Source: Streptomyces albogriseolus (lineage in GTDB: Bacteria > Actinomycetota > Actinomycetes > Streptomycetales > Streptomycetaceae). Taken from it: DNA of 64,000 nt. Below are positions 1-64,000 of the stretch, piece by piece. The notes under the pieces were generated by a model, which was not told where the DNA came from, did no database searches, and saw nothing but the letters and a program-made list of their open reading frames with translations. The stretch covers positions 62,001-126,000 of the forward strand of contig BMVA01000010.1 in assembly GCA_014650475.1 (NCBI GenBank), in the 5' to 3' direction. The position numbers were made by a program, and so were the translations under genes. How positions within the stretch are numbered: position 1 is the stretch's first letter; the number at the start of each line of letters is the position of its first letter.

Positions 1-126
1 CACGTTTCGGCCACCGCCGGGTACGGAGTACCGGTGGCGGCGGCGCTGACCGCCTTCGCGGTCGCCGGATCCCTCCTCTCGTTCGGCTCGTCGAACCGCT
101 CCATGGATCACCGTCCGCACCATTGA
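1..126 (+). CDS. C-terminal end of a membrane transporter (probably MFS), 5' part outside window
   Basis: The first 41 codons of the window form an open frame ending in TGA at 124-126. The residues are hydrophobic and Ala/Val/Leu-rich (VPVAAALTAFAVAGSLL), followed by a short charged tail ending in HRPHH. That is the look of a last transmembrane helix and cytoplasmic tail. It is followed after 98 bases by a LacI-type regulator on the same strand, a common pairing of sugar or drug transporter and repressor in Streptomyces. The family cannot be decided from this fragment; MFS is the most likely guess. Confidence 0.55.
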   Translation, partial: HVSATAGYGVPVAAALTAFAVAGSLLSFGSSNRSMDHRPHH

Positions 127-156
127 CGGCCACAGATCCCGCACATACCTTCACCC

Positions 157-172
157 GTCGAAGCGCTTCGAC
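157..172. promoter_or_regulatory. Perfect 16-bp palindrome, probable LacI-family operator
   Basis: GTCGAAGCGCTTCGAC is a perfect inverted repeat with the central CG typical of LacI/GalR operators. It lies 53 bases before the GTG/ATG region of the adjacent LacI-type gene, between it and the preceding transporter gene. Autoregulation by the neighbouring repressor is the simplest inference. Confidence 0.7.
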
Positions 173-224
173 AAGGGCGTCGGCCGCTTCCTCCCCCCAC
201 GGACCGTGCCCACGAGGACTCCCG

Positions 225-1232
225 ATGGTGAAGATCACGGATGTGGCCCGGCGCGCCGGCGTCTCCCCCAGTACGGTCTCGTACGCGCTGAGCGGCAAGC
301 GGCCGATCTCCGACGCGACCCGGCGCCGGGTGCAGGCCGCCGTGCGCGAGCTGGGCTACCGCGCGGACGGCGGCGGGCGGTCCAGGTCCGGCGCCAGGGC
401 GAAGGTGCTCGCGCTGGCGGTGCCGATGCGGCCCGGCATCCATGTGCCGGTGGTCACCCAGTTCGCCGTGTCGGTGGTCACCGCCGCCCGGGCCCGCGAC
501 CACGACGTACTGCTGCTCACCCAGGCCGAGGGCGACGAGGGCATCGGGCGGGTCACGGAGACGGGGCTGGCGGACGGGGTGATCGTGACGGACGTGCAGC
601 TGCAGGACCCGCGGCTGCCGCTGCTGCGCTCCTGCTCCCTGCCGTCCGTGCTGATCGGCGTGCCCGCCGAGGCGGACGGCCTGACCTGCGTCGACCTGGA
701 CTTCCGGGCGGCCGGGGAGCTGTGCGTGGACCATCTGGCGGGGCTCGGGCACCGCGCGGTGGCGCTGGTCGGCTCGCCGCCGGAGGTGTACGTGCGGCGG
801 ACCGCGTTCGCCCGGCGGCTGGTGGAGGGCTTCACCGCGGCCGCCGACCGGCACGGGCTGGCCTCGGCGGTGCTGCCGTGCGGCACCGGCCGGGAGGCGG
901 CCCGCGCGGTCGTGGAGCGGCTGCTGCGCGACCTGCCCGCGCTGACCGCGGTGGTGGTGCACAACGAGCCGCTCGTCGACCCGCTGATCGAGGCGTTCGA
1001 GGAGCTGGGGATGCGGGTCCCCGGCGATCTGTCCCTGACCGCCGTCTGCCCGGCCCCGGTCGCCGCGGCGGCCCGCGTCCCGGTCACCTCGGTGGCCGTG
1101 CCGGCCGCCGAGCTGGGCGCCCGCGCGGTGCATCTGCTGGTGCGGAAGCTGTCCGGGGCCCCCGTACCGGGCACCACCCTGCTGCCGCCCAGGCTGACGG
1201 AGCGGGCGAGCACGGCACCGCGCGGGCACTGA
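225..1232 (+). CDS. LacI-family transcriptional regulator
   Basis: A 335-aa repressor-type protein. Residues 1-50 (MVKITDVARRAGVSPSTVSY onward, with the hinge segment RRRVQAAVRELGYR) are a canonical LacI helix-turn-helix plus hinge helix. The remainder is a periplasmic-binding-protein-like sensor domain that would bind a sugar or similar ligand. The ATG at 225 was chosen because GAGGA lies six bases upstream and the family begins its helix-turn-helix within a few residues. An upstream in-frame start at 123 would add 34 residues without family support. A perfect palindrome at 157-172 is a likely self-operator. The preceding transporter on the same strand is the likely co-regulated target; the ligand is unknown. 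Confidence 0.9.
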   Translation: MVKITDVARRAGVSPSTVSYALSGKRPISDATRRRVQAAVRELGYRADGGGRSRSGARAKVLALAVPMRPGIHVPVVTQFAVSVVTAARARDHDVLLLTQAEGDEGIGRVTETGLADGVIVTDVQLQDPRLPLLRSCSLPSVLIGVPAEADGLTCVDLDFRAAGELCVDHLAGLGHRAVALVGSPPEVYVRRTAFARRLVEGFTAAADRHGLASAVLPCGTGREAARAVVERLLRDLPALTAVVVHNEPLVDPLIEAFEELGMRVPGDLSLTAVCPAPVAAAARVPVTSVAVPAAELGARAVHLLVRKLSGAPVPGTTLLPPRLTERASTAPRGH

Positions 1233-1235
1233 CCC

Positions 1236-2216
1236 TCAGCCGAGCTGCCAGGCCTTCCCCAGCCGGTAGGCGGCGCACAGGTTCACGTCCAGGAAGTACG
1301 CCCCGGCCGCCCCGCACTGCGCGTCCCCGGTCCCGGGGTCGACGGGCTGGCCGTGCCCCATCCCGGTGAGGCTGTACGTCTCCACGACGGCGTTCCCGCC
1401 GGGGCCGCGGTAGACGCGGTGCGGGTGGCCGGCGACGGTGTCGGCGACGTCGGCGGTGCGGTCGGCGCCGTGCACGTTCGTCCACTGGTCCACCAGGGCG
1501 GTCATGTTGACCGGCTTCACCGTGTAGTCGGCCGTGCCCTGGAACACGGTGAGCGCCGGCCAGGGCCCGGTGTACCCGGGCCGAGCGGCCCGCACCCGGT
1601 CGCCCCACTGCGCCGGGGTCTGGGTGGCCCCGACGTACATGCACACGTACGGCGACCCGGCGGCCTGGGCGCAGCCGTAGGGCAGTCCGGCGACGATCCC
1701 GCCCGCGGCGAACTTCTCCGGGTAGGCGGCCATCATCACGGCGGTCATCCCGCCGCCGGCGGACAGCCCGGTGACGTAGACGCGGGACGGGTCGCCGGAG
1801 ACGTCGGCGAGCTGCCGGTCGACCATCTGGGCGACCGAGGCGGCCTCGCCCTGGCCGCGCGTGATGTCGGCGGACTCGAACCAGTTGAAGCACTGGCTGA
1901 GGTTGTTGCCGCTCTGCTGCTGCGGCAGCACGACGGAGAAGCCCCAGCGGTCGGCGAGCGTGGTCCAGCCGGTGCCGGAGGCGTACCCGGCGGCGTTCTG
2001 GGTGCAGCCGTGCAGGGCGACGACCACGGGGCGGCCGGCGGGCAGCCCGTCGGGGACGTAGCGGTACATCTTCAGGGCGCCGGGGTTGCTGCCGAAGCCG
2101 GTGACCTCCTGGAGGGAGGCGGCGGAGGCGGGCGCGGGGGCGAGCAGGACGGAGAGGAGGGCGGCCAGGAGGGCCGTCAGCACGGTGGGGCGCAGTGCGG
2201 CTCTGGTCTGTGTCAT
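1236..2216 (-). CDS. Secreted PHB-depolymerase-family esterase
   Basis: A 326-aa alpha/beta hydrolase with a clear Sec signal peptide (residues 1-32, TALLAALLSVLLAPAPASA). The oxyanion-hole HG is at 69-70, followed by the CTQNA block of the PHB depolymerase/acetylxylan esterase family. The nucleophile elbow is GLSAGG with Ser152, a TADYTV segment may supply the acid, and GHGQPVDPG near the C-terminus supplies His. It should act outside the cell on polyester or acetylated polymer; the substrate is not readable. An earlier in-frame ATG at 2300 would put 28 residues before the signal peptide, so 2216 is preferred although no good ribosome site is visible. It is convergent with the LacI-type gene, three bases away. 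Confidence 0.87.
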   Translation of the reverse strand: MTQTRAALRPTVLTALLAALLSVLLAPAPASAASLQEVTGFGSNPGALKMYRYVPDGLPAGRPVVVALHGCTQNAAGYASGTGWTTLADRWGFSVVLPQQQSGNNLSQCFNWFESADITRGQGEAASVAQMVDRQLADVSGDPSRVYVTGLSAGGGMTAVMMAAYPEKFAAGGIVAGLPYGCAQAAGSPYVCMYVGATQTPAQWGDRVRAARPGYTGPWPALTVFQGTADYTVKPVNMTALVDQWTNVHGADRTADVADTVAGHPHRVYRGPGGNAVVETYSLTGMGHGQPVDPGTGDAQCGAAGAYFLDVNLCAAYRLGKAWQLG

Positions 2217-2249
2217 GGAGAGCGAAGGTAGAAGCGTGAACCACCCACC

Positions 2250-2272
2250 GATATGGGCGCGGCCCCCATATC
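2250..2272. promoter_or_regulatory. Inverted repeat upstream of the esterase gene, possible operator
   Basis: GATATGGG and CCCATATC form 8-base arms separated by seven bases, 34-56 bases upstream of the esterase start. The AT-rich arms stand out in this GC-rich DNA. A regulator-binding site or promoter-overlapping operator is inferred; the partner is unknown. Confidence 0.45.
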
Positions 2273-2302
2273 CCGGGGGTGCACACATGTGGCCGGGCAT
2301 GA

Positions 2303-2336
2303 CAGAGGCCCCGCCGCTCGCGCGACGGGGCCTCTG
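2303..2336 (-). terminator. Rho-independent-type terminator of ssrA
   Basis: CAGAGGCCCCG pairs perfectly with CGGGGCCTCTG over 11 bp with a 12-base loop, 16 bases past the 3' end of the tmRNA on the minus strand. There is no U-tract, as is usual for streptomycete terminators. Confidence 0.7.
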
Positions 2337-2351
2337 CCCACATGGGGTCTG

Positions 2352-2752
2352 TGGAGATGGCGGGAATCGAACCCGCGTCCAACGGTGCGGAACCAGGGCT
2401 TCTCCGTGTGCAGTCGGCTGTGCTTTTCTCGGCCCCGGAGATCACGCCGACAAGTCTCCGACGGGCCCAGTCACTGTGAGATTTCCCTTTTCACCCCGTG
2501 ACCGGGATCAAGGTTTAGTTCCCTAGCTGATGCCAGGATCCGGGTCGGGAACACCCCCGGGCTGACACTCCCTTAAGTAGGGGAGCCGCTGCTCGCTACC
2601 TGAAGATCAGGCAGCGAGGGCGAGCTCGCCCTGGGAGATGGATCGCTTGGAATTGGCGATTATTTTTTTCGGCCTGTGGTTTACGAGATCATGGCCGCTT
2701 CCTCGACACGCTTCCCCTGCTTCGACAGCCGCTGTCGAAACCGATCATCCCC
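2352..2752 (-). ncRNA. ssrA: tmRNA (ssrA)
   Basis: This is the transfer-messenger RNA that rescues stalled ribosomes together with SmpB. The 5' end reads GGGGATGATCGGTTTCGACA. Its first seven bases pair with CATCTCC at the 3' end (one G-U pair) to form the acceptor stem, and GCGGGTTCGATTCCCGC supplies the T-arm. The A-rich segment before the resume codon and the tag frame ending in GELALAA are typical. The encoded 3' end is A followed by CAG rather than CCA, so CCA must be added after transcription. smpB lies directly upstream on the same strand. Both ends were placed from the acceptor pairing and are accurate to a base or two. Confidence 0.96.
2607..2657 (-). other. tmRNA tag-peptide reading frame
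   Basis: The resume codon GCC starts a frame encoding ANSKRSISQGELALAA followed by TGA. It adds the C-terminal degradation tag to stalled nascent chains; the LAA end is the ClpXP/ClpAP recognition signal known for this RNA family. Confidence 0.93.
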
Positions 2753-2788
2753 ATGTTGTGTTGTCAAACCCTCCCGGAGGAGGTGACC

Positions 2789-2808
2789 CGCACCTTCTGT
2801 GAGGTGCG
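2789..2808 (-). terminator. Short hairpin downstream of smpB
   Basis: CGCACCT pairs with AGGTGCG around a six-base loop, between the smpB stop and the ssrA 5' end. It may terminate or attenuate smpB transcription. The stem is short, so the call is weak. Confidence 0.4.
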
Positions 2809-2870
2809 AAGCCATCGTACGTGACCAACGCGGGTCGATGCCAGCCTATTCCCGCGGGGCCCCGGGGGCC

Positions 2871-3350
2871 TCAGGCCCGCTGCTTCCTGCGCACCGCGGA
2901 GATCGCCCGCTCGGTCTCGCGCCGGTCCTGCTTCTCGCGCAGCGTCTGCCGCTTGTCGTACTCCTTCTTGCCCTTGGCGAGCGCGATCTCGACCTTCGCC
3001 CTGCCGTCCTTGAAGTACAGGGCGAGCGGCACGATGGTGTGGCCGGTCTCCTGGGACTTGGCCTCCAGCTTGTCGATCTCCTCGCGGTGCAGCAGCAGCT
3101 TCCGCTTGCGCCGGGCGCTGTGGTTGGTCCAGGTGCCCTGGCTGTACTCCGGGACGTGCACGTTGTGCAGCCACGCCTCGTGGTCGGTGAGCTGGACGAA
3201 GCCGTCGACCAGCGACGCCCGGCCCTGGCGCAGCGACTTCACCTCGGTACCGGTGAGCACCAGGCCCGCCTCGTAGGTGTCGATGATGAGGTAGTCGTGG
3301 CGCGCCTTCTTGTTCTGCGCGATCAGCTTGCGCCCTTTTTCCTTAGCCAT
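2871..3350 (-). CDS. smpB: SsrA-binding protein SmpB
   Basis: A 159-aa SmpB, the partner that loads tmRNA into the stalled ribosome. The sequence shows the beta-barrel core ([33 protein letters not shown]) and the basic C-terminal tail ([16 protein letters not shown]...RRKQRA) that enters the mRNA channel. The ATG at 3350 starts MAKEKGRK, the usual SmpB beginning; an upstream in-frame ATG four codons earlier is less likely. It follows an S41 protease and ftsX on the same strand and precedes ssrA, the arrangement conserved in actinobacteria. Confidence 0.97.
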
Positions 3351-3410
3351 AGTGCCGCCCATTTTCGCACTACGGAGGGGCTTCCCGGGAAGCCGATTAC
3401 CGGGGGCGGG

Positions 3411-4571
3411 TCACCGGCCGAGTCCGCTGATGACCGTCTCGGCGCGCTTCAGCGCCTGCCCGCCGGCCTCCAGGTCGGGGGTGATGCCGTGGCCGTCGAC
3501 GCCACGGCCGGAGGGGGTGCGGTAGTGGCCGACGGTCAGCTCGGCGACGGAGCCGTCGGGCAGCTCGGTCGGCATCTGCACCGAGCCCTTGCCGAAGGTG
3601 CGGGAACCCACGACGACCGCCCGTCCGCGGTCCTGGAGGGCGCCGGTGAGGAGTTCGGCCGCGCTCATCGTCCCCGCGTCGACCAGCGCGACCAGGGGTC
3701 TCTTCGTGTCGCCGCCGGGCTCGGCGTGCAGGGCGCGCTGCTCGCCGGCGACGTCGTAGGTGGCGACCAGGCCGCCGTCGAGGAAGGCGGAGGCCGCGGT
3801 GACCGCCTCGGCGACCAGGCCGCCGGCGTTGCCCCGCAGGTCGAGGACGATGCCGGACTCCTTCGGCGCCTCGCGCACGGCGGCGCCGACCTGCTCGCCG
3901 GAGCCCTTGGTGAAGGCGGCCACCTGGATGACCGTGACTCCGGAGGCCAGGGAGCGGACGGTGACCGACTCCCGGGAGAGCCGGGCGCGCCGCACGGTCT
4001 CGCTCCACGAGCGCGAGCCGCGCTCCAGGCCGAGCCGCACGGTGCTGCCTGCGGTCTTGCCCGCCCTGTCGCCGCGCAGCAGGGAGACGACCTCGGTGAC
4101 GGGCCGCCCGTCGACCTTCTCGCCGTCGACGCTGCGCAGCCGGTCGCCCGGGCGGATGCCCGCCTCGGCGGCGGGCGTGCCGCTGCCGACCCTGCTCACC
4201 TCGATACGCCCGTCCCGCTCGCGGGCCCACAGGCCGACGCCGGTGTAGGCGCCGTCGAGGGTGGCCTCGAACTCCTCGTACTCGCCGCGTGAGTAGACGG
4301 CGCCCCAGCGGTCGCCGCTGCGGCTGACGGCGCGCTCCGCGGCCTCCAGCGGGGACGCCCCGTGGGCGGCGGCCTCCTCGGCCGCCCGGGCGACCTCGGC
4401 GTGATGGCCGACGGGAGCGGCCTTCCCCGCGCCGTCCGCGGGGTCCCCGCGGTCGGCGCCGGGGAGGCTGCCCGTGGCCGCGCCGGCGACGAGCACGCTC
4501 GCGAAGACCAAGGTCAGGGCGGCGCCGCGGCGGACGCTGCGGGGCCGACAGAACGGGTCACGACCTGACAT
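3411..4571 (-). CDS. Secreted S41-family C-terminal processing protease with PDZ domain
   Basis: A 386-aa exported serine protease. Residues 14-34 form a signal anchor or signal peptide, about 105-185 a PDZ domain (GVGLWARERDGRIEV, AGIRPGDRL) that selects substrate C-termini, and 210-370 the S41 peptidase domain. The nucleophile is Ser303 in GTMSAAELL, and the general base Lys328 lies in SRTFGKGSVQ, giving the Ser/Lys dyad of the family. It sits between ftsX and smpB. The FtsEX-protease-SmpB order is conserved, but a functional link to FtsEX is not shown by the sequence. Confidence 0.92.
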   Translation of the reverse strand: MSGRDPFCRPRSVRRGAALTLVFASVLVAGAATGSLPGADRGDPADGAGKAAPVGHHAEVARAAEEAAAHGASPLEAAERAVSRSGDRWGAVYSRGEYEEFEATLDGAYTGVGLWARERDGRIEVSRVGSGTPAAEAGIRPGDRLRSVDGEKVDGRPVTEVVSLLRGDRAGKTAGSTVRLGLERGSRSWSETVRRARLSRESVTVRSLASGVTVIQVAAFTKGSGEQVGAAVREAPKESGIVLDLRGNAGGLVAEAVTAASAFLDGGLVATYDVAGEQRALHAEPGGDTKRPLVALVDAGTMSAAELLTGALQDRGRAVVVGSRTFGKGSVQMPTELPDGSVAELTVGHYRTPSGRGVDGHGITPDLEAGGQALKRAETVISGLGR

Positions 4572-4595
4572 GCCGGTGAGTCTAGGACAACGGAA

Positions 4596-4627
4596 AGGGG
4601 CGCACGGCCCGTTGGCCGCGCGCCCCT
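4596..4627 (-). terminator. Hairpin terminator after ftsX
   Basis: AGGGGCGC pairs with GCGCCCCT around a GC-rich loop that itself holds GGCC repeats. It lies directly after the ftsX stop and before the S41 protease start, suggesting that ftsEX and the protease are separable transcripts. Confidence 0.6.
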
Positions 4628-4638
4628 GTTGGCAAGAG

Positions 4639-5556
4639 TCACACCTTCAGATACTTGCGCAACGCGAAGAACGCGGCCAACGCGGGCATCAGGAGACTGG
4701 TCGCCAGGATGAGCGGAAGCTTCGTCAGGACGGCGTCCCAGCCGATGAAGTTGATCAGGCTCAGCTTCTCCGACAGGGCGAGTCCGTGGTCGATGATGAA
4801 GTATCGCGCGAGGAGGAGGAAGGCGCACGCGAGGGTGCCGCCGATGAGTCCGGCGACCGCGGCCTCCATGATGAACGGCGCCTGGATGTAGAAGCCGGAG
4901 GCGCCCACCAGGCGCATGATCCCGGTCTCGCGCCGGCGGCTGAACGCGGACACCCGGACGGTGTTCACGATCAGCATCAGGGCGACGACCAGCATCAGCG
5001 CCATCACCGCCCGGGCCGCCCAGTTCATGCCGTTCAGCAGCTCGAAGAGGTTGTCCAGCAGGCCTTTCTGGTCCTGCACGGACTGCACGCCCTCACGCCC
5101 GTCGAAGGCGGTCGCGATGACCTGGTACTTCTCCGGGTCCTTCAGCTTGATGCGGTACGACTCCTGCATCTGGTCGGGCGTGAGGGAGCTGGCCAGCGGC
5201 GAGTCGCCGAACTGCTCCTTGTAGTGCTTGTACGCCTCGTCCTGCGACTCGTACGTCACCGTGTCGACGACCGACATCTTCTCCAGGTCGGCCTTGATCT
5301 GGCTCTTCTGGTCGTCGGTCACCGCGCCCTTGGCGCAGTTGGGGTCGGACTCGGCGTCGGACTTGTTGCAGAGGAAGATGGAGACGTTGACCTTGTCGTA
5401 CCAGTAGCCCTTCATCGTGCTCACCTGGTCGCTCATCAGGAGCGACCCGCCGAACAGGGCGAGCGACAGGGCGACGGAGACGACGACCGCGAAGGTCATC
5501 GTCAGGTTGCGGCGGAGACCGACGCCGATCTCCGACAGGACGAACTGGGCGCGCAT
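4639..5556 (-). CDS. ftsX: Cell-division protein FtsX
   Basis: A 305-aa membrane subunit of the FtsEX complex, which regulates peptidoglycan hydrolases at the septum. A first transmembrane helix (residues 20-42) is followed by an extracellular domain of about 130 residues containing Cys-rich LCNKSDAESDPNCAKG. Three further helices then occupy about 165-295 in the FtsX-like permease fold (MRLVGASGFYIQAPFIMEA, ARYFIIDHG). It starts 29 bases after the ftsE stop in the same operon. The extracellular domain would contact a NlpC/P60 or RipC-like hydrolase, by analogy with mycobacteria. Confidence 0.97.
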   Translation of the reverse strand: MRAQFVLSEIGVGLRRNLTMTFAVVVSVALSLALFGGSLLMSDQVSTMKGYWYDKVNVSIFLCNKSDAESDPNCAKGAVTDDQKSQIKADLEKMSVVDTVTYESQDEAYKHYKEQFGDSPLASSLTPDQMQESYRIKLKDPEKYQVIATAFDGREGVQSVQDQKGLLDNLFELLNGMNWAARAVMALMLVVALMLIVNTVRVSAFSRRRETGIMRLVGASGFYIQAPFIMEAAVAGLIGGTLACAFLLLARYFIIDHGLALSEKLSLINFIGWDAVLTKLPLILATSLLMPALAAFFALRKYLKV

Positions 5557-5585
5557 GGCGTCTGATCAAGCCTTTCCGTGGAGCG

Positions 5586-6275
5586 TCAGTGCTGGTAGCC
5601 GTAGACGCCGCGTGCCTGGTCGCGCACGAGGCGGCCCTTCTCCAGCTCGATGACGCGCTTGCGCATCTGGTCCACGATGTTCTGGTCGTGCGTCGCCATC
5701 ACCACGGTGGTGCCCGTCCGGTTGATCCGGTCGAGCAGCTTCATGATGCCGACGGAGGTCTGCGGGTCGAGGTTGCCGGTCGGCTCGTCGCAGATGAGCA
5801 GCTTGGGCCGGTTGACGAAGGCCCGCGCGATGGCGACGCGCTGCTGCTCACCGCCGGACAGCTCGCCCGGCATGCGCTCCTCCTTGCCGCCGAGCCCGAC
5901 CAGGTCGAGCACCTGCGGCACGGACTTGCGGATCTCGCCGCGCGACTTGCCGATGACCTCCTGGGCGAAGGCCACGTTCTCGGCGACCGTCTTGTTCGGC
6001 AGCAGGCGGAAGTCCTGGAACACGGTCCCCAGCTGCCGCCGGATCTGCGGCACCTTCCAGTTGGAGACGCGGGCGAGATCCTTGCCGAGGACGTGCACCT
6101 GCCCGTGGCTGGCCCGCTCCTCGCGGAGGACGAGCCGCAGGAAGGTGGACTTTCCGGAGCCGGAGGACCCGACGAGGAACACGAACTCGCCCTTCTCGAC
6201 CTCCAGGGAGACGTCCCGGAGGGCTGGGCGGGTCTGCTTGGGATAGACCTTGGACACGTTGTCGAATCGGATCAC
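5586..6275 (-). CDS. ftsE: Cell-division ATP-binding protein FtsE
   Basis: A 229-aa ABC ATPase pairing with FtsX. It has Walker [10 protein letters not shown] (36-44), a Q-loop region ([14 protein letters not shown]), signature LSGGEQQRV, Walker B LLICDEP and the H-switch MATHDQ. The sequence shows the FtsE-specific opening [12 protein letters not shown]. It is the first gene of the minus-strand operon ftsE-ftsX, and its promoter must lie in the 265-base gap upstream. Confidence 0.97.
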
Positions 6276-6540
6276 GGATGCACCACGGGTAGCCGGGGGT
6301 AGATGTGCGTGACCTTACGCGACCCGGGGAGCCGAGCGCAGTCACCGGAGGGGGTTGTGGAAGAGATGCGCCCTTTGTACCGGCCGACGCCGGCTGCCCG
6401 GGGCCGGGGGCGCCCCCGGGGAGGGCCCTGACTGGGGAGGACCCGGCGCGCTCCCGGCGGGAACCTGGCACAGTGGAAGGGGAACGTTCACGCGGTGGTG
6501 GGCGTTGAACCCCAGGAATCGGCGCGAGGAGGGCGAGCGC
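6276..6540. other. Divergent intergenic region between ftsE and a zinc-ribbon gene
   Basis: 265 bases with no convincing gene. It must hold the ftsE promoter (minus strand) and the promoter of the plus-strand gene, whose ribosome site GAGGAGGG lies at 6526-6533. A GC-rich inverted segment around 6395-6425 (GGGGCCGGGGGCGCCCCCGG) could form a hairpin. No recognised sigma-factor box was assigned. Confidence 0.5.
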
Positions 6541-6732
6541 ATGACGTACGACCGGCTGGTGTGCGCGAACTGCGCCGCGCCCGTGAGCGAGGGCCGGTGC
6601 CCCGTGTGCCGTGCGAACCGCGAGCGGATGCAGCAGGAGAACTTCTTCGCGGGGCTGACCCCGATGACCCTGATCGTCCTGCTGGCGGTGCTGGTCGCGG
6701 CGGTGGCCCTGCTCGCCCATCAGACCGTCTGA
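6541..6732 (+). CDS. Small zinc-ribbon membrane protein, function unknown
   Basis: A 63-aa protein. The first 30 residues carry two CxxC knuckles (CANC and CPVC), a likely zinc ribbon. Residues 38-60 form one hydrophobic helix (LTPMTLIVLLAVLVAAVALLA) ending three residues before the C-terminus. The ATG at 6541 has an excellent GAGGAGGG ribosome site seven bases upstream. It lies divergently from ftsE. No function is assigned; the topology suggests a cytoplasmic zinc ribbon anchored by one C-terminal helix. Confidence 0.85.
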   Translation: MTYDRLVCANCAAPVSEGRCPVCRANRERMQQENFFAGLTPMTLIVLLAVLVAAVALLAHQTV

Positions 6733-6761
6733 CCAGGACGGACAGGGACCCCACAGACACG

Positions 6762-6799
6762 GCGAGGGCCCGGAGCGCGGCGGCGCTCCGGGCCCTCGC
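6762..6799. terminator. Strong bidirectional terminator
   Basis: A perfect 17-bp stem (GCGAGGGCCCGGAGCGC with its complement) and a four-base loop lie between two convergent genes, the zinc-ribbon gene and the LAETG-protein gene. It should serve both. Confidence 0.85.
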
Positions 6800-6838
6800 G
6801 TCATGTCGTGCGTACGGTGCGTACGCGCGCGGCCACCG

Positions 6839-7456
6839 TCAGGCGGCGGCGCCGCCGCGGCCGGTCATCAGGCGCGGCAGCACCCGGAAGCCGATACCGC
6901 CGGCGATCATCGTGGCGGCGCCGATCACCAGGAAGGTGGTCTCGGCGGCACCGGTCTCGGCCAGCTCCTTGCCGTTGCCCTGCGCCGAGGCCGCCGGGGC
7001 CTCCTCGCCGGTGTCGGTCAGGGAGGAGGAGCCCTCCTCCTGCGGGGAGGCGCCGCCGTCGGGGTCGAGGCCGCCGGGGGCGGACTCGGAGGGCTCCTCG
7101 GTGGGCTCCTCGGTCGGGTCCTCAGTGGGGTCCTCGGTCGGGTCTTCGGTCGGGTCCTCCGTGGGGTCCTCGGTGGGGTCCTCGGTCGGGTCCTCGGTGG
7201 GCTCCTCCGGTGTGGTCGGAACCTCGGTGGGCTCCTCCGGCGTGGTCGGAACCTCGGTGGGCGGCTCCTCCGGCTCGGTGGGGTCGTCCTCGTCGCCGTC
7301 GAGGCTCACGCCGAGGCCGAGGCCCGCGTCGTTCGCCTCGGCGCTCACGCCGATCTCGAGGGCGGAGGCGGCGCCGGCCGCCGTGAGCGAGGCGCCGGCC
7401 GCTATCACGGCACCGGCCGCGATACGAGCGACACGGATCCGCGTCTTCTTGGTCAT
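6839..7456 (-). CDS. Sortase-anchored wall protein with EDPT tandem repeats (LAETG signal)
   Basis: A 205-aa exported protein. It has a signal peptide (1-33), a short unique region, and an acidic Pro/Thr/Glu spacer from about 58 to 123. Within the spacer the four-residue unit EDPT is repeated head-to-tail (about 87-117). The C-terminus is a sorting signal: LAETG at 165-169, a hydrophobic helix, then RVLPRLMTGRGG. LAxTG is the motif of the streptomycete class E sortases. The repetitive spacer resembles stalks that lift a domain off the wall, but almost no N-terminal domain remains. A second LTDTG at 146-150 has no helix after it. Repeat number is likely to vary between strains. Confidence 0.85.
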   Translation of the reverse strand: MTKKTRIRVARIAAGAVIAAGASLTAAGAASALEIGVSAEANDAGLGLGVSLDGDEDDPTEPEEPPTEVPTTPEEPTEVPTTPEEPTEDPTEDPTEDPTEDPTEDPTEDPTEDPTEEPTEEPSESAPGGLDPDGGASPQEEGSSSLTDTGEEAPAASAQGNGKELAETGAAETTFLVIGAATMIAGGIGFRVLPRLMTGRGGAAA

Positions 7457-7696
7457 GTGGTTGCTACCCCCAGTAGCTCATCGTCAGTGAGGCGGCGCCC
7501 GGGGCCGTGATCAACGGAGGTAACTGTGGTGAAACGCCCCCCGGTTCACATGCGCCCCAGAAATGCGCATGCCACGCTTCACCCTTCCCACTTTCCAAAA
7601 GAACGTCAAGGGCGTTGCGCGCGCGATGTCCCGCTCCGCACGCTTTGCCGGACACGGAAGCTGTGAGTGTGATGTAAATCCCGGACATCCCCGACA
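7457..7696. other. Intergenic region upstream of the LAETG protein gene
   Basis: About 240 bases without a supported gene between the LAETG-protein start and the prfB terminator. It is less GC-rich than its surroundings from about 7590 to 7690 and should hold the minus-strand promoter of the wall protein. No specific motif was recognised. Confidence 0.4.
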
Positions 7697-7739
7697 CGAC
7701 AAGGCAACTGCCGCTACAGAAGCGGCAGTTGCCTTGTCG
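7697..7739. terminator. Terminator of prfB
   Basis: A perfect 19-bp stem (CGACAAGGCAACTGCCGCT and its complement) with loop ACAGA, 25 bases after the prfB stop on the minus strand. It is one of the strongest hairpins in the window. Confidence 0.88.
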
Positions 7740-7763
7740 ACAAATCGGCGTGCGGGCGGAGCC

Positions 7764-8870
7764 TTACTTCTCCTGCTGCTTGCGCCAGCGAATCCCGGCC
7801 TCGAGGAAGCCGTCGATCTCGCCGTTGAACACGGCCTCCGGGTTGCCCACCTCGTGCTCCGTGCGCAGGTCCTTGACCATCTGGTACGGGTGCAGCACGT
7901 ACGAACGCATCTGGTTGCCCCAGGAGTTGCCGCCGTCGCCCTTGAGGGCGTCCATCTTGGCCTGCTCCTCCTGGCGGCGCCGCTCCAGCAGCTTGGCCTG
8001 GAGGACGTTCATCGCGGTGGCCTTGTTCTGGATCTGGGAGCGCTCGTTCTGGCAGGAGACCACGATGCCGGTGGGGATGTGGGTGAGGCGCACCGCCGAG
8101 TCGGTGGTGTTCACGCCCTGGCCGCCGGGGCCGGAGGAGCGGTAGACGTCCACGCGCAGCTCGGATTCGTCGATCTCGATGTGGTCGGTCTGCTCGACGA
8201 CGGGGAGCACCTCGACGCCCGCGAACGACGTCTGGCGGCGGCCCTGGTTGTCGAAGGGGGAGATGCGCACCAGGCGGTGCGTGCCCTGCTCGACGGAGAG
8301 GGTGCCGTAGGCGTAGGGCGCCTGCACGGCGAAGGTGGTCGACTTGATGCCGGCCTCCTCCGCGTACGAGGTCTCGATCAGCTCCGTCTTGTAGCCGCGC
8401 TGCTCGGCCCAGCGCAGGTACATGCGCTGGAGCTTCTCGGCGAAGTCGGCGGCGTCCACGCCGCCGGCCTCGGCGCGGATGTTGACCAGCGCCTCGCGGG
8501 AGTCGTACTCGCCGCTGAGGAGGGTGCGGACCTCCATCTCGTCCAGCGCCTTCCGGACCGAGACGAGCTCCGACTCGGCCTCCGCGCGGGTGTCCGGGTC
8601 GTCCTCCTCCTCGGCCATCTCGAAGAGCACGGCGAGATCGTCGATCCGCGAGCGCAGGGCCTCGGCCTTCCTGACCTCCGCCTGGAGGTGGGACAGCTTG
8701 CTGGTGATCTTCTGCGCCTCGTCCGGGTTGTCCCAGAGGGACGGCGCGGCCGCCTGCTCCTCGAGCACGGCGATGTCTGCCCTCAGCTTGTCGAGGTCCA
8801 GGACGGCCTCGATCGACTCCATGGTCGAGGAGAGGGACTTGAGCTCTTCGGAAACGTCGACGACTGCCAC
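7764..8870 (-). CDS. prfB: Peptide chain release factor 2
   Basis: A 368-aa class I release factor recognising UGA and UAA. The SPF tripeptide that reads the stop codon is at 204-206 (ISPFDNQG), and the peptidyl-hydrolysis motif GGQ is at 249-251 ([10 protein letters not shown]). The frame is continuous from the first codon. The programmed +1 frameshift used by many bacterial prfB genes is therefore absent, as expected for high-GC actinobacteria. A perfect hairpin terminator follows. Cytoplasmic, housekeeping. Confidence 0.97.
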
Positions 8871-8998
8871 GCCCTCCAGCGTAACGGCTTCCCGCCGCGG
8901 GCCATGCCGGGCGGGGGTGCCCGGGGGGGCACTCTCCCGCGGTCTGGAGAGGTGCCGCGCGCTTCCCTCCCGTTCCTGGGGGCCGCGCCCCCAGACCC

Positions 8999-9030
8999 CT
9001 TTCGCGCAGTTCCCCGCGCCCCTGGGGGGC
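8999..9030 (-). repeat. Dispersed intergenic repeat, copy A
   Basis: On the minus strand this reads CCAGGGGCGCGGGGAACTGCGCGA plus flanks. It shares its core with two copies near 16.0 and 16.1 kb. It lies in the 159-base gap between prfB and a kinase gene and abuts the kinase stop codon. Next to it (about 8980-8998) is a GC-rich dyad, GGGGGCCGCGCCCCC. Confidence 0.7.
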
Positions 9031-10268
9031 TACGGGACGGCCGGGGCCGAGTTCTCCGTGTCCGGGGGTGGGGGTGGGGTGTCGTCCGTGGTGGTCAGCC
9101 AGGTGGCCAGGCCCGCTGCTGCCAGGAGGGTCGCCGCCACCGCCAGGGTGAGGCGGCGGCGACGGGTGACCGCCCGGTTGCGGGCCGAGCCGGGGCGGGG
9201 GGCGCCCGCCGCCCGGGGGGCGCGGGCCGTGCCGTGGGCTCCCCCGGCCAGTTCGTCCGGCGCGGGGACGCGCATCGACGTGTGCGTGTCGCGGTTGGAG
9301 TCGGACGGCTTGGCGCCCGGCACCAGCGGGACCGCGCCGCGGCGGCGTACCGGCTGCCCGGCGGCGGGGGCGGCGCCGGACAGCTCCTCGGCGGTCTCCT
9401 CGGCCGGGTCGGTGTCCGGCTCGTCCACGTCCAGCGGCGGCATCCCGGCCAGCATCGGCAGCAGCTCCCGCAGCCGGGCGGCCAGCTCGGAGGCGCGCAG
9501 ACGCGAGGCCGGGGCCTTGGCCAGGCACTGCACCAGCAGCTGCCACAGCTCGTCCGGGATGCCGGGCAGCGGCACCACCATCTCGGTGACGTGCCGGCGC
9601 AGCACCGCGCCCGGGTGGCCGCCGCCGAACGGGGTGAAGCCGGCCAGCAGCTCGTAGAGGACCGTGGCGAGGGCGTAGATGTCGACGGCGGCGCGCGGCG
9701 GCAGGCCCTCGACGATCTCCGGGGCCAGATAGTCCGGCGTGCCGATGATCTTCGAGGCGCGGGTGCGGCGCGGGGTGTCGATGAGTTTCGCCACGCCGAA
9801 GTCGGTCAGCAGGGCGCGGTGCGAGCCGCCGGGGCCGAGCGGGCCCTGCATGTCCAGCAGGACGTTCTCCGGCTTGACGTCGCGGTGGACGACCCCGGCC
9901 GCGTGCGCCGCCGCCAGACCGTCCGCGACGTCCGCGGCGATCGCCACCGCGGCCTCCGGGGCCAGTCTGCGCTCGCGGTCCAGCCGGGTGCGCAGGTCGG
10001 TGCCCCGGACCAGGTCCATGACCAGGGCGAGGTCGTTGCCGTCGACCACCAGGTCCCGCACGGACACCACGTGCGGATGCTCCAGACCGAGCAGCGCCGT
10101 CCGCTCCTGCACGAAGCGGCCGACGAGCTCCTGGTCCGAGGAGAGATCCTCACGCAGCAGCTTGATGGCGACGGGCCCCTCGGGGCCCTCGCCCAGCCAC
10201 ACCGTGCCGGCGCTGCCCCGCCCGAGGATCTGATGGGCGGTGTACCGGCTGCCGATTCTCCGTGCCAA
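9030..10268 (-). CDS. Membrane Ser/Thr protein kinase (PknB-type)
   Basis: A 412-aa Hanks-type kinase. The glycine loop is GRGSAGTVW, the ATP lysine is Lys36 (VAIKLL), the catalytic loop is HRDVKPEN (Asp130), the metal-binding DFG is at 156-158, and IGTPDYLAPE marks the activation segment. The domain ends near 265. A Pro/Ala-rich linker leads to one transmembrane helix at about 375-395 (LTLAVAATLLAAAGLATWL) and a short external tail DDTPPPPP, with no PASTA repeats. It is followed on the same strand, going upstream, by a second kinase gene 109 bases away. Targets are not visible; the FHA protein encoded divergently nearby is a plausible partner. Confidence 0.93.
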   Translation of the reverse strand: MARRIGSRYTAHQILGRGSAGTVWLGEGPEGPVAIKLLREDLSSDQELVGRFVQERTALLGLEHPHVVSVRDLVVDGNDLALVMDLVRGTDLRTRLDRERRLAPEAAVAIAADVADGLAAAHAAGVVHRDVKPENVLLDMQGPLGPGGSHRALLTDFGVAKLIDTPRRTRASKIIGTPDYLAPEIVEGLPPRAAVDIYALATVLYELLAGFTPFGGGHPGAVLRRHVTEMVVPLPGIPDELWQLLVQCLAKAPASRLRASELAARLRELLPMLAGMPPLDVDEPDTDPAEETAEELSGAAPAAGQPVRRRGAVPLVPGAKPSDSNRDTHTSMRVPAPDELAGGAHGTARAPRAAGAPRPGSARNRAVTRRRRLTLAVAATLLAAAGLATWLTTTDDTPPPPPDTENSAPAVP

Positions 10269-10377
10269 GACTGCTCCTACCGACGCGTGTTGTCGCCAAA
10301 GCTACGCGTCCGGACAGGTGACCTTCACCGGAGACCCGGAAATCGGGCCCCAGATGTCGACAAAGCGGCAAACAAGC

Positions 10378-12027
10378 TCAGTTCGTCGGCTCCGAGGGGC
10401 CGCCCAGGTCCTCGATCCAGCCCGTGACCGAGCCGAACCAGTCGCTGAGCTGGTCCCAGTAGCCCTTGCCCGTGCCGATCCAGTCCTGGAGCGGGCTCAG
10501 CTCCCAGATCAGCCAGCTCGCGACGAACAGGATGAGCAGCGTGAACAGGCACCCCTTCAGGCAGCCGAGGCCGGGGATGCGCATCGGGTTGGCGCTGCGC
10601 TGCCGGGGCGGGCGCGGCTCCCGGGCGGGGCGCTGCGGCTCCGGCGGGGGCGCGTACCGCTGCGGCGGCTGGGGCTGCTGCCGGCGCTGGCGCTCCGGCG
10701 GCGGGGCGTACTGCTGCGGCGCGGGCTGCTGCGGGTAGCCGTACCCGGGGCCGGGCTGCGGCTGCTGGGGGTGGCGCTGCGGCGGCTGCTGCGGGGGCCG
10801 GGCCACCTGCCGCTGGGGGCGGCGGCGCAGCGGGTCCTGGCCGGGGTCGAGGTACTGGACCTGCGTCTGCTCGTTGCGGTCGCGGGCCGCGCGGAGCTGG
10901 TTCTGCCAGGGGTGCGGGTCCTCGGGGCCGCCGCCGGGCTGCCCGGGCGGCACCGGCGGCATCACGGCCGTGGGGTCGGCCGCGCCGGACGGGCCGGTCT
11001 GCGGCAGGACGCTGGTCGCGGCGCTGGGGTCGTAGGCGCCGTTCGGGTTCTGCGGCAGCACCTGCGTGGGGTCGGAGGCGCCGGGGGCGGACGGCTCCCC
11101 GGGGACCGGCGCGGGCGCGGGGTCGGGGGCGAGGAGCGCGCCGACGTTCTCCGCGGCGGAGATCTGCGCCGAGTTCGCGTGCACGCCGATGCCCTGGGCG
11201 ACGACCCGCAGGCCGCGCGCCAGATTCTCGGCGCTGGGCCGCTCCTCGGGGTTCTTGCGCAGGCAGCGCTCGATGACCGTCCACAGCGGGTCGGGCACGG
11301 TGGACGGGCGGCGCGGCTCGGCGCTCAGGTGCTGGTGCAGCACCTCCAGGGCGGACCCGCCGGAGAACGGCGGACGGCCGGTGACCAGCTCGTAGAGCAG
11401 GATGCCGGCGCCGTAGATGTCGACGGCGGAGGTCTGCGGGCGGCCCTCGGCCGACTCCGGCGCGATGTACGCGGGCGTGCCGACGAACTCGTGGGTGCGG
11501 GTCAGGCCCGGGGAGTCGGCGAGGCGCGCGATGCCGAAGTCGGTGAGCATCGGGTGCATCTCGCCGCCCTGCTGCTTGAGCAGGACGTTGGCGGGCTTGA
11601 GGTCGCGGTGGACGACGCCGTCGGCGTGGCTGGCCCCGAGCGCGTCGGCGATCTGCGCGGTGAGCAGGGCCGCGGCGACGGGGGTGAAGGGGCCGTTCTC
11701 CCGCAGGTGGCGGTGCAGGTCGGGGCCCTCGACGAGGTCCATGACCAGCGCCAGCAGCTCGCCCTCGACCACCAGGTCGCGGACCCGGACGATGTTGGGG
11801 TGGGTGAGCCGCAGCAGGACGGAGCGCTCGCGCAGGAAGCGCATCACGACGTCCGCGTCGCCCGCCAGCTCCTCCTTGAGGACCTTGATCGCCACGGTCT
11901 CGCCGGGCTGGCCCGGCACGGCCGCCTCGGCGCCCGCGGTCTCCCGCTGGCGCGCGCGCCAGACGGTGCCCGTGGCGCCGCGTCCGAGCGGCTCCTCGAG
12001 CAGGTACTTGCTCCCTACCGGCCGCAC
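10378..12027 (-). CDS. Membrane Ser/Thr protein kinase, second copy
   Basis: A 549-aa Hanks-type kinase with a glycine loop GRGATGTVW, Lys48 in VAIKVL, HRDLKPAN with Asp142, DFG at 163-165 and VGTPAYIAPE. After the domain (about 275) comes a 200-residue linker very rich in Gln, Pro and Arg, then one transmembrane helix near 505-525 (LFTLLILFVASWLIWEL) and a 25-residue external tail. The GTG at 12027 was chosen because GGGAG lies eight bases upstream and the kinase begins at once (RPVGSKYLLEEPLGRG); an ATG 24 codons earlier has no such support. It is paralogous and adjacent to the kinase at 9030-10268, suggesting tandem duplication. Confidence 0.92.
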   Translation of the reverse strand: MRPVGSKYLLEEPLGRGATGTVWRARQRETAGAEAAVPGQPGETVAIKVLKEELAGDADVVMRFLRERSVLLRLTHPNIVRVRDLVVEGELLALVMDLVEGPDLHRHLRENGPFTPVAAALLTAQIADALGASHADGVVHRDLKPANVLLKQQGGEMHPMLTDFGIARLADSPGLTRTHEFVGTPAYIAPESAEGRPQTSAVDIYGAGILLYELVTGRPPFSGGSALEVLHQHLSAEPRRPSTVPDPLWTVIERCLRKNPEERPSAENLARGLRVVAQGIGVHANSAQISAAENVGALLAPDPAPAPVPGEPSAPGASDPTQVLPQNPNGAYDPSAATSVLPQTGPSGAADPTAVMPPVPPGQPGGGPEDPHPWQNQLRAARDRNEQTQVQYLDPGQDPLRRRPQRQVARPPQQPPQRHPQQPQPGPGYGYPQQPAPQQYAPPPERQRRQQPQPPQRYAPPPEPQRPAREPRPPRQRSANPMRIPGLGCLKGCLFTLLILFVASWLIWELSPLQDWIGTGKGYWDQLSDWFGSVTGWIEDLGGPSEPTN

Positions 12028-12535
12028 GTCATGCGCTCCCTGCTGCTTGCTGGCTGGCGTACACCGTGGTCCACCCTGCTGCGGAATGTTCCGACCCACT
12101 GTAGTGCCGCCGCACGGATAACCGGCCGGTCGACTTCTGCGTCGTCCTGTGCTGGGACTTACGCACCGGTTCCCGTTCCCGTTCGACGGTTTCGACGGTT
12201 CCGTTGATTTCTCCGTTGATCCCGCGTGTGCGGAGTCTGCCGGAAAGACGTCCGACTCTGTCCGTTGGTTGCCGCGGGCCGGACGTGACCGATCTCAAGT
12301 CATCGCGGAACGATCAATCGCACAGCACTGGTCAGGCATTTTTACGGGCAGAGCCGACCAATCAAGATCATTTGATGCCGGGAGGCGGGCGCGCTGTCGG
12401 TGACAGGTGCGAGGATGCGGGCAGTACTGGCCGTACGTGCGCGTGTGGCGGTGGGGGAAGTCCGCGGAGGGGGACCGCGGGGCGGCTTCGTCCCCCGTGT
12501 CGCGGGCGCTCGCGCAGAAGGGACCGCTGACGGCG
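12028..12535. other. 508-base divergent intergenic region between kinase and FHA-FtsK genes
   Basis: Holds no convincing gene. A plus-strand frame from 12407 continues into the FHA-FtsK gene but lacks family features before 12536. The region must contain the promoters for the kinase (minus) and the FHA protein (plus). Around 12300-12370 the sequence is unusually AT-rich for this genome, a good place for promoter elements. Short tandem repeats lie at 12170-12222. Confidence 0.5.
12170..12222 (+). repeat. Three consecutive short tandem duplications
   Basis: Three different units each occur twice in a row: GTTCCC, CGACGGTTt/c and TCCGTTGAT (with TT between copies). All sit upstream of the kinase gene's start. 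They may be replication-slippage products or closely spaced binding sites. Confidence 0.5.
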
Positions 12536-15500
12536 ATGCAGATCCGGCTGACCGTCGTAGACCCGCTGGGCCCCTCCTCCCCCGTCCGGGAGCGGGCCGT
12601 GAGCTGCGACGTGCTGGTCACGGCGCCCGCGGGCACGGCTCTCGCCGCGGTCGCCTCCGCGCTCGCCTCGGCGGTCTCCGGCGGCGACGGCTCCTCCGGC
12701 TCCTCGGGCGCGCCCGTGCTGTACGCAGGTGACCAGCGGCTGGACGCCCAGCGCTGCACGCTGGGCGAGCCCCCGCTGATCGACGGCGCGGTGCTGGCGG
12801 TGGGCGCCCCGGGCGAGCCCGAGCCGCACCCCGAGCTGGACGCCGCCCCCACCCGGCTGCACGTGGTCGCCGGGCCCGACGCGGGCGGGGTGCATCTGCT
12901 GCACGGCGGGGAGATCCGCATAGGCCGTTCGGCCGACGCCGACGTGCCGCTCGACGACCCGGACGTCTCCCGGCTCCACTGCGCGGTGACGGTCGGCGCG
13001 GACGGCCGCGTCTCCGTCGCCGACCTCGGCTCCACCAACGGCACCACGCTGGACGGCCGCCCCGTCGGCGCCCGCCCGGTGCGGCTCACCCCGGGCGCGC
13101 TGCTGCGCATCGGCGAGTCGGCCCTGCGGCTGACGCCGGCGGAGGGACCGTCCGCCCGCTCGGCGACCACCCCGGACGGAGAGGGGCACGTCCGGGTGCC
13201 GGGGCCGCGTACGGCGGACACGGAGAGCGGGCGCGCCCCCGGGGGGCCGCGCGCCCGGACCCACCACGCCTACGGCTCCGCGGACCGGCCCACGCCGGAC
13301 CGGGCCACGCCCGCCCGCGGCGACGCCGCACCCGAGGTCCGCCCCCCTGCCGCACCGGGCCCCGTCGCGCACGTACCGGAGCAGAGCGGCCCCCCGGAGG
13401 CCGAGCGAGACGGCGGGACACCCGGACAGCGCACCGTACGGATCGCGGCCCACGGGGACGTGCCCCGAGTGCCCCAGGGGCGGCGGGTGTCCCGGCCCGC
13501 CCCGGCCGACGAGACGCACGCGGGACGGGGACAGGCGCACGGCCTGTACGCGGGCCCCGTGCACGGCCAGACGCGGGACGAGGCGCCCGCCGCCCACCCC
13601 GGACCGCCCCCCGCCGGACCCACCGGACGGACCACGGGCGACGCCCGCGACGGGCGGTACGCCGACGCCACCGCCGCGCAGACCTCCGACGCCCCCGACG
13701 GCACCCGCAAGGGCACCCCCGTACGGGGCACCGACGCCCCCGAGCCGCCGCGGGCGCGCAAGCGGGGCGGGATCGGCGCCTGGGCGCGTCGGCTCACCGG
13801 CGGGCGGACCGAGCGGGACGCCGACGCGGCCCTCCTCGACGACCCGGCGGCGGGACCGGCGTACGCCCCGGCGCCCGCCGTGCCCGCGCTGCCCGAGACC
13901 TGGCCGGACCCGGCCACCCTGCTGCTGACCGCGCTCGGCCCCGGCCCCCGGCTGTGGGAGCGCGGGCCGGGCCACCCCGAGGCGCTCGCCGTGCGGCTCG
14001 GCACCGCGGACCGGCCCGCTCCGGACGGCTCCGGGCTGCTGCCCGTCGTTCCCGTGACCGTGGGTCTGCGCGAGGTCGGCGCGCTGGGGCTGGCCGGACC
14101 GCGCGAGCGGCTCTCCGGGCTGGCCCGCGCGGCGCTCGCCCAGCTCGCCGCGCTGCACTCCCCCGACACGCTGGAGATCGTCCTGATCGCCGCGGACCCG
14201 TCCCGTCCGTCGGACGAGCGCACCGCCGAGTGGTCCTGGCTGGGCTGGCTGCCGCATCTGCGGCCCGGACACGGCCAGGACTGCCGGCTGCTCCTCGCCC
14301 ACGACCGGGAGCAGGCCGCGGCCCGCGCCGACGAGCTGCTGCGCCGCCTCGCCGACCACGACCACGCGGGCGTCCCGGCGGACGCCGGCCCGTACACGGT
14401 GGTCGTGGTGGACGGCGACCCCGGCGGCGCGGACGTGCGGGAGGCCGTGGCGCGGCTGGCGGTGGAGGGGCCGCGGGCCGGTGTCCATCTGCTGTGCCTC
14501 GCCGAGACGCCCGCCGCCTCGCCCGCGTCCCCGGTGACGGAGACGTACGAGGCGGCCTGCGCGGTGGCGCCCGCGTTCCGTGACTGCGGGGCGGTCGCGC
14601 TGCTCAGCGGCGACGTGGCGACCGCGCTCCGGCTGCTGCGGGTGGCGAGGACCGGCGACGGCTCCCCGCCCGGCCCGGTCGGGCACGGCGCCCTCGCCAC
14701 CGTGGACGCGGTCTCCGCGGCCTGGGCCGAGCGGTTCGCGCGGGCGCTCGCGCCGCTGCGCCCCGACGGTCCCGCGGCCGGGCCGCACCCGCGGGTGTCG
14801 GCGCCGCTGCCCCCGTCGGCGCGGCTGCTCGACGAGCTGGGCCTGGCCCGGGCCACGCCGGCGTCGCTGATGGCCCGCTGGGCCGACGCGGCCGACGACA
14901 CCGGTGCGCTCGGCGGACGCGCCACCGCCGTCCTGGGCGCCGGACCGCGCGGCCCGGTCACCGCCGACCTCGCCGCCGACGGACCGCACCTGCTGGTCGA
15001 GGGCCCGTCAGGCAGCGGCCGTACGGAGCTGCTGCGCGCGGTCGTCGCCTCGCTGGCCGCCGCCGAGCGGCCCGACCGGCTGGGCATCGTCCTGGTCGAC
15101 GGGCGGGGCGGCCCGGTGACCGGCTCCGGCTCAGGCGACGGCCTGCGGGTGTGCACGGACGTGCCGCACGTCTCCACCCACCTGAGCGCCGACGACCCTG
15201 TGCGGATGCGGGAGTTCGCCCAGTCGCTGAGCGCCGAGCTGAAGCGGCGCGCGGAGCTGCTGGGCCGCTCGGACTTCGCCGAGTGGCACACGGGGCGGGA
15301 GCTGGCGGACCGGATGGTCGCCCAGCGCACGGCCGCGAACGGGGACCTGGACAGCCCGCCCAGCGCGACCGTGCGGCTGCGTCCCGGCGCGGACCGCCGC
15401 AAGACGCAGGCCGCGCCGCCGCTGCCCCGGCTGGTGGTGGTCGTGGACGACCTCGACCAGCTGGTCGCCCCCGCGCTCGGCGCGCCGGGACGGCCGGCCG

Positions 15501-15937
15501 CCGGGTCGGTGATGCGGGCGCTGGAGGCGGTGGCGCGGGACGGCGAGCGGCTCGGGGTGCATCTGGTGGCCGCGACCGCGCCCTGTCCCCGGACGGCGCA
15601 GACCGAGCCGGTGAAGCAGGCGTCGCTGCGGGTGGCGCTGGACGCGCCGGTCGTGGGGCGCGGCCCGGACGATCCCGCGCCGGGGCGGGGACGGCTGGCC
15701 CGTCCGGACGGGCGGGGGACGGAGTTCCAGGGCGGCCGGGTCACGGGCCGCATCCCGCGCACGGCGACGCTGCGGCCGACGGTGGTCCCGCTGGAGTGGC
15801 ACCGCATGGGCGACCCCCCGGCCCGCCGCCAGGTCCGCGAACTCGGCAACGGGCCTACGGACCTCGCGCTCCTCGCCAGCGCCCTGGACCGAGCGGCCCG
15901 CCAGGTCGCGTCACCGCGGGTGCCGTCGCTCCTGTAG
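12536..15937 (+). CDS. FHA-domain protein with FtsK/SpoIIIE-like ATPase domain
   Basis: A 1133-aa protein. Residues 1-95 form a small ubiquitin-like or unclassified domain. About 105-200 is an FHA phosphothreonine-binding domain with its key residues (IGRS at 129-132, SRLH at 145-148, NG at 168-169). About 205-430 is a disordered Pro/Gly/Arg-rich linker. The last 650 residues resemble FtsK/SpoIIIE/EccC ATPases, with P-loop GPSGSGRT at 823-830 and a Walker B-like LVVVVDDLDQL at 966-976. The invariant P-loop lysine is replaced by Arg829, so ATP hydrolysis may be lost or altered. No transmembrane helix was seen. The start at 12536 (MQIRLTVVDP) has AAGGGA upstream. Divergent linkage to two Ser/Thr kinases suggests it is read by, or docks to, their phosphorylated products (inference). 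Confidence 0.85.
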   Translation: MQIRLTVVDPLGPSSPVRERAVSCDVLVTAPAGTALAAVASALASAVSGGDGSSGSSGAPVLYAGDQRLDAQRCTLGEPPLIDGAVLAVGAPGEPEPHPELDAAPTRLHVVAGPDAGGVHLLHGGEIRIGRSADADVPLDDPDVSRLHCAVTVGADGRVSVADLGSTNGTTLDGRPVGARPVRLTPGALLRIGESALRLTPAEGPSARSATTPDGEGHVRVPGPRTADTESGRAPGGPRARTHHAYGSADRPTPDRATPARGDAAPEVRPPAAPGPVAHVPEQSGPPEAERDGGTPGQRTVRIAAHGDVPRVPQGRRVSRPAPADETHAGRGQAHGLYAGPVHGQTRDEAPAAHPGPPPAGPTGRTTGDARDGRYADATAAQTSDAPDGTRKGTPVRGTDAPEPPRARKRGGIGAWARRLTGGRTERDADAALLDDPAAGPAYAPAPAVPALPETWPDPATLLLTALGPGPRLWERGPGHPEALAVRLGTADRPAPDGSGLLPVVPVTVGLREVGALGLAGPRERLSGLARAALAQLAALHSPDTLEIVLIAADPSRPSDERTAEWSWLGWLPHLRPGHGQDCRLLLAHDREQAAARADELLRRLADHDHAGVPADAGPYTVVVVDGDPGGADVREAVARLAVEGPRAGVHLLCLAETPAASPASPVTETYEAACAVAPAFRDCGAVALLSGDVATALRLLRVARTGDGSPPGPVGHGALATVDAVSAAWAERFARALAPLRPDGPAAGPHPRVSAPLPPSARLLDELGLARATPASLMARWADAADDTGALGGRATAVLGAGPRGPVTADLAADGPHLLVEGPSGSGRTELLRAVVASLAAAERPDRLGIVLVDGRGGPVTGSGSGDGLRVCTDVPHVSTHLSADDPVRMREFAQSLSAELKRRAELLGRSDFAEWHTGRELADRMVAQRTAANGDLDSPPSATVRLRPGADRRKTQAAPPLPRLVVVVDDLDQLVAPALGAPGRPAAGSVMRALEAVARDGERLGVHLVAATAPCPRTAQTEPVKQASLRVALDAPVVGRGPDDPAPGRGRLARPDGRGTEFQGGRVTGRIPRTATLRPTVVPLEWHRMGDPPARRQVRELGNGPTDLALLASALDRAARQVASPRVPSLL

Positions 15938-15963
15938 GACGCCTGCGCGGGGGCCGTGGTGAG

Positions 15964-16015
15964 AACACCCTCCAGGGACGCGGGGAACTGCGCGACCAGC
16001 CACGAACCACCCGCA
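15964..16015 (+). repeat. Dispersed intergenic repeat, copy B
   Basis: About 52 bases sharing most positions with copy C 130 bases downstream and, over the core GCGGGGAACTGCGCGA, with copy A at 8999-9030. Copies B and C lie in direct orientation in the gap after the FHA-FtsK gene. Confidence 0.75.
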
Positions 16016-16093
16016 CCCGGCGCTGACAGGGCACCGCCCCAGCGGCACGACTGCCCGCAACGGCGGGGGTTTGCTTACAGCGACCGCGACGAA

Positions 16094-16144
16094 GACACCC
16101 CCAGGGGCGCGGGGAACTGCGCGACCAGCCACCGACCACCCGCA
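16094..16144 (+). repeat. Dispersed intergenic repeat, copy C
   Basis: A near-identical direct copy of the element at 15964-16015 (CCAGGGGCGCGGGGAACTGC and the following GCGACCAGCC). Such non-coding repeats are frequent between streptomycete genes; origin and role are unknown. Confidence 0.75.
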
Positions 16145-16304
16145 GGCTGCAATGCACGTGACGCCCAATCACGACGTGGTCACGATCCGCGAGTTGACAC
16201 GGGACGCGCTCTTGCCACCCCCACGCCCCGGGCGTAGACCAGACCGCACGGGACAGCGCTCGAACGTTCGGACAAGTACGACGGAGTACGAGAACGGGGC
16301 AGTG
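16145..16304. promoter_or_regulatory. Upstream region of the ABC importer operon with palindrome CGAACGTTCG
   Basis: With the repeats before it, this makes up the 367-base gap 15938-16304. A perfect 10-bp palindrome CGAACGTTCG at 16261-16270 lies 35 bases before the lipoprotein start. Its CGAANNTTCG layout resembles half of LacI-family sugar operators. No regulator gene is adjacent, so any controller would act from elsewhere. No riboswitch was seen. Confidence 0.45.
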
Positions 16305-17729
16305 ATGCGCAGGACGAGCAGGATCATCCGGATACGCAGGTCGCCCGAGCACGGGCCGACTCCCCCCACCCGACGGTCCGTCAGGGCCGCCGCGGCCCTG
16401 GCCGCCGGTGTGCTGGCGGTCTCCCTCACCGCCTGCGGAGGCGACGACGGCGGCGGTGGCGGTGGCGGAGACGACAAGGGCAAGGCGTCAGGCGACACCG
16501 GAACCACCGTCACCCTCCCGAAGCTGGACGGCCAGACCCTGGAGGTCGCGGCCGTGTGGACCGGTGCGGAGCAGAAGAACTTCAAGCAGGTCCTCGCGGA
16601 GTTCGAGAAGCGCACCGGCGCCAAGGTGACCTTCGTCCCCGCCCAGGACCCGATCATCAACTTCCTCGGCTCGAAGATCGCGGGCGGCGCCCCGCCGGAC
16701 GTGGCGATGCTGCCGCAGCCCGGCGCGATCAAGCAGGCCGTGGAGAAGAACTGGGCCAAGCCGCTCGGCCCGGAGGCCACCAAGGAGCTGGCGAAGAACT
16801 ACTCGCAGGGCTGGCAGGACATCGGCAAGGTCGACGGCAAGCAGTACGGCGTCTACTACAAGGCCGCCAACAAGTCGCTGATCTGGTACAACGCCCAGGT
16901 CTTCGAGAACGCCGGCGCGTCCGAGCCGACGACCTGGGACGAGCTGCTGAACACCGCGCAGATGGTCTACGACTCCGGCGTCACCCCGTTCTCGGTCGGC
17001 GGGGCCGACGGCTGGACCCTCACCGACTGGTTCGAGAACATCTACCTCTCGCAGGCGGGCCCGGAGAAGTACGACCAGCTCGCGAAGCACGAGATCAAGT
17101 GGACCGACCCCTCCGTCAAGGAGGCGCTGACCACCCTCGCCCAGGTCTGGGGCAAGAAGGACTACGTCGCGGGCGGCCCGAACGGCGCCCTCCAGACGGA
17201 ATTCCCGGCGTCCGTGACGCAGACCTTCACCGGCGGCGACCAGCCCAAGGCCGGCATGGTCTACGAGGGCGACTTCGTGCAGGTGAACATCGGCGAGACC
17301 AAGGCGAAGGTGGGTACCGACGCGAAGGTGTTCCCGTTCCCCGCGGTCGGCGGCACCCCGCCCGTGGTGTCCGGCGGCGACGCGGCGGTGATCCTGGAGG
17401 ACTCCGAGGCGGCGCAGGCGCTGGTGACGTTCCTCGCCTCCCCGGACGCGGCGAGCATCCAGGCGAAGCTCGGCGGCTACCTCTCGCCGAACAAGAACGT
17501 GCCGCAGTCGGCGTACCCGAACGAGGTCCAGCAGAAGATGGCCAAGGCGCTCATCGACGCCGGCGACGACTTCCGCTTCGACATGTCCGACCAGGCCCCG
17601 CAGGCCTTCGGCGGCACGCCCGGCAAGGGTGAGTGGAAGGCGCTGCAGGACTTCCTGAAGAACCCGGCGGACATCGCCGGCACCCAGGCGAAGCTGGAGG
17701 CCGACGCGGCCGCGGCGTACGGGAACTGA
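16305..17729 (+). CDS. Carbohydrate ABC transporter solute-binding lipoprotein
   Basis: A 474-aa extracellular binding protein. After a basic N-terminus, residues 28-45 form a lipoprotein signal ending in the lipobox LTAC, followed by a Gly/Asp-rich spacer. The rest matches family 1 solute-binding proteins (VAAVWTGAEQKNFKQVL, FEKRTGAKVTFVP, ALTTLAQVW). It captures a sugar or oligosaccharide and delivers it to the two permeases encoded next. The ATG at 16305 is preceded in frame by a GTG codon that is an equal alternative. No ATPase gene is adjacent; as usual in Streptomyces, a shared ATPase such as MsiK would energise the system (inference from the family). Confidence 0.92.
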   Translation: MRRTSRIIRIRRSPEHGPTPPTRRSVRAAAALAAGVLAVSLTACGGDDGGGGGGGDDKGKASGDTGTTVTLPKLDGQTLEVAAVWTGAEQKNFKQVLAEFEKRTGAKVTFVPAQDPIINFLGSKIAGGAPPDVAMLPQPGAIKQAVEKNWAKPLGPEATKELAKNYSQGWQDIGKVDGKQYGVYYKAANKSLIWYNAQVFENAGASEPTTWDELLNTAQMVYDSGVTPFSVGGADGWTLTDWFENIYLSQAGPEKYDQLAKHEIKWTDPSVKEALTTLAQVWGKKDYVAGGPNGALQTEFPASVTQTFTGGDQPKAGMVYEGDFVQVNIGETKAKVGTDAKVFPFPAVGGTPPVVSGGDAAVILEDSEAAQALVTFLASPDAASIQAKLGGYLSPNKNVPQSAYPNEVQQKMAKALIDAGDDFRFDMSDQAPQAFGGTPGKGEWKALQDFLKNPADIAGTQAKLEADAAAAYGN

Positions 17730-17735
17730 CCGGCG

Positions 17736-19085
17736 ATGGCGGCGGACACGGCGGCGGGGGCCGCGAAGACGGCCCCCGCCGCTCCCAGGTCGCGCAAGAG
17801 CGTCACCGGCACCCGCAGGACCGTGGCGGCGCTGTTCCTGCTGCCCGCCCTGGTGCTGCTCGGGGCGCTCGTGGTCTACCCGATCGGGTACTCGGTCATC
17901 CGCAGCTTCTACGACCAGTCCGGCGACTCCTTCGCCGGGTTCGACAACTACCGGGCGCTTTTCACCGACGACGGCATCCGCACGGCGCTGAAGAACAACA
18001 TCATCTGGGTGGTGTTCGCCCCGACGGTCGCGACCGCGCTCGGTCTGATCTTCGCGGTGCTCACCGAACGGGTGCGCTGGGGCACGGCGTTCAAGCTGGT
18101 CGTCTTCATGCCGATGGCCATCTCCATGCTGGCGGCGGGCATCATCTTCCGCCTCGTCTACGACCAGGACCCGGACAAGGGCGTGGCGAACGCCGTCTGG
18201 GTGGGCGTGCACGACACCTTCGCCCAGTCCTCGGCGTTCCCGAAGGCGCACCCGGGCCGCGAGTCGCCGCTGGAGCCGGCCGGCGGGGGCGCGTTCGTCA
18301 CCAAGGGCACCGTGAGCGCCGGGGACACGGTGACGCTGCCACTGGTGGGCGTCGCCCCGGACGCGATGCCGCAGGACGCGGAACCGGCCGCGGCGCCCGA
18401 GCCGCAGGACGACCGGATCACCGGCAGCACCTGGCAGGACTTCACCCGCGGCAAGGGCGTCGGCGCGCTCAACCAGGTGGACTCCGCCGAGCTGGGGTAC
18501 GCCGGGATGCGGATCGAGGCGGTGAAGGACGGCGAGGTGGTGGAGACGGCGACGGCCGCCGCCGACGGCACGTTCTCCTTCTCGTCGAAGGCCGACGGGG
18601 CGCAGCTGCGGCTCCCGGCGAGCAACTTCAAGGAGCCGTACAACGGGCTCGACTGGCTCGGCCCGTCGCTGGTCACCCCGGCCGTGATCGGCTCGTACAT
18701 CTGGATGTGGGCGGGGTTCGCGATGGTGCTGATCGCGGCCGGGCTCGCCGGCATGCCGCGGGAGCTGCTGGAGGCCGCCCGGGTGGACGGCGCGAACGAG
18801 TGGCAGGTGTTCCGGCGGGTCACGGTGCCGCTGTTGGCTCCGGTCCTCGCGGTGGTCACCGTCACCCTGATGATCAACGTCCTGAAGGTGTTCGACCTGG
18901 TGTTCATCATCGCGCCGGGCTCGTCCCAGGACGACGCGAACGTCCTCGCGCTGGAGCTGTACCGCAAGGGCTTCTCCGAGGACCAGCCTGGCGTCGCCAG
19001 CGCCATCGCGGTGTTCCTGCTGCTGCTGGTGATCCCGGTGATGTGGTTCAACGTACGGCGGCTGAGGCGGGAGGTGCGGCGATGA
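17736..19085 (+). CDS. ABC sugar permease (MalF-type) with a large external insertion
   Basis: A 449-aa permease; usual members have 290-320. Helices are at about 30-52, 88-110, 118-142, 312-336, 365-390 and 420-440. The EAA motif that meets the ATPase is at 344-360 (ELLEAARVDGANEWQVF). Between helices 3 and 4, on the outer face, are about 160 extra residues (roughly 145-305). They include a stretch reading like a small beta-sandwich (GYAGMRIEAVKDGEVVETAT, ADGTFSFSSKADGAQL), similar to carboxypeptidase-regulatory or Ig-like domains. It follows the lipoprotein gene by six bases and overlaps the next permease by ATGA. The inserted domain may contact the binding protein or a wall polymer (inference). 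Confidence 0.9.
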   Translation: MAADTAAGAAKTAPAAPRSRKSVTGTRRTVAALFLLPALVLLGALVVYPIGYSVIRSFYDQSGDSFAGFDNYRALFTDDGIRTALKNNIIWVVFAPTVATALGLIFAVLTERVRWGTAFKLVVFMPMAISMLAAGIIFRLVYDQDPDKGVANAVWVGVHDTFAQSSAFPKAHPGRESPLEPAGGGAFVTKGTVSAGDTVTLPLVGVAPDAMPQDAEPAAAPEPQDDRITGSTWQDFTRGKGVGALNQVDSAELGYAGMRIEAVKDGEVVETATAAADGTFSFSSKADGAQLRLPASNFKEPYNGLDWLGPSLVTPAVIGSYIWMWAGFAMVLIAAGLAGMPRELLEAARVDGANEWQVFRRVTVPLLAPVLAVVTVTLMINVLKVFDLVFIIAPGSSQDDANVLALELYRKGFSEDQPGVASAIAVFLLLLVIPVMWFNVRRLRREVRR

Positions 19086-19996
19086 GCGCGGACGCCGGAG
19101 GCGTCACCAAGGCGGGCGTGCGGCCCGCCGGGCCCGTGCGGGCGGAACGGCCGCTGGGGTCCCGGCTCGCCCAGTGGGTGAGCGGCGGGGCGGTCCGCGT
19201 CTTCCTGATCGTCGTCGGCCTGTTCTGGCTGGTGCCGACGATCGGGCTGCTGCTGGCCAGTCTGCGCACGCCGGAGGACATGGCGGTGGACGGCTGGTGG
19301 ACGGTGTTCACCGAGCCGTCCGAGCTCACCTTCGGCGCGTACCGGACCCTGCTGGAGAACGACGACATCACCGGCTCGCTGCTGAACACGGTGTACATCA
19401 CCGTGCCGGCGACCGTGCTGGTGGTGGTGATCGGCGCGCTCGCCGGGTACGCCTTCGCGTGGATGGACTTCCCGGGCCGCGACTGGTGGTTCCTCGCCGT
19501 GGTGGGACTGCTGGTGGTGCCGGTGCAGGTGGCGCTGATCCCGATCGCCGAACTCTTCGGCAAGCTGGGCGTCTTCGGCTCCCTGACCGGTGTGGTGCTG
19601 TTCCACGTCGGCTTCGGCCTGCCGTTCGCGGTGTTCCTGCTGCGGAACTTCTTCGCGGAGATCCCCAAGGAGCTGCTGGAGGCGGCCCGGCTGGACGGCG
19701 CGGGCGAACTGCGGCTGTTCGTACGGGTCGTGATGCCGCTGGCCGGTCCGGCGGTCGCGGCGCTCGGCATCTTCCAGTTCCTGTGGGTGTGGAACGACAT
19801 GCTGGTCGCGCTGATCTTCACCGACTCGGGGAGCCAGCCGATCACGGTCGCCCTCCAGACTCAGGTACGGCAGTTCGGGAACAACATCGACGTGCTGGCG
19901 CCGGGCGCGTTCATCTCGATGGTGGTGCCGCTGGTGGTGTTCTTCGCGTTCCAGCGGCAGTTCGTCTCCGGCGTGATGGCGGGCGCCGTCAAGTAG
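19082..19996 (+). CDS. ABC sugar permease (MalG-type)
   Basis: A 304-aa inner-membrane permease with about six helices. The EAA loop ELLEAARLDGAGELRLF (about 196-212) docks to the ATPase, and the C-terminal QRQFVSGVMAGAVK is the typical MalG-type ending. Start and previous stop overlap as ATGA, indicating translational coupling. Third gene of the importer operon and followed by a strong terminator. Confidence 0.94.
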   Translation: MSADAGGVTKAGVRPAGPVRAERPLGSRLAQWVSGGAVRVFLIVVGLFWLVPTIGLLLASLRTPEDMAVDGWWTVFTEPSELTFGAYRTLLENDDITGSLLNTVYITVPATVLVVVIGALAGYAFAWMDFPGRDWWFLAVVGLLVVPVQVALIPIAELFGKLGVFGSLTGVVLFHVGFGLPFAVFLLRNFFAEIPKELLEAARLDGAGELRLFVRVVMPLAGPAVAALGIFQFLWVWNDMLVALIFTDSGSQPITVALQTQVRQFGNNIDVLAPGAFISMVVPLVVFFAFQRQFVSGVMAGAVK

Positions 19997-20016
19997 GCAC
20001 ATTAAGAGCGCGGTTG

Positions 20017-20044
20017 AGGGGCGGACCGGCCGAGGTCCGCCCCT
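20017..20044 (+). terminator. Terminator of the ABC importer operon
   Basis: AGGGGCGGACC pairs with GGTCCGCCCCT over 11 bp around GGCCGA, 20 bases after the last permease stop. Confidence 0.85.
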
Positions 20045-20143
20045 TCGTGCGATGTGATTCCCCCGGATGCCGCAGGGTGCGTAACCAAGGCGGGCCAACG
20101 GGCGTTGCCGGGCAGAACGCCCGCACCGACCGTTGGATGCCCC

Positions 20144-21495
20144 TTGCCCAGGTTCAGTGTCATTGTCCCCGTGTACCAGGTTCAGGCGTATCTGCGCGAG
20201 TGCCTGGAGTCGGTGCTGACCCAGTCGTACCCGGATCTCGAACTGATCGCCGTGGACGACTGCTCGCCCGACGCCTGCGGAGCGGTGATCGACGAGTTCG
20301 CGGCCCGCGACCCGCGGGTGCGGCCGGTGCACCTGCCGGCCAACGTCGGCCTGGGACCCGCCCGCAACGCGGGCATGGCCCGCGCGACCGGCGACTACCT
20401 GGTGTTCCTGGACGGCGACGACACCCTCACCCCGGACGCGCTGCTCGCCGTCGCCGACCGGCTGAAGGAGACCGGCGACCCGGACGTCCTGGTCTACGAC
20501 TACGCCCGCGCCTACTGGACCGGCGAGACCGTGCGCAACCAGGTCGCCGCCCAGCTCTCCGAGCACGGCCCGGCGCCGTTCGCCCTCGCCGACCGGCCCG
20601 GGCTGCTCAGCCTGCTCGCGGTGGCCTGGAACAAGGCCTACCGGCGGGAGTTCGTCGAGCGCGCCGGGTTCGCCTTCCCGCCGGGCTACTACGAGGACAC
20701 CCCGTGGACGTACCCGGTGCTGATGACGGCGGGGACGATCGCCACCCTCGACCGGGTGTGCGTGCACTACCGGCAGCGGCGCGCCGGGGGCATCCTGCAC
20801 ACCACCAGCGAGCGCCACTTCGAGGTCTTCGGCCAGTACGACCGGGTCTTCGCCCACCTCGACGCGCACCCCGGCCTGGAGCGCTGGCGGCCGGTGCTGT
20901 TCCGCCGCATGGTCGACCATCTGCTGACCGTGTACACCCGCCCGGACCGGCTGCCGCGCGGCTCCCGCGCCGCCTTCCTGCGCCGGGCCCGCGACCAGTA
21001 CCGGCGCCACCGCACGCCCGGCGCGTCCGTCCCCGCCCGCGCCCGGGTGCGGCACGCGCTGGTCCGGTTCGGGCTGCACCGCACCTACCGCACCCTGCGC
21101 CTGGCCGCGGCCCTGGGCCGCCGCGCGGGCCGGCTGCGCCGCCGTGCGCTGCGCAGTCTGCGCCGCGTCCTGCTGCGCACCCACTACCGCGTGCAGCGGC
21201 TGCTCCCGCTGGACACCGGCCGCGCCCTGTTCACCGTCGAGGACGACGGCGGCTACGGCGGCGACCCCGCCGCCCTGGAGTCGGCGGTGCGCGACCACGC
21301 CCCGCACGTCCGCACCGCCTGGGCGGCCCGCCCCGAGCTGCACCACACCCTGCCCACCGCCACCCGCCGGCTGGCGCCCGGCACCGCCGCCCATCTCACC
21401 GCGCTGGCCCGCAGCGCGTACCTGGTGACCGACCGCACGCGCGTGCCCGGGCTGGTCAAGCGCAAGGGGCAGATCCTGGTGCACACCCCGCCCGG
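20144..21495 (+). pseudogene. Truncated glycosyltransferase 2 / CDP-glycerol glycerophosphotransferase gene
   Basis: The first 450 codons encode a GT2 domain (RFSVIVPVYQVQAYLRECLE, then VFLDGDDTLTPDA carrying the DxD-like motif, ending near 280). A linker and the start of a glycerophosphotransferase-like domain follow. Homology stops abruptly after KRKGQILVHTP. Family members continue with HGTPLK... and about 250 more residues; here the DNA switches to the antisense of a regulator gene. The frame stays open by chance to 22234, so a chimera could be translated, but it would run into the downstream VOC gene. The TTG at 20144 starts LPRFSVIVPVY as homologues do. An intact copy would modify teichoic-acid-like wall polymers. 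Confidence 0.78.
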
Positions 21496-21503
21496 ACGGG
21501 TGC
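21488..21503. other. Recombination/deletion junction truncating two convergent genes
   Basis: Left of this point the plus strand matches the glycosyltransferase family; right of it the minus strand matches a WYL regulator. Both lose their 3' parts here. The exact base cannot be fixed by eye because the junction lies in CCCCGCCCGG-like sequence compatible with either side. A deletion between two tail-to-tail genes, or an assembly join, explains it. Confidence 0.65.
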
Positions 21504-22030
21504 AGGGTGCGGTCGCCGTGCCGCCCCTCGCGGTCGGTGTAGCGGACCGAGACCGGCCGGTGGTGGTGCACCGCGTCGGCCAGGGTGAGCAGCACTCCCG
21601 CGTCCGGGCTCGCGGACTTCCCGGACCCCTCCGTGAAGGACAGGGACTCCAGCAGGGCATCCAGTCGCCGGGTCAGGTGCCGGGGCAGCACCCGCCGGAT
21701 CTTCGCCGCCGCCGTCTCGTTCGCCGTGCGCTGCGCCGCCGTCAGCCCCGCCCCGCGCCCGGCGACCAGGCCGAGCAGCACCGCCAGCGCCTCCTCGTCG
21801 CCGAACATCAGCGGCGGCACCCGGTAGCCCGGTCCCAGCCGGTACCCGCCGTAGCGTCCGCGTACCGACTCCACCGGTACGTCCAGGTCGGTCAACTGGC
21901 CCACGTACCGCCGCACGGTGCGTCCGTCCACACCCAGTCGGTCGGCCAGTTCGGCCACCGTGCGGGTGCCGCCCGACTGCAACAGCTCCAGCAGGGTCAG
22001 CACACGGGCGGCGGGTCGGGGCACGGTCAC
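21496..22030 (-). pseudogene. 3'-truncated WYL-domain transcriptional regulator (YafY type)
   Basis: From a GTG at 22030 the protein shows an HTH_11 domain (VLTLLELLQSGGTRTVAELADRLGVDGRTVRRYV), a linker and the first third of a WYL domain. It ends at SVRYTDREGRHGDRTLHP. The usual sequence continues HPxGLVxHxGRWY and about 130 more residues; instead the frame reads into antisense of the glycosyltransferase. The missing part includes the ligand-sensing WYL core. Such regulators usually sit divergently from a VOC gene, exactly as here, so the VOC gene has probably lost its controller. Confidence 0.78.
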
Positions 22031-22119
22031 CAAGCTAGTGCGGATACCGGGCGGATTCTGTCCGCTATTGCTCCTACGGTCGGCCGTGCACGCCATCCGT
22101 ACGGCCGAGGAGTCTCCCC

Positions 22120-22485
22120 ATGCAGTTCGCATCCGTCCGTGTCATCACCGCCGACGTGGCCCGCCTCGTCGCCTTCTACGAACGCGTCCTGGGCGTGTCC
22201 GCGACCTGGGCCACGGAGCATTTCGCCGAGCTGAGGACCGACGGCGCCACCCTCGCGATCGCCGGCACCGCCACCGTCCCGATGTTCGCCCCCGGCTCCG
22301 CCCGCCCTGCGGACAACCACAGCGCGATCGTCGAGTTCCTCGTCGACGACGTGGACCGCGTCCACAAGGAACTGGCCGACGTCCTCACCGACGTCGTCAA
22401 CGGCCCCGCCACCATGCCGTGGGGCAACCGCTCCCTGCTGTTCCGCGACCCCGACGGCAACCTCGTCAACTTCTTCTCCCGCTGA
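22120..22485 (+). CDS. VOC-family (glyoxalase/bleomycin-resistance-like) protein
   Basis: A 121-aa protein with two beta-alpha-beta-beta-beta modules (FASVRVITADVARLVAFYERV near the start, LLFRDPDGNLVNFF at the end). The family binds a metal and acts on small molecules as dioxygenase, isomerase, lyase or by sequestration; the substrate is unknown. GAGGAG lies seven bases before the ATG. It is transcribed divergently from the truncated WYL regulator, the usual control arrangement for this family in actinobacteria. Confidence 0.9.
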   Translation: MQFASVRVITADVARLVAFYERVLGVSATWATEHFAELRTDGATLAIAGTATVPMFAPGSARPADNHSAIVEFLVDDVDRVHKELADVLTDVVNGPATMPWGNRSLLFRDPDGNLVNFFSR

Positions 22486-22605
22486 CGGACCGTGTGTGTC
22501 CGGTCACTGTCCGGGGATCGTCCGTAGTCGTCGGGACCGTATCCGCCGTTGGTGCCGGTAGGACGCCGGTGTGCGTCACGGACGGTTCCGAGGGAGAGGT
22601 GCGGG

Positions 22606-23484
22606 ATGACGGCGGTGGAGGCGGAGTCGGGCCGGGTCGAGGGCGAGGCGGACGAGCCGGGCTGGGAGGTCGATCCCGACGACGAGTGGGGCGTCGCGGT
22701 CATCACGACCGTGGGCCGCCAGATCAAGCTGCGCCGTGAGGCGGCCGGCCTGCGGGTGCCCGACTTCGGGCGGGCCGTCGGCTACGGCGAGGACATGATC
22801 TACAAGATCGAGAGCGGCAAGCGGATTCCGCGCCAGGAGTTCCTGGACCGGGCGGACGAGGTGCTGGAGGCAGGGGGCCTCCTGTCGGCCGCGTGGGAGG
22901 ACGTGAAGAAGGTCCGGTATCCGAAGAAGGTGCGCGCGCTGGGTAAGTTGGAGGCTCGGGCGGTCGAGATCGGCCTCTACGAGTGCCACATCGTCCCCGG
23001 CCTCCTGCAGACGCCGGAACACGCGCGTGCGGTGATCGGCGCGGCTCAGCCGCCCTACTCGCCGGACGACGTGGAGCGCATGGTGGCCGCGCGCCTGGCC
23101 CGGCAGTCGGTCTTCGACCGCGATCCGGCACCGGCGCTCAGCTTCGTCATGGAGGAGGGCGTGCTGCGCCGTCCCGTCGGCGGGCGTGCCGCCTGGCGGG
23201 GACAGCTCCGACGGCTGCTGGATGTCGCACAGTTGCACCACGTCGTGCTCCAGGTGATGCCGACGGACTGCGAGACCCACTCCGGGCTTGACGGCAGGAT
23301 CGAGCTGCTGAAGTTCGACGACGGCACGGCGATGGGCCGCTCCGACGGCGCGTTCAACGGCCGTCCGACCTCGGATCCACGACAACTGCGCATTCTCGAG
23401 CTGCGATATGGAACGATCCGAGCGCAGGCGCTCCCTCCGCGTGAGTCGCTGGCCTTCGTCCGACAACTGCTGGGAGAAGCATGA
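22606..23484 (+). CDS. XRE-family regulator with DUF5753 domain
   Basis: A 292-aa DNA-binding protein. After a 35-residue acidic leader comes a helix-turn-helix (IKLRREAAGLRVPDFGRAVG...IYKIESGKRIP). DUF5753 follows (YECHIVPGLLQTPEHARAVI, MVAARLARQSVFDR, ending FVRQLLGEA). The start ATG at 22606 has AGGGAG upstream. It overlaps the DUF397 gene that follows by ATGA. This pairing is the WhiJ/AbaA-type module repeated many times in Streptomyces genomes and tied to development and antibiotic control. The partner ATPase sometimes present is not seen here. Confidence 0.92.
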   Translation: MTAVEAESGRVEGEADEPGWEVDPDDEWGVAVITTVGRQIKLRREAAGLRVPDFGRAVGYGEDMIYKIESGKRIPRQEFLDRADEVLEAGGLLSAAWEDVKKVRYPKKVRALGKLEARAVEIGLYECHIVPGLLQTPEHARAVIGAAQPPYSPDDVERMVAARLARQSVFDRDPAPALSFVMEEGVLRRPVGGRAAWRGQLRRLLDVAQLHHVVLQVMPTDCETHSGLDGRIELLKFDDGTAMGRSDGAFNGRPTSDPRQLRILELRYGTIRAQALPPRESLAFVRQLLGEA

Positions 23485-23666
23485 GCAGTGAGCTGAACTG
23501 GTTCAAGAGCAGCTACAGCGGCGGCAACGACGGCAACTCCTGCGTCGAACTCGCCCTCACCCCCCGTACCGTCCACGTCCGCGACTCGAAGGACACCGCC
23601 GGCCCCCGGCTGGCCTTCGCCCCGGCCGCGTGGGCGCGTTTCCTGCCGTACGTGTCCGGCGACTGA
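23481..23666 (+). CDS. DUF397-domain small protein
   Basis: 61 residues with the complete DUF397 signature: WFKSSYSGGNDGNSCVELA, VHVRDSKD and FAPAAWARFL. It is translationally coupled to the preceding XRE gene (ATGA). In related modules the DUF397 protein binds and modulates its cognate XRE regulator. A terminator-like hairpin follows at once. Confidence 0.94.
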   Translation: MSSELNWFKSSYSGGNDGNSCVELALTPRTVHVRDSKDTAGPRLAFAPAAWARFLPYVSGD

Positions 23667-23673
23667 CCGCGCT

Positions 23674-23706
23674 CCGGTCCGCCCGCTCCAGCAGCAGGCG
23701 GACCGG
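23674..23706 (+). terminator. Terminator after the DUF397 gene
   Basis: CCGGTCCGCC pairs perfectly with GGCGGACCGG around a 13-base loop, eight bases after the stop. Confidence 0.75.
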
Positions 23707-23805
23707 GTCGTCCAGGCCGGGGGCCGCCTTCCAGATCTGTCGGCTTGGTCAGCACCCGATGGCGTGAACCTGGGTGAGTTCCGACCTGGGGATGGCCGGT
23801 CGGCC

Positions 23806-23836
23806 GGTTGTGTGGATGCCGTATGCATCACCAACC
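23806..23836. promoter_or_regulatory. Imperfect dyad upstream of the toxin-antitoxin pair
   Basis: GGTTG...GATGC-cgtat-GCATC...CAACC forms nested arms centred near 23822, about 30-60 bases before the toxin start. Such dyads are typical antitoxin operators, so self-repression is inferred. Confidence 0.4.
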
Positions 23837-23865
23837 GCCCTGCTCCCCGAACGGAACGAACGGCC

Positions 23866-24246
23866 ATGTCGGCATCGCCGGAACAGGATCTCTACGTCAT
23901 CGAAGTCGAGCCGGAGGTCCGGGCTTGGCTGGAGACTCTTCCGCTCCCGGACTACCGAGCTGCCGAACGGTTCGCGGACCGGCTGGCCACCGAGGGTCCC
24001 GCGCTGCCGTTCCCGCTGGCCAGCCACCTCGGTGACGGGCTCAGAGAGCTGCGGATCGGGCCGGTGCGCGTCACCTACTGGTTCGCCCCCGGCCGACGAG
24101 CCGTCCTCCTCACTGTCTTCCGTAAGACCAGAATGCGGGAGAGGGACGAAGTGCTGAGAGCGCAGCGAGCGAGGAAACTGTGCGAGGCGGAGCACTCTCC
24201 GGCCGGTGAGCACGCCGTCTACGGTAGGGACGAGGAGGCGCGATGA
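23866..24246 (+). CDS. RelE/HigB-like toxin (Gp49-type)
   Basis: A 126-aa protein with the features of phage-derived Gp49-like/HigB ribonuclease toxins. It has a helical N-terminal half, then LRELRIGPVRVTYWFAPGRRAVLLTVFRKTRMRERDEVLRAQRAR, where the basic residues and the F-K-T motif form the mRNA-cleaving surface. The start at ATG 23866 (MSASPEQDLYVIEVEP) matches the family; an earlier ATG 34 codons upstream adds unrelated residues. The toxin gene precedes the antitoxin gene with a 4-base ATGA overlap, the higBA order. It would cleave ribosome-bound mRNA when free of its antitoxin. Confidence 0.82.
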   Translation: MSASPEQDLYVIEVEPEVRAWLETLPLPDYRAAERFADRLATEGPALPFPLASHLGDGLRELRIGPVRVTYWFAPGRRAVLLTVFRKTRMRERDEVLRAQRARKLCEAEHSPAGEHAVYGRDEEAR

Positions 24247-24551
24247 GCAGCGGATATCACACGAGCTGGAAAGTGCCGTCGGAGCATCGTGAGGATCCGG
24301 CGTACCGCGCTGCGGGCCGGCGCATGGACTTCGCCCAGGCCGTCTACGACCGGCGCTCCGTCCTCGGCTGGTCCACCGCGGAGCTCGCCCGGCGTGCTGA
24401 GCTCTCCGAGGAGGACGTCGAGGCCATCGAGGAGAGCAGTGTCGAGCCCACGCTGGAGCTGATCGAACGACTGGCCACGGCTCTGGAAGCCGGTGCCCGT
24501 ATCGACCCTCGTAACAGTCCCGAGTTCCGGTTCGAGGGATACGCGGCCTGA
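24243..24551 (+). CDS. XRE-family antitoxin (HigA-like)
   Basis: 102 residues with a helix-turn-helix in the second half: VLGWSTAELARRAELSEEDVEAIEESSVEPTLELIERLATAL. It is coupled to the upstream toxin gene by ATGA. Antitoxins of this class bind the toxin and repress the operon; the candidate operator is at 23806-23836. Confidence 0.83.
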   Translation: MSSGYHTSWKVPSEHREDPAYRAAGRRMDFAQAVYDRRSVLGWSTAELARRAELSEEDVEAIEESSVEPTLELIERLATALEAGARIDPRNSPEFRFEGYAA

Positions 24552-24568
24552 TCCGGCGCCACGACGAA

Positions 24569-24600
24569 CCCCCGAGGCGGCCTGGGGCCGGCCTCGGGGG
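24569..24600. terminator. Bidirectional terminator
   Basis: CCCCCGAGGC pairs with GCCTCGGGGG over 10 bp, between the convergent antitoxin and M23 peptidase genes. Confidence 0.8.
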
Positions 24601-24630
24601 CGCGTGCGGGGTGTGTTGCGGGGCCAGGCG

Positions 24631-25305
24631 TCAGAGAGAGACGCCGTGGGCGCGCAGGAAGGTCGCCGGGTTGACGGCGGAGCCGTAGTTCGGGGTCGTG
24701 CGGATCTCGAAGTGCAGGTGGGGACCGCTGGAGTTGCCGGTGTTGCCGGACAGGGCGATCTTCTGGCCGGTCTTGACGACCTGGCCGACCTTCACGTTGA
24801 CGGAGGACAGGTGGGCGTACTGGGAGTACGTCTTGTTCCCGTGCTTGATCACGACGGCGTTGCCGTACGCCGGGCCGTCGCCGGCGCCGTTGCCGCCGGC
24901 CTTCACGACCGTGCCGCCGTGGGCGGCGACGACCGGGGTGCCGGTCGGGACGGCGTAGTCCTGGCCGGAGTGCTTGGAGGCCCACATGCCGCCGTTCTGC
25001 GCGAAGCTCGCCGACAGCTTGTAGGACTTCACCGGGGAGACCCAGGACGCGGTGGACTTCTTGGCGGCCTCGGTCGCCTTCTTCACCGCGGAGGCCTTCA
25101 CGGCCTGCGTCTTCGCGGCCTCGGCCTGCGCGGCGGCCTGCGCCTGGACCGCCGTGGCGGTGCCGGACGCGGCGGAGGTGCCGGACGCGGCGACCGCGAC
25201 CCCGGCTCCCAGGACGGCCGTGGAGCCCAGACCGGCTGCCAGGACGGCGGCGCGGGTGCGGGTGACGGTCATACGGGGGAAACGGGACGTGACGCGCTCG
25301 AACAT
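24631..25305 (-). CDS. Secreted M23 peptidase (peptidoglycan endopeptidase)
   Basis: A 224-aa secreted protein. Residues 1-45 form a long signal peptide (TRTRAAVLAAGLGSTAVLGAGVAVA). An Ala/Lys-rich, probably helical spacer runs to about 90, followed by a LytM/M23 domain. Zinc-site motifs are present: HSGQDYAVPTGTPV (His and Asp) and GPHLHFEI (HxH), with QYAHL supplying the other histidine. It should cut peptide cross-links in the wall. The ATG at 25305 has GAGG upstream. The gene stands alone with a 348-base upstream region carrying several dyads, suggesting tight regulation. Confidence 0.92.
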   Translation of the reverse strand: MFERVTSRFPRMTVTRTRAAVLAAGLGSTAVLGAGVAVAASGTSAASGTATAVQAQAAAQAEAAKTQAVKASAVKKATEAAKKSTASWVSPVKSYKLSASFAQNGGMWASKHSGQDYAVPTGTPVVAAHGGTVVKAGGNGAGDGPAYGNAVVIKHGNKTYSQYAHLSSVNVKVGQVVKTGQKIALSGNTGNSSGPHLHFEIRTTPNYGSAVNPATFLRAHGVSL

Positions 25306-25653
25306 CGAAACCTCATGGGGGAGGGGGCGGGGGATGCCATCGGCGGAACGGGGTCCGTGCCGTGATGGCTGTTCCTTGGTAACCGCCCCCGGCCAAATGC
25401 CGCAAAGGTGTGACCTACGACGAAACGTCGTACATAGGGCATGAGATGCACGTCTCTTGACGGAGCCCTCCGTAGGGGGCAAAACCCCCATTTCAAGCCG
25501 ATCGATCGGGCTTGCGCCCTTTATGTCCGATTTCAAATCGGGCATTTCTTCACTATTCCGGGTAGTACACCCGACGGGCCCTGTGGAGCATGTCACCGAG
25601 GGCCCTGTGCGAATGTGGCGTGGGTCTCCGCACTCGGGGCCGCGGGGCCGGGC
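25306..25653 (-). promoter_or_regulatory. Long structured upstream region of the M23 peptidase gene
   Basis: 348 bases without a gene, noticeably AT-richer than its neighbours between 25400 and 25560. On inspection it holds four dyads: GCCATC...GATGGC with inner GGC/GCC pairing (25335-25369); TACGACG-aaa-CGTCGTA (25416-25432); GGGGG-caaaa-CCCCC (25476-25490); and CCGATTT-c-AAATCGG (25529-25543). The promoter, an operator and possibly a structured leader RNA are inferred. It did not match the c-di-AMP riboswitch that I know from other streptomycete wall-hydrolase genes. Confidence 0.5.
25416..25432. promoter_or_regulatory. 17-bp perfect dyad, possible operator of the M23 gene
   Basis: TACGACG and CGTCGTA flank AAA, about 110 bases upstream of the M23 start. 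A perfect 7-base dyad with a short centre is typical of a dimeric repressor or activator site; the protein is unknown. Confidence 0.45.
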
Positions 25654-26943
25654 TCAGGCGCCGAACAGTTCCAGCGACAGCCAGAGGGCGGCCGTGGACA
25701 CCAGGAGCGCGGCCGGGACCGTGGCCAGCCCGAGGAGGGTGAAGCGCACCAGGCTCACCTCGTGCGCGTGGTGGTGGACGATGCGGCGCCACAGCAGGGT
25801 GGCGAGGGAGCCCGCGTACGTGAGGTTCGGGCCGATGTTCACGCCGAGCAGGACCGCGAGGACCGCGCCGGGGCCGGACGGCGCGGCCAGCGGGACCAGG
25901 GCCAGCACGGCGGGCAGGTTGTTGATCAGGTTGGCCAGCAGGGCCGCCAGCGCGGCGACCGCCAGCAGGGACAGCGGCCCGGAGCCGTCGGGCAGGACCG
26001 CGTCCAGGGCGTCGCCGAGGCCCTGGTCCAGCACCGCCCGGACGACCACGCCCAGCGCCAGCACGAACGCCAGGAACGGCAGGTCCACCGCGCGCAGCAG
26101 CCGTACGACGCTGGTGCGGCGGCGGGTCAGGGCCCGTACCGCCATCACTCCCGCCCCGGCCGCCGCCGCCCACGCGGGGTCGACGCCGACGGCGGACGCC
26201 ACCGCGAACCCGGCGAGCGTGGCCGCCACCGTGACCAGCGCGAACAGCGGCACCTCCACCGGCTCGTCCGCCGTGTCCGGCGCGGTCGGTACGGCCGACA
26301 GGTCGGCGGCGAAGAAGCGGCGGAAGACCACGTACTCCACGGCGATCGCCGCCAGCCACGGCAGCAGCATCAGCAGCGCGAAGCGGGTGAAGGTCAGGCC
26401 GGTGGCGGTGAACGCGAGCAGGTTCGTCAGGTTCGACACCGGCAGCAGCAGGGACGCCGTGTTCGACAGGTGCGCGCCCGCGTAGACGTGCGGGGCGGGG
26501 CGCGCGCCCATGCGGGTCGCGGTGGCGAACACGACCGGCGTCAGCAGCACCACCGTCGCGTCCAGGCTGAGGACGGCCGTGATCAGCGAGGCGAGCGCGA
26601 ACACCGCGCCCAGCAGCCTGCGCGGGCGGTGGCGCGACCAGCGGGCCATCCAGGTGCCGCACGCGTGGAAGAGGCCCTCCTCGTCGCACAGCTTGGCGAG
26701 CACCAGGACGGCGGCGAGGAAGCCGATCACCGGGCCGAGCCGCTCCGCCTCCTCCCGCACGGCCTCCGTGGTGATCGCGCCCGTCGCGACCACCACCCCG
26801 GCGGCGGGCACCGCGAACGCCGCCTCCGGCCAGCGGAAGGGACGGACGACGGCACACACCAGCACCACGGCCAGCGCGGCGACGGACAACGATTCGAGCA
26901 GCACACCGCTGATCATCCACACGACGGGCGGTGCCCCGGACAC
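25654..26943 (-). CDS. ArsB/SLC13-type anion or arsenite transporter
   Basis: A 429-aa membrane protein with about 11-12 helices of the ion-transporter superfamily. Two inverted halves are visible, each ending in an Asn-rich re-entrant segment (LSNTASLLLPVSNLTNLLA and LANLINNLPAVLALVPLA), the substrate-binding loops of ArsB/NhaD/SLC13 proteins. It probably exports arsenite or moves an anion or dicarboxylate; the choice cannot be made here and no arsR or arsC is adjacent. The start may be ATG 26943 or the ATG nine codons later. Divergent from the sacsin-like gene. Confidence 0.82.
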   Translation of the reverse strand: MSGAPPVVWMISGVLLESLSVAALAVVLVCAVVRPFRWPEAAFAVPAAGVVVATGAITTEAVREEAERLGPVIGFLAAVLVLAKLCDEEGLFHACGTWMARWSRHRPRRLLGAVFALASLITAVLSLDATVVLLTPVVFATATRMGARPAPHVYAGAHLSNTASLLLPVSNLTNLLAFTATGLTFTRFALLMLLPWLAAIAVEYVVFRRFFAADLSAVPTAPDTADEPVEVPLFALVTVAATLAGFAVASAVGVDPAWAAAAGAGVMAVRALTRRRTSVVRLLRAVDLPFLAFVLALGVVVRAVLDQGLGDALDAVLPDGSGPLSLLAVAALAALLANLINNLPAVLALVPLAAPSGPGAVLAVLLGVNIGPNLTYAGSLATLLWRRIVHHHAHEVSLVRFTLLGLATVPAALLVSTAALWLSLELFGA

Positions 26944-27014
26944 CGCGTCCCCGGGGTGTCGCGGAGCGGTACCTTCGACGTCACGCAGATCAGGGCCCGA
27001 TGAGGAGAGTCAAC

Positions 27015-30000
27015 GTGAGCAAGTTCGTGCGGCCCGCCGTCGAGGGTGCCGACCCGTTCGGTACGGCGCGTCTGCGGCGTGGGGTCCTGGACGCCTGGGC
27101 CACCAGCCCCGCCCGGTTCCGGGAGGACGCCAACGCCGAGGAGGACCTCGTCCTCGGAGGCTACCGGGACCGGCTCGTCGTCGAGCTCGCGCAGAACGCC
27201 GCCGACGCCGCCGCCCGGGCCGGCGTGCCCGGCCGTCTCCGGCTCACCCTGCGGGACGGGGTCCTCGTCGCCGCGAACACCGGCGCCCCGCTGGACGCGG
27301 CCGGCGTCGAGTCGCTGTCCACGCTGCGCGCCTCCGCCAAGCGGGACGCGCCCGACCGGGCCGTCGGACGGTTCGGCGTCGGCTTCGCGGCCGTGCTCGC
27401 CGTCACCGACGAGCCCGCCGTCGTCGGCCGGCACGGCGGGGTGCGCTGGTCGCTGGTTGAGGCGCGGGACCTCGCGCGGGACACCGCCCGGCACAGCCCC
27501 GGCCTCGGCGACGAGATCCGCCGCCGCGACGGGCACGTACCGCTGCTGCGGCTCCCCTTCGCCGCCGAGGGCACCGCCCCCGACCCGTACGACACCGCCG
27601 TCATCCTGCCGCTGCGCGACACCGCCGCCGCCGACCTCGCCGAGCGGCTGCTGCACGCCGTCGACGACGCCCTGCTGCTCGCCCTGCCCGGGCTGGAGGA
27701 GGTCGTCGTCGAGACCGGCGACGACACGCCCCGCACACTGATCCGCGGCACCGACGGCGACCTGACCGTGGTCACCGACTCCCGCGACGGCGTCACCCGC
27801 TGGCGCACCGCCGCCGCGCACGGCGCGCTCACCCCCGACCTGCTCGCCGACCGCCCGGTCGAGGAGCGGCTGCGCCCGCACTGGTCGGTCACCTGGGCCG
27901 TCCCCGTCGGCGCCGACGGCGCACCCGCCCGGCCGCGCACTGCCGCCGTCGTGCACGCGCCCACCCCCAGCGACGAGCCGCTCGGCGTGCCCGCCCTGCT
28001 CATCGCCTCCCTGCCGCTGGACTCCACCCGCCGGCACGCGGCCCCCGGCCCGCTCACCGACTTCCTCGTGCAGCGCGCCGCCGACGCCTACGCCGGGCTC
28101 CTCGCCGACTGGCGTCCGGTGACCACGGGCGCCCTCGACCTGGTGCCGGGCCCGCTCGGCAAGGGCGAGCTGGACGGCGCCCTGCGCGCGGCCATCCTGG
28201 AGCGGCTGCCGCGCACCGCCTTCCTGCCGCCCGCCGCCGCGCCCGTCGCCGACGACGACTTCGAGCTGCCCGAGGCGCTGCGGCCGCGCGACGCCGAGAT
28301 CGTCGAGGGCGCGGGCGCCGACACCGTACGGGTGCTGGCGGAGGTGCTGCCCACGCTGCTGCCCGCCGGTCTTGAGCGGCGGGCCGAGCTGCGCACCCTC
28401 GGGGTCGCGCGGGTGCCGCTGACCGACGCGGTCGACCGGCTCGCCGGCCTGGAGAAGTCCCCCGACTGGTGGCGGCGGCTCTACGACAGCCTCGCCGGCG
28501 TCGACCCCGACCGGCTCACCGGACTCCCGGTGCCGCTCGCCGGGGACGCCTCCCAGGCTTTCGGCTCCGGGGGCGGGCGCACCACCATCGGCCCCCGGCA
28601 GGTGCTGCTGCCCACCCCGGACACGGCCGTCGACGCCGGGCTGCTGTCCCGGCTCGGCCTGAAGGTCGCCCACCCGGACGCCGCCCACCCGCTGCTGGAG
28701 AAGCTGGGCGCGCTGCCCGCGACCCCGCGCGCCGTGCTCACCACCCCGCAGGTGCGGGCCGCCGTCGCCGCGTCCCTCGACGACGAGGGCGGAGTCACCT
28801 GGGAGGAGGACGCCCCGGACGCCGAGGAACTCGCCGACACCGTGCTCGCGCTGGTCCGCGACGCCGGCCTCGAGCCGGGCGACGAGCCCTGGCTGGGCGC
28901 GCTCGCCCTGCCCGACGAGGACGGCGAACTCTCCCCGGCCTGCGAACTCGTCTTCCCCGGCGGGCCCTTCGCGCAGGTCATGCGGGAGGGCGAGCTGGCC
29001 GCCGTGGACGCGGAGCTGGCCGGGAAGTGGGGCGAGCAGCCGCTGGCCGCGTGCGGGGTGCTCGTCGACTTCGCGCTGGTACGGGCCACCGACGTCGTCC
29101 TCGACCCGGACGAACTGGAGCCGCGCGAGAGCGACTACGCCGAGCCGGACGACCCGGGGCTGCTGGACGCCGTCGACGTGTGGGCCGAGGACATCCTCGA
29201 CCGCTTCCCCGACGCGCCCGTCCCGCCCGTCGCCACCGAGATCGTCGCCGTGCGCGACCTGGACCTGGTGGACGACGACCGCTGGCCGCAGGCGCTCGCG
29301 CTGCTCTCCCGGCCCCCGCTGCGGGACGCGCTGGCCGAGCCGGTGCGGATCCTGCTCCACGACGGCACCCACGAGACCGTACGGCCGTACACCGCGTGGT
29401 GGCTGCGCGGCCACCCCGTGCTCGGCGGGCGGCGCCCCGCCGGACTGCGCGCGGCGGGCGGCGACCCGCTGCTGCGCGGCCTGTACGACGAGGCCGACGC
29501 GACCGGCTTCGACGACGAGCAGGTGCTGCGCGCGCTGGGCGTGCGCACATCGGTCGCCGCGCTGCTGGACGAGCCGGGCGGGGCGGCCGAGCTGCTGGAA
29601 CGCCTCGCCGACCCCGGCCGGCCGGTCACGGCGGCCCAGCTGCACGGGCTGTACGGGGCGCTGGCGGAGCTGGACCCCGAGCAGGTGACCCTGCCGGACG
29701 AGCTGCGCGCGGTGGTCGACGGGCGGGTGGAGGTGGTGGACGCCTCCGAGGCGGTGGTCGTGGACTCGCCCGACCTGCTGCCGTTCACCGCCGGGGTCCC
29801 GCTGCTGCCGGTCCGGCCGGCACGGGCCGCCGAACTGGCGGAGCTGTTCCAGGTACGGCGGCTCAGCGAGTCCGTCACCGGGCGGGTGGACTCCGAGGGC
29901 ACGGAGCACGAGGTGCCGGAGGCGGTGCGGGTGCTGCTGGGTCCGCGGACCCCGGCCTCCTACGTCGAGCACGAGGAGCTCGTCGTGGACGGCGTGGAGA

Positions 30001-30170
30001 TCGACTGGCGCCTCACCGACGACGGGGTGCTGCACGCGGCCACCCTGGAGGGCGTCGCCGCGGGCCTCGGCTGGGCGGCGGGGCAGTGGCCGCGGCGCTT
30101 CGAGGTGGCGGCGCTGCTGGAGGATCCGTCGCGGACGGAGGAGCTGGCCCGGGACCGGTGGTTCGACTGA
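27015..30170 (+). CDS. Large GHKL ATPase of the sacsin N-terminal-like type
   Basis: 1051 residues. The N-terminal 200 carry a GHKL (Hsp90-like) ATP pocket: the N box ELAQNAADAAARAG, the G1-like region NTGAPLDAAGVESLSTLRAS and the G2 box GRFGVGFAAVL. This is the sacsin N-terminal ATP-binding type often mislabelled as an Hsp90 chaperone. The remaining 850 residues are acidic and Leu-rich with no recognisable catalytic motif. Start: GTG at 27015 with GAGGAGAG just upstream; an ATG five codons earlier is the alternative. No partner is encoded nearby. Members elsewhere occur as stand-alone core genes, so a chaperone-like role rather than defence is inferred, weakly. Confidence 0.85.
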   Translation: MSKFVRPAVEGADPFGTARLRRGVLDAWATSPARFREDANAEEDLVLGGYRDRLVVELAQNAADAAARAGVPGRLRLTLRDGVLVAANTGAPLDAAGVESLSTLRASAKRDAPDRAVGRFGVGFAAVLAVTDEPAVVGRHGGVRWSLVEARDLARDTARHSPGLGDEIRRRDGHVPLLRLPFAAEGTAPDPYDTAVILPLRDTAAADLAERLLHAVDDALLLALPGLEEVVVETGDDTPRTLIRGTDGDLTVVTDSRDGVTRWRTAAAHGALTPDLLADRPVEERLRPHWSVTWAVPVGADGAPARPRTAAVVHAPTPSDEPLGVPALLIASLPLDSTRRHAAPGPLTDFLVQRAADAYAGLLADWRPVTTGALDLVPGPLGKGELDGALRAAILERLPRTAFLPPAAAPVADDDFELPEALRPRDAEIVEGAGADTVRVLAEVLPTLLPAGLERRAELRTLGVARVPLTDAVDRLAGLEKSPDWWRRLYDSLAGVDPDRLTGLPVPLAGDASQAFGSGGGRTTIGPRQVLLPTPDTAVDAGLLSRLGLKVAHPDAAHPLLEKLGALPATPRAVLTTPQVRAAVAASLDDEGGVTWEEDAPDAEELADTVLALVRDAGLEPGDEPWLGALALPDEDGELSPACELVFPGGPFAQVMREGELAAVDAELAGKWGEQPLAACGVLVDFALVRATDVVLDPDELEPRESDYAEPDDPGLLDAVDVWAEDILDRFPDAPVPPVATEIVAVRDLDLVDDDRWPQALALLSRPPLRDALAEPVRILLHDGTHETVRPYTAWWLRGHPVLGGRRPAGLRAAGGDPLLRGLYDEADATGFDDEQVLRALGVRTSVAALLDEPGGAAELLERLADPGRPVTAAQLHGLYGALAELDPEQVTLPDELRAVVDGRVEVVDASEAVVVDSPDLLPFTAGVPLLPVRPARAAELAELFQVRRLSESVTGRVDSEGTEHEVPEAVRVLLGPRTPASYVEHEELVVDGVEIDWRLTDDGVLHAATLEGVAAGLGWAAGQWPRRFEVAALLEDPSRTEELARDRWFD

Positions 30171-30175
30171 CCCAC

Positions 30176-30236
30176 CCGGGGCTCCGCCCCGGACCCCGCT
30201 CCTCAAGCGCCGGAGGGGCTGACATCGGCCCCTCCG
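30176..30236. terminator. Double hairpin between convergent genes
   Basis: Two stems: CCGGGGC/GCCCCGG with a TCC loop (30176-30192) and CGGAGGGGC/GCCCCTCCG (30211-30236). They fill the 72-base gap between the sacsin-like gene and nhaA and should stop transcription both ways. The sequence type (GGGGCTCCGCCCC, CGCCGGAGGGGCTGA) is a frequent streptomycete intergenic element. Confidence 0.8.
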
Positions 30237-30242
30237 GACGGA

Positions 30243-32147
30243 CTACGGCTCCGTGGGCGTCGCCCCCGACCCCTCGAACTCGAGCTGCTCCAGCTCACGC
30301 GCCAGCGTCTCCGCGTCGTAGGGCCCCGTGTGCCGGCGGTTGCCGATGAAGAACGTGGGGGCGCCCTGGACGCCGCTCGCCTCCGCGCTGCGGGCGTCCC
30401 GGCGGACCCGTTCGGCCGCCCAGTCGGAGTCGAGGTCCCGGAGGAACCTCTCCATGTCGAGGCCGAGGTCGATGGCGTAGACGACGGTGTCCTCGTACTC
30501 CATCTCGTCCTGGTGCCGGTAGAGCAGGTCGTGCATGTCCCAGAAGCGGCCCTGGGCGTCCGCGGCGACCGCCGCCCGCGCGGCCAGCTCGGCGTGCGGG
30601 TGGACGTCGGGCAGCGGGAGGTGCCGGAAGACGTAGCGGAACCGGTCGCCGAAGCGGTTCCGCAGCTCCTTGGTGACGCCGGTGGCGCGGGCGCAGAAGG
30701 GGCACTCGAAGTCGCCGTACTCCACCAGGGTGAGCGGCGCGTCGGCCGGGCCGAGGATGTGGTCCGTCTCCGGGTCGACCAGCCGGTCCAGGTAGCGGGG
30801 CAGGTCCGCGTCCGTCCTGCCGCCGAAGACGGTGGAGAGCCGGAAGACCAGCCAGCCCGTCAGGGTGGCGATCACCGCCGCGAGCAGCACGCCGACGGTC
30901 GCCCGGGCGAGCAGGTCCGGCTCGTCCTCGAAGGCGAGTCCCGCGATCAGCAGGGACACGGTGAACCCGATGCCGGACAGGGCCGCGCCGCCCAGCACAT
31001 GGCCCTGACCCACCCCGCCGGGCAGCTCGCCCAGACCGAACCGGGTGCCGAGCCGCGCGCCGCCCCAGATGCCGAGGAGCTTGCCCGCGACGAGACCGAC
31101 CACCACGGCCCAGGTGAGGGCGGAGCCCAGAGCGTCGGTGAGGACGCCGTCGCGCAGGTCGACGCCCGCGTTGGCCAGGGCGAACACCGGGACGACGACA
31201 TAGCTGGACCAGGGGTGCAGATACATCTGGAGGCGTTCGTTGACCGAGACGGCCTTCTGGAGGCCCTTGCGCGCGGTCTTGCCCACGTCCGCGCGGGGTG
31301 ACTGGCGGAAGGCCCGGAACAGCCGTGTCGCCTGCTCGACGCCCTCGCGGGACGGCTCGCGCGCGGGGATGAGCAGGCCGCCGAGCATGCCGGCGATGGA
31401 TGCGTGCAACCCGGCGTTCAGGGTCAGGTACCACATCACCAGCACGATCAGCACATACGGGACGGCCCGCCAGACGTCGAAGCGGGACAGCGACGACAGG
31501 ACCGCGCCGAGCACCAGGGCGGCGATCAGCTCCGGCACGTGGATCGCCCCGGAGTAGACGACACCGATCACGGTGACCGCGACGATGTCGTCGATGACGG
31601 TGATGGCCAGCAGGAAGATCCGCAGCTGGGTGACGAAACGGGGGCCCACCACGGCGAGCGCGCCCAGCAGGAACGCCGTGTCGGTGCCGATGACGATGCC
31701 CCAGCCGCCCGCGGCCTGAGAACCGGGCGCGATCAAGAGGTAGAACAGGACCGGCACGACCATGCCGCCGATCCCGGCGAGCCCCGGGATCATGATCCGG
31801 CGGCGGTCGTTCAGCGAGCCGACGGACAGCTCGTAGCGGACCTCCAGGCCGATGACGAAGAAGAACAGCGCCATCAGCCCGTCGTTGACCCAGTGCCCCA
31901 GGTCCATCGCCAGCTCCGCGTCGCCCACCGCGACGGACGCCTCGGTGTGCCACAGCGAGAAGTACGACTCCGACCAGGCGGAGTTGGCCCAGATCAGGGC
32001 GACCGCCACCGCGAGCAGCAGCAGCCCGGAGCTGCCCGCCTCGGTCGCCAGGAACCTGCGCACGGGCGCGGCCAGCTGAGCCGCGAGCTCACCCCTGCTC
32101 GACCGGGACTGGGAGTCCGCGGACTTCTTCCGGGACAGCAGCTTCAT
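30243..32147 (-). CDS. nhaA: Na+/H+ antiporter NhaA fused to a DsbA-like thioredoxin domain
   Basis: 634 residues in two parts. Residues 28-440 are NhaA: ion-binding aspartates at Asp156 (GTDTAF) and Asp186-Asp187 (VIDDIVA), equivalent to the E. coli Asp133, Asp163 and Asp164. Residues 450-630 form a DsbA-type thioredoxin fold with a CPFC redox site at 482-485 and the cis-proline loop GAPTFF. The fused topology recurs in actinobacteria. Whether the redox domain faces outside and what it oxidises cannot be read. The protein should expel Na+ and Li+ in exchange for protons. Preceded, on the same strand, by a P-type ATPase gene 81 bases away. Confidence 0.93.
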
Positions 32148-32228
32148 GAGGTCGTCCGTCTCCGATCACCTGCGGCGGCAGACTCCCATGGTCACCCACA
32201 TACCGGGCATAACGCCCGCGCGACCCGT

Positions 32229-34637
32229 TCAGACGGGGAATCTGCGGTCCACCCAGCGCCAGAGGAACTCCAGGACCGCCGCCGTGACCGCCGCGATGCC
32301 GACCGCGAGCCAGGGCATCGTCATGCCGACCAGGCGCAGGGCGAAGAAGTCCTGGAGCCAGGGGACCGCCAGGACCAGCAGGAATGCGCCGGCCATCGCC
32401 GCGACCAGGGCGATGCGCCACCAGGTGTAGGGCCGGGCGATGATCGCCAGGACCCAGAGGGAGATCAGGAACAGCGTCAGCGTCGCCGCGCTCGTCTCCG
32501 CGCCCAGCGCGCCGGTGCCGCTGTAGTGGCTGCGGGCCAGGAGATACGTGGCGAAGGTGGCCAGCGCCGCCAGCACCCCGCCCGGGATCGCGTACCGCAT
32601 GACCCGCTTCACGAAGTTCGGCTTCGCCCGTTCCTTGTTGGGGGCGAGGGCGAGGAAGAAGGCGGGGACGCCGATGGTCAGCGTGGACAGCAGGGTCAGA
32701 TGGCGCGGCAGGAACGGGTACTCCACCTGCGTCGCCACCACCAGCACCGCCAGCAGCACCGAGTACACCGTCTTCACCAGGAACAGCGTGGCGACCCGCG
32801 TGATGTTGCCGATCACCCGCCGGCCCTCGGCCACCACCGACGGCAGCGTGGCGAAGCTGTTGTTCAGCAGCACGATCTGCGCGACCGCCCGGGTGGCCTC
32901 CGAGCCGGAGCCCATCGCCACGCCGATGTCCGCGTCCTTCAGCGCCAGCACGTCGTTCACGCCGTCGCCGGTCATCGCGACCGTGTGGCCCTTCGACTGG
33001 AGCGCGCCCACCATGGTCCGCTTCTGCTGGGGCGTGACCCGCCCGAAGACCGTGCCCGCCTCCAGCTCGTCGGCCATGGCATGCGGCTCGGCGGGCAGCC
33101 GGCGCGCGTCCACCGTCGTGCCGGACAGACCGAGCTTGCCGGCGACCGCCCCGACCGACACCGCGTTGTCGCCGGAGATCACCTTCGCGCGGACCTCCTG
33201 CTCCTCGAAGTAGCGCAGGGTGTCGGCGGCGTCGGGCCGCAGCCGCTGCTCCAGCACCACCAGCGCCACCGCCCGTACGCCGTCCACGGCGGCCGGGCCG
33301 GCCAGGTCGTCGGCGGTCACGCCGTCGCGGGCGCGGGCGAGCAGCAGCACCCGCAGACCCTCGTGGTTCATCCGCTCGGTCTCGGCCAGCGCCGGGTCGT
33401 CGTGCGCGAGGAGCACGTCCGGGGCGCCCAGCAGCCAGGTGACCGGCCGCCCGTCGCCCTCGTCGAGGGTCGCGCCGCTGTACTTGCGGGCCGAGGAGAA
33501 GGGCAGCGTGTCGGTGAGCCGCCAGTCGGTGGCGTCCGGGTACGCCTCGATGATCGCCCGCAACGACGCGTTAGGCCGCGGGTCCGCCGAGCCCAGCTCG
33601 CCCAGCACCTTCCGTACGTACGGCTCGTCGGCGTCGCCCAGCACCCGCAGCTCGGTGACGTCCATGCCGCCCTCGGTGAGCGTGCCGGTCTTGTCCAGGC
33701 ACACCGTGTCCACACGGGCCAGGCCCTCGATCGCGGGCAGCTCCTGCACCAGGCACTGCTTGCGGCCCAGCCGGATCACCCCGATCGCGAAGGCGACGGA
33801 GGTGAGCAGCACCAGCCCCTCGGGCACCATCGGCACGATCCCGCCGACCGTGCGGGCGACGGAGTTCTTCAGCTCGTTGTCCTTGACCACGAGCTGGCTG
33901 ATGACCAGGCCGATCGCGGTCGGCACCATCATCCACGTGACGTACTTGAGGATGGTGGAGATGCCGCTGCGCAGCTCGGAGTGGACCAGGGTGAAGCGGG
34001 ACGCCTCCTCGGCGAGCTGCGCCGCGTAGGCCTCGCGGCCCACCCGGGTCGCCTGGAAGGAGCCGCCGCCCGCGACGACGAAGCTGCCGGACATGACCTG
34101 GTCGCCGGGCTGCTTCACCACCGGGTCGGCCTCACCGGTGAGCAGCGACTCGTCGATCTCCAGGCCGTCCGCCTCGACGACCGCCCCGTCGACGACGACC
34201 TTGTCCCCCGGCCCGATCTCGATGAGGTCGTCCAGCACGATCTCGGAGGTGCCGATCTCGGCGGCCACCCCGTCGCGGCGCACCGTCGGCCGCACCTCGC
34301 CGATCAGCGCGAGGGAGTCCAGCGTCTTCTTCGCCCGCCACTCCTGGATGATCCCGATGCCGGTGTTGGCGAGGATCACATAGCCGAACAGGCTGTCCTG
34401 GACCGGCGCGACGATCAGCATGATCACCCAGAGCACGCCGATGATCGCGTTGAACCGGGTGAAGACGTTCGCGCGGACGATCTCCGCGACCGACCGGCTG
34501 CTGCGCGCGGGTACGTCGTTGACCTGTCCGCGCGCCACCCGCTCGGCCACTTCCGCCGCGGTCAGACCGGTCACCGGCGACGTGGCCGTGGCGGGCCGGA
34601 CGGCATCGGTCCGGTCGCCCGCGTCGAGATGCGTCAT
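32229..34637 (-). CDS. P-type cation ATPase, CtpE-like
   Basis: An 802-aa P-type ATPase. The actuator motif appears as LTGEAD (166-171), the transport-site helix 4 contains VPMVPEGLVLL (268-278), the phosphorylated Asp315 lies in DKTGTLTEG, and the hinge TGDGVNDVLALKDADIGVAMG follows. Ten helices are expected; no N-terminal metal-binding domain is present. The PEGL helix and overall layout match the CtpE group, whose mycobacterial member takes up Ca2+. Calcium specificity is by analogy only. Confidence 0.88.
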   Translation of the reverse strand: MTHLDAGDRTDAVRPATATSPVTGLTAAEVAERVARGQVNDVPARSSRSVAEIVRANVFTRFNAIIGVLWVIMLIVAPVQDSLFGYVILANTGIGIIQEWRAKKTLDSLALIGEVRPTVRRDGVAAEIGTSEIVLDDLIEIGPGDKVVVDGAVVEADGLEIDESLLTGEADPVVKQPGDQVMSGSFVVAGGGSFQATRVGREAYAAQLAEEASRFTLVHSELRSGISTILKYVTWMMVPTAIGLVISQLVVKDNELKNSVARTVGGIVPMVPEGLVLLTSVAFAIGVIRLGRKQCLVQELPAIEGLARVDTVCLDKTGTLTEGGMDVTELRVLGDADEPYVRKVLGELGSADPRPNASLRAIIEAYPDATDWRLTDTLPFSSARKYSGATLDEGDGRPVTWLLGAPDVLLAHDDPALAETERMNHEGLRVLLLARARDGVTADDLAGPAAVDGVRAVALVVLEQRLRPDAADTLRYFEEQEVRAKVISGDNAVSVGAVAGKLGLSGTTVDARRLPAEPHAMADELEAGTVFGRVTPQQKRTMVGALQSKGHTVAMTGDGVNDVLALKDADIGVAMGSGSEATRAVAQIVLLNNSFATLPSVVAEGRRVIGNITRVATLFLVKTVYSVLLAVLVVATQVEYPFLPRHLTLLSTLTIGVPAFFLALAPNKERAKPNFVKRVMRYAIPGGVLAALATFATYLLARSHYSGTGALGAETSAATLTLFLISLWVLAIIARPYTWWRIALVAAMAGAFLLVLAVPWLQDFFALRLVGMTMPWLAVGIAAVTAAVLEFLWRWVDRRFPV

Positions 34638-34779
34638 GCATTCGACAGTACGTGCGGATCCTGCGCCGCACCCACCGGAGCGGGGAAGATCCGACCAGGG
34701 AAGGACGGCCGTCGTACCGGGGTCCTACCGCGGGCGGAGTCCCGTCAACTCTCCACTCAAGGAGTCGGGTTGGCGTGAT

Positions 34780-35073
34780 TCAGTCGGTGTGCGCCGTCGA
34801 GGCGCGGCCCGCCTCCGCGTCGGCCTCCTCGGCCCGCGCCCGCTTGATCGAGGCGTCGCGCCTGCGGACGTACCAGATGCCGATGAGGCCGAGGCCGCCG
34901 CCGGCCAGGCAGGTCCACACCCACCAGGTGTGCCCGTGCTCGTCGAACCAGCCGTAGAACGGCAGCTGCACCAGGAAGAGGACGAACCAGACGATCGTGC
35001 CGCCGGTGATGGTGGCGACCACGGGGCCCTCCAGGGGCTCCGGCGCCTCGTGCTTGGGGGTCCACTTCGCCAT
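34780..35073 (-). CDS. DUF2530-family small membrane protein
   Basis: 97 residues with two hydrophobic helices (about 22-42 and 52-72) separated by a short loop, and a charged C-terminal tail (RRRDASIKRARAEEADAEA). The pattern PEPLEGPVVATITGGTIVWFV...WWVWTCLAGGGLGLIGIWYVRRR is that of DUF2530, found beside NCS2-type permease and MarR genes in streptomycetes. Function unknown. Divergent from the purine permease gene. Confidence 0.85.
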   Translation of the reverse strand: MAKWTPKHEAPEPLEGPVVATITGGTIVWFVLFLVQLPFYGWFDEHGHTWWVWTCLAGGGLGLIGIWYVRRRDASIKRARAEEADAEAGRASTAHTD

Positions 35074-35294
35074 GCGGACAGCTTACGAGGAGCGCCGAGG
35101 GCGCGGCGCCCCGCACCGGACGGCCCCGGCGATGGAGCGGGGATCACACCGGCCGCGAGCGGTCTACGCGCGGAGATGGTGTCGACGACGTTATATGTTC
35201 ATACTGAATCCGTTTGCTCCTGGCCACTTTTATTCGTAGAAAACACCAAAGGCTCGGCTCCGGGGGGAGCCCGCCGGTGATGAGGTCCCTGCAC
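35074..35294. promoter_or_regulatory. Divergent promoter region between DUF2530 and the purine permease
   Basis: 221 bases, AT-rich from 35180 to 35250 (GTTATATGTTCATACTGAAT and CCACTTTTATTCGTAGAAAA), the most AT-rich stretch of this part of the window. A GC dyad GGCTCCGGGGGGAGCC follows at 35260-35275. It should hold the permease promoter. The conserved bases of the purine riboswitch are not present. Confidence 0.5.
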
Positions 35295-36746
35295 ATGTCC
35301 ACGTCGGCCCCCGCCAAGGCGCCCACCCCCGAGCAGCCGGGGTCCGGTGCCGCGTCCGGCGCCCTCGACCGCTACTTCCGGATCACCGAGCGCGGCAGCA
35401 CCCTGCCCCGCGAGATCCGGGGCGGTTTCGCCACCTTCTTCGCGATGGCCTACATCATCGTGCTGAACCCGATCATCCTGGGCAGCGCGAAGGACATGTA
35501 CGGCAACCAGCTGGACAACGGCCAGCTGGTCACCGCGACCGCCCTGACCGCCGCGTTCACCACGCTGCTCATGGGCGTCATCGGCAACGTCCCGATCGCC
35601 CTGGCCGCCGGCCTCGGCGTGAACTCGGTGGTCGCCCTCCAGCTCGCGCCCCGCATGTCCTGGCCGGACGCCATGGGCATGGTGGTGCTGGCCGGTTTCG
35701 TGGTGATGCTCCTGGTCGCCACCGGCCTGCGCGAACGCGTGATGAACGCCGTGCCCTACAGCCTGCGCAAGGCCATCGCCATCGGCATCGGCCTGTTCAT
35801 CATGCTGATCGGCCTGGTCGACTCCGGCTTCGTCTCCCGCATCCCGGACGCCGCCCAGACCACCGTCCCGCTCCAGCTCGGCGCCGACGGCCACCTCAAC
35901 GGCTGGCCGGTGCTGGTCTTCGTGCTCGGCGCGCTGCTCACGCTGGCGCTGATCGTGCGCAAGGTGCCCGGCGCGATCCTCATCTCGATCGTCGTGATGA
36001 CCGTCGTCGCCGTCCTGATCAACGCCGTCGCCGACGTGCCCTCCTGGGGTCTGACCTCGCCCGAGTGGCCCGGCAACCCGGTCGCCACCCCCGACTTCGG
36101 CCTGATCGGCCAGGTCAGCCTGTTCGGCGGATTCTCCGAAGTCGGCGTGCTGACCGGTGTGCTGTTCGTCTTCACCGTGCTGCTGTCGTGCTTCTTCGAC
36201 GCGATGGGCACGATCATGGGCGTCTCCGACGAGGCCAAGCTCACCGACGGCGAGGGCCAGATGCCTGGCATCAACAAGGTGCTGTTCATCGACGGCGTCG
36301 CGGTCGCCGCGGGCGGGGCCAGCTCCGCCTCCGCCACCACCGCGTTCGTGGAGTCCACCGCCGGTGTCGGCGAGGGCGCGCGCACCGGCTTCGCCAACGT
36401 CGTCACCGGCGGCCTGTTCGCCGCGGCGCTGTTCCTCACGCCGGTCGCCACCATGGTCCCGTCCCAGGCGGCCACCCCGGCGCTGCTCGCGGTGGGCTTC
36501 CTGATCCTGGCCAACGGGATCAAGGAGATCGACTGGGCGGACCACACCATCGCCATCCCCGCCTTCGTGACGATGGTGATGATGCCCTTCACCTACTCGA
36601 TCACCAACGGCATCGGGATGGGCTTCCTCACCTTCGTGGCGCTGCGTCTCGCGGCGGGCCGCGGCCGGGAGGTCCCGACGGCGATGTACGTGGTGGCGGC
36701 GGTCTTCGGCTTCTACTACCTGATGCCGGCGCTGGGTCTGACCTGA
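35295..36746 (+). CDS. NCS2-family purine permease (AzgA-like)
   Basis: A 483-aa membrane protein with about 12-14 helices. AzgA-branch motifs are clear: GGFATFFAMAYIIVLNP near the start, AAGLGVNSVVAL, CFFDAMGTIMGVSDEAKL and GGASSASATTAFVESTAGVGEGARTG (the substrate-site segment, here in two pieces). It should import adenine, guanine or hypoxanthine with protons. ATG 35295 with GAGG upstream was chosen; an in-frame ATG at 35280 is possible. Shares a 34-base terminator hairpin with the convergent ribbon-helix-helix gene. Confidence 0.92.
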   Translation: MSTSAPAKAPTPEQPGSGAASGALDRYFRITERGSTLPREIRGGFATFFAMAYIIVLNPIILGSAKDMYGNQLDNGQLVTATALTAAFTTLLMGVIGNVPIALAAGLGVNSVVALQLAPRMSWPDAMGMVVLAGFVVMLLVATGLRERVMNAVPYSLRKAIAIGIGLFIMLIGLVDSGFVSRIPDAAQTTVPLQLGADGHLNGWPVLVFVLGALLTLALIVRKVPGAILISIVVMTVVAVLINAVADVPSWGLTSPEWPGNPVATPDFGLIGQVSLFGGFSEVGVLTGVLFVFTVLLSCFFDAMGTIMGVSDEAKLTDGEGQMPGINKVLFIDGVAVAAGGASSASATTAFVESTAGVGEGARTGFANVVTGGLFAAALFLTPVATMVPSQAATPALLAVGFLILANGIKEIDWADHTIAIPAFVTMVMMPFTYSITNGIGMGFLTFVALRLAAGRGREVPTAMYVVAAVFGFYYLMPALGLT

Positions 36747-36774
36747 TCCCCGCCGACGGAGCGCGGGATCAGGT
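36741..36774. terminator. Bidirectional terminator overlapping both stop codons
   Basis: ACCTGATCCC pairs perfectly with GGGATCAGGT (10 bp). The permease stop lies in the left arm and the stop of the convergent small gene in the right arm. Confidence 0.8.
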
Positions 36775-36951
36775 CACCCCGTAGAACTTCTCCGTCTCCT
36801 CGACGGCGGTGCGGAACCGCTGGTCGAAGTCATCGCGCATGAGCGTCCGGACGACATAGTCCTGGACGCTCATGCCGCGTTTGGCGGCATGGTCGCGGAG
36901 CCGTTCGAGCAGTTCATGATCCATCCGCAGGCTGAGCACGTCGGTCCCCAT
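36769..36951 (-). CDS. Small ribbon-helix-helix-type DNA-binding protein
   Basis: 60 residues starting MGTDVLSLRMDHELLERLRDH: a short strand then two helices, as in Arc/CopG/MetJ-type antitoxins and repressors. The tail MRDDFDQRFRTAVEETEKFYGVT could bind a toxin or be a C-terminal helix. No toxin gene is adjacent, so it is an orphan. ATG 36951 is preferred; an ATG 17 codons earlier would add a disordered leader. Confidence 0.78.
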   Translation of the reverse strand: MGTDVLSLRMDHELLERLRDHAAKRGMSVQDYVVRTLMRDDFDQRFRTAVEETEKFYGVT

Positions 36952-37093
36952 GCCCACGAGAGTCGCCGCACCTCCCGGCGCGGCGCGTGGCATTTCGCGC
37001 ATCGATCACTCATATGGGTGATCTCGGCTCCCGCGGGGAGACCTCTGGGGCGGGAGTGGCGCGACTCACGGGCGGGCGCCGCGTACCGAGTGG

Positions 37094-37125
37094 TCTTTAG
37101 CGAGAGTAATGAGTTACGCTAAAGA
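37094..37125. promoter_or_regulatory. MarR-type operator overlapping the promoter
   Basis: TCTTTAGCG and CGCTAAAGA are perfect 9-base arms around a 14-base spacer, ending two bases before the MarR start codon. The AT content and position make it the likely self-operator of the marR-MFS operon; the transcript may be nearly leaderless. Confidence 0.7.
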
Positions 37126-37127
37126 AC

Positions 37128-37565
37128 ATGCCAGACCTCAGCCATGGCGACGACGCCGCCGCCGTGAACGCCCTTCGCTCCGCCGTGATGCGGCTGTCCC
37201 GTCGGCTCAAGCACCAGCGGGTCGACGAGTCGCTCAGCCCCACCGAGATGTCGGTGCTCGGCACCCTGGCCCGCTGCGGCAGTGCCACCCCGGGCGAGCT
37301 CGCCCGCAAGGAACACGTCCAGCCGCCGTCGATGACCCGCATCGTGGCGCTGCTGGAGGCCAAGGGCCTGGTCAGGCTCGAGCCGCACCCCGACGACCGG
37401 CGCCAGAAGGTCGTCACGCAGACCGAGCGGGCCGAGGCGATGCTCGAGGAGAGCCGGCGCAAGCGCAACGCGTTCCTCGCCACGCTGGTCGAGGAGCTCG
37501 ACGAGGACGAGTGGGCGACCCTGCGCGCCGCCGCCCCCGTGCTGGAGAAGCTGGCGCACATCTGA
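37128..37565 (+). CDS. MarR-family transcriptional regulator
   Basis: 145 residues with the winged helix-turn-helix of MarR proteins: LSPTEMSVLGTLARCGSATPGELARKEHVQPPSMTRIVALLEAKGLV, the wing PHPDDRRQKVV, and dimerisation helices at both ends. A perfect dyad lies immediately upstream. It is followed by an MFS exporter gene 31 bases away. By analogy it represses the exporter until a drug or aromatic ligand is bound. Confidence 0.94.
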   Translation: MPDLSHGDDAAAVNALRSAVMRLSRRLKHQRVDESLSPTEMSVLGTLARCGSATPGELARKEHVQPPSMTRIVALLEAKGLVRLEPHPDDRRQKVVTQTERAEAMLEESRRKRNAFLATLVEELDEDEWATLRAAAPVLEKLAHI

Positions 37566-37596
37566 ACCACCCCCGGCAGCCACAGGAGGCGAACCT

Positions 37597-38961
37597 TTGA
37601 GTACGGGATCCGGAGCAGCTTCCGCCCCCGCACCTGACCCCTACGACACCAAGACCGCCCTCGACGCCCCCGCCCGCAAGAACTCCATGTTCTCCTCGCT
37701 GAGGATCAGGAACTACCGCCTGTTCTTCCTCGGCCAGGTCGTCTCCAACATCGGCACCTGGATGCAGCGCATCGCCCAGGACTGGCTGGTGCTCAGCCTC
37801 ACCGGCTCCTCGGCCGCCGTCGGCATCACCACGGCGCTGCAGTTCCTGCCGATGCTGCTGTTCGGCCTCTACGGAGGAGTCCTCGTCGACCGGCTGCGCA
37901 AGCGGCCCACCCTGATGGTCACCCAGTCCGCGATGGCCCTCACGTCGATCGCGCTCGCCGTCCTCACCCTGACCGGCCTCGTCCAGGTCTGGCACATCTA
38001 CGTCGCCGCCCTCGCCCTCGGCCTCGCGACCGTCGTCGACAACCCCGCCCGCCAGTCCTTCGTGTCCGAGCTGGTCGGCCCCGGACAGCTGCAGAACGCG
38101 GTCAGCCTGAACTCCGCGAACTTCCAGTCCGCCCGGCTGGTCGGCCCCGCCGTCGCGGGTCTGCTGATCACCGGCGTCGGCACCGGATGGGCGTTCCTGC
38201 TGAACGGCCTGTCCTTCGTCGCGCCGCTGACCGGCCTGATGCTGATGCGCACCCGCGAGCTGCACTCCGTGGAGCGCGCCCCGCGCGGCAAGGGACAGCT
38301 CCGCGAGGGCCTGCGCTACGTGGCCGGACGGCCCGACCTGCTCTGGCCCATCGTGCTGGTCGGCTTCATGGGCACGTTCGCCTTCAACTTCCCGGTCTAC
38401 CTGTCGGCCTTCGCCGACGACGTGTTCCACGGGGACGCGGGCGTCTACAGCCTGTTCAACACGCTGATGGCGGTCGGCTCCGTCTCCGGCGCCCTGCTCG
38501 CCGCCCGGCGCGGCACCGCCCGGCTGCGGCTGCTGATCACGGCGGCGGTGGCCTTCGGCGCGCTGGAGATCCTCGCCGCCGCGTCACCCGAGCTGTGGAT
38601 GTTCGCCCTGATCATGGTGCCGCTGGGCCTGGTGTCGATGACGGTCAACGTCACCACCAACACCAGCCTGCAGATGTCCACCGACCCGTCGGTGCGGGGC
38701 CGCGTCATGGCCCTCTACATGATGGTGTTCCTCGGCGGCGCCCCCGTCGGCGCGCCCATCGTCGGCTGGGTCACCGACACCTACGGCGCCCGCGTCGGCT
38801 TCGCGGCCGGCGGAGCGATCGCGATGACCGCGGCGGCCGTCATCGGCCTGATCCTGGCCCGCGCCGGCGGCCTGCGCCTCGCGGTCGGCTGGCACCGCGG
38901 CCACCCGGTCGTCCGCTTCGTCCCCCGCGACCACCCGAAGGCCCTGGCCCCGGCGGCGTGA
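37597..38961 (+). CDS. MFS transporter (EntS/DHA3-like exporter)
   Basis: 454 residues, twelve helices, with MFS motif A at loop 2-3 (GGVLVDRLRKRPTL) and an MFS_3 opening LRIRNYRLFFLGQVVSNIGTWMQRIAQDWLVL. Likely a drug or siderophore exporter. The start is a rare TTG at 37597, supported by a perfect AGGAGG seven bases upstream; no ATG lies near. In operon with the MarR regulator. A GC hairpin overlaps the stop. Confidence 0.92.
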   Translation: MSTGSGAASAPAPDPYDTKTALDAPARKNSMFSSLRIRNYRLFFLGQVVSNIGTWMQRIAQDWLVLSLTGSSAAVGITTALQFLPMLLFGLYGGVLVDRLRKRPTLMVTQSAMALTSIALAVLTLTGLVQVWHIYVAALALGLATVVDNPARQSFVSELVGPGQLQNAVSLNSANFQSARLVGPAVAGLLITGVGTGWAFLLNGLSFVAPLTGLMLMRTRELHSVERAPRGKGQLREGLRYVAGRPDLLWPIVLVGFMGTFAFNFPVYLSAFADDVFHGDAGVYSLFNTLMAVGSVSGALLAARRGTARLRLLITAAVAFGALEILAAASPELWMFALIMVPLGLVSMTVNVTTNTSLQMSTDPSVRGRVMALYMMVFLGGAPVGAPIVGWVTDTYGARVGFAAGGAIAMTAAAVIGLILARAGGLRLAVGWHRGHPVVRFVPRDHPKALAPAA

Positions 38962-38968
38962 GCCGCCG
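38951..38968 (+). terminator. Hairpin at the MFS gene stop
   Basis: CGGCGGC-gtga-GCCGCCG, a 7-bp stem that includes the stop codon; it may terminate the marR-MFS transcript. Confidence 0.5.
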
Positions 38969-38986
38969 GGCGGGGCCGGCCGCTCG

Positions 38987-39346
38987 TCAGTCCCTCGGGA
39001 ACTCGTCGGTCCTGAGCACCAGTCCGACGGACGTCCCGGTCAGGTCGATCTCCTCGCCGAAAGGGAAGCCGACGACCGCGTGGTAGACGCCGTCCTTGGG
39101 GAGCGTGTGCAGGTGCCACTCGGCGGTGTACGGGTCGACGATCAGGTACGCCGGCACACCTGCGGCGGCGTAGGTGTCCTTCTTCGGCCCGTAGTCGTTG
39201 GCGGCGGTGTCCCTGGAGATGACCCCGGTGACGAACTCGACGTCCCGGTACTGCCAGTGGCCCCTGGCGTCCTTCACCGAGCGCTCGGCGAACGCCGCGA
39301 CGTCACAGGCGAAGCCGTTCAGCCGTCCGGGAAAAACGATACGCAC
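38987..39346 (-). pseudogene. N-terminally deleted Uma2-family gene remnant
   Basis: Codes about 119 residues matching only the C-terminal two thirds of a Uma2 (restriction-endonuclease-like) protein: FPGRLNGFACDVAAF, HWQYRDVEFVTGVIS, TAANDYGPKKDTYAAAGVPAYLIVDPY. The intact paralogue at 41315-41902 shows that about 75 N-terminal residues are missing. Reading upstream, the frame goes straight into sequence that resembles the promoter region of the intact paralogue. The leading GTG at 39346 could start a short product, but the fold would lack its first strands, so it is called a remnant. In the paralogue the catalytic Asp and Glu lie in the retained half. Confidence 0.75.
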
Positions 39347-39376
39347 GGTGACGAGGGCACGCGGGAGACTGGAGGC

Positions 39377-39949
39377 ATGAGACTCTTCGCCGCCGTGCTG
39401 CCGCCCGAGGACGTGATCAGGGCGCTGGCCGCCGAGGTGGGTGAGCTGCGGACACTGGACGGGGCCGACGGGATGCGGTGGACCGAGCGGGCCGGGTGGC
39501 ACTTCACGCTCGCGTTCTACGGCGAGGTGGACGAGGACACCGTGCCCGAGCTGACCGCGCGGCTGGGACGGGCCGCCGCGCGGACCGAGCCGTTCCCGCT
39601 GGCGCTCTCCGGCGGCGGCCAGTTCGGCCGGGGACGCGCGCTGTGGGCGGGGGCGTCGGGCGACCTGCGGACCATGCGGCTGCTGGCCGAGCGGTCCGAG
39701 GCGGCCGGGCGCAAGGCGGGCGTCGAGATGGACGAGCACCGCCGCTACAAGCCCCACCTGACCGTGGCGCGCAGCCGGGACGCCGTCGACGCACGGCCGT
39801 ACCTCGCGGCGCTGGAGGACTTCCGCAGCCGCACCTGGACCGTGGAGGAGCTGGTGCTGGTGCGCAGCCACCTGCCCACCTCGGGCGTTCCGGGCGAGCA
39901 GCCCCGTTACGAGGCGGTCGCCCGCCGGCCGCTCGGCGCGGCCGGTTAG
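39377..39949 (+). CDS. 2H phosphoesterase (RNA 2',3'-cyclic phosphodiesterase, ThpR-like)
   Basis: 190 residues with the two HxTx motifs that define the superfamily: HFTL at 42-45 and HLTV at 127-130. The protein opens MRLFAAVLPPEDVI like bacterial ThpR/LigT. It should hydrolyse 2',3'-cyclic nucleotide or RNA phosphates and can ligate 2'-5' RNA in vitro in the E. coli case. Start ATG 39377 with GGGAG nine bases upstream. Divergent from the Uma2 remnant by 30 bases. Confidence 0.92.
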   Translation: MRLFAAVLPPEDVIRALAAEVGELRTLDGADGMRWTERAGWHFTLAFYGEVDEDTVPELTARLGRAAARTEPFPLALSGGGQFGRGRALWAGASGDLRTMRLLAERSEAAGRKAGVEMDEHRRYKPHLTVARSRDAVDARPYLAALEDFRSRTWTVEELVLVRSHLPTSGVPGEQPRYEAVARRPLGAAG

Positions 39950-39959
39950 GCTCGACGGC

Positions 39960-40049
39960 GTGGACCCGAAGACCCGGAACCGGATCATGGCCGGTGCGCT
40001 CGTGCTGATGTTCGTCGTGGTGGCCCTGGCGGCGGCGCTCGGGAAGTAG
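39960..40049 (+). CDS. 29-residue single-helix membrane peptide
   Basis: GTG at 39960 opens 29 codons, VDPKTRNRIMAGALVLMFVV followed by a short Ala-rich end and GK. That is a charged N-terminus and one transmembrane helix, with clean third-position GC. It begins 11 bases after the 2H phosphoesterase stop, so it is probably co-transcribed. The TAG stop overlaps the first base pairs of the MITE-like element, so the element may have supplied the present stop. No function is known to me. Confidence 0.6.
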   Translation: MDPKTRNRIMAGALVLMFVVVALAAALGK

Positions 40050-40234
40050 GGCCTTTCGTTTGGATCAGGCCGGCCGTGAGGCGCGGTGCCTTCTCGGCCG
40101 ACCCGAGCGGGGTCTGGTGCGTGCAGCTGCAAGGCGGAGGAGGGCGTCAACGCGGAGCGTTGGCAACCGACGACAACGCCGCAGATGTGCGTGCCAGGCC
40201 CCGCGACGCCGGGATGATCCAAACGAAAGGCCCT
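40048..40234. mobile_element. 187-bp MITE-like element with 20-bp perfect terminal inverted repeats
   Basis: AGGGCCTTTCGTTTGGATCA at 40048-40067 is the exact reverse complement of 40215-40234. The 147 bases between carry no convincing gene. Short length, perfect termini and no transposase define a non-autonomous miniature element, probably mobilised by an IS that carries the same ends. No clear target-site duplication is visible: TA precedes the left end but TG follows the right. It lies between the 29-codon ORF and the aldo/keto reductase stop. Confidence 0.78.
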
Positions 40235-40272
40235 GGCGCCGCCGCCGGGCCGTCACGGCCTGTTGTCCGCCG

Positions 40273-41265
40273 TCACCAGGCGAAGGCCTCCGGGGACGGA
40301 CCCGGGCCCGGGAAGATCTCGTCCAGCGAGGCCAGCAGCTCCTCGCTCAGCTCCAGCTCCAGCGCGCGCAGCGCCGAGTCGAGCTGCTCGCGCGTGCGCG
40401 GGCCGACGATCGGGCCGGTCACCCCGGGACGGGTGAGCAGCCAGGCCAGCGCCGTCTCGCCCGGCTCCAGTCCGTGCTTCTCCAGCAGGTCCTCGTACGC
40501 CTGGATCTGCTTGCGCGCCACCGGGTCGGCCAGGGTGTCCGCGGCCCGCCCGGAGGCGCGGCGGCCGCCCTCGGCCTCCTTCTTGATGACCCCGCCCAGC
40601 AGACCGCCGTGCAGCGGCGACCAGGGGATGACCCCGAGCCCGTAGTCCTGCGCGGCCGGGATCACCTCCATCTCGGCGCGCCGCTCGGCGAGGTTGTACA
40701 GGCACTGCTCGCTGACCAGGCCGATGGTCCCGCCGCGCCGGGCGGCGATCTCGTTGGCCTGGGCGATCTTGTAGCCGGGGAAGTTCGACGAGCCGGCGTA
40801 GAGGATCTTGCCCTGCTGGACCAGGACGTCGATCGCCTGCCAGATCTCCTCGAACGGGGTGGCGCGGTCGACGTGGTGGAACTGGTAGAGGTCGATGTAG
40901 TCGGTCCCCAGCCGCTTCAGCGAGGCGTCCACCGCGCGCCGGATGTTCACCGCGGACAGCTTGTCGTGGTTGGGCCACGCCTCGCCGTCCGGGCCCATGT
41001 TGCCGTACACCTTCGTCGCGAGGACGACCTTGTCGCGGCGGCCGCCGCCCTGGGCGAACCAGCTGCCGATGATCTTCTCGGTACGGCCCTTGTTCTCACC
41101 CCAGCCGTAGACGTTGGCGGTGTCGAAGAAATTCAGACCCGCGTCCAGAGCGGCGTCCATGATGGCGTGGCTGTCGGCCTCGTCCGTCTGCGGGCCGAAG
41201 TTCATCGTCCCGAGGACGAGCCGGCTGACCTTGAGTCCTGTGCGTCCGAGCTGCGTGTACCTCAT
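40273..41265 (-). CDS. Aldo/keto reductase
   Basis: 330 residues, a TIM-barrel NADPH oxidoreductase. The catalytic tetrad is present: Asp48 and Tyr53 in FFDTANVYGWG, Lys85 in LATKVYG and His near 130 (LYQFHHVDR). The NADP-binding SSNFPGYKIAQAN and IVGPRTREQLDSALRAL segments are also visible. The layout fits the AKR group reducing sugar aldehydes or stress aldehydes (YhdN/PLR type). The substrate is not known. Monocistronic; it ends 39 bases before the MITE-like element. Confidence 0.93.
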   Translation of the reverse strand: MRYTQLGRTGLKVSRLVLGTMNFGPQTDEADSHAIMDAALDAGLNFFDTANVYGWGENKGRTEKIIGSWFAQGGGRRDKVVLATKVYGNMGPDGEAWPNHDKLSAVNIRRAVDASLKRLGTDYIDLYQFHHVDRATPFEEIWQAIDVLVQQGKILYAGSSNFPGYKIAQANEIAARRGGTIGLVSEQCLYNLAERRAEMEVIPAAQDYGLGVIPWSPLHGGLLGGVIKKEAEGGRRASGRAADTLADPVARKQIQAYEDLLEKHGLEPGETALAWLLTRPGVTGPIVGPRTREQLDSALRALELELSEELLASLDEIFPGPGPSPEAFAW

Positions 41266-41314
41266 GGACGTCCAGCCAACGTGTTGGAGTGCGCTCGATG
41301 CAAGGGGAGGAGGC

Positions 41315-41902
41315 TCAGTCGCGGGGGAAGGCGCTGGTGCTCACGGTCAGGTCGGCCGCGGTGCCCGTCAGATCGATGTCGTCGCCGAAGTCCACCCGCG
41401 TCCGCGTGACGTAGTCGCCGTTCTTCGGGTCGGTGTAGACGAAGCAGCGGCCCTGGTAGGGGTCGACGATGACGTAGAGAGGGAGTTCGGCGGTCGCGTA
41501 GGCGGCCTTCTTCGGGCCGTAGTCGTTGGCGGCGGTGCCCTCGGAGATGACCTCGAAGACGAACTGGACGTCCTCGTAGCGCCAGTGGCCTCCTTCGTCC
41601 TTCTCGGCGGAATCCCGGAGCACGGCCACGTCGGGGCAGAGACCGTTCTCGTGGCCCGGGAAGTCGATGCGGACGTCCGAGAACACCTTCACGTCCATCC
41701 CGAACCTGTCCTCGACGGCCCGCACGATGCGACGGATGATGGCCCAATGCGTGTCCCGCTGCGGTGTCATGAAGACGCTGCCCCCGACGATCTCGACCCT
41801 GAATCCTTCGGGGACGGGCATCCGCTCCAGCCGCTCGAACCACTCGTCCAAGCGCTGCGTGTCGACGTCGGCCATGGCGATCCTGTCTTCAAGGACGGTC
41901 AT
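41315..41902 (-). CDS. Uma2-family endonuclease-like protein
   Basis: 195 residues of the Uma2 (DUF820) family with a PD-(D/E)XK-like core: RVEIVGGSVFMTPQ, then CPDVAVLRDS and FVFEVIS with the acidic residues, and TAANDYGPKKAAYA with the lysines. These proteins are abundant in streptomycetes and cyanobacteria; nuclease activity is predicted from the fold and the biological role is unknown. ATG 41902 with GAGGAG upstream. A truncated paralogue lies 2 kb away at 38987-39346. Its upstream region contains the motif CACCGTGCGTATCGTT, also found at the edge of that remnant. Confidence 0.88.
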   Translation of the reverse strand: MTVLEDRIAMADVDTQRLDEWFERLERMPVPEGFRVEIVGGSVFMTPQRDTHWAIIRRIVRAVEDRFGMDVKVFSDVRIDFPGHENGLCPDVAVLRDSAEKDEGGHWRYEDVQFVFEVISEGTAANDYGPKKAAYATAELPLYVIVDPYQGRCFVYTDPKNGDYVTRTRVDFGDDIDLTGTAADLTVSTSAFPRD

Positions 41903-42009
41903 CGTGGCGCTCCTCCCCGGCCGCCCACGGACGAGAGCGGCCGCGCGGTACAACGATACGCACGGTGAGCAGGACACGAGGCTGGGCGCATATGCCACGT
42001 CCCCGATCC

Positions 42010-42687
42010 CTACGCCTCCTCGTACGGCCCGCCCAGGTCCCACTCCCGCCACAGCGTCTCCGCGAACGCCGCCGCGATTTTGTGTTCGCCTGTTTCGTTG
42101 GGGTGCGTGCCGTCGTAGGTGTCCGTGTGGAAGTCGTACGACGGTGGGGGCGGGACCAGGAGGAGGGGGGAGGCCGGGTCGTCGAGGTCGGCGACCGTCT
42201 TCGCCAGGAGTTCGTTGAAGTGGGCGACCTGGTCGGCGAAGGTCGGGTCGGCCTCCACGCGGATGTTGCGGATCACCGGCAGGACGGCCGTGCGGATGCG
42301 AGGCCTCGCCGCCCGCGCCTCGGCGACGAACGCGCGCACGTTGTCCGCGGTCTGCTCGGCGTTGGTGTAGAAGCCCAGGTCGATCAGGCCCAGCGACACC
42401 AGCAGCACGTCCGCGCGGCAGGACCGCACGGCGTCGCCGATCAGCGGGGCCATGTGGCACCAGCCCTCGCCCCAGCCGGCCAGATGGGCCCGGGGGAACT
42501 CCGGGTCGGCGTACGCGTACGAGGTGGGGGCGTCCGTGGACGGGTCGTGGAGCGTCTCGCGCGGGCCGACCAGCGTGAAGGGGCCGCCGTACGCGGTGCA
42601 CAGGTGCTGCCACAGGCGGTAGCGCCAGGTGTGTTCACCCGCGCTCCCGATCGTCATCGAGTCACCTACGGGCATGAACCTGAGCAC
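42010..42687 (-). CDS. SGNH/GDSL-family hydrolase
   Basis: 225 residues. Block I GDSMTIG carries the nucleophile Ser near the N-terminus, a Gly-Leu-Ile-Asp-Leu-Gly segment (LVSLGLIDLGF) stands at block III, and DGTHPNETGEHKIA is block V with catalytic Asp and His. No signal peptide, so the enzyme is probably intracellular or non-classically exported. GTG 42687 is chosen so that the first beta-strand (LRFMPVGDS) is complete; ATG 42675 is the alternative and neither has a good ribosome site. Divergent from the secreted protein gene. Confidence 0.85.
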   Translation of the reverse strand: MLRFMPVGDSMTIGSAGEHTWRYRLWQHLCTAYGGPFTLVGPRETLHDPSTDAPTSYAYADPEFPRAHLAGWGEGWCHMAPLIGDAVRSCRADVLLVSLGLIDLGFYTNAEQTADNVRAFVAEARAARPRIRTAVLPVIRNIRVEADPTFADQVAHFNELLAKTVADLDDPASPLLLVPPPPSYDFHTDTYDGTHPNETGEHKIAAAFAETLWREWDLGGPYEEA

Positions 42688-42775
42688 CCGATCATCATGG
42701 TGGATCAGCGCGTTCACCGCGATGTGAGCCCCGACACCCGCACCCGGCGGTCCGCGCTGATGGCAGTCTTGGCTC

Positions 42776-43765
42776 ATGCGCCGACCCTTCGTTCTGCTCG
42801 CCGCGACCCTGCTGACGGCCGCGCTCGCCGTGCCCGCCTCCGCCGCCGACAACGACGGCGGGGACGAGGGGTTCACCATCAACGACCCGCGCGTCACCGA
42901 GTCCAGCGGGCTCGCCGCCTCCCGGCAGCATCCCGGCGTCTACTGGACCCACAACGACAGCGACGACGGCCCCCACCTCTACGCCGTCGACGGCAGCACC
43001 GGCGACACGGTCGCCCGTCTCACCCTCACCGGCATCGGCACACCCCGGGACGTCGAGGCGATCTCCGTCGGCCCCGGCGACCGGCTCTTCGTCGCCGACG
43101 TCGGCGACAACCTGGGCGGCACCTGGCCGTACGTGTGGATCTACGAACTCCCCGAGCCGGAGCGGCTCCAGGACGCGACCGTGCGGGCCACCCAGTACGT
43201 CGTGAAGTACGCCGACGGCCCGCGCGACGCCGAGGCGATGGTCGTCCACCCGAAGACCGGGCGGGTGTACCTCATCGACAAGCACGAGGACGGAGGGCAC
43301 CTCTACGAGGGCCCGGAGAAGCTCTCGCCGTCCGGCGACAACGTGTTCAGGCCGGTCGCCCCTGTCGAGCTGTGGACGACCGACGCCGCGCTCTCCCCGG
43401 ACGGGCAACACCTCGCGGTGCGCGGTTACTTCGGCGGCATCCACTACGCGTGGAACGGCGGGAAGCTGGAGCGCGAGGGGCGGCTGAGCGTGCCGCTCCA
43501 GGGGCAGGGCGAGTCGGTGACCTACTCCGCCGACGGCTCCCGGCTGCTGTTCGGCAGCGAGGGGGAGCAGAGCGGGGTGGTGAGCCGCCCGGCGCCCGGC
43601 GCGGACGAGGGCGGGTCCAGCGGCGGTACCGGCTCCCGCGCGGACGGCGGCGGCAGCGCCTCCGGCGACGGGAACGGCGCCTCCGTGAAGGTCGGGGGAG
43701 CCGTGGTGGTCGCCGTGGTGGTCGCGGCCCTGTTCGGGCTGGGCAGGCGCCGGCGCAGGGGCTGA
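42776..43765 (+). CDS. Secreted beta-propeller-like protein with C-terminal membrane anchor
   Basis: 329 residues. Signal peptide 1-23 (LLAATLLTAALAVPASA). The body contains repeated strand-turn patterns seen in WD40 or NHL propellers (SSGLAASRQHPGVYWTHNDS, GDRLFVADVGDN, TDAALSPDGQHLAVR, VTYSADGSRLLFGSE). A Gly/Ser-rich linker precedes a transmembrane helix (AVVVAVVVAALFGLG) and RRRRRG stop-transfer tail. It would be displayed outside the membrane. A ligand or enzymatic role is not evident. Confidence 0.83.
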   Translation: MRRPFVLLAATLLTAALAVPASAADNDGGDEGFTINDPRVTESSGLAASRQHPGVYWTHNDSDDGPHLYAVDGSTGDTVARLTLTGIGTPRDVEAISVGPGDRLFVADVGDNLGGTWPYVWIYELPEPERLQDATVRATQYVVKYADGPRDAEAMVVHPKTGRVYLIDKHEDGGHLYEGPEKLSPSGDNVFRPVAPVELWTTDAALSPDGQHLAVRGYFGGIHYAWNGGKLEREGRLSVPLQGQGESVTYSADGSRLLFGSEGEQSGVVSRPAPGADEGGSSGGTGSRADGGGSASGDGNGASVKVGGAVVVAVVVAALFGLGRRRRRG

Positions 43766-43775
43766 ACCGCGGGCG

Positions 43776-44552
43776 TCAGCGCCCCTCTTCGGCCGCGCGC
43801 CGGGCGACGTGGACCTCCAGGCCGTCCAGGATGCGCTGGAGCCCGAACTCGAAGTGGTCGAAGCCGGCGTCGAAGGCGTCCTCGGAGAGCCCGGCCATGA
43901 CGGGATAGCGCCCGCTGCTCATCGCCTTCTCCAGGGCGGGCCGCTGGGCCTCCCAGAACTCCGCGTCCGTCAGCCCCGAGCTGTGCTCGGCCTGCTCCTG
44001 GTACAGCTGTGTCCGGGCGGCCCCGGCCACGTACCCGTCGATCATGACGATCACCGACAGCAGTTCGGGGTCGGACAGGCGCATCGGCTTGATCCGGGAG
44101 AACACCTTCTCCATGCCGTCCAGGGCGCTCGGGCCGAGGATCGGGCGGGACTGGTTGACCTCCAGCAACCAGGGGTGGCGCCGGTAGAGGGCCAGGGTGG
44201 CCCGGGCCAGTGCCTCCAGGGCCGGGCGCCAGCCGCCGTCGCCGGGGTCCGCGGGGTTCTCCGCAGGGCGCTGCACCCGGTCCAGCATCAGGTCGAGCAG
44301 CTCGGCCTTGCCGGGGACGTAGCGGTACAGGGACATCGTGCCGGTGCCCAGCTCCGTGGCGATCCGGCGCATCGACAGCGCGCCGATGCCGTCCCGGTCG
44401 GCGACCTCGATCGCCGCCTCCACGATCCGTTCCAGGGTCAGCCCCGGCTTCGGGCCGCGGCTGGGCCGCTGTCCGGTGCCCCAGAGCAGGTCGAGGGTGC
44501 GGGCGATGTCGCCGCTCCCGCTGGTCTCCGTACCGCTTCCGCCGCTGCTCAT
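43776..44552 (-). CDS. TetR-family regulator of the adjacent ABC exporter
   Basis: 258 residues. After a Gly/Ser leader comes a TetR helix-turn-helix (LTLERIVEAAIEVADRDGIGALSMRRIATELGTGTMSLYRYV) and a TetR_C-type ligand domain (LYRRHPWLLEVNQSRPILGP). It lies divergently from a DrrA/DrrB-like ABC exporter with two palindromic sites between them, so it most likely represses both itself and the exporter until bound by drug. Convergent with the propeller-protein gene, ten bases apart. Confidence 0.92.
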   Translation of the reverse strand: MSSGGSGTETSGSGDIARTLDLLWGTGQRPSRGPKPGLTLERIVEAAIEVADRDGIGALSMRRIATELGTGTMSLYRYVPGKAELLDLMLDRVQRPAENPADPGDGGWRPALEALARATLALYRRHPWLLEVNQSRPILGPSALDGMEKVFSRIKPMRLSDPELLSVIVMIDGYVAGAARTQLYQEQAEHSSGLTDAEFWEAQRPALEKAMSSGRYPVMAGLSEDAFDAGFDHFEFGLQRILDGLEVHVARRAAEEGR

Positions 44553-44582
44553 GGAGGCAGTCTAGATCCGCGCGCAAAAACT

Positions 44583-44616
44583 GGGTACGTCGTACGCGCA
44601 ATCGGGTACGGTGTAC
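44583..44616. promoter_or_regulatory. Two palindromic sites, probable TetR operators
   Basis: GGGTACGTCGTAC at 44583-44595 and GGGTACGGTGTAC at 44604-44616 each contain a GTAC-N3-GTAC dyad and are spaced 21 bases apart, two helical turns. They lie between the divergent tetR and ABC genes, 22 bases before the ABC start. Confidence 0.65.
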
Positions 44617-44638
44617 TCGGTTTCTGGAAGGGGGACCC

Positions 44639-45604
44639 ATGAACGACGACGGGTACGCGGTGCTGGCCGAGGGGCTTCAGAAGCGCTACGGCGAGAAGCG
44701 CGCCCTGGACGGCTTCGATCTCACCGTGCGGGCGGGCACGGTGCACGGACTGCTGGGACCGAACGGCGCGGGCAAGACCACCGCCGTGCGGATCCTGTCG
44801 ACGCTGATCCGGCTCGACGGCGGGCGGGCGACCGTGGCCGGGCTGGACGTGGCGCGCCAGGCCCGCGAGGTGCGGGCGCGGATCGGGCTCACCGGGCAGT
44901 ACGCGGCGGTGGACGAGGTGCTCACCGGGCGGCAGAACCTGGAGATGTTCGGCAGGCTGTTCCACCTCGGCGGGCGGCGCGCCAAGGCGCGGGCGGCGGA
45001 GCTGCTGGAGCAGTTCGACCTGACCGACGCCGCCGACAAGGGCGTCGGCGACTACAGCGGCGGCATGCGGCGCCGGCTGGACCTGGCGGCGTCGATGATC
45101 CTCACGCCGGCCGTGCTGTTCCTGGACGAGCCCACGACGGGGCTCGATCCGCGCAGCCGCGGTGACGTCTGGGACTCCGTACGGGCGTTGGTGGCGGGCG
45201 GCACGACCGTGCTGCTGACCACGCAGTACCTGGAGGAGGCCGACCGGCTGGCCTCCCGGATCACCGTCATCGACCGGGGCCGGTCCATCGCCGACGACAC
45301 CCCGGACGGGCTGAAGAACCGCGTCGGCGGCGACCGCGTCGAGGTCGTCGTGACCGAACGGTCCGACATCCCGCGCGTGGTGAAGGTCGTGGCCCGGGTC
45401 TCCGACGGTGAACCCGAGGCGGACGAGACCGAGTTGCGGGTGCACGCGCCCGTCACCGACCGGGTGGGCGCGCTGACGGACGTCGCCCGCACCCTCCAGG
45501 ACGAGGGCGTCCGGGTCGAGGACATCGGGCTGCGCAGGCCCAGCCTCGACGACGTGTTCCTGCGCCTGACCGGACACCGCACGGAGAAGGAGGCGGCGGC
45601 ATGA
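44639..45604 (+). CDS. ABC exporter ATPase (DrrA-like)
   Basis: 321 residues. Walker [10 protein letters not shown], signature [12 protein letters not shown], Walker [15 protein letters not shown] and H-loop [11 protein letters not shown] follow the daunorubicin-resistance ATPase pattern. The C-terminal domain ends [17 protein letters not shown], the DrrA-specific tail. GGAAGGGGG lies just before the ATG. Pairs with the permease that overlaps it by ATGA. Exports a drug or lipid; control by the divergent TetR protein. Confidence 0.95.
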
Positions 45605-46422
45605 GCGCGTTCGACCTGACCGGACCGGCCGGGCGCGGCCGGGTGTACTGGGCGCTCGCGGACTGCTGGAACGTGGTCCGCCGCGGCCTGACCCACTACC
45701 AGCGCCAGCCCGTCAACATCGCCTGGCAGCTGGGGTTCCCCATCCTCTCCGTCCTGCTGTACGGCTATGTGTTCGGCAGCGCGATGCGGGTGCCGGGCGG
45801 CGGGGACTACCAGGACTTCCTGATGCCGGGCATGTTCGTGATGACCATGGCGTTCGGCTTCATCAACACCGCGACGGTGGTGGTGTACGACTCCACCAAG
45901 GGGGTCATCGACCGCTTCCGCTCGATGCCGATGGCGTCCTCGGCGGTGGTGGCCGGGCGCGGGGTGACCGACCTGATCGTCGCCTGCGCGGAGCTGGCCA
46001 TCCTGATGCTGACGGCCCTGGTCATGGGCTGGCGCCCGGACGGCGGCTGGGAGTTCGTCGCCGCGTTCGGGCTGCTGCTGTGGCTGCGGTTCGCGCTGAT
46101 CTGGCTCGGGGTCTGGCTGGGTCTGCTGGTGCCCAACCCGGAGGCGGCGGGCGGTCTGTTCGCGGTGGCCTTCCCGCTGACGATGATCTCCAGCATCTTC
46201 GTCGCCCCCCAGCTCATGCCCGACTGGCTCGGCCGGGTGGCCGCCTGGAACCCGATCTCCTCCACGGCCGCGGCGACCCGTGAACTCTTCGGCACCCCGG
46301 TCGGCGGCGGCGACTCCTGGGTGGAACGGCACGCGCTGCTGATGGCGGGGGTGTGGCCGGTGATCCTGACGGCGGTCTTCCTGCCGCTCGCGGTGCGGAG
46401 GTTCCAGCGGCTGAGCCGGTGA
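45601..46422 (+). CDS. ABC exporter permease (DrrB-like)
   Basis: 273 residues with six helices of the ABC-2 type. The ABC-2 signature region [29 protein letters not shown] is near the C-terminal third. Start overlaps the ATPase stop (ATGA). Followed by a perfect terminator. Confidence 0.94.
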
Positions 46423-46424
46423 GA

Positions 46425-46465
46425 CGGAAAGGGCGCCCGGTGGGAACCACCGGGCGCCCTCTCCG
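46425..46465. terminator. Strong terminator between ABC exporter and serC
   Basis: AGGGCGCCCGGTGG with its complement makes a 14-bp stem with loop GAA, extended by ACGGA/TCCGT outside. It serves the exporter operon and the convergent serC. Confidence 0.88.
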
Positions 46466-46483
46466 TGTCGTGGAAGGGGGCGA

Positions 46484-47611
<1,128 letters not shown>

Positions 47612-47684
47612 CTAGCGGCTGGGGGAAACACGGGCGCAACATCGTCCGTCCGCTGAGACGCGCCGCTGAGACACATCACCGGTA

Positions 47685-47725
47685 CGGGTGGCGGACGGAC
47701 CGGGGGGAGGGCCGTCCGCCACCCG
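47685..47725 (-). terminator. Terminator of the conservon operon
   Basis: CGGGTGGCGGACGG pairs perfectly with CCGTCCGCCACCCG (14 bp), seven bases after the last P450 stop. Confidence 0.85.
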
Positions 47726-47731
47726 CGTCCC

Positions 47732-48982
47732 TCACCCGCCGAGCGTCACGGGCAGCTCGTACAGGTCGTTCTGGGTGACCACCGGCTTGTTGCGCAGCTC
47801 GCCCGCCGGGACCGCCAGGTCCAGCTTCGGGAAGCGCGCGTACAGCGCCGGGAGGGCGACGCCCGCCTCCAGACGGGACAGGGCGGCGCCGGGGCACACG
47901 TGCGGGCCGTGCCCGAAGGAGATGTGCCGGTGGGGGTCCTCGCGGGTGATGTCGAAGACGCCGGCCGTCGGCCCGTGCGCCTGCTCGTCCCGTCCGATCG
48001 CCGCGTACGACACGATCAGCGCGTCCCCGGCGGGCAGCACCTTGTCCCCTACGGGTACGTCCTCGGTCGCGAACCGGATCAGCACGTGCGAGGTCGGCGT
48101 GGACCAGCGCAGCGTCTCCTCGATCACCGCCGACCAGTCCGCCTTCCCGGACAGCACCAGCTCGCGCTGGTCCGGGTGGGTGGAGAGGTTGACCACCGCG
48201 TTGACGATGAGCGAGATCGTGGTCTCGTGCCCGGCCGCCACCATCAGCTGGAGCGTGGCGACGATCTCCTCGTCGGTCAGCCGGTCGCCGTCCTCCGACG
48301 CCTGGATCAGCGCCGACGTCAGGTCGTCGCCCGGGTTCTCCCGCTTCGACGCCACCGTCTCGGCCATGATCCCGGCCAGCTCGGTGAGCGTGGCCACGAC
48401 CTCCTCCGGCGGGGTCTGCGTGGAGAAGAACTTCTCGAACAGCTCCTTCAGCCGCGGCAGCCGCTCCTCGGCCAGCCCCATCAGATCGGCGATCACGAAC
48501 ATCGGCAGCGGATAGGCGAACACCGCCTTCAGGTCCACACGGTCGCCGGGCTGCGCGGCCACCTGGTCCAGCAGCGACTCCGTCAACTCGGTGATCCGGT
48601 CCCGCATCCGCTCCACCCGTCTGGGGGTGAGCGCCTGGGCGACCAGGGTGCGCAGCCGCCGGTGGTCGGCGCCGTCCACGGTGAGCATCGAGCGCGGCGG
48701 GTTGGCCAGCCCGATCAGCGGCCAGTCGGGGGCTATCTCCCCGCGCCGCCAGGCGCCCCAGACGTTGATGTCCTTCACCAGCCGCGGGTCGGTCAGCAGC
48801 CTCTTCGCCTCGGCGTGATGGGTCACCGCCCACACGGGCACGTCACCCGGCAGGGTCACGGCGGCCAGCGGCCCGGCGGCCCGCAGCGCCGCGCTCTCGG
48901 CGTCCAGGTCGGAGACGAACGGGTCGAGGGGGATGCGGGTCTCTTCGGTGTCGGTCGCGGTGAGGTCCGTACCAGCCGTCAT
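47732..48982 (-). CDS. Cytochrome P450 of the conservon (CYP154-type)
   Basis: 416 residues with every P450 landmark: oxygen-activation helix AGHETT (250-255), K-helix ExxR at Glu289-Arg292, and heme loop FGHGPHVCPG with Cys363. It overlaps the upstream P450 by ATGA as the last gene of the cvnA-B-C-D-P450-P450 operon. In S. coelicolor the equivalent position is occupied by a CYP154 member; substrate unknown. Its placement suggests a link between the signalling proteins and oxidation of a metabolite. The CYP154 label rests on position and on its pairing with the ExxR-less P450. Confidence 0.9.
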   Translation of the reverse strand: MTAGTDLTATDTEETRIPLDPFVSDLDAESAALRAAGPLAAVTLPGDVPVWAVTHHAEAKRLLTDPRLVKDINVWGAWRRGEIAPDWPLIGLANPPRSMLTVDGADHRRLRTLVAQALTPRRVERMRDRITELTESLLDQVAAQPGDRVDLKAVFAYPLPMFVIADLMGLAEERLPRLKELFEKFFSTQTPPEEVVATLTELAGIMAETVASKRENPGDDLTSALIQASEDGDRLTDEEIVATLQLMVAAGHETTISLIVNAVVNLSTHPDQRELVLSGKADWSAVIEETLRWSTPTSHVLIRFATEDVPVGDKVLPAGDALIVSYAAIGRDEQAHGPTAGVFDITREDPHRHISFGHGPHVCPGAALSRLEAGVALPALYARFPKLDLAVPAGELRNKPVVTQNDLYELPVTLGG

Positions 48983-50211
48983 GCGAGCGAGCCTCCAAGG
49001 GCGGGGGTGGGTGTGAAGGTGACCGGGAGCTCGGACAGGCCGCGCAGCCAGGGCGACGGGCGGCGGGTCAGGGAGGAGGCCGGCACGGCGAGGTCGATGT
49101 CCGGCAGCCGGTCCAGGACCACCTCGATGCCGGTCCGGGCGATCACCTCGGCGATCTCCTGCGCCGGGAACGGGCAGCGGTGCTCGCCGTGACCGAAGGA
49201 GAAGTGCGCGCCGTTGCCGCCGGTGAGCGAGCCGTCGGTGCGCACCTGCGGGTCGGAGTTGGCGCCCTGGAGGCCCAGCAGCACCATGTCGCCGGCCCGG
49301 ATGCGGCGTCCGCCGAGCTGCGTGTCGCGCGACGCCCACCGCGCCGCCACGTTCTGCGTCGGGGTGTCCTCCCACAGCACCTCGTTCATCGCCTCGGCGA
49401 CGCTGTTGCGGCCGCCGAACAGCGAGGCCGCGAACCGGGAGTCGGTGAGCATCAGGTGCAGCGAGTTGCCGATCCAGTCGGCGGTCGGCTGGTGCCCGGC
49501 CGCCATCATCACCATCAGGTCCTGGACGATCTCCTCGTCGGTGAACCCCGAGGGGTCGGCGAGCATCCGGGAGGCGACGTCCTCCGCGGGCTCCTTGCGC
49601 CGCTGGGCCACCAGCTCCGTCATCGACGTGAACAGATGCGTCTGGCCGGCGAGCGCCCGCTCCCGCCCGTCGATCATGTCGTTGAGCGCGGTGACCAGCG
49701 CGGGACCCTTGTCGTCGGGGAACCCGTACAGCCGGGCCAGCACCCGCACCGGCAGCAGCATCGCGAACTCGCCGATCACGTCGGCGGACCCGCGCGGGCA
49801 GATCGCGTCGATCAGCTCGTCCGCGAACCGCTCGGAATGGCCGCGCAGTTCGGTCGGGCCGACCGCCTCCAGCGCGTTCCCCAGCATCGCGGCCCGCTCC
49901 CGGTGCCGCTCGCCGACGGTGTAGAGGATGGACGGCTGACGGCGTCCGATCATCGGCAGCAGCGGCCAGTCGTCGGGGATGTTCTCCCACTGGTTCCACA
50001 GCTCGGAGTCGCGGCTGAACAGCACCGGGTCGCCGGTGACCTGGTGCAGCTCGCGGTAGCCGAGGACCAGCCAGGCGGGGGCGTCGCCGTCGAGCACGAC
50101 CGGCACCACACTGCCGTGCTCGCGGCGCAGCTCGCGGTAGACGCGGGCCGGGTCGTCCTGCAGCAGGGGGCCGCTGAACGGGACGGCGTCGGGGACGGAG
50201 GCGGGACTCAC
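48979..50211 (-). CDS. Cytochrome P450 of the conservon lacking the ExxR motif (CYP157-type)
   Basis: 410 residues, clearly P450 by length and fold landmarks. The heme Cys346 lies in FGHGEHRCPFP, and the I-helix region is AGHQPT (238-243) with Gln instead of the usual acid. At the K helix, where ExxR is almost universal, the sequence is NEVLWEDTP (Glu277, Trp280), so the arginine is missing. This loss is the hallmark of the CYP157 group. GTG 50211 overlaps the cvnD stop (GTGA) and has GGAG upstream. It may still bind heme and pair with the following P450. Confidence 0.9.
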   Translation of the reverse strand: MSPASVPDAVPFSGPLLQDDPARVYRELRREHGSVVPVVLDGDAPAWLVLGYRELHQVTGDPVLFSRDSELWNQWENIPDDWPLLPMIGRRQPSILYTVGERHRERAAMLGNALEAVGPTELRGHSERFADELIDAICPRGSADVIGEFAMLLPVRVLARLYGFPDDKGPALVTALNDMIDGRERALAGQTHLFTSMTELVAQRRKEPAEDVASRMLADPSGFTDEEIVQDLMVMMAAGHQPTADWIGNSLHLMLTDSRFAASLFGGRNSVAEAMNEVLWEDTPTQNVAARWASRDTQLGGRRIRAGDMVLLGLQGANSDPQVRTDGSLTGGNGAHFSFGHGEHRCPFPAQEIAEVIARTGIEVVLDRLPDIDLAVPASSLTRRPSPWLRGLSELPVTFTPTPALGGSLA

Positions 50212-50843
50212 ACCAGCTCCTGACGGGGGGCTCGGGCCTGATCGGCGTACAGCTCCTTGATGTGCTCCACCAGCGTGATCAGCACGATCTTGCTGGACTC
50301 GCGGGACCGCGCGTCGCAGTTCACCAGCGGCACATGCGGGTCCAGGTCGAGGGCCTCGCGGATCGTCTGCGGGGTGAAGGTGGGCCCGCCGAAGTCGTTG
50401 CAGGCCACGATGAACGGCGTGCCGTGCCGCTCCAGCCGGTCGATGGCGTACCAGGAGTCGTCGATGCGCCGGGTGTCGACCAGCACCACCGCGCCGAGCG
50501 TGCCGGAGAACAGCCGGTCCCACAGGAACCAGAACCGCTCCTGCCCCGGCGCGCCGAACAGGTACAGCACGTTGTGCTCGTCCAGCGTGATGCGGCCGAA
50601 GTCGAAGGCGACGGTGGTCGCGGTCTTGCCGCGCACCCCGCTGACGTCGTCGACGCCCTCGCCGGCCTGGGTCATCGTCTCCTCGGTGTTGAGGGGACGG
50701 ATCTCGCTGACGGAGCGGACCATCGTCGTCTTGCCGGCGCCGAAGCCGCCCACGACCACGATCTTCAGGCCGTTGTCGGCCGACGCGCCCAGCGGGGTGC
50801 GCGTCTCGGACGCCGTGGGCGTCTCAGAGGTTGCGGAGTCCAA
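50208..50843 (-). CDS. cvnD: Conservon GTPase CvnD
   Basis: 211 residues, small Ras-like GTPase. P-loop GGFGAGKTT, switch-region TATTVAFDFGRI, DxxG-like LFGAPGQERF with the catalytic Gln, base-specifying CND. It belongs to the MglA-like prokaryotic Rab group and interacts with a roadblock (CvnB) protein in conservons. The start is a TTG at 50843 lying inside the cvnC end (20-base overlap); no better start precedes the P-loop. Confidence 0.93.
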   Translation of the reverse strand: MDSATSETPTASETRTPLGASADNGLKIVVVGGFGAGKTTMVRSVSEIRPLNTEETMTQAGEGVDDVSGVRGKTATTVAFDFGRITLDEHNVLYLFGAPGQERFWFLWDRLFSGTLGAVVLVDTRRIDDSWYAIDRLERHGTPFIVACNDFGGPTFTPQTIREALDLDPHVPLVNCDARSRESSKIVLITLVEHIKELYADQARAPRQELV

Positions 50844-51171
50844 CGAGCACCTGCTCCAGGATGTCGGGGTCGGGTACGGCGGCTCTTCGGGGGTGACGGG
50901 CGCTGACCCGGCCCGCCGCGAGGAGGTCGGACAGCAGGATCCGGGTGATGCTCACCGGCAGTTTCAGCTCGGCCGCGATCTCCACGACCGCCGTGGGCCG
51001 TCCGGTGAGGCGCAGGATCGCCGCGTGCTCCGACTGCATGCCGGGCACCGGGTCGCACTCGGCGACGACCAGGGTCACCAGGTCGAAGGGGTTGTCGGGC
51101 CCGGACCGGCTGCGCCCCCCGGTGAGGGTGTACAGCCGGTCGGGCGCGTCGTCCCTGCCGGGCCGGCTCAT
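50824..51171 (-). CDS. cvnC: Conservon DUF742 protein CvnC
   Basis: 115 residues of DUF742: RLYTLTGGRSRSG near the start, DLVTLVVAE, ILRLTGRPTAVVEIAAELKLPVSITRILLSDLLAAG with a winged-helix-like character, and the ending DPDILEQVLVGLRNL. Third protein of conservons; binds CvnB/CvnD in known systems. Coupled by ATGA to cvnB. Confidence 0.94.
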   Translation of the reverse strand: MSRPGRDDAPDRLYTLTGGRSRSGPDNPFDLVTLVVAECDPVPGMQSEHAAILRLTGRPTAVVEIAAELKLPVSITRILLSDLLAAGRVSARHPRRAAVPDPDILEQVLVGLRNL

Positions 51172-51575
51172 GAGGTGCGCGGCTGCGCGGTCAGGTGCTC
51201 GCCGAGCTGCTCCACCAGCTCGCTCATGTTGTGCCCGACGAGCCCGGCGTCCGCGTCCTCCGTGGTGACGACGGCCAGGTGCGCGCCCTCGCCGGCCTCC
51301 ACGATGAACAGCACGCCGCCGTAGAACTCGGTCATCGCCGAGCGCACCCCGCCGGTGCCGTCGCCGAACTCGACGGACGCGCCGTGCGACAGCGACTGGA
51401 TGCCGGCCGCGATGGCGGCGAGCTGGTCGGCCTGGTCGGTGGAGAGCTCGGTCGTGCGGCACAGTTTCAGGCCGTCACGGGACAGCACGAGCGCGTGCCG
51501 CGCGCCCGGCGTGCGCTCCAACAGGCCCTCGATGAGCCAGGTGAGCTTCTCGTCCGCGGTGGTCGTGCCGGTCAT
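51168..51575 (-). CDS. cvnB: Conservon roadblock/LC7 protein CvnB
   Basis: 135 residues, Roadblock/LC7 fold (LTWLIEGLLERTPGARHALVLSRDGLKLC, AIAAGIQSLS, FIVEAGEGAHLAVVTTEDADAGLVGHNM). It is expected to act as GTPase-activating or scaffold protein for CvnD. ATGA overlap with cvnA. Confidence 0.95.
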   Translation of the reverse strand: MTGTTTADEKLTWLIEGLLERTPGARHALVLSRDGLKLCRTTELSTDQADQLAAIAAGIQSLSHGASVEFGDGTGGVRSAMTEFYGGVLFIVEAGEGAHLAVVTTEDADAGLVGHNMSELVEQLGEHLTAQPRTS

Positions 51576-53731
51576 GAGGTGGTGTCGCCTTCCGAAGTCA
51601 CGGGGGTGGGCTGAGGTGAGGTCTCGGGGTCGGGGGTGGTCTCGCGGGCCGGGACGGCGCCCGCGTCCGGGTCGGCCGTGTCGTCCGGGGTGGGGGTGCG
51701 CACGGCCTGGCGGAAGCTGCTGAAGCGGGCGGTGCGGGCCCGGGTCTCCTCGGCCGTGGGGGCGGGCCGGGACTCCGCGGCACGGCTGCCGGCGCCCGCC
51801 CGGCGCTCCGCCGCGGCGAGCGTGCGGCCGCGGCGCCGGCGGGGCAGCACCAGGGGCGCGGCGTCGCCGTCGGCGGACGCGTGGGCCGGCACCGGGTCGG
51901 CGTCCACGTCGCCGCCGGAGCGGGCGGCGGCGTACGAGGGCGCGGAAAGGACGGACGCGGGGGCGGGGGCGGGCGGGCGCCCGGTCTCCGGGGAGGCGGG
52001 GGACGCGGCGGCGGTGTCGTCGGTGGCGCCGTGGCGGGGTTCGGGCTCGGGGTCTCTCCCGGTCAGGCCGCGGCGCCGGGGGAGGTCCTGCGGCTCGTCC
52101 TCGGTGGCGGACGGCTCCGCGGCCCTCGTAGCGGACGGCTGGTCGTCCCTCGCGCCGGGCGTCTCATGTCCGTGCGTGCCGGGCGTCTCATGTCCGTGCG
52201 TGCCGGACGCCTCCGCGGCCTTCGTGCCGGACGCCTCGTGGTCCCGCGGGCCGGCCTCCCGGCCCGTCACCGCCGCCGTGAGCGTGCGGGGGCGGGCCGC
52301 CGGGGCGGACGCGCCGTTCGTGGCCGGGGCCGTGACCGGCCGCACGGGCGCCGCGTCCGCCGGTACGAGGATGTCCTGCGGCAGCAGCACCAGCACGCCC
52401 GTGCCGCCGCGCGCGGAGGGCCGGTACGACACCCGCAGCCCGTACCGCCGGGCCAGCCGGCCGACGACCGCGAGACCCAGCCGGGTGCCGGTGAGACCGC
52501 CCAGCTCGGTGGACTCGCCCGAGACGGCCCGTTCGGCGCGGCGCAGCTGTGCCTCGCCCATCACCAGGCCGCTGTCCTCGACGGACACGATGACACCCGC
52601 CGGGACCTCCTCCACGTAGACGTGGACCTCGGCGGTCGGGGGCGAGAAGTTCGCGGCGTTGTCGAGGAGTTCGGCGAGCGCGTGCATCACGCCCTCGGCG
52701 GCGTGCCCCGCGACGGAGATGTCGCTGGCGGAGTGGACGCGGACCCGCTGGTAGCCGGCGATGCGGCCCATCGCGCCGCGCAGGATCGACTCCATCGGGA
52801 TGGGGCGGGCCCAGCGGCGGCCGGAGCGGGCGCCGGTGAGGACGGCGACGGAGTCGGCGAGGCGGCCCGCCTGGGCGGTGCGGTGGTCGAGGTGGAGCAG
52901 GTCGGCGAGGACCTCCTCGTCGTGGTGCTTCTCCTCCATCGCGCGCAGGTCGGCGAGCATGCCGGTGGACAGGGCCTGCATCCGTCCGGCCGCGTTGGCG
53001 GTGGCGGCCAGGGCGGCCGCGCGGGCGCCCTCGGCCTCCCGCAGCCGGGTGGTCAGCCGCGCGTTCTCCCCGGCGAGCCGGATCCGCTCGCGCGCCAGGC
53101 GGTCGCGCTCCTCCTCCAGCCGGTCGCGCTCCTCGGTGTGCTCCTCGGTCAGCTTGGCCAGCTCGTCCGCGTGCTGGGCGGTGAGCCGGTCCAGTTCGGC
53201 GGTGTGCCGTTCGGCGGACCGGGCCAGCTCCGCCGTGTGGGCGTCGTCGGTCCGGGTCCGCTCCTCGGCCCGCTCGTGCGCCAGCCGGGCCAGCTCGGCC
53301 GCGTGCTGCTCGGCGAGCCGGTCGCGCTCGTCGGCCAGCGCCTCGGCGAGATGGGCCCGCTCCTGGTCCAGCTCCGCGGACAACCGGGCGCGTTCACGGG
53401 TGAGTTCACCGGTCAGCAGTTCGTGCCGGCGGCGGGCGTCCTCGGTCAGCCGGGACCGCTCCTGGAGCAGCCGCCCGACGTCCTGGGTGACGGCCTCGAG
53501 CCGCGCCCGGGCGGCGCGCGCCGACAGACGGGCGTACGCGGCGGCCGTGACGGCGGCGCACAGCAGCACGGAGGCGATCACGCCGGTCACCAGGACCGTG
53601 CCGATCGCGGCTTGCGGGGCGAGGAAGAAGGCGGCCACGACGGCGACCGCGCAGCACGCGGCGGTGAGCACGGGGGCGGGCAGCAGGCTGCGGGGGGTGG
53701 GGCGGTCGCCGGGGAGCAGGGGAGAGGTCAT
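51572..53731 (-). CDS. cvnA: Conservon sensor-kinase-like protein CvnA
   Basis: 719 residues. Two N-terminal helices (20-65) are followed by a long coiled coil (about 75-240, many Glu/Arg/Ala heptads) and a histidine-kinase-like ATPase domain (HALAELLDNAANFSPP as N box near 350, VEDSGLVMG as G1, LTGTRLGLAVVGRLARRYG as G2). A 270-residue disordered tail rich in Ala/Pro/Thr completes it. No clear phospho-acceptor His was seen, as usual for CvnA. The tail contains a tandem duplication (SHGHETPGT-like unit, DNA about 52160-52210). Start ATG 53731 with GAGGA upstream; the preceding TTG is possible. First gene of cvnABCD plus two P450s. Confidence 0.93.
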   Translation of the reverse strand: MTSPLLPGDRPTPRSLLPAPVLTAACCAVAVVAAFFLAPQAAIGTVLVTGVIASVLLCAAVTAAAYARLSARAARARLEAVTQDVGRLLQERSRLTEDARRRHELLTGELTRERARLSAELDQERAHLAEALADERDRLAEQHAAELARLAHERAEERTRTDDAHTAELARSAERHTAELDRLTAQHADELAKLTEEHTEERDRLEEERDRLARERIRLAGENARLTTRLREAEGARAAALAATANAAGRMQALSTGMLADLRAMEEKHHDEEVLADLLHLDHRTAQAGRLADSVAVLTGARSGRRWARPIPMESILRGAMGRIAGYQRVRVHSASDISVAGHAAEGVMHALAELLDNAANFSPPTAEVHVYVEEVPAGVIVSVEDSGLVMGEAQLRRAERAVSGESTELGGLTGTRLGLAVVGRLARRYGLRVSYRPSARGGTGVLVLLPQDILVPADAAPVRPVTAPATNGASAPAARPRTLTAAVTGREAGPRDHEASGTKAAEASGTHGHETPGTHGHETPGARDDQPSATRAAEPSATEDEPQDLPRRRGLTGRDPEPEPRHGATDDTAAASPASPETGRPPAPAPASVLSAPSYAAARSGGDVDADPVPAHASADGDAAPLVLPRRRRGRTLAAAERRAGAGSRAAESRPAPTAEETRARTARFSSFRQAVRTPTPDDTADPDAGAVPARETTPDPETSPQPTPVTSEGDTTS

Positions 53732-54018
53732 CAATCAGGTCCTCGGTCGGGTCCTCGGTCGGGTCCGCGGGCGTGCACCGTCGTGGCTGCGCGGCCCTCG
53801 GGCGGTTCGATGGGACGCCGGACCTGATTCTGGGGTCGCTTCGCGAACGAGGTCCGACAACTGCGCGCAACTCGCGGTCACTATATGGGAGTTCGTGATC
53901 GGCTTGGGAAGATTCTGCTCCCGTTCTTGGTTGAACGGTCCGGCAGCGCGTCCCGGGCCCGTCCCGTGACGGGTGCGCCGCCGCCCGCGCCGCACCCCCG
54001 CGGAGGCATCCTGAGGGC
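53732..54018. promoter_or_regulatory. Divergent region between cvnA and an FAD dehydrogenase, with tandem 13-base leader repeat
   Basis: 287 bases. Directly upstream of cvnA, GGTCCTCGGTCGG is repeated about 2.5 times (53738-53766), so on the cvnA strand two copies of the GAGGA ribosome motif precede the start. The rest is AT-richer around 53880 (GTCACTATATGGGAGTTCGT) and should hold the promoters. Confidence 0.55.
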
Positions 54019-56892
54019 ATGACGGATCAGCGGGAACTGGCGGCGGCGCTGCGCGAGGCGGTACGCGGCGAGGTGGACCTCGGCGTCACCGCGAGGGCGC
54101 TGACCACGATGGACGCCTCCAACTACCGCCGGATTCCGCTCGGCGTGGTCGCGCCGCGGGACGCCGACGACGTCGCGGCGGCGCTGTCGGTGTGCCGGGA
54201 GCACGGGGTGCCCGTGGTGCCGCGCGGCGGCGGCACATCGATCGCGGGGCAGGCGACCGGCACGGGCATCGTGCTCGACTTCACACGCCACATGAACCGT
54301 CTGCTGTCCCTGGACCCGGAGGCGGGCGCCGCCGTCGTCCAGCCCGGCCTGGTCCTCGACCGCCTCCAGGAGGCCGCCGCCGCGCACGGGCTCCGCTTCG
54401 GCCCGGACCCGTCCACCCACAGCCGCTGCACCCTCGGCGGCATGATCGGCAACAACGCCTGCGGCTCCCACTCGGTCGCCTGGGGCACCACCGCCGACAA
54501 CGTGCGCACCCTGTCCGTGATCACCGCACGCGGCGAACGGCTGCGCCCCGGACCCGGCTGGGCGGGCGCCCCGGCCGGCCTGCGCGAGCTGGTCGAGGGC
54601 GAACTGGCGCGTCTGCGCACGGGTTTCCCCGACCTGCCACGCCGTATCTCCGGATACGCGGTGGACGCCCTGCTGCCGGAGAACCGCGCCGACGTCGCCC
54701 GCTCCCTCTGCGGCTCGGAGGGCACCCTCGCCGTGCTCACCGAGGCGGAGCTGACCCTCGTACGGGCGCCCCGCGCACGGGCGCTCGCCGTGCTGGCGTA
54801 CGCCGACGAGAGCGGGGCCGCGCAGGCGGCGGCGGGGCTGCTGCCGTACCGCCCGCTGACCGTGGAGGGCATGGCGGCCGACCTGGTGCCGTCCGCCGCG
54901 GACCTGCCGCGCGGAGGGGCGTGGCTGTTCGTCGAGGCCGGCGGGGACACCGAGGCGGAGGCCCGCGCGGCCGCCGAGGCGATCGTGCGGGCGGCGGACG
55001 TCGTGGACGCGCTGGTGGTCACCGACCCGGCCCGGCAGCGCGCGCTGTGGCGCATCCGGGAGGACGCGAGCGGCACGGCGACCCGGATGCCGGACTCGAG
55101 CGAGGCCTGGCCCGGCTGGGAGGACTGCGCGGTGCCGCCCGCACGGCTGGGCGCCTACCTGCGGGACTTCCGGGCGCTGCTCGCCGAGCACGGCCTGCGC
55201 GGCACCCCGTACGGGCACTTCGGGGACGGCTGCATCCACGTCCGCATCGACTTCGACCTGCTCACCGAGCCGGGCGTCGCGCGCTTCCGGCGCTTCTCGG
55301 AGGAGCTGGCGGACCTCGTCGTCGCCCACGGCGGCTCCCTCTCCGGCGAGCACGGCGACGGGCAGGCCCGTGCGGAGCTGCTGCCGCGCATGTACGGCGC
55401 GGAGACGGTCGCCCTCTTCGAGCGGGTGAAGGGCGTGTGGGACCCGGACGGCCTGCTCAACCCCGGCATGCTGGTCCGCCCCGCGCCCCTCGACACCGGC
55501 CTCCGCTTCTCCCCCCTCCCGCGCGAACCGGTCGACGTCGCCTTCGGCTACCCCGCCGACGCCGGCGACTTCTCGGCCGCGGTGCGGCGCTGCGTGGGCG
55601 TCGCCAAGTGCCGTACGACGTCCGTGTCGGGGTCCGCCGTGATGTGCCCGTCGTTCCGGGCGACGGGGGAGGAGGAGCACTCCACCCGCGGGCGCGCCCG
55701 GCTGCTGCACGAGATGCTCGCGGGCGAGGTGGTGACCGACGGCTGGCGCTCCACGGAGGTGCGGGACGCGCTCGACCTGTGCCTGTCCTGCAAGGGGTGC
55801 CGCTCCGACTGCCCGGTCGGCGTCGACATGGCCACGTACAAGGCGGAGTTCCTGCACCACCACTACGCGGGCCGCCGCCGTCCCGCCGCCCACTACGCGA
55901 TGGGGTGGCTGCCCGTGTGGCTGTCCTGGGCGGCCCGGACCCGGACGGCGGGGGCGGCGAACGCGCTCGCCTCGGTGCGCCCGGTCGCACGCCTGGCGAA
56001 ACGGCTGGGCGGGATCGCGGGCGGGCGGGAGATCCCGCGTCTGGCGGGGGAGCCCTTCAGCCGCTGGTGGCGGCGGAGGCGGACGCCAGCCGCGGGCGAG
56101 GGCCCGCTGGTGGTGCTGTGGCCGGACACCTTCACCGAGCACCTGTCGCCGTCGGTGGGCCGGGCGGCGGTACGGGTCCTGGAGGCGGCGGGGCTGCGGG
56201 TGGCGCTGCCCCCGACCCTGCGGCCGCGGCCCGGCGGGCGGGTGGGCGACGCCCGCTCACGCTCCGCCCTCTCCCTGCTCACGGCACGGCGCGGGCGGGT
56301 CTGCTGCGGGCTGACGTACATCTCCACCGGGCAGCTGGACCGCGCCCGTGCGGTGCTGCGGCGCACCCTGGACCTCCTGGAACCGGTGCTCGCCACGGAC
56401 GCGCCGCTGGTGGTGCTGGAGCCGAGCTGCGCGGCCGCGTTGCGCACGGACGCCCCGGAACTCCTGCACGACGACCCGCGAGCGGCTCAACTGGCTTCCC
56501 GGGTGCTGACGTTCGCGGAGGCGCTGGAACGGCTCGCCCCCGGCTGGACCCCGCCCGCCGTGAACCGCCCGGTCACCGGCCAGACCCACTGCCACCAGCA
56601 CGCGGTCCTGGGCGACGCTCCCGACCGCCGGCTCCGGGCGGCGGCCGGCCTCACGGGAGAACTGGTGGGCGGCTGCTGCGGCCTCGCGGGCAACTTCGGC
56701 TTCGAGAGGGGGCATGACGACGTCTCGCGCGCCTGCGCGGAGGAGCAGTTGCTGCCCTCCGTACGGGAGGCGCCGGAGGACGCGGTGGTCCAGGCGGACG
56801 GCTTCTCCTGCCGGACGCAGCTGGAGCAGCTGGGGGGCGTGCGGGGCCGTCACCTGGCGGAGATCCTGGCGGAGGCGCTGGAGGAGGAGTGA
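54019..56892 (+). CDS. FAD-linked oxidase with Fe-S and CCG domains (YdiJ / D-2-hydroxyacid dehydrogenase-like)
   Basis: 957 residues in one chain. FAD_binding_4 domain (about 40-210: VVPRGGGTSIAGQATGTG, GGMIGNNACGSHSVAWG), FAD-oxidase C domain to about 490 (HFGDGCIHVRI, LSGEHGDGQAR), a ferredoxin-like region with cysteine clusters (KCRTTSV...MCPSF, CLSCKGCRSDCPVG), and CCG domains near the end (CCGLTYIS, CCGLAGNFGFE). The layout matches GlcD-type fusions such as E. coli YdiJ, which oxidise D-2-hydroxyglutarate or lactate and pass electrons through iron-sulphur clusters. The exact substrate is not determinable. Confidence 0.93.
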   Translation: MTDQRELAAALREAVRGEVDLGVTARALTTMDASNYRRIPLGVVAPRDADDVAAALSVCREHGVPVVPRGGGTSIAGQATGTGIVLDFTRHMNRLLSLDPEAGAAVVQPGLVLDRLQEAAAAHGLRFGPDPSTHSRCTLGGMIGNNACGSHSVAWGTTADNVRTLSVITARGERLRPGPGWAGAPAGLRELVEGELARLRTGFPDLPRRISGYAVDALLPENRADVARSLCGSEGTLAVLTEAELTLVRAPRARALAVLAYADESGAAQAAAGLLPYRPLTVEGMAADLVPSAADLPRGGAWLFVEAGGDTEAEARAAAEAIVRAADVVDALVVTDPARQRALWRIREDASGTATRMPDSSEAWPGWEDCAVPPARLGAYLRDFRALLAEHGLRGTPYGHFGDGCIHVRIDFDLLTEPGVARFRRFSEELADLVVAHGGSLSGEHGDGQARAELLPRMYGAETVALFERVKGVWDPDGLLNPGMLVRPAPLDTGLRFSPLPREPVDVAFGYPADAGDFSAAVRRCVGVAKCRTTSVSGSAVMCPSFRATGEEEHSTRGRARLLHEMLAGEVVTDGWRSTEVRDALDLCLSCKGCRSDCPVGVDMATYKAEFLHHHYAGRRRPAAHYAMGWLPVWLSWAARTRTAGAANALASVRPVARLAKRLGGIAGGREIPRLAGEPFSRWWRRRRTPAAGEGPLVVLWPDTFTEHLSPSVGRAAVRVLEAAGLRVALPPTLRPRPGGRVGDARSRSALSLLTARRGRVCCGLTYISTGQLDRARAVLRRTLDLLEPVLATDAPLVVLEPSCAAALRTDAPELLHDDPRAAQLASRVLTFAEALERLAPGWTPPAVNRPVTGQTHCHQHAVLGDAPDRRLRAAAGLTGELVGGCCGLAGNFGFERGHDDVSRACAEEQLLPSVREAPEDAVVQADGFSCRTQLEQLGGVRGRHLAEILAEALEEE

Positions 56893-56901
56893 CGTCCTGC
56901 C

Positions 56902-57327
56902 TCAGTCGAGGCAGAACTCGTTCCCCTCGATGTCCTGCATGACGATGCACGAGTCGGTGCCGTCGTACAGCAGTCGCTGCCGGACCGCGCCGAGGGCGAC
57001 CAGCCGGGTGCACTCGGCCTCCAGCGCGGCCAGCCGCTCCTCACCGGTCATCCCGGTGCCGACGCGCACGTCGAGGTGGACGCGGTTCTTGACGGTCTTG
57101 CCCTCGGGCACCCGCTGGAAGAACAGCCGGGGCCCCGCGCCGGTCGGGTCGCTCGCCGAACACCAGGCGCCGTCCCCGTCGGGGAACCGCTCCCGGTTGA
57201 ACGCGTCCCAGGATTCGTACCCCTTCGGCGGCACGACGGCGTACCCCAGCACCTCGCACCAGAACCGGGCCAGCCGCTCGGGGTCCGCGCAGTCGAACGT
57301 GACTTGCACCTGCCTGATCTCTGCCAC
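56902..57327 (-). CDS. VOC-family protein (glyoxalase-like)
   Basis: 141 residues. Opens VQVTFDCADPERLARFWCEVLGY and contains FPDGDGAWCSASDPTGAGPRLFFQRVPEGKTVKNRVHLDVRVG, a common actinobacterial VOC type. The C-terminal IVMQDIEGNEFCLD completes the metal and substrate cleft. GTG 57327 chosen (VAEIRQVQV); a GTG three codons earlier is possible. It lies downstream of a NUDIX gene on the same strand, 142 bases apart. Confidence 0.87.
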   Translation of the reverse strand: MAEIRQVQVTFDCADPERLARFWCEVLGYAVVPPKGYESWDAFNRERFPDGDGAWCSASDPTGAGPRLFFQRVPEGKTVKNRVHLDVRVGTGMTGEERLAALEAECTRLVALGAVRQRLLYDGTDSCIVMQDIEGNEFCLD

Positions 57328-57469
57328 GGGGCGCACCCTAACAAGCGGCCGGCCGACCGCCGGCGCATGCGTACGAGCCACGCCGCCCTGGAGCTCATCG
57401 CGGGCCCCGAGCTGGCCGACATCCTCCACCGGCACGGACTAGTAGTCCCGCGCGGGTGCGCTCACGCCC

Positions 57470-57922
57470 TCAGGGCGTCGTCTCGCCCCTGACCAGGGGG
57501 TGGCACACCGGCTGGACGCCCTCGGGGAGGGCGTCCGGCGCGCACCAGCGGGCCTCCAGGATCTCGAAGGGGTCCAGGCGCAGCTCGCCGCCGAGGAGGC
57601 GGGCCTCGAAGGCGACCTCCATGCGGGTGCGCAGGCCGCTGTTCAGCATGACCAGGCGGCCGGCCTCCACGTCGAGGCCGGTCTCCTCCTTGACCTCGCG
57701 CACCACGGTCGCCCGGAAGTCCTCGCCCTTGCGCGCGAAGCCGCTCGGCAGGCCCCACTGGCGGCCGGGCGGCCACATCCGGTGCCTCAGCAGCAGCACC
57801 CGTCCCTCGTCGTCGCGCACCACACCCGTCACGCCGACCACGAACTTGGCGTGCAGCAGCCACATGATGCGGCTCTGCAGCGGGCGCAGGAGGCGCCAGA
57901 CACGGACCAGGAGTCGTCGCAC
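57470..57922 (-). CDS. NUDIX hydrolase
   Basis: 150 residues with an exact Nudix box, GFARKGEDFRATVVREVKEE followed by TGL, where the glutamates bind the divalent metal. A basic helical N-terminus (MRRLLVRVWRLLRPLQSRIMWLLH) precedes the fold. It hydrolyses a nucleoside diphosphate linked to another group; the substrate is unknown. No operon partner besides the VOC gene downstream. Confidence 0.92.
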   Translation of the reverse strand: MRRLLVRVWRLLRPLQSRIMWLLHAKFVVGVTGVVRDDEGRVLLLRHRMWPPGRQWGLPSGFARKGEDFRATVVREVKEETGLDVEAGRLVMLNSGLRTRMEVAFEARLLGGELRLDPFEILEARWCAPDALPEGVQPVCHPLVRGETTP

Positions 57923-58067
57923 GGAACCTCAGTCGAAAGGGGGGAGCGGACGGGGTGTCACCACGGGGAACCGTACCGGGTAGGACGTCCGCACCGTGGA
58001 CGGAGTTGACCCGGACGGGACACCGGTCGCATCGTCAGGCATATAAACCCTTCACGGTGCTGACGTA

Positions 58068-58083
58068 GTCCAATACGCTGGAC
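58068..58083. promoter_or_regulatory. Nested dyad in the promoter region of the DMT exporter
   Basis: GTCCA-atacgc-TGGAC with an outer CACGG (58053-58057) / CCGTG (58084-58088). It sits about 85-100 bases before the GTG start, overlapping AT-rich GCATATAAACCC. A repressor site is inferred; the regulator is unknown. Confidence 0.4.
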
Positions 58084-58166
58084 CCGTGAGTCCACCGAGG
58101 TGCACACTCGGTGCAGTCGCGCATCACCCTGCACCGCTCGCGTCTCCTACGTCCCTGGAAGGCACC

Positions 58167-59117
58167 GTGACCACCCCCAGCGCCGCCACCCCGTCCACCG
58201 CACCCGGGCAGGTCCACGGCCCCGCCCCCGCGCAGGCCGGCGCACCGGGCGGCCGGCGCGGCGCCCTCGGGCCGGTCGGACTGGTGCTGGCGGGCGGGAT
58301 CTCCGTGCAGTTCGGCGGGGCGCTCGCGGTGACGCTGATGCCGCGGGCCGGCGCGCTCGGGGTGGTGACGCTGCGGCTGCTGGTGGCGGCGCTGGTGCTG
58401 ATGGTGCTGTGCCGGCCGCGGCTGCGCGGGCACTCGCGGGCCGACTGGGGCACCGTGATCGTCTTCGGCGTCGCCATGGCCGCGATGAACGGGCTCTTCT
58501 ACCAGTCCGTCGCCCGCATCCCGCTCGGCCCCGCGGTCACCCTGGAGGTCCTGGGCCCGCTCACCCTCTCCGTGCTGGCCTCCCGGCGCGCGGTCAACCT
58601 CGTGTGGGCCGCGCTCGCCCTCACCGGCGTGTTCCTCCTCGGCGGCGGGGGTTTCAGCGGCCTCGACCCGCTGGGCGTCGCCTTCGCCCTGGCCGCCGGG
58701 GCGATGTGGGCGGCGTACATCGTCTTCAGCGCGCGGACCGGGCGCCGCTTCCCGCAGGCCGACGGGCTCGCCCTCGCCATGGCGGTGGCGGCGGTGCTGT
58801 TCCTGCCGCTGGGCGTCCTGGAGTCCGGCACGAAGCTGCTGGACCCGACGACCTTCGCGCTGGGCGCGGCGGTCGCGGTGCTGTCGTCCGTCCTGCCGTA
58901 CACCCTCGAACTCCTCGCGCTGCGCCGCCTGCCCGCGTCGACCTTCGCGATCCTGATGAGCCTGGAACCCGCCCTCGCGGCCGCCGCCGGCTTCCTCATC
59001 CTCGACCAGGCCCTCGCCGCGACGGAGGCCGCCGCCATCGCCCTGGTCATCGCGGCGAGCATGGGCGCGGTGCGGACGCAGGTGGGGCGGGGGAAGGCGA
59101 AGAACGCCGGTCGGTGA
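58167..59117 (+). CDS. DMT-superfamily (EamA/RhaT) exporter
   Basis: 316 residues, ten helices in two EamA repeats after a 30-residue Ala/Pro leader. The repeat pattern [23 protein letters not shown] and [19 protein letters not shown] are typical of RhtA/EamA-type threonine or metabolite exporters. GTG 58167 is supported by GGAAGG four bases upstream; an earlier ATG at 58086 lacks one. The 3' end overlaps sequence of a decayed XRE gene on the other strand. Confidence 0.88.
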
Positions 59118-59262
59118 CCGGCACGCTCTCGCCGCCGATGGCGTGCAGGTACGCCGCCATCGTCGAGGTGTCGAGGCGGGCCGCACCCCGCTCGATCTGA
59201 CTGACCCGCCCCTGGGTGACCCCCATCGCCTTGGACGCCGGATTGTTCGGCGAAAAAATGCA
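59118..59262 (-). pseudogene. Remnant of an XRE-type helix-turn-helix gene
   Basis: On the minus strand 48 codons read like the recognition half of an antitoxin-type XRE domain: [38 protein letters not shown]. The first helices are missing (the frame meets AT-rich promoter-like sequence). The natural stop is also gone because the frame runs into the DMT exporter coding region. No start codon with ribosome site is seen, so it is treated as a decayed gene fragment. Confidence 0.6.
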
Positions 59263-59263
59263 T

Positions 59264-59277
59264 GCAAGCACGCTTGC
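59264..59277. promoter_or_regulatory. 14-bp palindrome GCAAGCACGCTTGC, possible TetR operator
   Basis: A perfect dyad 79 bases before the GTG start of the next operon. It resembles the AAGCNNGCTT-type sites of TetR repressors governing acyl-CoA and fatty-acid operons. The controlling protein is not encoded in this window. Confidence 0.5.
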
Positions 59278-59355
59278 TTGTTTTCTTCGCCGCTGCCATG
59301 CTCCCTCCAACCGCGCCGCACACCGCCGTGTCCGCGTCCCGAGGGGAGCGACCTC

Positions 59356-60150
59356 GTGTCCGATCCGACGCCTGTGATCGACGATCTGCGTGAGGAGAGT
59401 GAGGAGCTCGACCGGCTGGTGGCCGGGCTGGAGCCGGAGCGGTGGGCGTCGCCCACGCCCGCCGCCGGATGGACCGTCGCCCACCAGATCGGGCACCTCG
59501 CCTGGACCGACCACTGCGCCTGGACCGCCGTCACCGACCCCGACGGCTTCCGCGCACTCGTCGAGCAGGCCCTCGCCGCCCCGCACACGTACGTCGACGA
59601 CGGCGCCGAGGAGTACGCCCGCGCCCGGCCCGCCGCGCTGCTCGCCCGCTGGCGGGAGGGGCGCGCGGCGCTGGAGAAGGCGTTGCGGGAGGCGCCGGAC
59701 GGGGCGCGGTTCCCCTGGTTCGGGCCGCCGATGTCCGCCGCCTCCGTGGCCACCGCCCGTCTGATGGAGACCTGGGCGCACGCCCAGGACGTCGCCGACA
59801 CGCTCGGCGTCACCCGCGCGCCCACCGGCCGACTGAGGCACATCGCCTGGCTCGGCGTCCGCACCCGCGACTTCGCCCACAGCGTGCACGGGCTCACCCC
59901 GCCGGCCGAACCCTTCCGCGTCGAGCTCACCGCGCCCGGCGGGGAGGTCTGGGCGTTCGGCCCCAAGGACGCCCCCCAGCGCGTCACCGGCTCCGCCCTC
60001 GACTTCTGTCTCCTGGTCACCCAGCGGGCCCACCGCGCCGACCTGGACCTCACCGCCGACGGCCCCGACGCCGACCGCTGGCTGGACATCGCGCAGGCCT
60101 TCGCCGGGCCGCCCGGCGAAGGCCGGGAGCCAAAGGGCGGCGCCCAGTGA
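59356..60150 (+). CDS. TIGR03084/DinB-like protein of the carboxylation operon
   Basis: 264 residues of the MDMPI_N / DinB-like four-helix fold. [45 protein letters not shown] contains His residues for a metal, and [19 protein letters not shown] supplies others. In mycobacteria and streptomycetes this family is encoded next to acyl-CoA carboxylase genes. The reaction is unknown; thiol-dependent isomerase activity is known for distant relatives. GTG 59356 with GGGGAG upstream; coupled by GTGA to the next gene. Confidence 0.82.
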
Positions 60151-61829
60151 CGCTGCGCATCGGGAACTTCTCCGGCTTCTACGGCGACCGCTCCGACGCC
60201 CTGCGCGAGATGCTCACCGGCGGCGAGGTGGACGTCCTCACCGGCGACTACCTCGCCGAGCTGACCATGCTCATCCTGGCCCGCGACCGGCTGAAGGACC
60301 CCTCCGCCGGGTACGCCCGCACCTTCCTGCGGCAGCTCGAGGACACCCTCGGCCTCGCCCACGAGAAGGGCGTCCGCATCGTTACCAACGCGGGCGGGCT
60401 CAACCCGGCGGGGCTGGCAGACGCCGTACGACAGCTGGCGGGACGCCTCGGCCTCCCCGTGCGGGTCGCCCACGTCGAGGGCGACGACCTCACCGCCCGC
60501 CACCCCGGCAGCCTCGCCGCCCACGCCTACCTCGGCGGCTTCGGCATCGCGGAGTGCCTGCGGGCCGGCGCCGACGTGGTCGTCGCCGGGCGGGTCACCG
60601 ACGCCGCCCTGGTCACCGGGCCCGCCGCCGCGCACTTCGGCTGGAAGCCGACGGATTACGACCGGCTGGCCGGCGCGGTCGTCGCCGGGCACGTGCTGGA
60701 GTGCGGGGCGCAGGCCACCGGCGGCAACTACGCCTTCTTCACCGAGCGCGACCCCCGCGAACTGCGGCGGCCCGGCTTCCCGCTGGCCGAGATCCACCCC
60801 GACGGCTCCTGCGTCGTCACCAAGCACCCCGGCACCGGCGGTTTCGTCGACGTCGGCACGGTCACCGCGCAGCTGCTGTACGAGACGGGCGGCGCCCGCT
60901 ACGCCGGGCCGGACGTCACCGCACGGCTGGACACCGTACGGCTCACCCAGGACGGGCCCGACCGGGTGCGGATCGAGGGGGTGCGCGGGGAGGCCCCGCC
61001 GCCCACGCTCAAGGTCGGCCGCAACCGTCTCGGCGGGTTCCGCAACGAGGTCGTCTTCGTGCTCACCGGACTCGACATCGAGGCCAAGGCCGCGCTGGTC
61101 CGCGAGCAGATGAGCGACGCCCTCGCCGCGTCCCCGCCCGCGGACGTGCGGTGGGACCTCGCCCGCACCGACCGGCCCGACGCCGACACCGAGGAGACCG
61201 CGAGCGCGCTGCTGCGGCTCGTCGTACGGGACCCCGACCAGCAGAAGGTCGGGCGGGTGCTCAGCGGGGCCGCGATCGAGCTGGCGCTGGCCGGCTACCC
61301 CGGGTTCCATGTGGTGGCGCCACCGGGGAAGGGCTCCCCGTACGGGGTCATCGAGGATGTGTACGTCCCCCAGGGGGACGTCGACCATGTGGCCGTCCTC
61401 GACGACGGGCGCAGGATCACCGTGGACCCGCCCCAGGACACCGCCGTACTCGACGACGTGCCGTCCCCCGCTCCTCCCGAGCCGCTGCCGCCGGGGCCGA
61501 CCGTCCGCGCGCCCCTCGGACGGGTCGTCGGGGCCCGCAGCGGGGACAAGGGCGGGAACGCCAACGTCGGCGTGTGGGCGCGGACGGACGACGCCTGGCG
61601 GTGGCTCGCGCACGAGCTGACCGTCGAGCGGTTCCGGGAGCTGATCCCCGAGGCCCGCGAGCTGCCCGTCACCCGGCACGCGCTGCCCCGCCTGCGCGCC
61701 CTGAACTTCGTCGTCGAGGGCATCCTCGGCGAGGGCGTCGCCGCGCAGGCCCGTTTCGATCCGCAGGCCAAGGCGCTGGGGGAGTGGCTGCGCTCCCGTC
61801 ACGCCGACATCCCGGAGGTGCTCCTGTGA
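60147..61829 (+). CDS. atuA: AtuA-family protein (DUF1446)
   Basis: 560 residues with the AtuA N-terminal domain ([70 protein letters not shown]) and the AtuA C-terminal domain from about 455 ([22 protein letters not shown]). AtuA is encoded with acyl-CoA carboxylase subunits in acyclic-terpene degradation of pseudomonads; its exact role is not established. GTG start overlaps the previous stop and its stop overlaps the carboxyltransferase start, indicating one operon. Confidence 0.9.
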
Positions 61830-63424
61830 CGGTCCTCGCGTCCGCCCTGAACCCGTCCGACCCGGACCACCGGGAGCACCGCGAGGCCATGCTCGCCAAG
61901 CTCGCCGCACTCGACGCCGAGCACGCGAAGGCCCTCGCGGGCGGCGGCGAGAAGTACGTCGAGCGGCACCGGGGGCGCGGCAAGCTGCTCGCCCGTGAAC
62001 GCATCGAGCTGCTGCTCGACCCGGACACCCCGTTCCTGGAGCTGTCCCCGCTGGCCGCCTGGGGAAGCGACTACACCGTGGGCGCCTCCCTCGTCACCGG
62101 CATCGGGGTCGTCGAGGGCGTGGAGTGCGTGATCACCGCCAACGACCCGACGGTGCGCGGCGGCGCCAGCAACCCCTGGTCGCTGAAGAAGGCCCTGCGC
62201 GCCAACGACATCGCGCTCGCCAACCGGCTGCCGCTGATCAGCCTGGTCGAGTCCGGCGGCGCCGACCTGCCGTCCCAGAAGGAGATCTTCATCCCGGGCG
62301 GCGCGATCTTCCGCGACCTGACCCGGCTGTCGGCGGCCGGCATCCCCACGATCGCCGTCGTCTTCGGCAACTCCACGGCGGGCGGCGCGTACGTGCCCGG
62401 CATGTCCGACCACACGATCATGGTCAAGGAGCGGGCCAAGGTGTTCCTCGGCGGCCCGCCGCTGGTGAAGATGGCGACCGGCGAGGAGAGCGACGACGAG
62501 TCGCTGGGCGGCGCGGACATGCACGCCCGCGTCTCCGGCCTCGCCGACCACTTCGCCGTGGACGAGCCGGACGCGCTGCGCCAGGCCCGCCGGGTCGTCG
62601 CCCGCCTCAACCACCGCAAGGCGTACCCGGATCCGGGTCCTGCCGAGCCGCCGAAGTACGACCCGGAGGAGCTGCTGGGCATCGTCCCCGGCGACCTGAA
62701 GATCCCCTTCGACCCGCGCGAGGTCGTCGCGAGGATCGTCGACGCCTCCGATTTCGACGAGTTCAAGCCGCTGTACGGCGCCAGCCTGGTCACCGGCTGG
62801 GCGTCCCTGCACGGCTATCCGGTCGGCATCCTCGCCAACGCGCGGGGCGTCCTCTTCAGCGAGGAGTCCCAGAAGGCCGCCCAGTTCATCCAGCTGGCGA
62901 ACCAGCGCGACATCCCGCTGCTGTTCCTGCACAACACCACCGGCTACATGGTCGGCAAGGAGTACGAGCAGGGCGGCATCATCAAGCACGGCGCGATGAT
63001 GATCAACGCGGTCTCCAACTCCCGCGTCCCGCACCTGTCCGTCCTCATGGGCGCCTCCTACGGCGCCGGCCACTACGGCATGTGCGGCCGCGCCTACGAC
63101 CCGCGCTTTCTGTTCGCCTGGCCCAGCGCCAAGTCCGCCGTGATGGGCCCGCAGCAGCTCGCCGGCGTGCTGTCCATCGTCGCCCGCCAGTCGGCCGCCG
63201 CGAAGGGCCGGCCGTACGACGACGAGGCGGACGCGGCGCTGCGCGCGATGGTGGAGCAGCAGATCGAGTCCGAGTCCCTGCCGATGTTCCTGTCCGGGCG
63301 GCTGTACGACGACGGCGTCATCGACCCGCGCGACACCCGCACCGTCCTCGGCCTGTGCCTGTCCGCCGTCCACACCGCGCCCTACGAGGGCGCGCGCGGC
63401 GGCTTCGGCGTCTTCCGGATGTGA
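61826..63424 (+). CDS. Acyl-CoA carboxylase carboxyltransferase (beta) subunit
   Basis: 532 residues. CT-N and CT-C halves are visible with the oxyanion motifs GGASNPWSLKK, STAGGAYVPGMSDHTIMV and NTTGYMVGKEYEQGGIIKHGAMMINAV; the last is typical of 3-methylcrotonyl-CoA and geranyl-CoA carboxylases. Together with the biotin carboxylase encoded next it carboxylates an unsaturated acyl-CoA such as methylcrotonyl- or geranyl-CoA (leucine or isoprenoid breakdown). Substrate choice is inferred from gene order with AtuA. GTG start overlaps the AtuA stop. Confidence 0.93.
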   Translation: MTVLASALNPSDPDHREHREAMLAKLAALDAEHAKALAGGGEKYVERHRGRGKLLARERIELLLDPDTPFLELSPLAAWGSDYTVGASLVTGIGVVEGVECVITANDPTVRGGASNPWSLKKALRANDIALANRLPLISLVESGGADLPSQKEIFIPGGAIFRDLTRLSAAGIPTIAVVFGNSTAGGAYVPGMSDHTIMVKERAKVFLGGPPLVKMATGEESDDESLGGADMHARVSGLADHFAVDEPDALRQARRVVARLNHRKAYPDPGPAEPPKYDPEELLGIVPGDLKIPFDPREVVARIVDASDFDEFKPLYGASLVTGWASLHGYPVGILANARGVLFSEESQKAAQFIQLANQRDIPLLFLHNTTGYMVGKEYEQGGIIKHGAMMINAVSNSRVPHLSVLMGASYGAGHYGMCGRAYDPRFLFAWPSAKSAVMGPQQLAGVLSIVARQSAAAKGRPYDDEADAALRAMVEQQIESESLPMFLSGRLYDDGVIDPRDTRTVLGLCLSAVHTAPYEGARGGFGVFRM

Positions 63425-63431
63425 GGCCCCA

Positions 63432-64000
63432 GTGATTACTTCCGTGCTTGTCGCGAACCGCGGCGAGATCGCCTGCCGCATCGCCCGCACCTGCCGCGAC
63501 CTCGGCATCGCGACCGTCGCCGTGCACTCCGACGCCGACGCGGGCGCCCTCCACACCCGCGTCGCCGACACCGCCGTACGGCTCCCCGGCTCGGCGCCCG
63601 CCGACACGTATCTGCGCGGCGACCTGATCGTGAAGGCCGCCCTCGCGGCCGGCGCGGACGCCGTGCACCCCGGCTACGGATTCCTCTCCGAGAACGCCGG
63701 CTTCGCACGCGCCGTCCAGGACGCCGGACTGGTGTGGATCGGCCCGCCGCCCGAGGCGATCGAGGCGATGGCGTCCAAGACGCGCGCCAAGCAGCTCATG
63801 GGCGTCGCGCCGCTCACCGACGTCACCGAGGCCGACCTGCCGGTGCTGGTGAAGGCCGCGGCGGGCGGCGGCGGACGCGGTATGCGCGTGGTGCGCGACC
63901 TCGCCGGCCTGGACGCCGAACTCGCCGCCGCCCGCGCGGAGGCGGCGAGCGCCTTCGGCGACGGGGAGGTGTTCGTCGAGCCGTACCTGGAGAACGGCCG
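63432..64000 (+). CDS. Acyl-CoA carboxylase biotin carboxylase (alpha) subunit, partial
   Basis: The first 189 codons are inside the window. VLVANRGEIACRIARTCRDLGI is the classic biotin-carboxylase opening, GADAVHPGYGFLSENAGFARA follows, and the ATP-grasp glycine loop reads LVKAAAGGGGRGMRVV. Between ASKTRAKQLM and the glycine loop the segment GVAPLTDVTEADLP is roughly ten residues shorter than in common homologues; this is a real reading of the DNA and not a frame change. The BCCP part lies beyond the edge. GTG 63432 is seven bases after the beta-subunit stop. Confidence 0.93.
   Translation, partial: MITSVLVANRGEIACRIARTCRDLGIATVAVHSDADAGALHTRVADTAVRLPGSAPADTYLRGDLIVKAALAAGADAVHPGYGFLSENAGFARAVQDAGLVWIGPPPEAIEAMASKTRAKQLMGVAPLTDVTEADLPVLVKAAAGGGGRGMRVVRDLAGLDAELAAARAEAASAFGDGEVFVEPYLENG

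What the first reader, a model, noticed from the sequence alone, without database searches (positions are those of the whole stretch)
20144..22030. One junction truncates two convergent genes, a GT2/glycerophosphotransferase and a WYL regulator
Plus-strand homology to the glycosyltransferase family stops after KRKGQILVHTP. Minus-strand homology to a WYL regulator stops after GDRTLHP. Both stops fall at about 21488-21503. A single deletion between tail-to-tail genes explains this, and the joined frames remain open by chance over hundreds of codons. The result disables a wall-polymer modification gene and the likely repressor of the divergent VOC gene. It may be recent, as neither remnant has decayed.
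Basis: partly seen in the sequence, partly recalled or inferred. Interest (0 to 1): 0.8.

Follow-up and report, generated by a model that had tools for sequence, protein, structure and literature searches.

The report
Large chromosomal inversion cutting two genes
A roughly 390,000-base piece of a Streptomyces chromosome appears to have been flipped, cutting two genes in half and leaving their other halves stuck together elsewhere in the same genome; the flip probably also turned a ribosomal RNA operon to face the DNA-copying machinery, which is rare in this genus.

Summary
In detail: at window 21491-21494 one junction cuts a GT2/CDP-glycerol glycerophosphotransferase gene (+) and a WYL regulator gene (-). 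The explanation does not: it is no deletion. The 'missing' halves are in the same genome, fused to each other at G000:C30:10656-10659. In relative G027 both genes are whole, 385.8 kb apart on one contig, in opposite orientation, and four contig-end probes are collinear outside the breaks and reversed inside. This is a balanced inversion of about 386 kb with 4 bp of shared sequence (CCCG), one changed base at the window junction and no other loss. Among 392 Streptomyces genomes searched, no other listed row shows the join. All four gene halves are open, so it is recent. Both breaks lie in one replichore and the segment holds an rRNA operon, which should now face the replication fork. Published surveys report 99.6% of Streptomyces rrn operons co-oriented and most large inversions pericentric, so this is an uncommon case of a known kind of event. 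The head-on rrn is inferred from a draft assembly plus synteny.

The parts
20144..21490 (+). 5' part (449 of 746 codons) of a GT2 / CDP-glycerol:poly(glycerophosphate) glycerophosphotransferase gene
   Evidence: Pfam Glycos_transf_2 1-165/168 and Glyphos_transf 2-103/367; whole 746-codon ORF in 5 of 5 closest named species
21491..21494 (.). inversion breakpoint J1: 4-bp shared sequence CCCG
   Evidence: overlap of the two G027 alignments; reciprocal junction J2 at G000:C30:10656-10659
21495..21495 (.). single changed base at the junction: G, where G156 and G027 read T; the tyrosine codon it belongs to is kept in 18 of 18 regulator loci examined
21497..22030 (-). 5' part (178 of 334 codons) of an HTH-WYL regulator gene
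   Evidence: HTH_11 and WYL 2-36/70; the remaining 154 codons with WYL 37-69/70 and WCX at G000:C30
22120..22485 (+). divergent VOC/glyoxalase-family gene, 89 bp from the regulator's start codon; moved with the WYL half, itself intact
   Evidence: Pfam Glyoxalase; gap counted
20144..22234 (+). chance fused open frame created by the inversion (696 codons)
   Evidence: openness of the same antisense frame in relatives

Best explanation
A single balanced inversion of about 386 kb inside one replichore. Shown: the breakpoints lie in a GT2/glycerophosphotransferase gene (A) and a WYL regulator gene (B), and both reciprocal products are in this genome, A-left joined to B-left in the window and B-right joined to A-right on contig C30. 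Shown: the parental-type sites of relatives share CCCG in inverted orientation, and all bases on both sides are accounted for except one T to G change at the window junction. Inferred: two double-strand breaks were rejoined crosswise by end joining aided by short homology, without long repeats or a recombinase. Inferred: the inverted segment carried one rRNA operon, which is now transcribed towards the origin, head-on to the fork, and moved from about 710 kb to about 420 kb from dnaA (G027 coordinates). The event is recent and seen only in this genome.
For: Split match on one G027 contig in opposite orientation, 6140659(+) and 6526449(-). Reciprocal junction found by searching G000 with the two 'missing' halves: C30:10661-13647(+) and 10155-10656(-), read directly. 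Complementary domain pieces at the two junctions. Four contig-end probes: C10 left = 6069737-6073728(+), C10 right = 6309340-6313287(-), C30 left = 6531544-6536634(-), C30 right = 6182739-6187768(+). C30 and C28 overlap by 19 exact bases where G027 is continuous, and the far end of C28 is collinear with G027. The 200-bp join is unbroken in no listed genome but G000, and the sites are apart in all 4 named genomes searched. A has 700 codons or more in 79 of 80 GTDB loci. B is open across the site in 18 of 18 loci examined. dnaA is at G027 C1:973, and the two ends of that contig are adjacent in G000:C3, so both breaks lie in one replichore. rRNA strand. Ku gene.
Against: The two junctions are on different contigs of a 66-contig draft, so the 386-kb length and the single-event reading rest on G027's order, and G027 is the only relative in which I saw both sites on one contig. 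The inside of the segment was probed at contig ends and near the junctions, not walked. C30 ends inside the rRNA operon (only its 5S is seen), so a later rrn-rrn recombination could have changed what lies beyond. Between C28 (to about 6.60 Mb) and the origin contig C3 the route was not walked: C3 matches G027 around dnaA and again at 6.79 Mb, but its last ~7.7 kb did not match the 20-kb G027 stretch compared. Random crossovers share 4 bp or more in 3.6% of trials, so microhomology is suggestive only.
Confidence: 0.94

Rival explanations
1. A single deletion between two tail-to-tail neighbours removed the 3' ends of both genes.
For: It looks so from the window alone.
Against: Both 3' halves are in the genome and joined to each other on C30; the genes are 386 kb apart in G027.
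Confidence: 0.01
2. Assembly artefact: two mis-joins in a draft genome.
For: Draft of 66 contigs; no reads were available to map.
Against: An artefact would have to make two exactly reciprocal joins on two contigs at sites sharing only 4 bp. No unbroken copy of A or B appears in the listed matches of the own genome.
Confidence: 0.03
3. A reversible, site-specific (programmed) inversion switching the two genes.
For: GTGCAC occurs in register 6 bp before CCCG at both parental-type sites; such an in-register 6-mer within 20 bp was seen in 2.2% of random CCCG pairs (a test chosen after seeing it).
Against: The shared run at the crossover is only 4 bp; a base changed at J1; the join is in no other listed genome of 392; the flip breaks both genes rather than swapping ends. 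No recombinase search was made.
Confidence: 0.02
4. The G000 order is ancestral and the relatives are derived.
For: None found.
Against: Two broken genes would have had to become whole members of conserved families, whole in 79 of 80 and 18 of 18 loci examined.
Confidence: 0.005

Closest known systems
Large inversions of Streptomyces chromosomes (PMC9723626, PMC8743542)
   Same: Large inversion in the rrn-bearing central part of the chromosome, with one end 47 kb from an rRNA operon in G027 coordinates
   Different: The published ones are mostly pericentric, i.e. about the origin; this one lies within a replichore and is resolved to the base
Illegitimate double-strand-break repair in S. ambofaciens (PMC5869714)
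   Same: Joining without long homology, in a Ku-bearing genus
   Different: The passages seen describe deletions, circularisation and arm exchange; the word inversion is not found in that text. Here two ends are exchanged reciprocally with nothing lost
Engineered inverted rRNA operons in Bacillus subtilis (PMC2797598)
   Same: An rrn operon turned against the fork by inversion
   Different: Here it would be natural, and it is predicted from synteny rather than measured

Membership tests
Balanced chromosomal inversion | both reciprocal junctions present | tested here: met
   J1 in the window, J2 at C30:10656-10659
Balanced chromosomal inversion | segment between the breaks reversed relative to both flanks | tested here: met
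   four contig-end probes and the junction neighbourhoods; the middle of the segment was not walked
Balanced chromosomal inversion | no net loss or gain at the breaks | tested here: met
   746 = 449+1+296 codons for A; 334 = 178+2+154 for B; one substituted base
Deletion | intervening DNA absent from the genome | tested here: not met
Repeat-mediated (homologous) inversion | long inverted repeats or IS copies at both ends | tested here: not met
   the sites share a run of only 4 bp at the crossover, and 12 of 30 and 8 of 30 bases on its two sides
NHEJ / microhomology end joining | Ku/LigD-dependent origin | not testable with these tools
   one Ku gene present; LigD not searched; mechanism cannot be shown from sequence
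Pericentric (symmetric) Streptomyces inversion | breaks in opposite replichores | tested here: not met
   dnaA at G027 C1:973, contig ends adjacent in G000:C3; breaks about 374 and 760 kb away on the same side
Head-on rRNA operon | rrn transcribed towards the origin | tested here: inconclusive
   5S on the - strand of C30, origin side to the left through C28; operon cut by the contig end, and the route from C28 to dnaA not walked

The most novel reading that the evidence does not exclude
A natural Streptomyces tolerates a recent, non-homologous, within-replichore inversion that turned one rRNA operon head-on about 420 kb from the origin, against the published view that streptomycete inversions are symmetric; with its co-oriented close relatives it forms a ready natural experiment on replication-transcription conflict.
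Probability: 0.65. Interest if true: 0.5.

Novelty: new member of a known kind. Interest (0 to 1): 0.42.

Why it matters
It corrects a plausible reading of a double truncation: two genes broken at one point need not mean loss of DNA. It gives a base-resolved inversion with both products in hand, in a genus where inversions are reported to be symmetric (passage), mostly pericentric, with 99.6% of rrn operons co-oriented. If the rrn operon really is head-on, the cost of that orientation can be measured in a natural strain against close relatives.

Tried and rejected
Deletion: rejected by the reciprocal junction. Misassembly: judged very unlikely for the same reason. Selection on the fused frames: no support, since the frame is often open in relatives.

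Decay test: singleton changes in G000 against five close species gave 3 synonymous and 4 non-synonymous for A-left (the five others together 54 and 15, Fisher P 0.06), and 5 and 2 for A-right (others 37 and 11, P 0.66). In a three-way comparison with G156 and G027, G000 had 0 and 2 for B-left and 3 and 0 for B-right. Too few changes to show relaxed selection. No stop or frameshift in any of the four halves.

Special sequence at the breaks; left as a hint. An Rfam search of the A region of G027 found nothing. Literature searches; 'Streptomyces' with 'paracentric inversion' gave 2 papers, by their listing a meeting report and a banana review. Two first motif scans for whole WYL genes were too strict and missed loci; the third counted 18 of 18. 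Those 18 loci were 6, 8 and 4; L135 was left out of that count because it appears to be the same place as L152.

The regulator's start (22030) and its gap to VOC (89 bp) were corrected.

Full report
What is in the window. A gene that starts at TTG 20144 on the plus strand encodes a GT2 domain and the first 103 of 367 profile positions of CDP-glycerol:poly(glycerophosphate) glycerophosphotransferase; on the minus strand from 22030 an HTH-WYL regulator runs to WYL position 36 of 70. Both stop at 21491-21494. The five nearest named species (S. werraensis, S. althioticus, S. cellulosae, S. griseoincarnatus, S. pseudogriseolus) have the first gene whole, 746 codons. Of the 80 GTDB loci kept (of 518 found), 79 have it at 700 codons or more and one, L113, stops at codon 493.

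Not a deletion. Window 20100-22500 was searched against 61 genomes, its own included. In G027 it splits at exactly this point: bases 1-1396 at C1:6139264-6140659 on + and 1392-2387 at C1:6525454-6526449 on -. I then searched the window's own genome with the G027 DNA that follows each half. Both are present and meet: C30:10661-13647(+), the rest of the transferase, and C30:10155-10656(-), the rest of the regulator. Reading C30 shows CACGATCCCG from the regulator running into GCACCCCG of the transferase. Domain pieces are complementary: Glyphos_transf 106-366, and WYL 37-69 plus WCX, on C30. Codons add up: 449+1+296 = 746 and 178+2+154 = 334.

Breakpoints. The parental-type sites are CCGCCCGGCACC (S. 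werraensis) and GATCCCGTACGG (G156). The shared run is CCCG. The window junction reads CCCGGACGG, so the T after CCCG in the regulator is now G; the tyrosine codon it belongs to is kept in 18 of 18 regulator loci examined. Otherwise nothing is lost or added. In random pairs of positions a shared run of 4 bp or more occurred in 3.6% of trials. The genome has one Ku gene. End joining aided by short homology is the likely route; this is inference.

Extent. Probes from contig ends fit G027 as one inversion: C10 left end at 6069737-6073728(+), C10 right end at 6309340-6313287(-), C30 left end at 6531544-6536634(-), C30 right end at 6182739-6187768(+). The break-to-break distance in G027 is 385.8 kb. 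Contig C28 continues C30: their ends overlap by 19 exact bases where G027 is continuous, and the far end of C28 is still collinear. The two junctions are on different contigs, and G027 is the only relative in which both sites were seen on one contig.

Age. A 200-bp query across the join was searched in 392 Streptomyces genomes, G000 included; 269 had some match, and among the listed rows only G000 matched without a break (the tail of lower-scoring rows was not shown). In the four named close relatives held (a fifth, S. althioticus, was not held) the two sites are on different contigs. All four halves are open. Counts of singleton changes do not show relaxed selection with confidence.

Place on the chromosome. 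dnaA lies at G027 C1:973. The two ends of that contig are adjacent in G000:C3, so it is a rotated contig with the origin at its ends, and the breaks are about 760 and 374 kb from the origin on the same side. G027 has six places that match the rrn-end sequence at the end of C30: four in one orientation at 0.45-2.34 Mb and two in the other at 6.19 and 6.69 Mb; Rfam puts the last two on the minus strand, and the strand of the other four is inferred from the match orientation. All six would thus be co-directional with replication in G027. The 6.19-Mb operon is inside the inverted segment. On C30 its 5S gene is on the minus strand, with the origin side to the left, i.e. transcription towards the origin. 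Only the 5S is seen before the contig ends. From G027 coordinates the operon should now lie about 420 kb from dnaA instead of about 710. Against certainty: C3 matches G027 at 6.79 Mb, but its last ~7.7 kb did not match the stretch compared, and 6.60-6.79 Mb was not walked.

Literature. PMC9723626 (passages, and sections 17 and 18 read in full) states that 99.6% of rrn operons in its panel of 127 Streptomyces genomes are in the direction of continuous replication, names S. lincolnensis and S. bingchenggensis as exceptions, and finds that most large rearrangements are pericentric inversions. PMC8743542 (passages) says inversions occur symmetrically between replichores rather than within one. PMC5869714 (passages) shows illegitimate repair in S. 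ambofaciens. PMC2797598 (abstract and outline) reports that inverted rRNA operons in B. subtilis obstruct replication in rich medium. So the event type is known; a within-replichore inversion carrying an rrn operon is uncommon.

Function. The first half still holds a complete GT2 domain, and the C-terminal half stays open on C30 in a 437-codon frame. Two full-length paralogues (733 and 738 codons) follow it directly, so loss of function may be buffered. The regulator keeps its HTH but loses half of WYL and all of WCX. It starts 89 bp from the divergent VOC gene; regulation of that gene is a guess from layout.

Noticed in passing
window 23655-24559: A ~905-bp stretch with a Gp49-like (DUF891) protein gene and an HTH gene (toxin-antitoxin-like pair) is absent at this place in G027 (about 15 bp there) but present at 97% in G156:C48.
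   Followed up: partly
G000:C30:9532-10154 (locus L132): About 620 bp close to the reciprocal junction correspond to only ~100 bp in G027; the 278-codon ORF overlapping it matches no Pfam family.
   Followed up: partly
window 17736-19085: Sugar ABC transporter permease whose best-matching stretches in two different family models are residues 20-110 and 306-443, leaving about 195 residues between them.
   Followed up: no
G000:C30:44663-44710, - strand (locus L133:6945-6992): A raiA-hairpin RNA lies within the inverted segment on C30.
   Followed up: no
L113 (Streptomyces sp. P3): The orthologous transferase gene stops at codon 493, apparently after a frameshift close to the protein position of the break seen here.
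   Followed up: no
G000:C3:581200-588868 (locus L181): The last ~7.7 kb of the origin-bearing contig do not match the G027 stretch compared, so another difference lies there.
   Followed up: no
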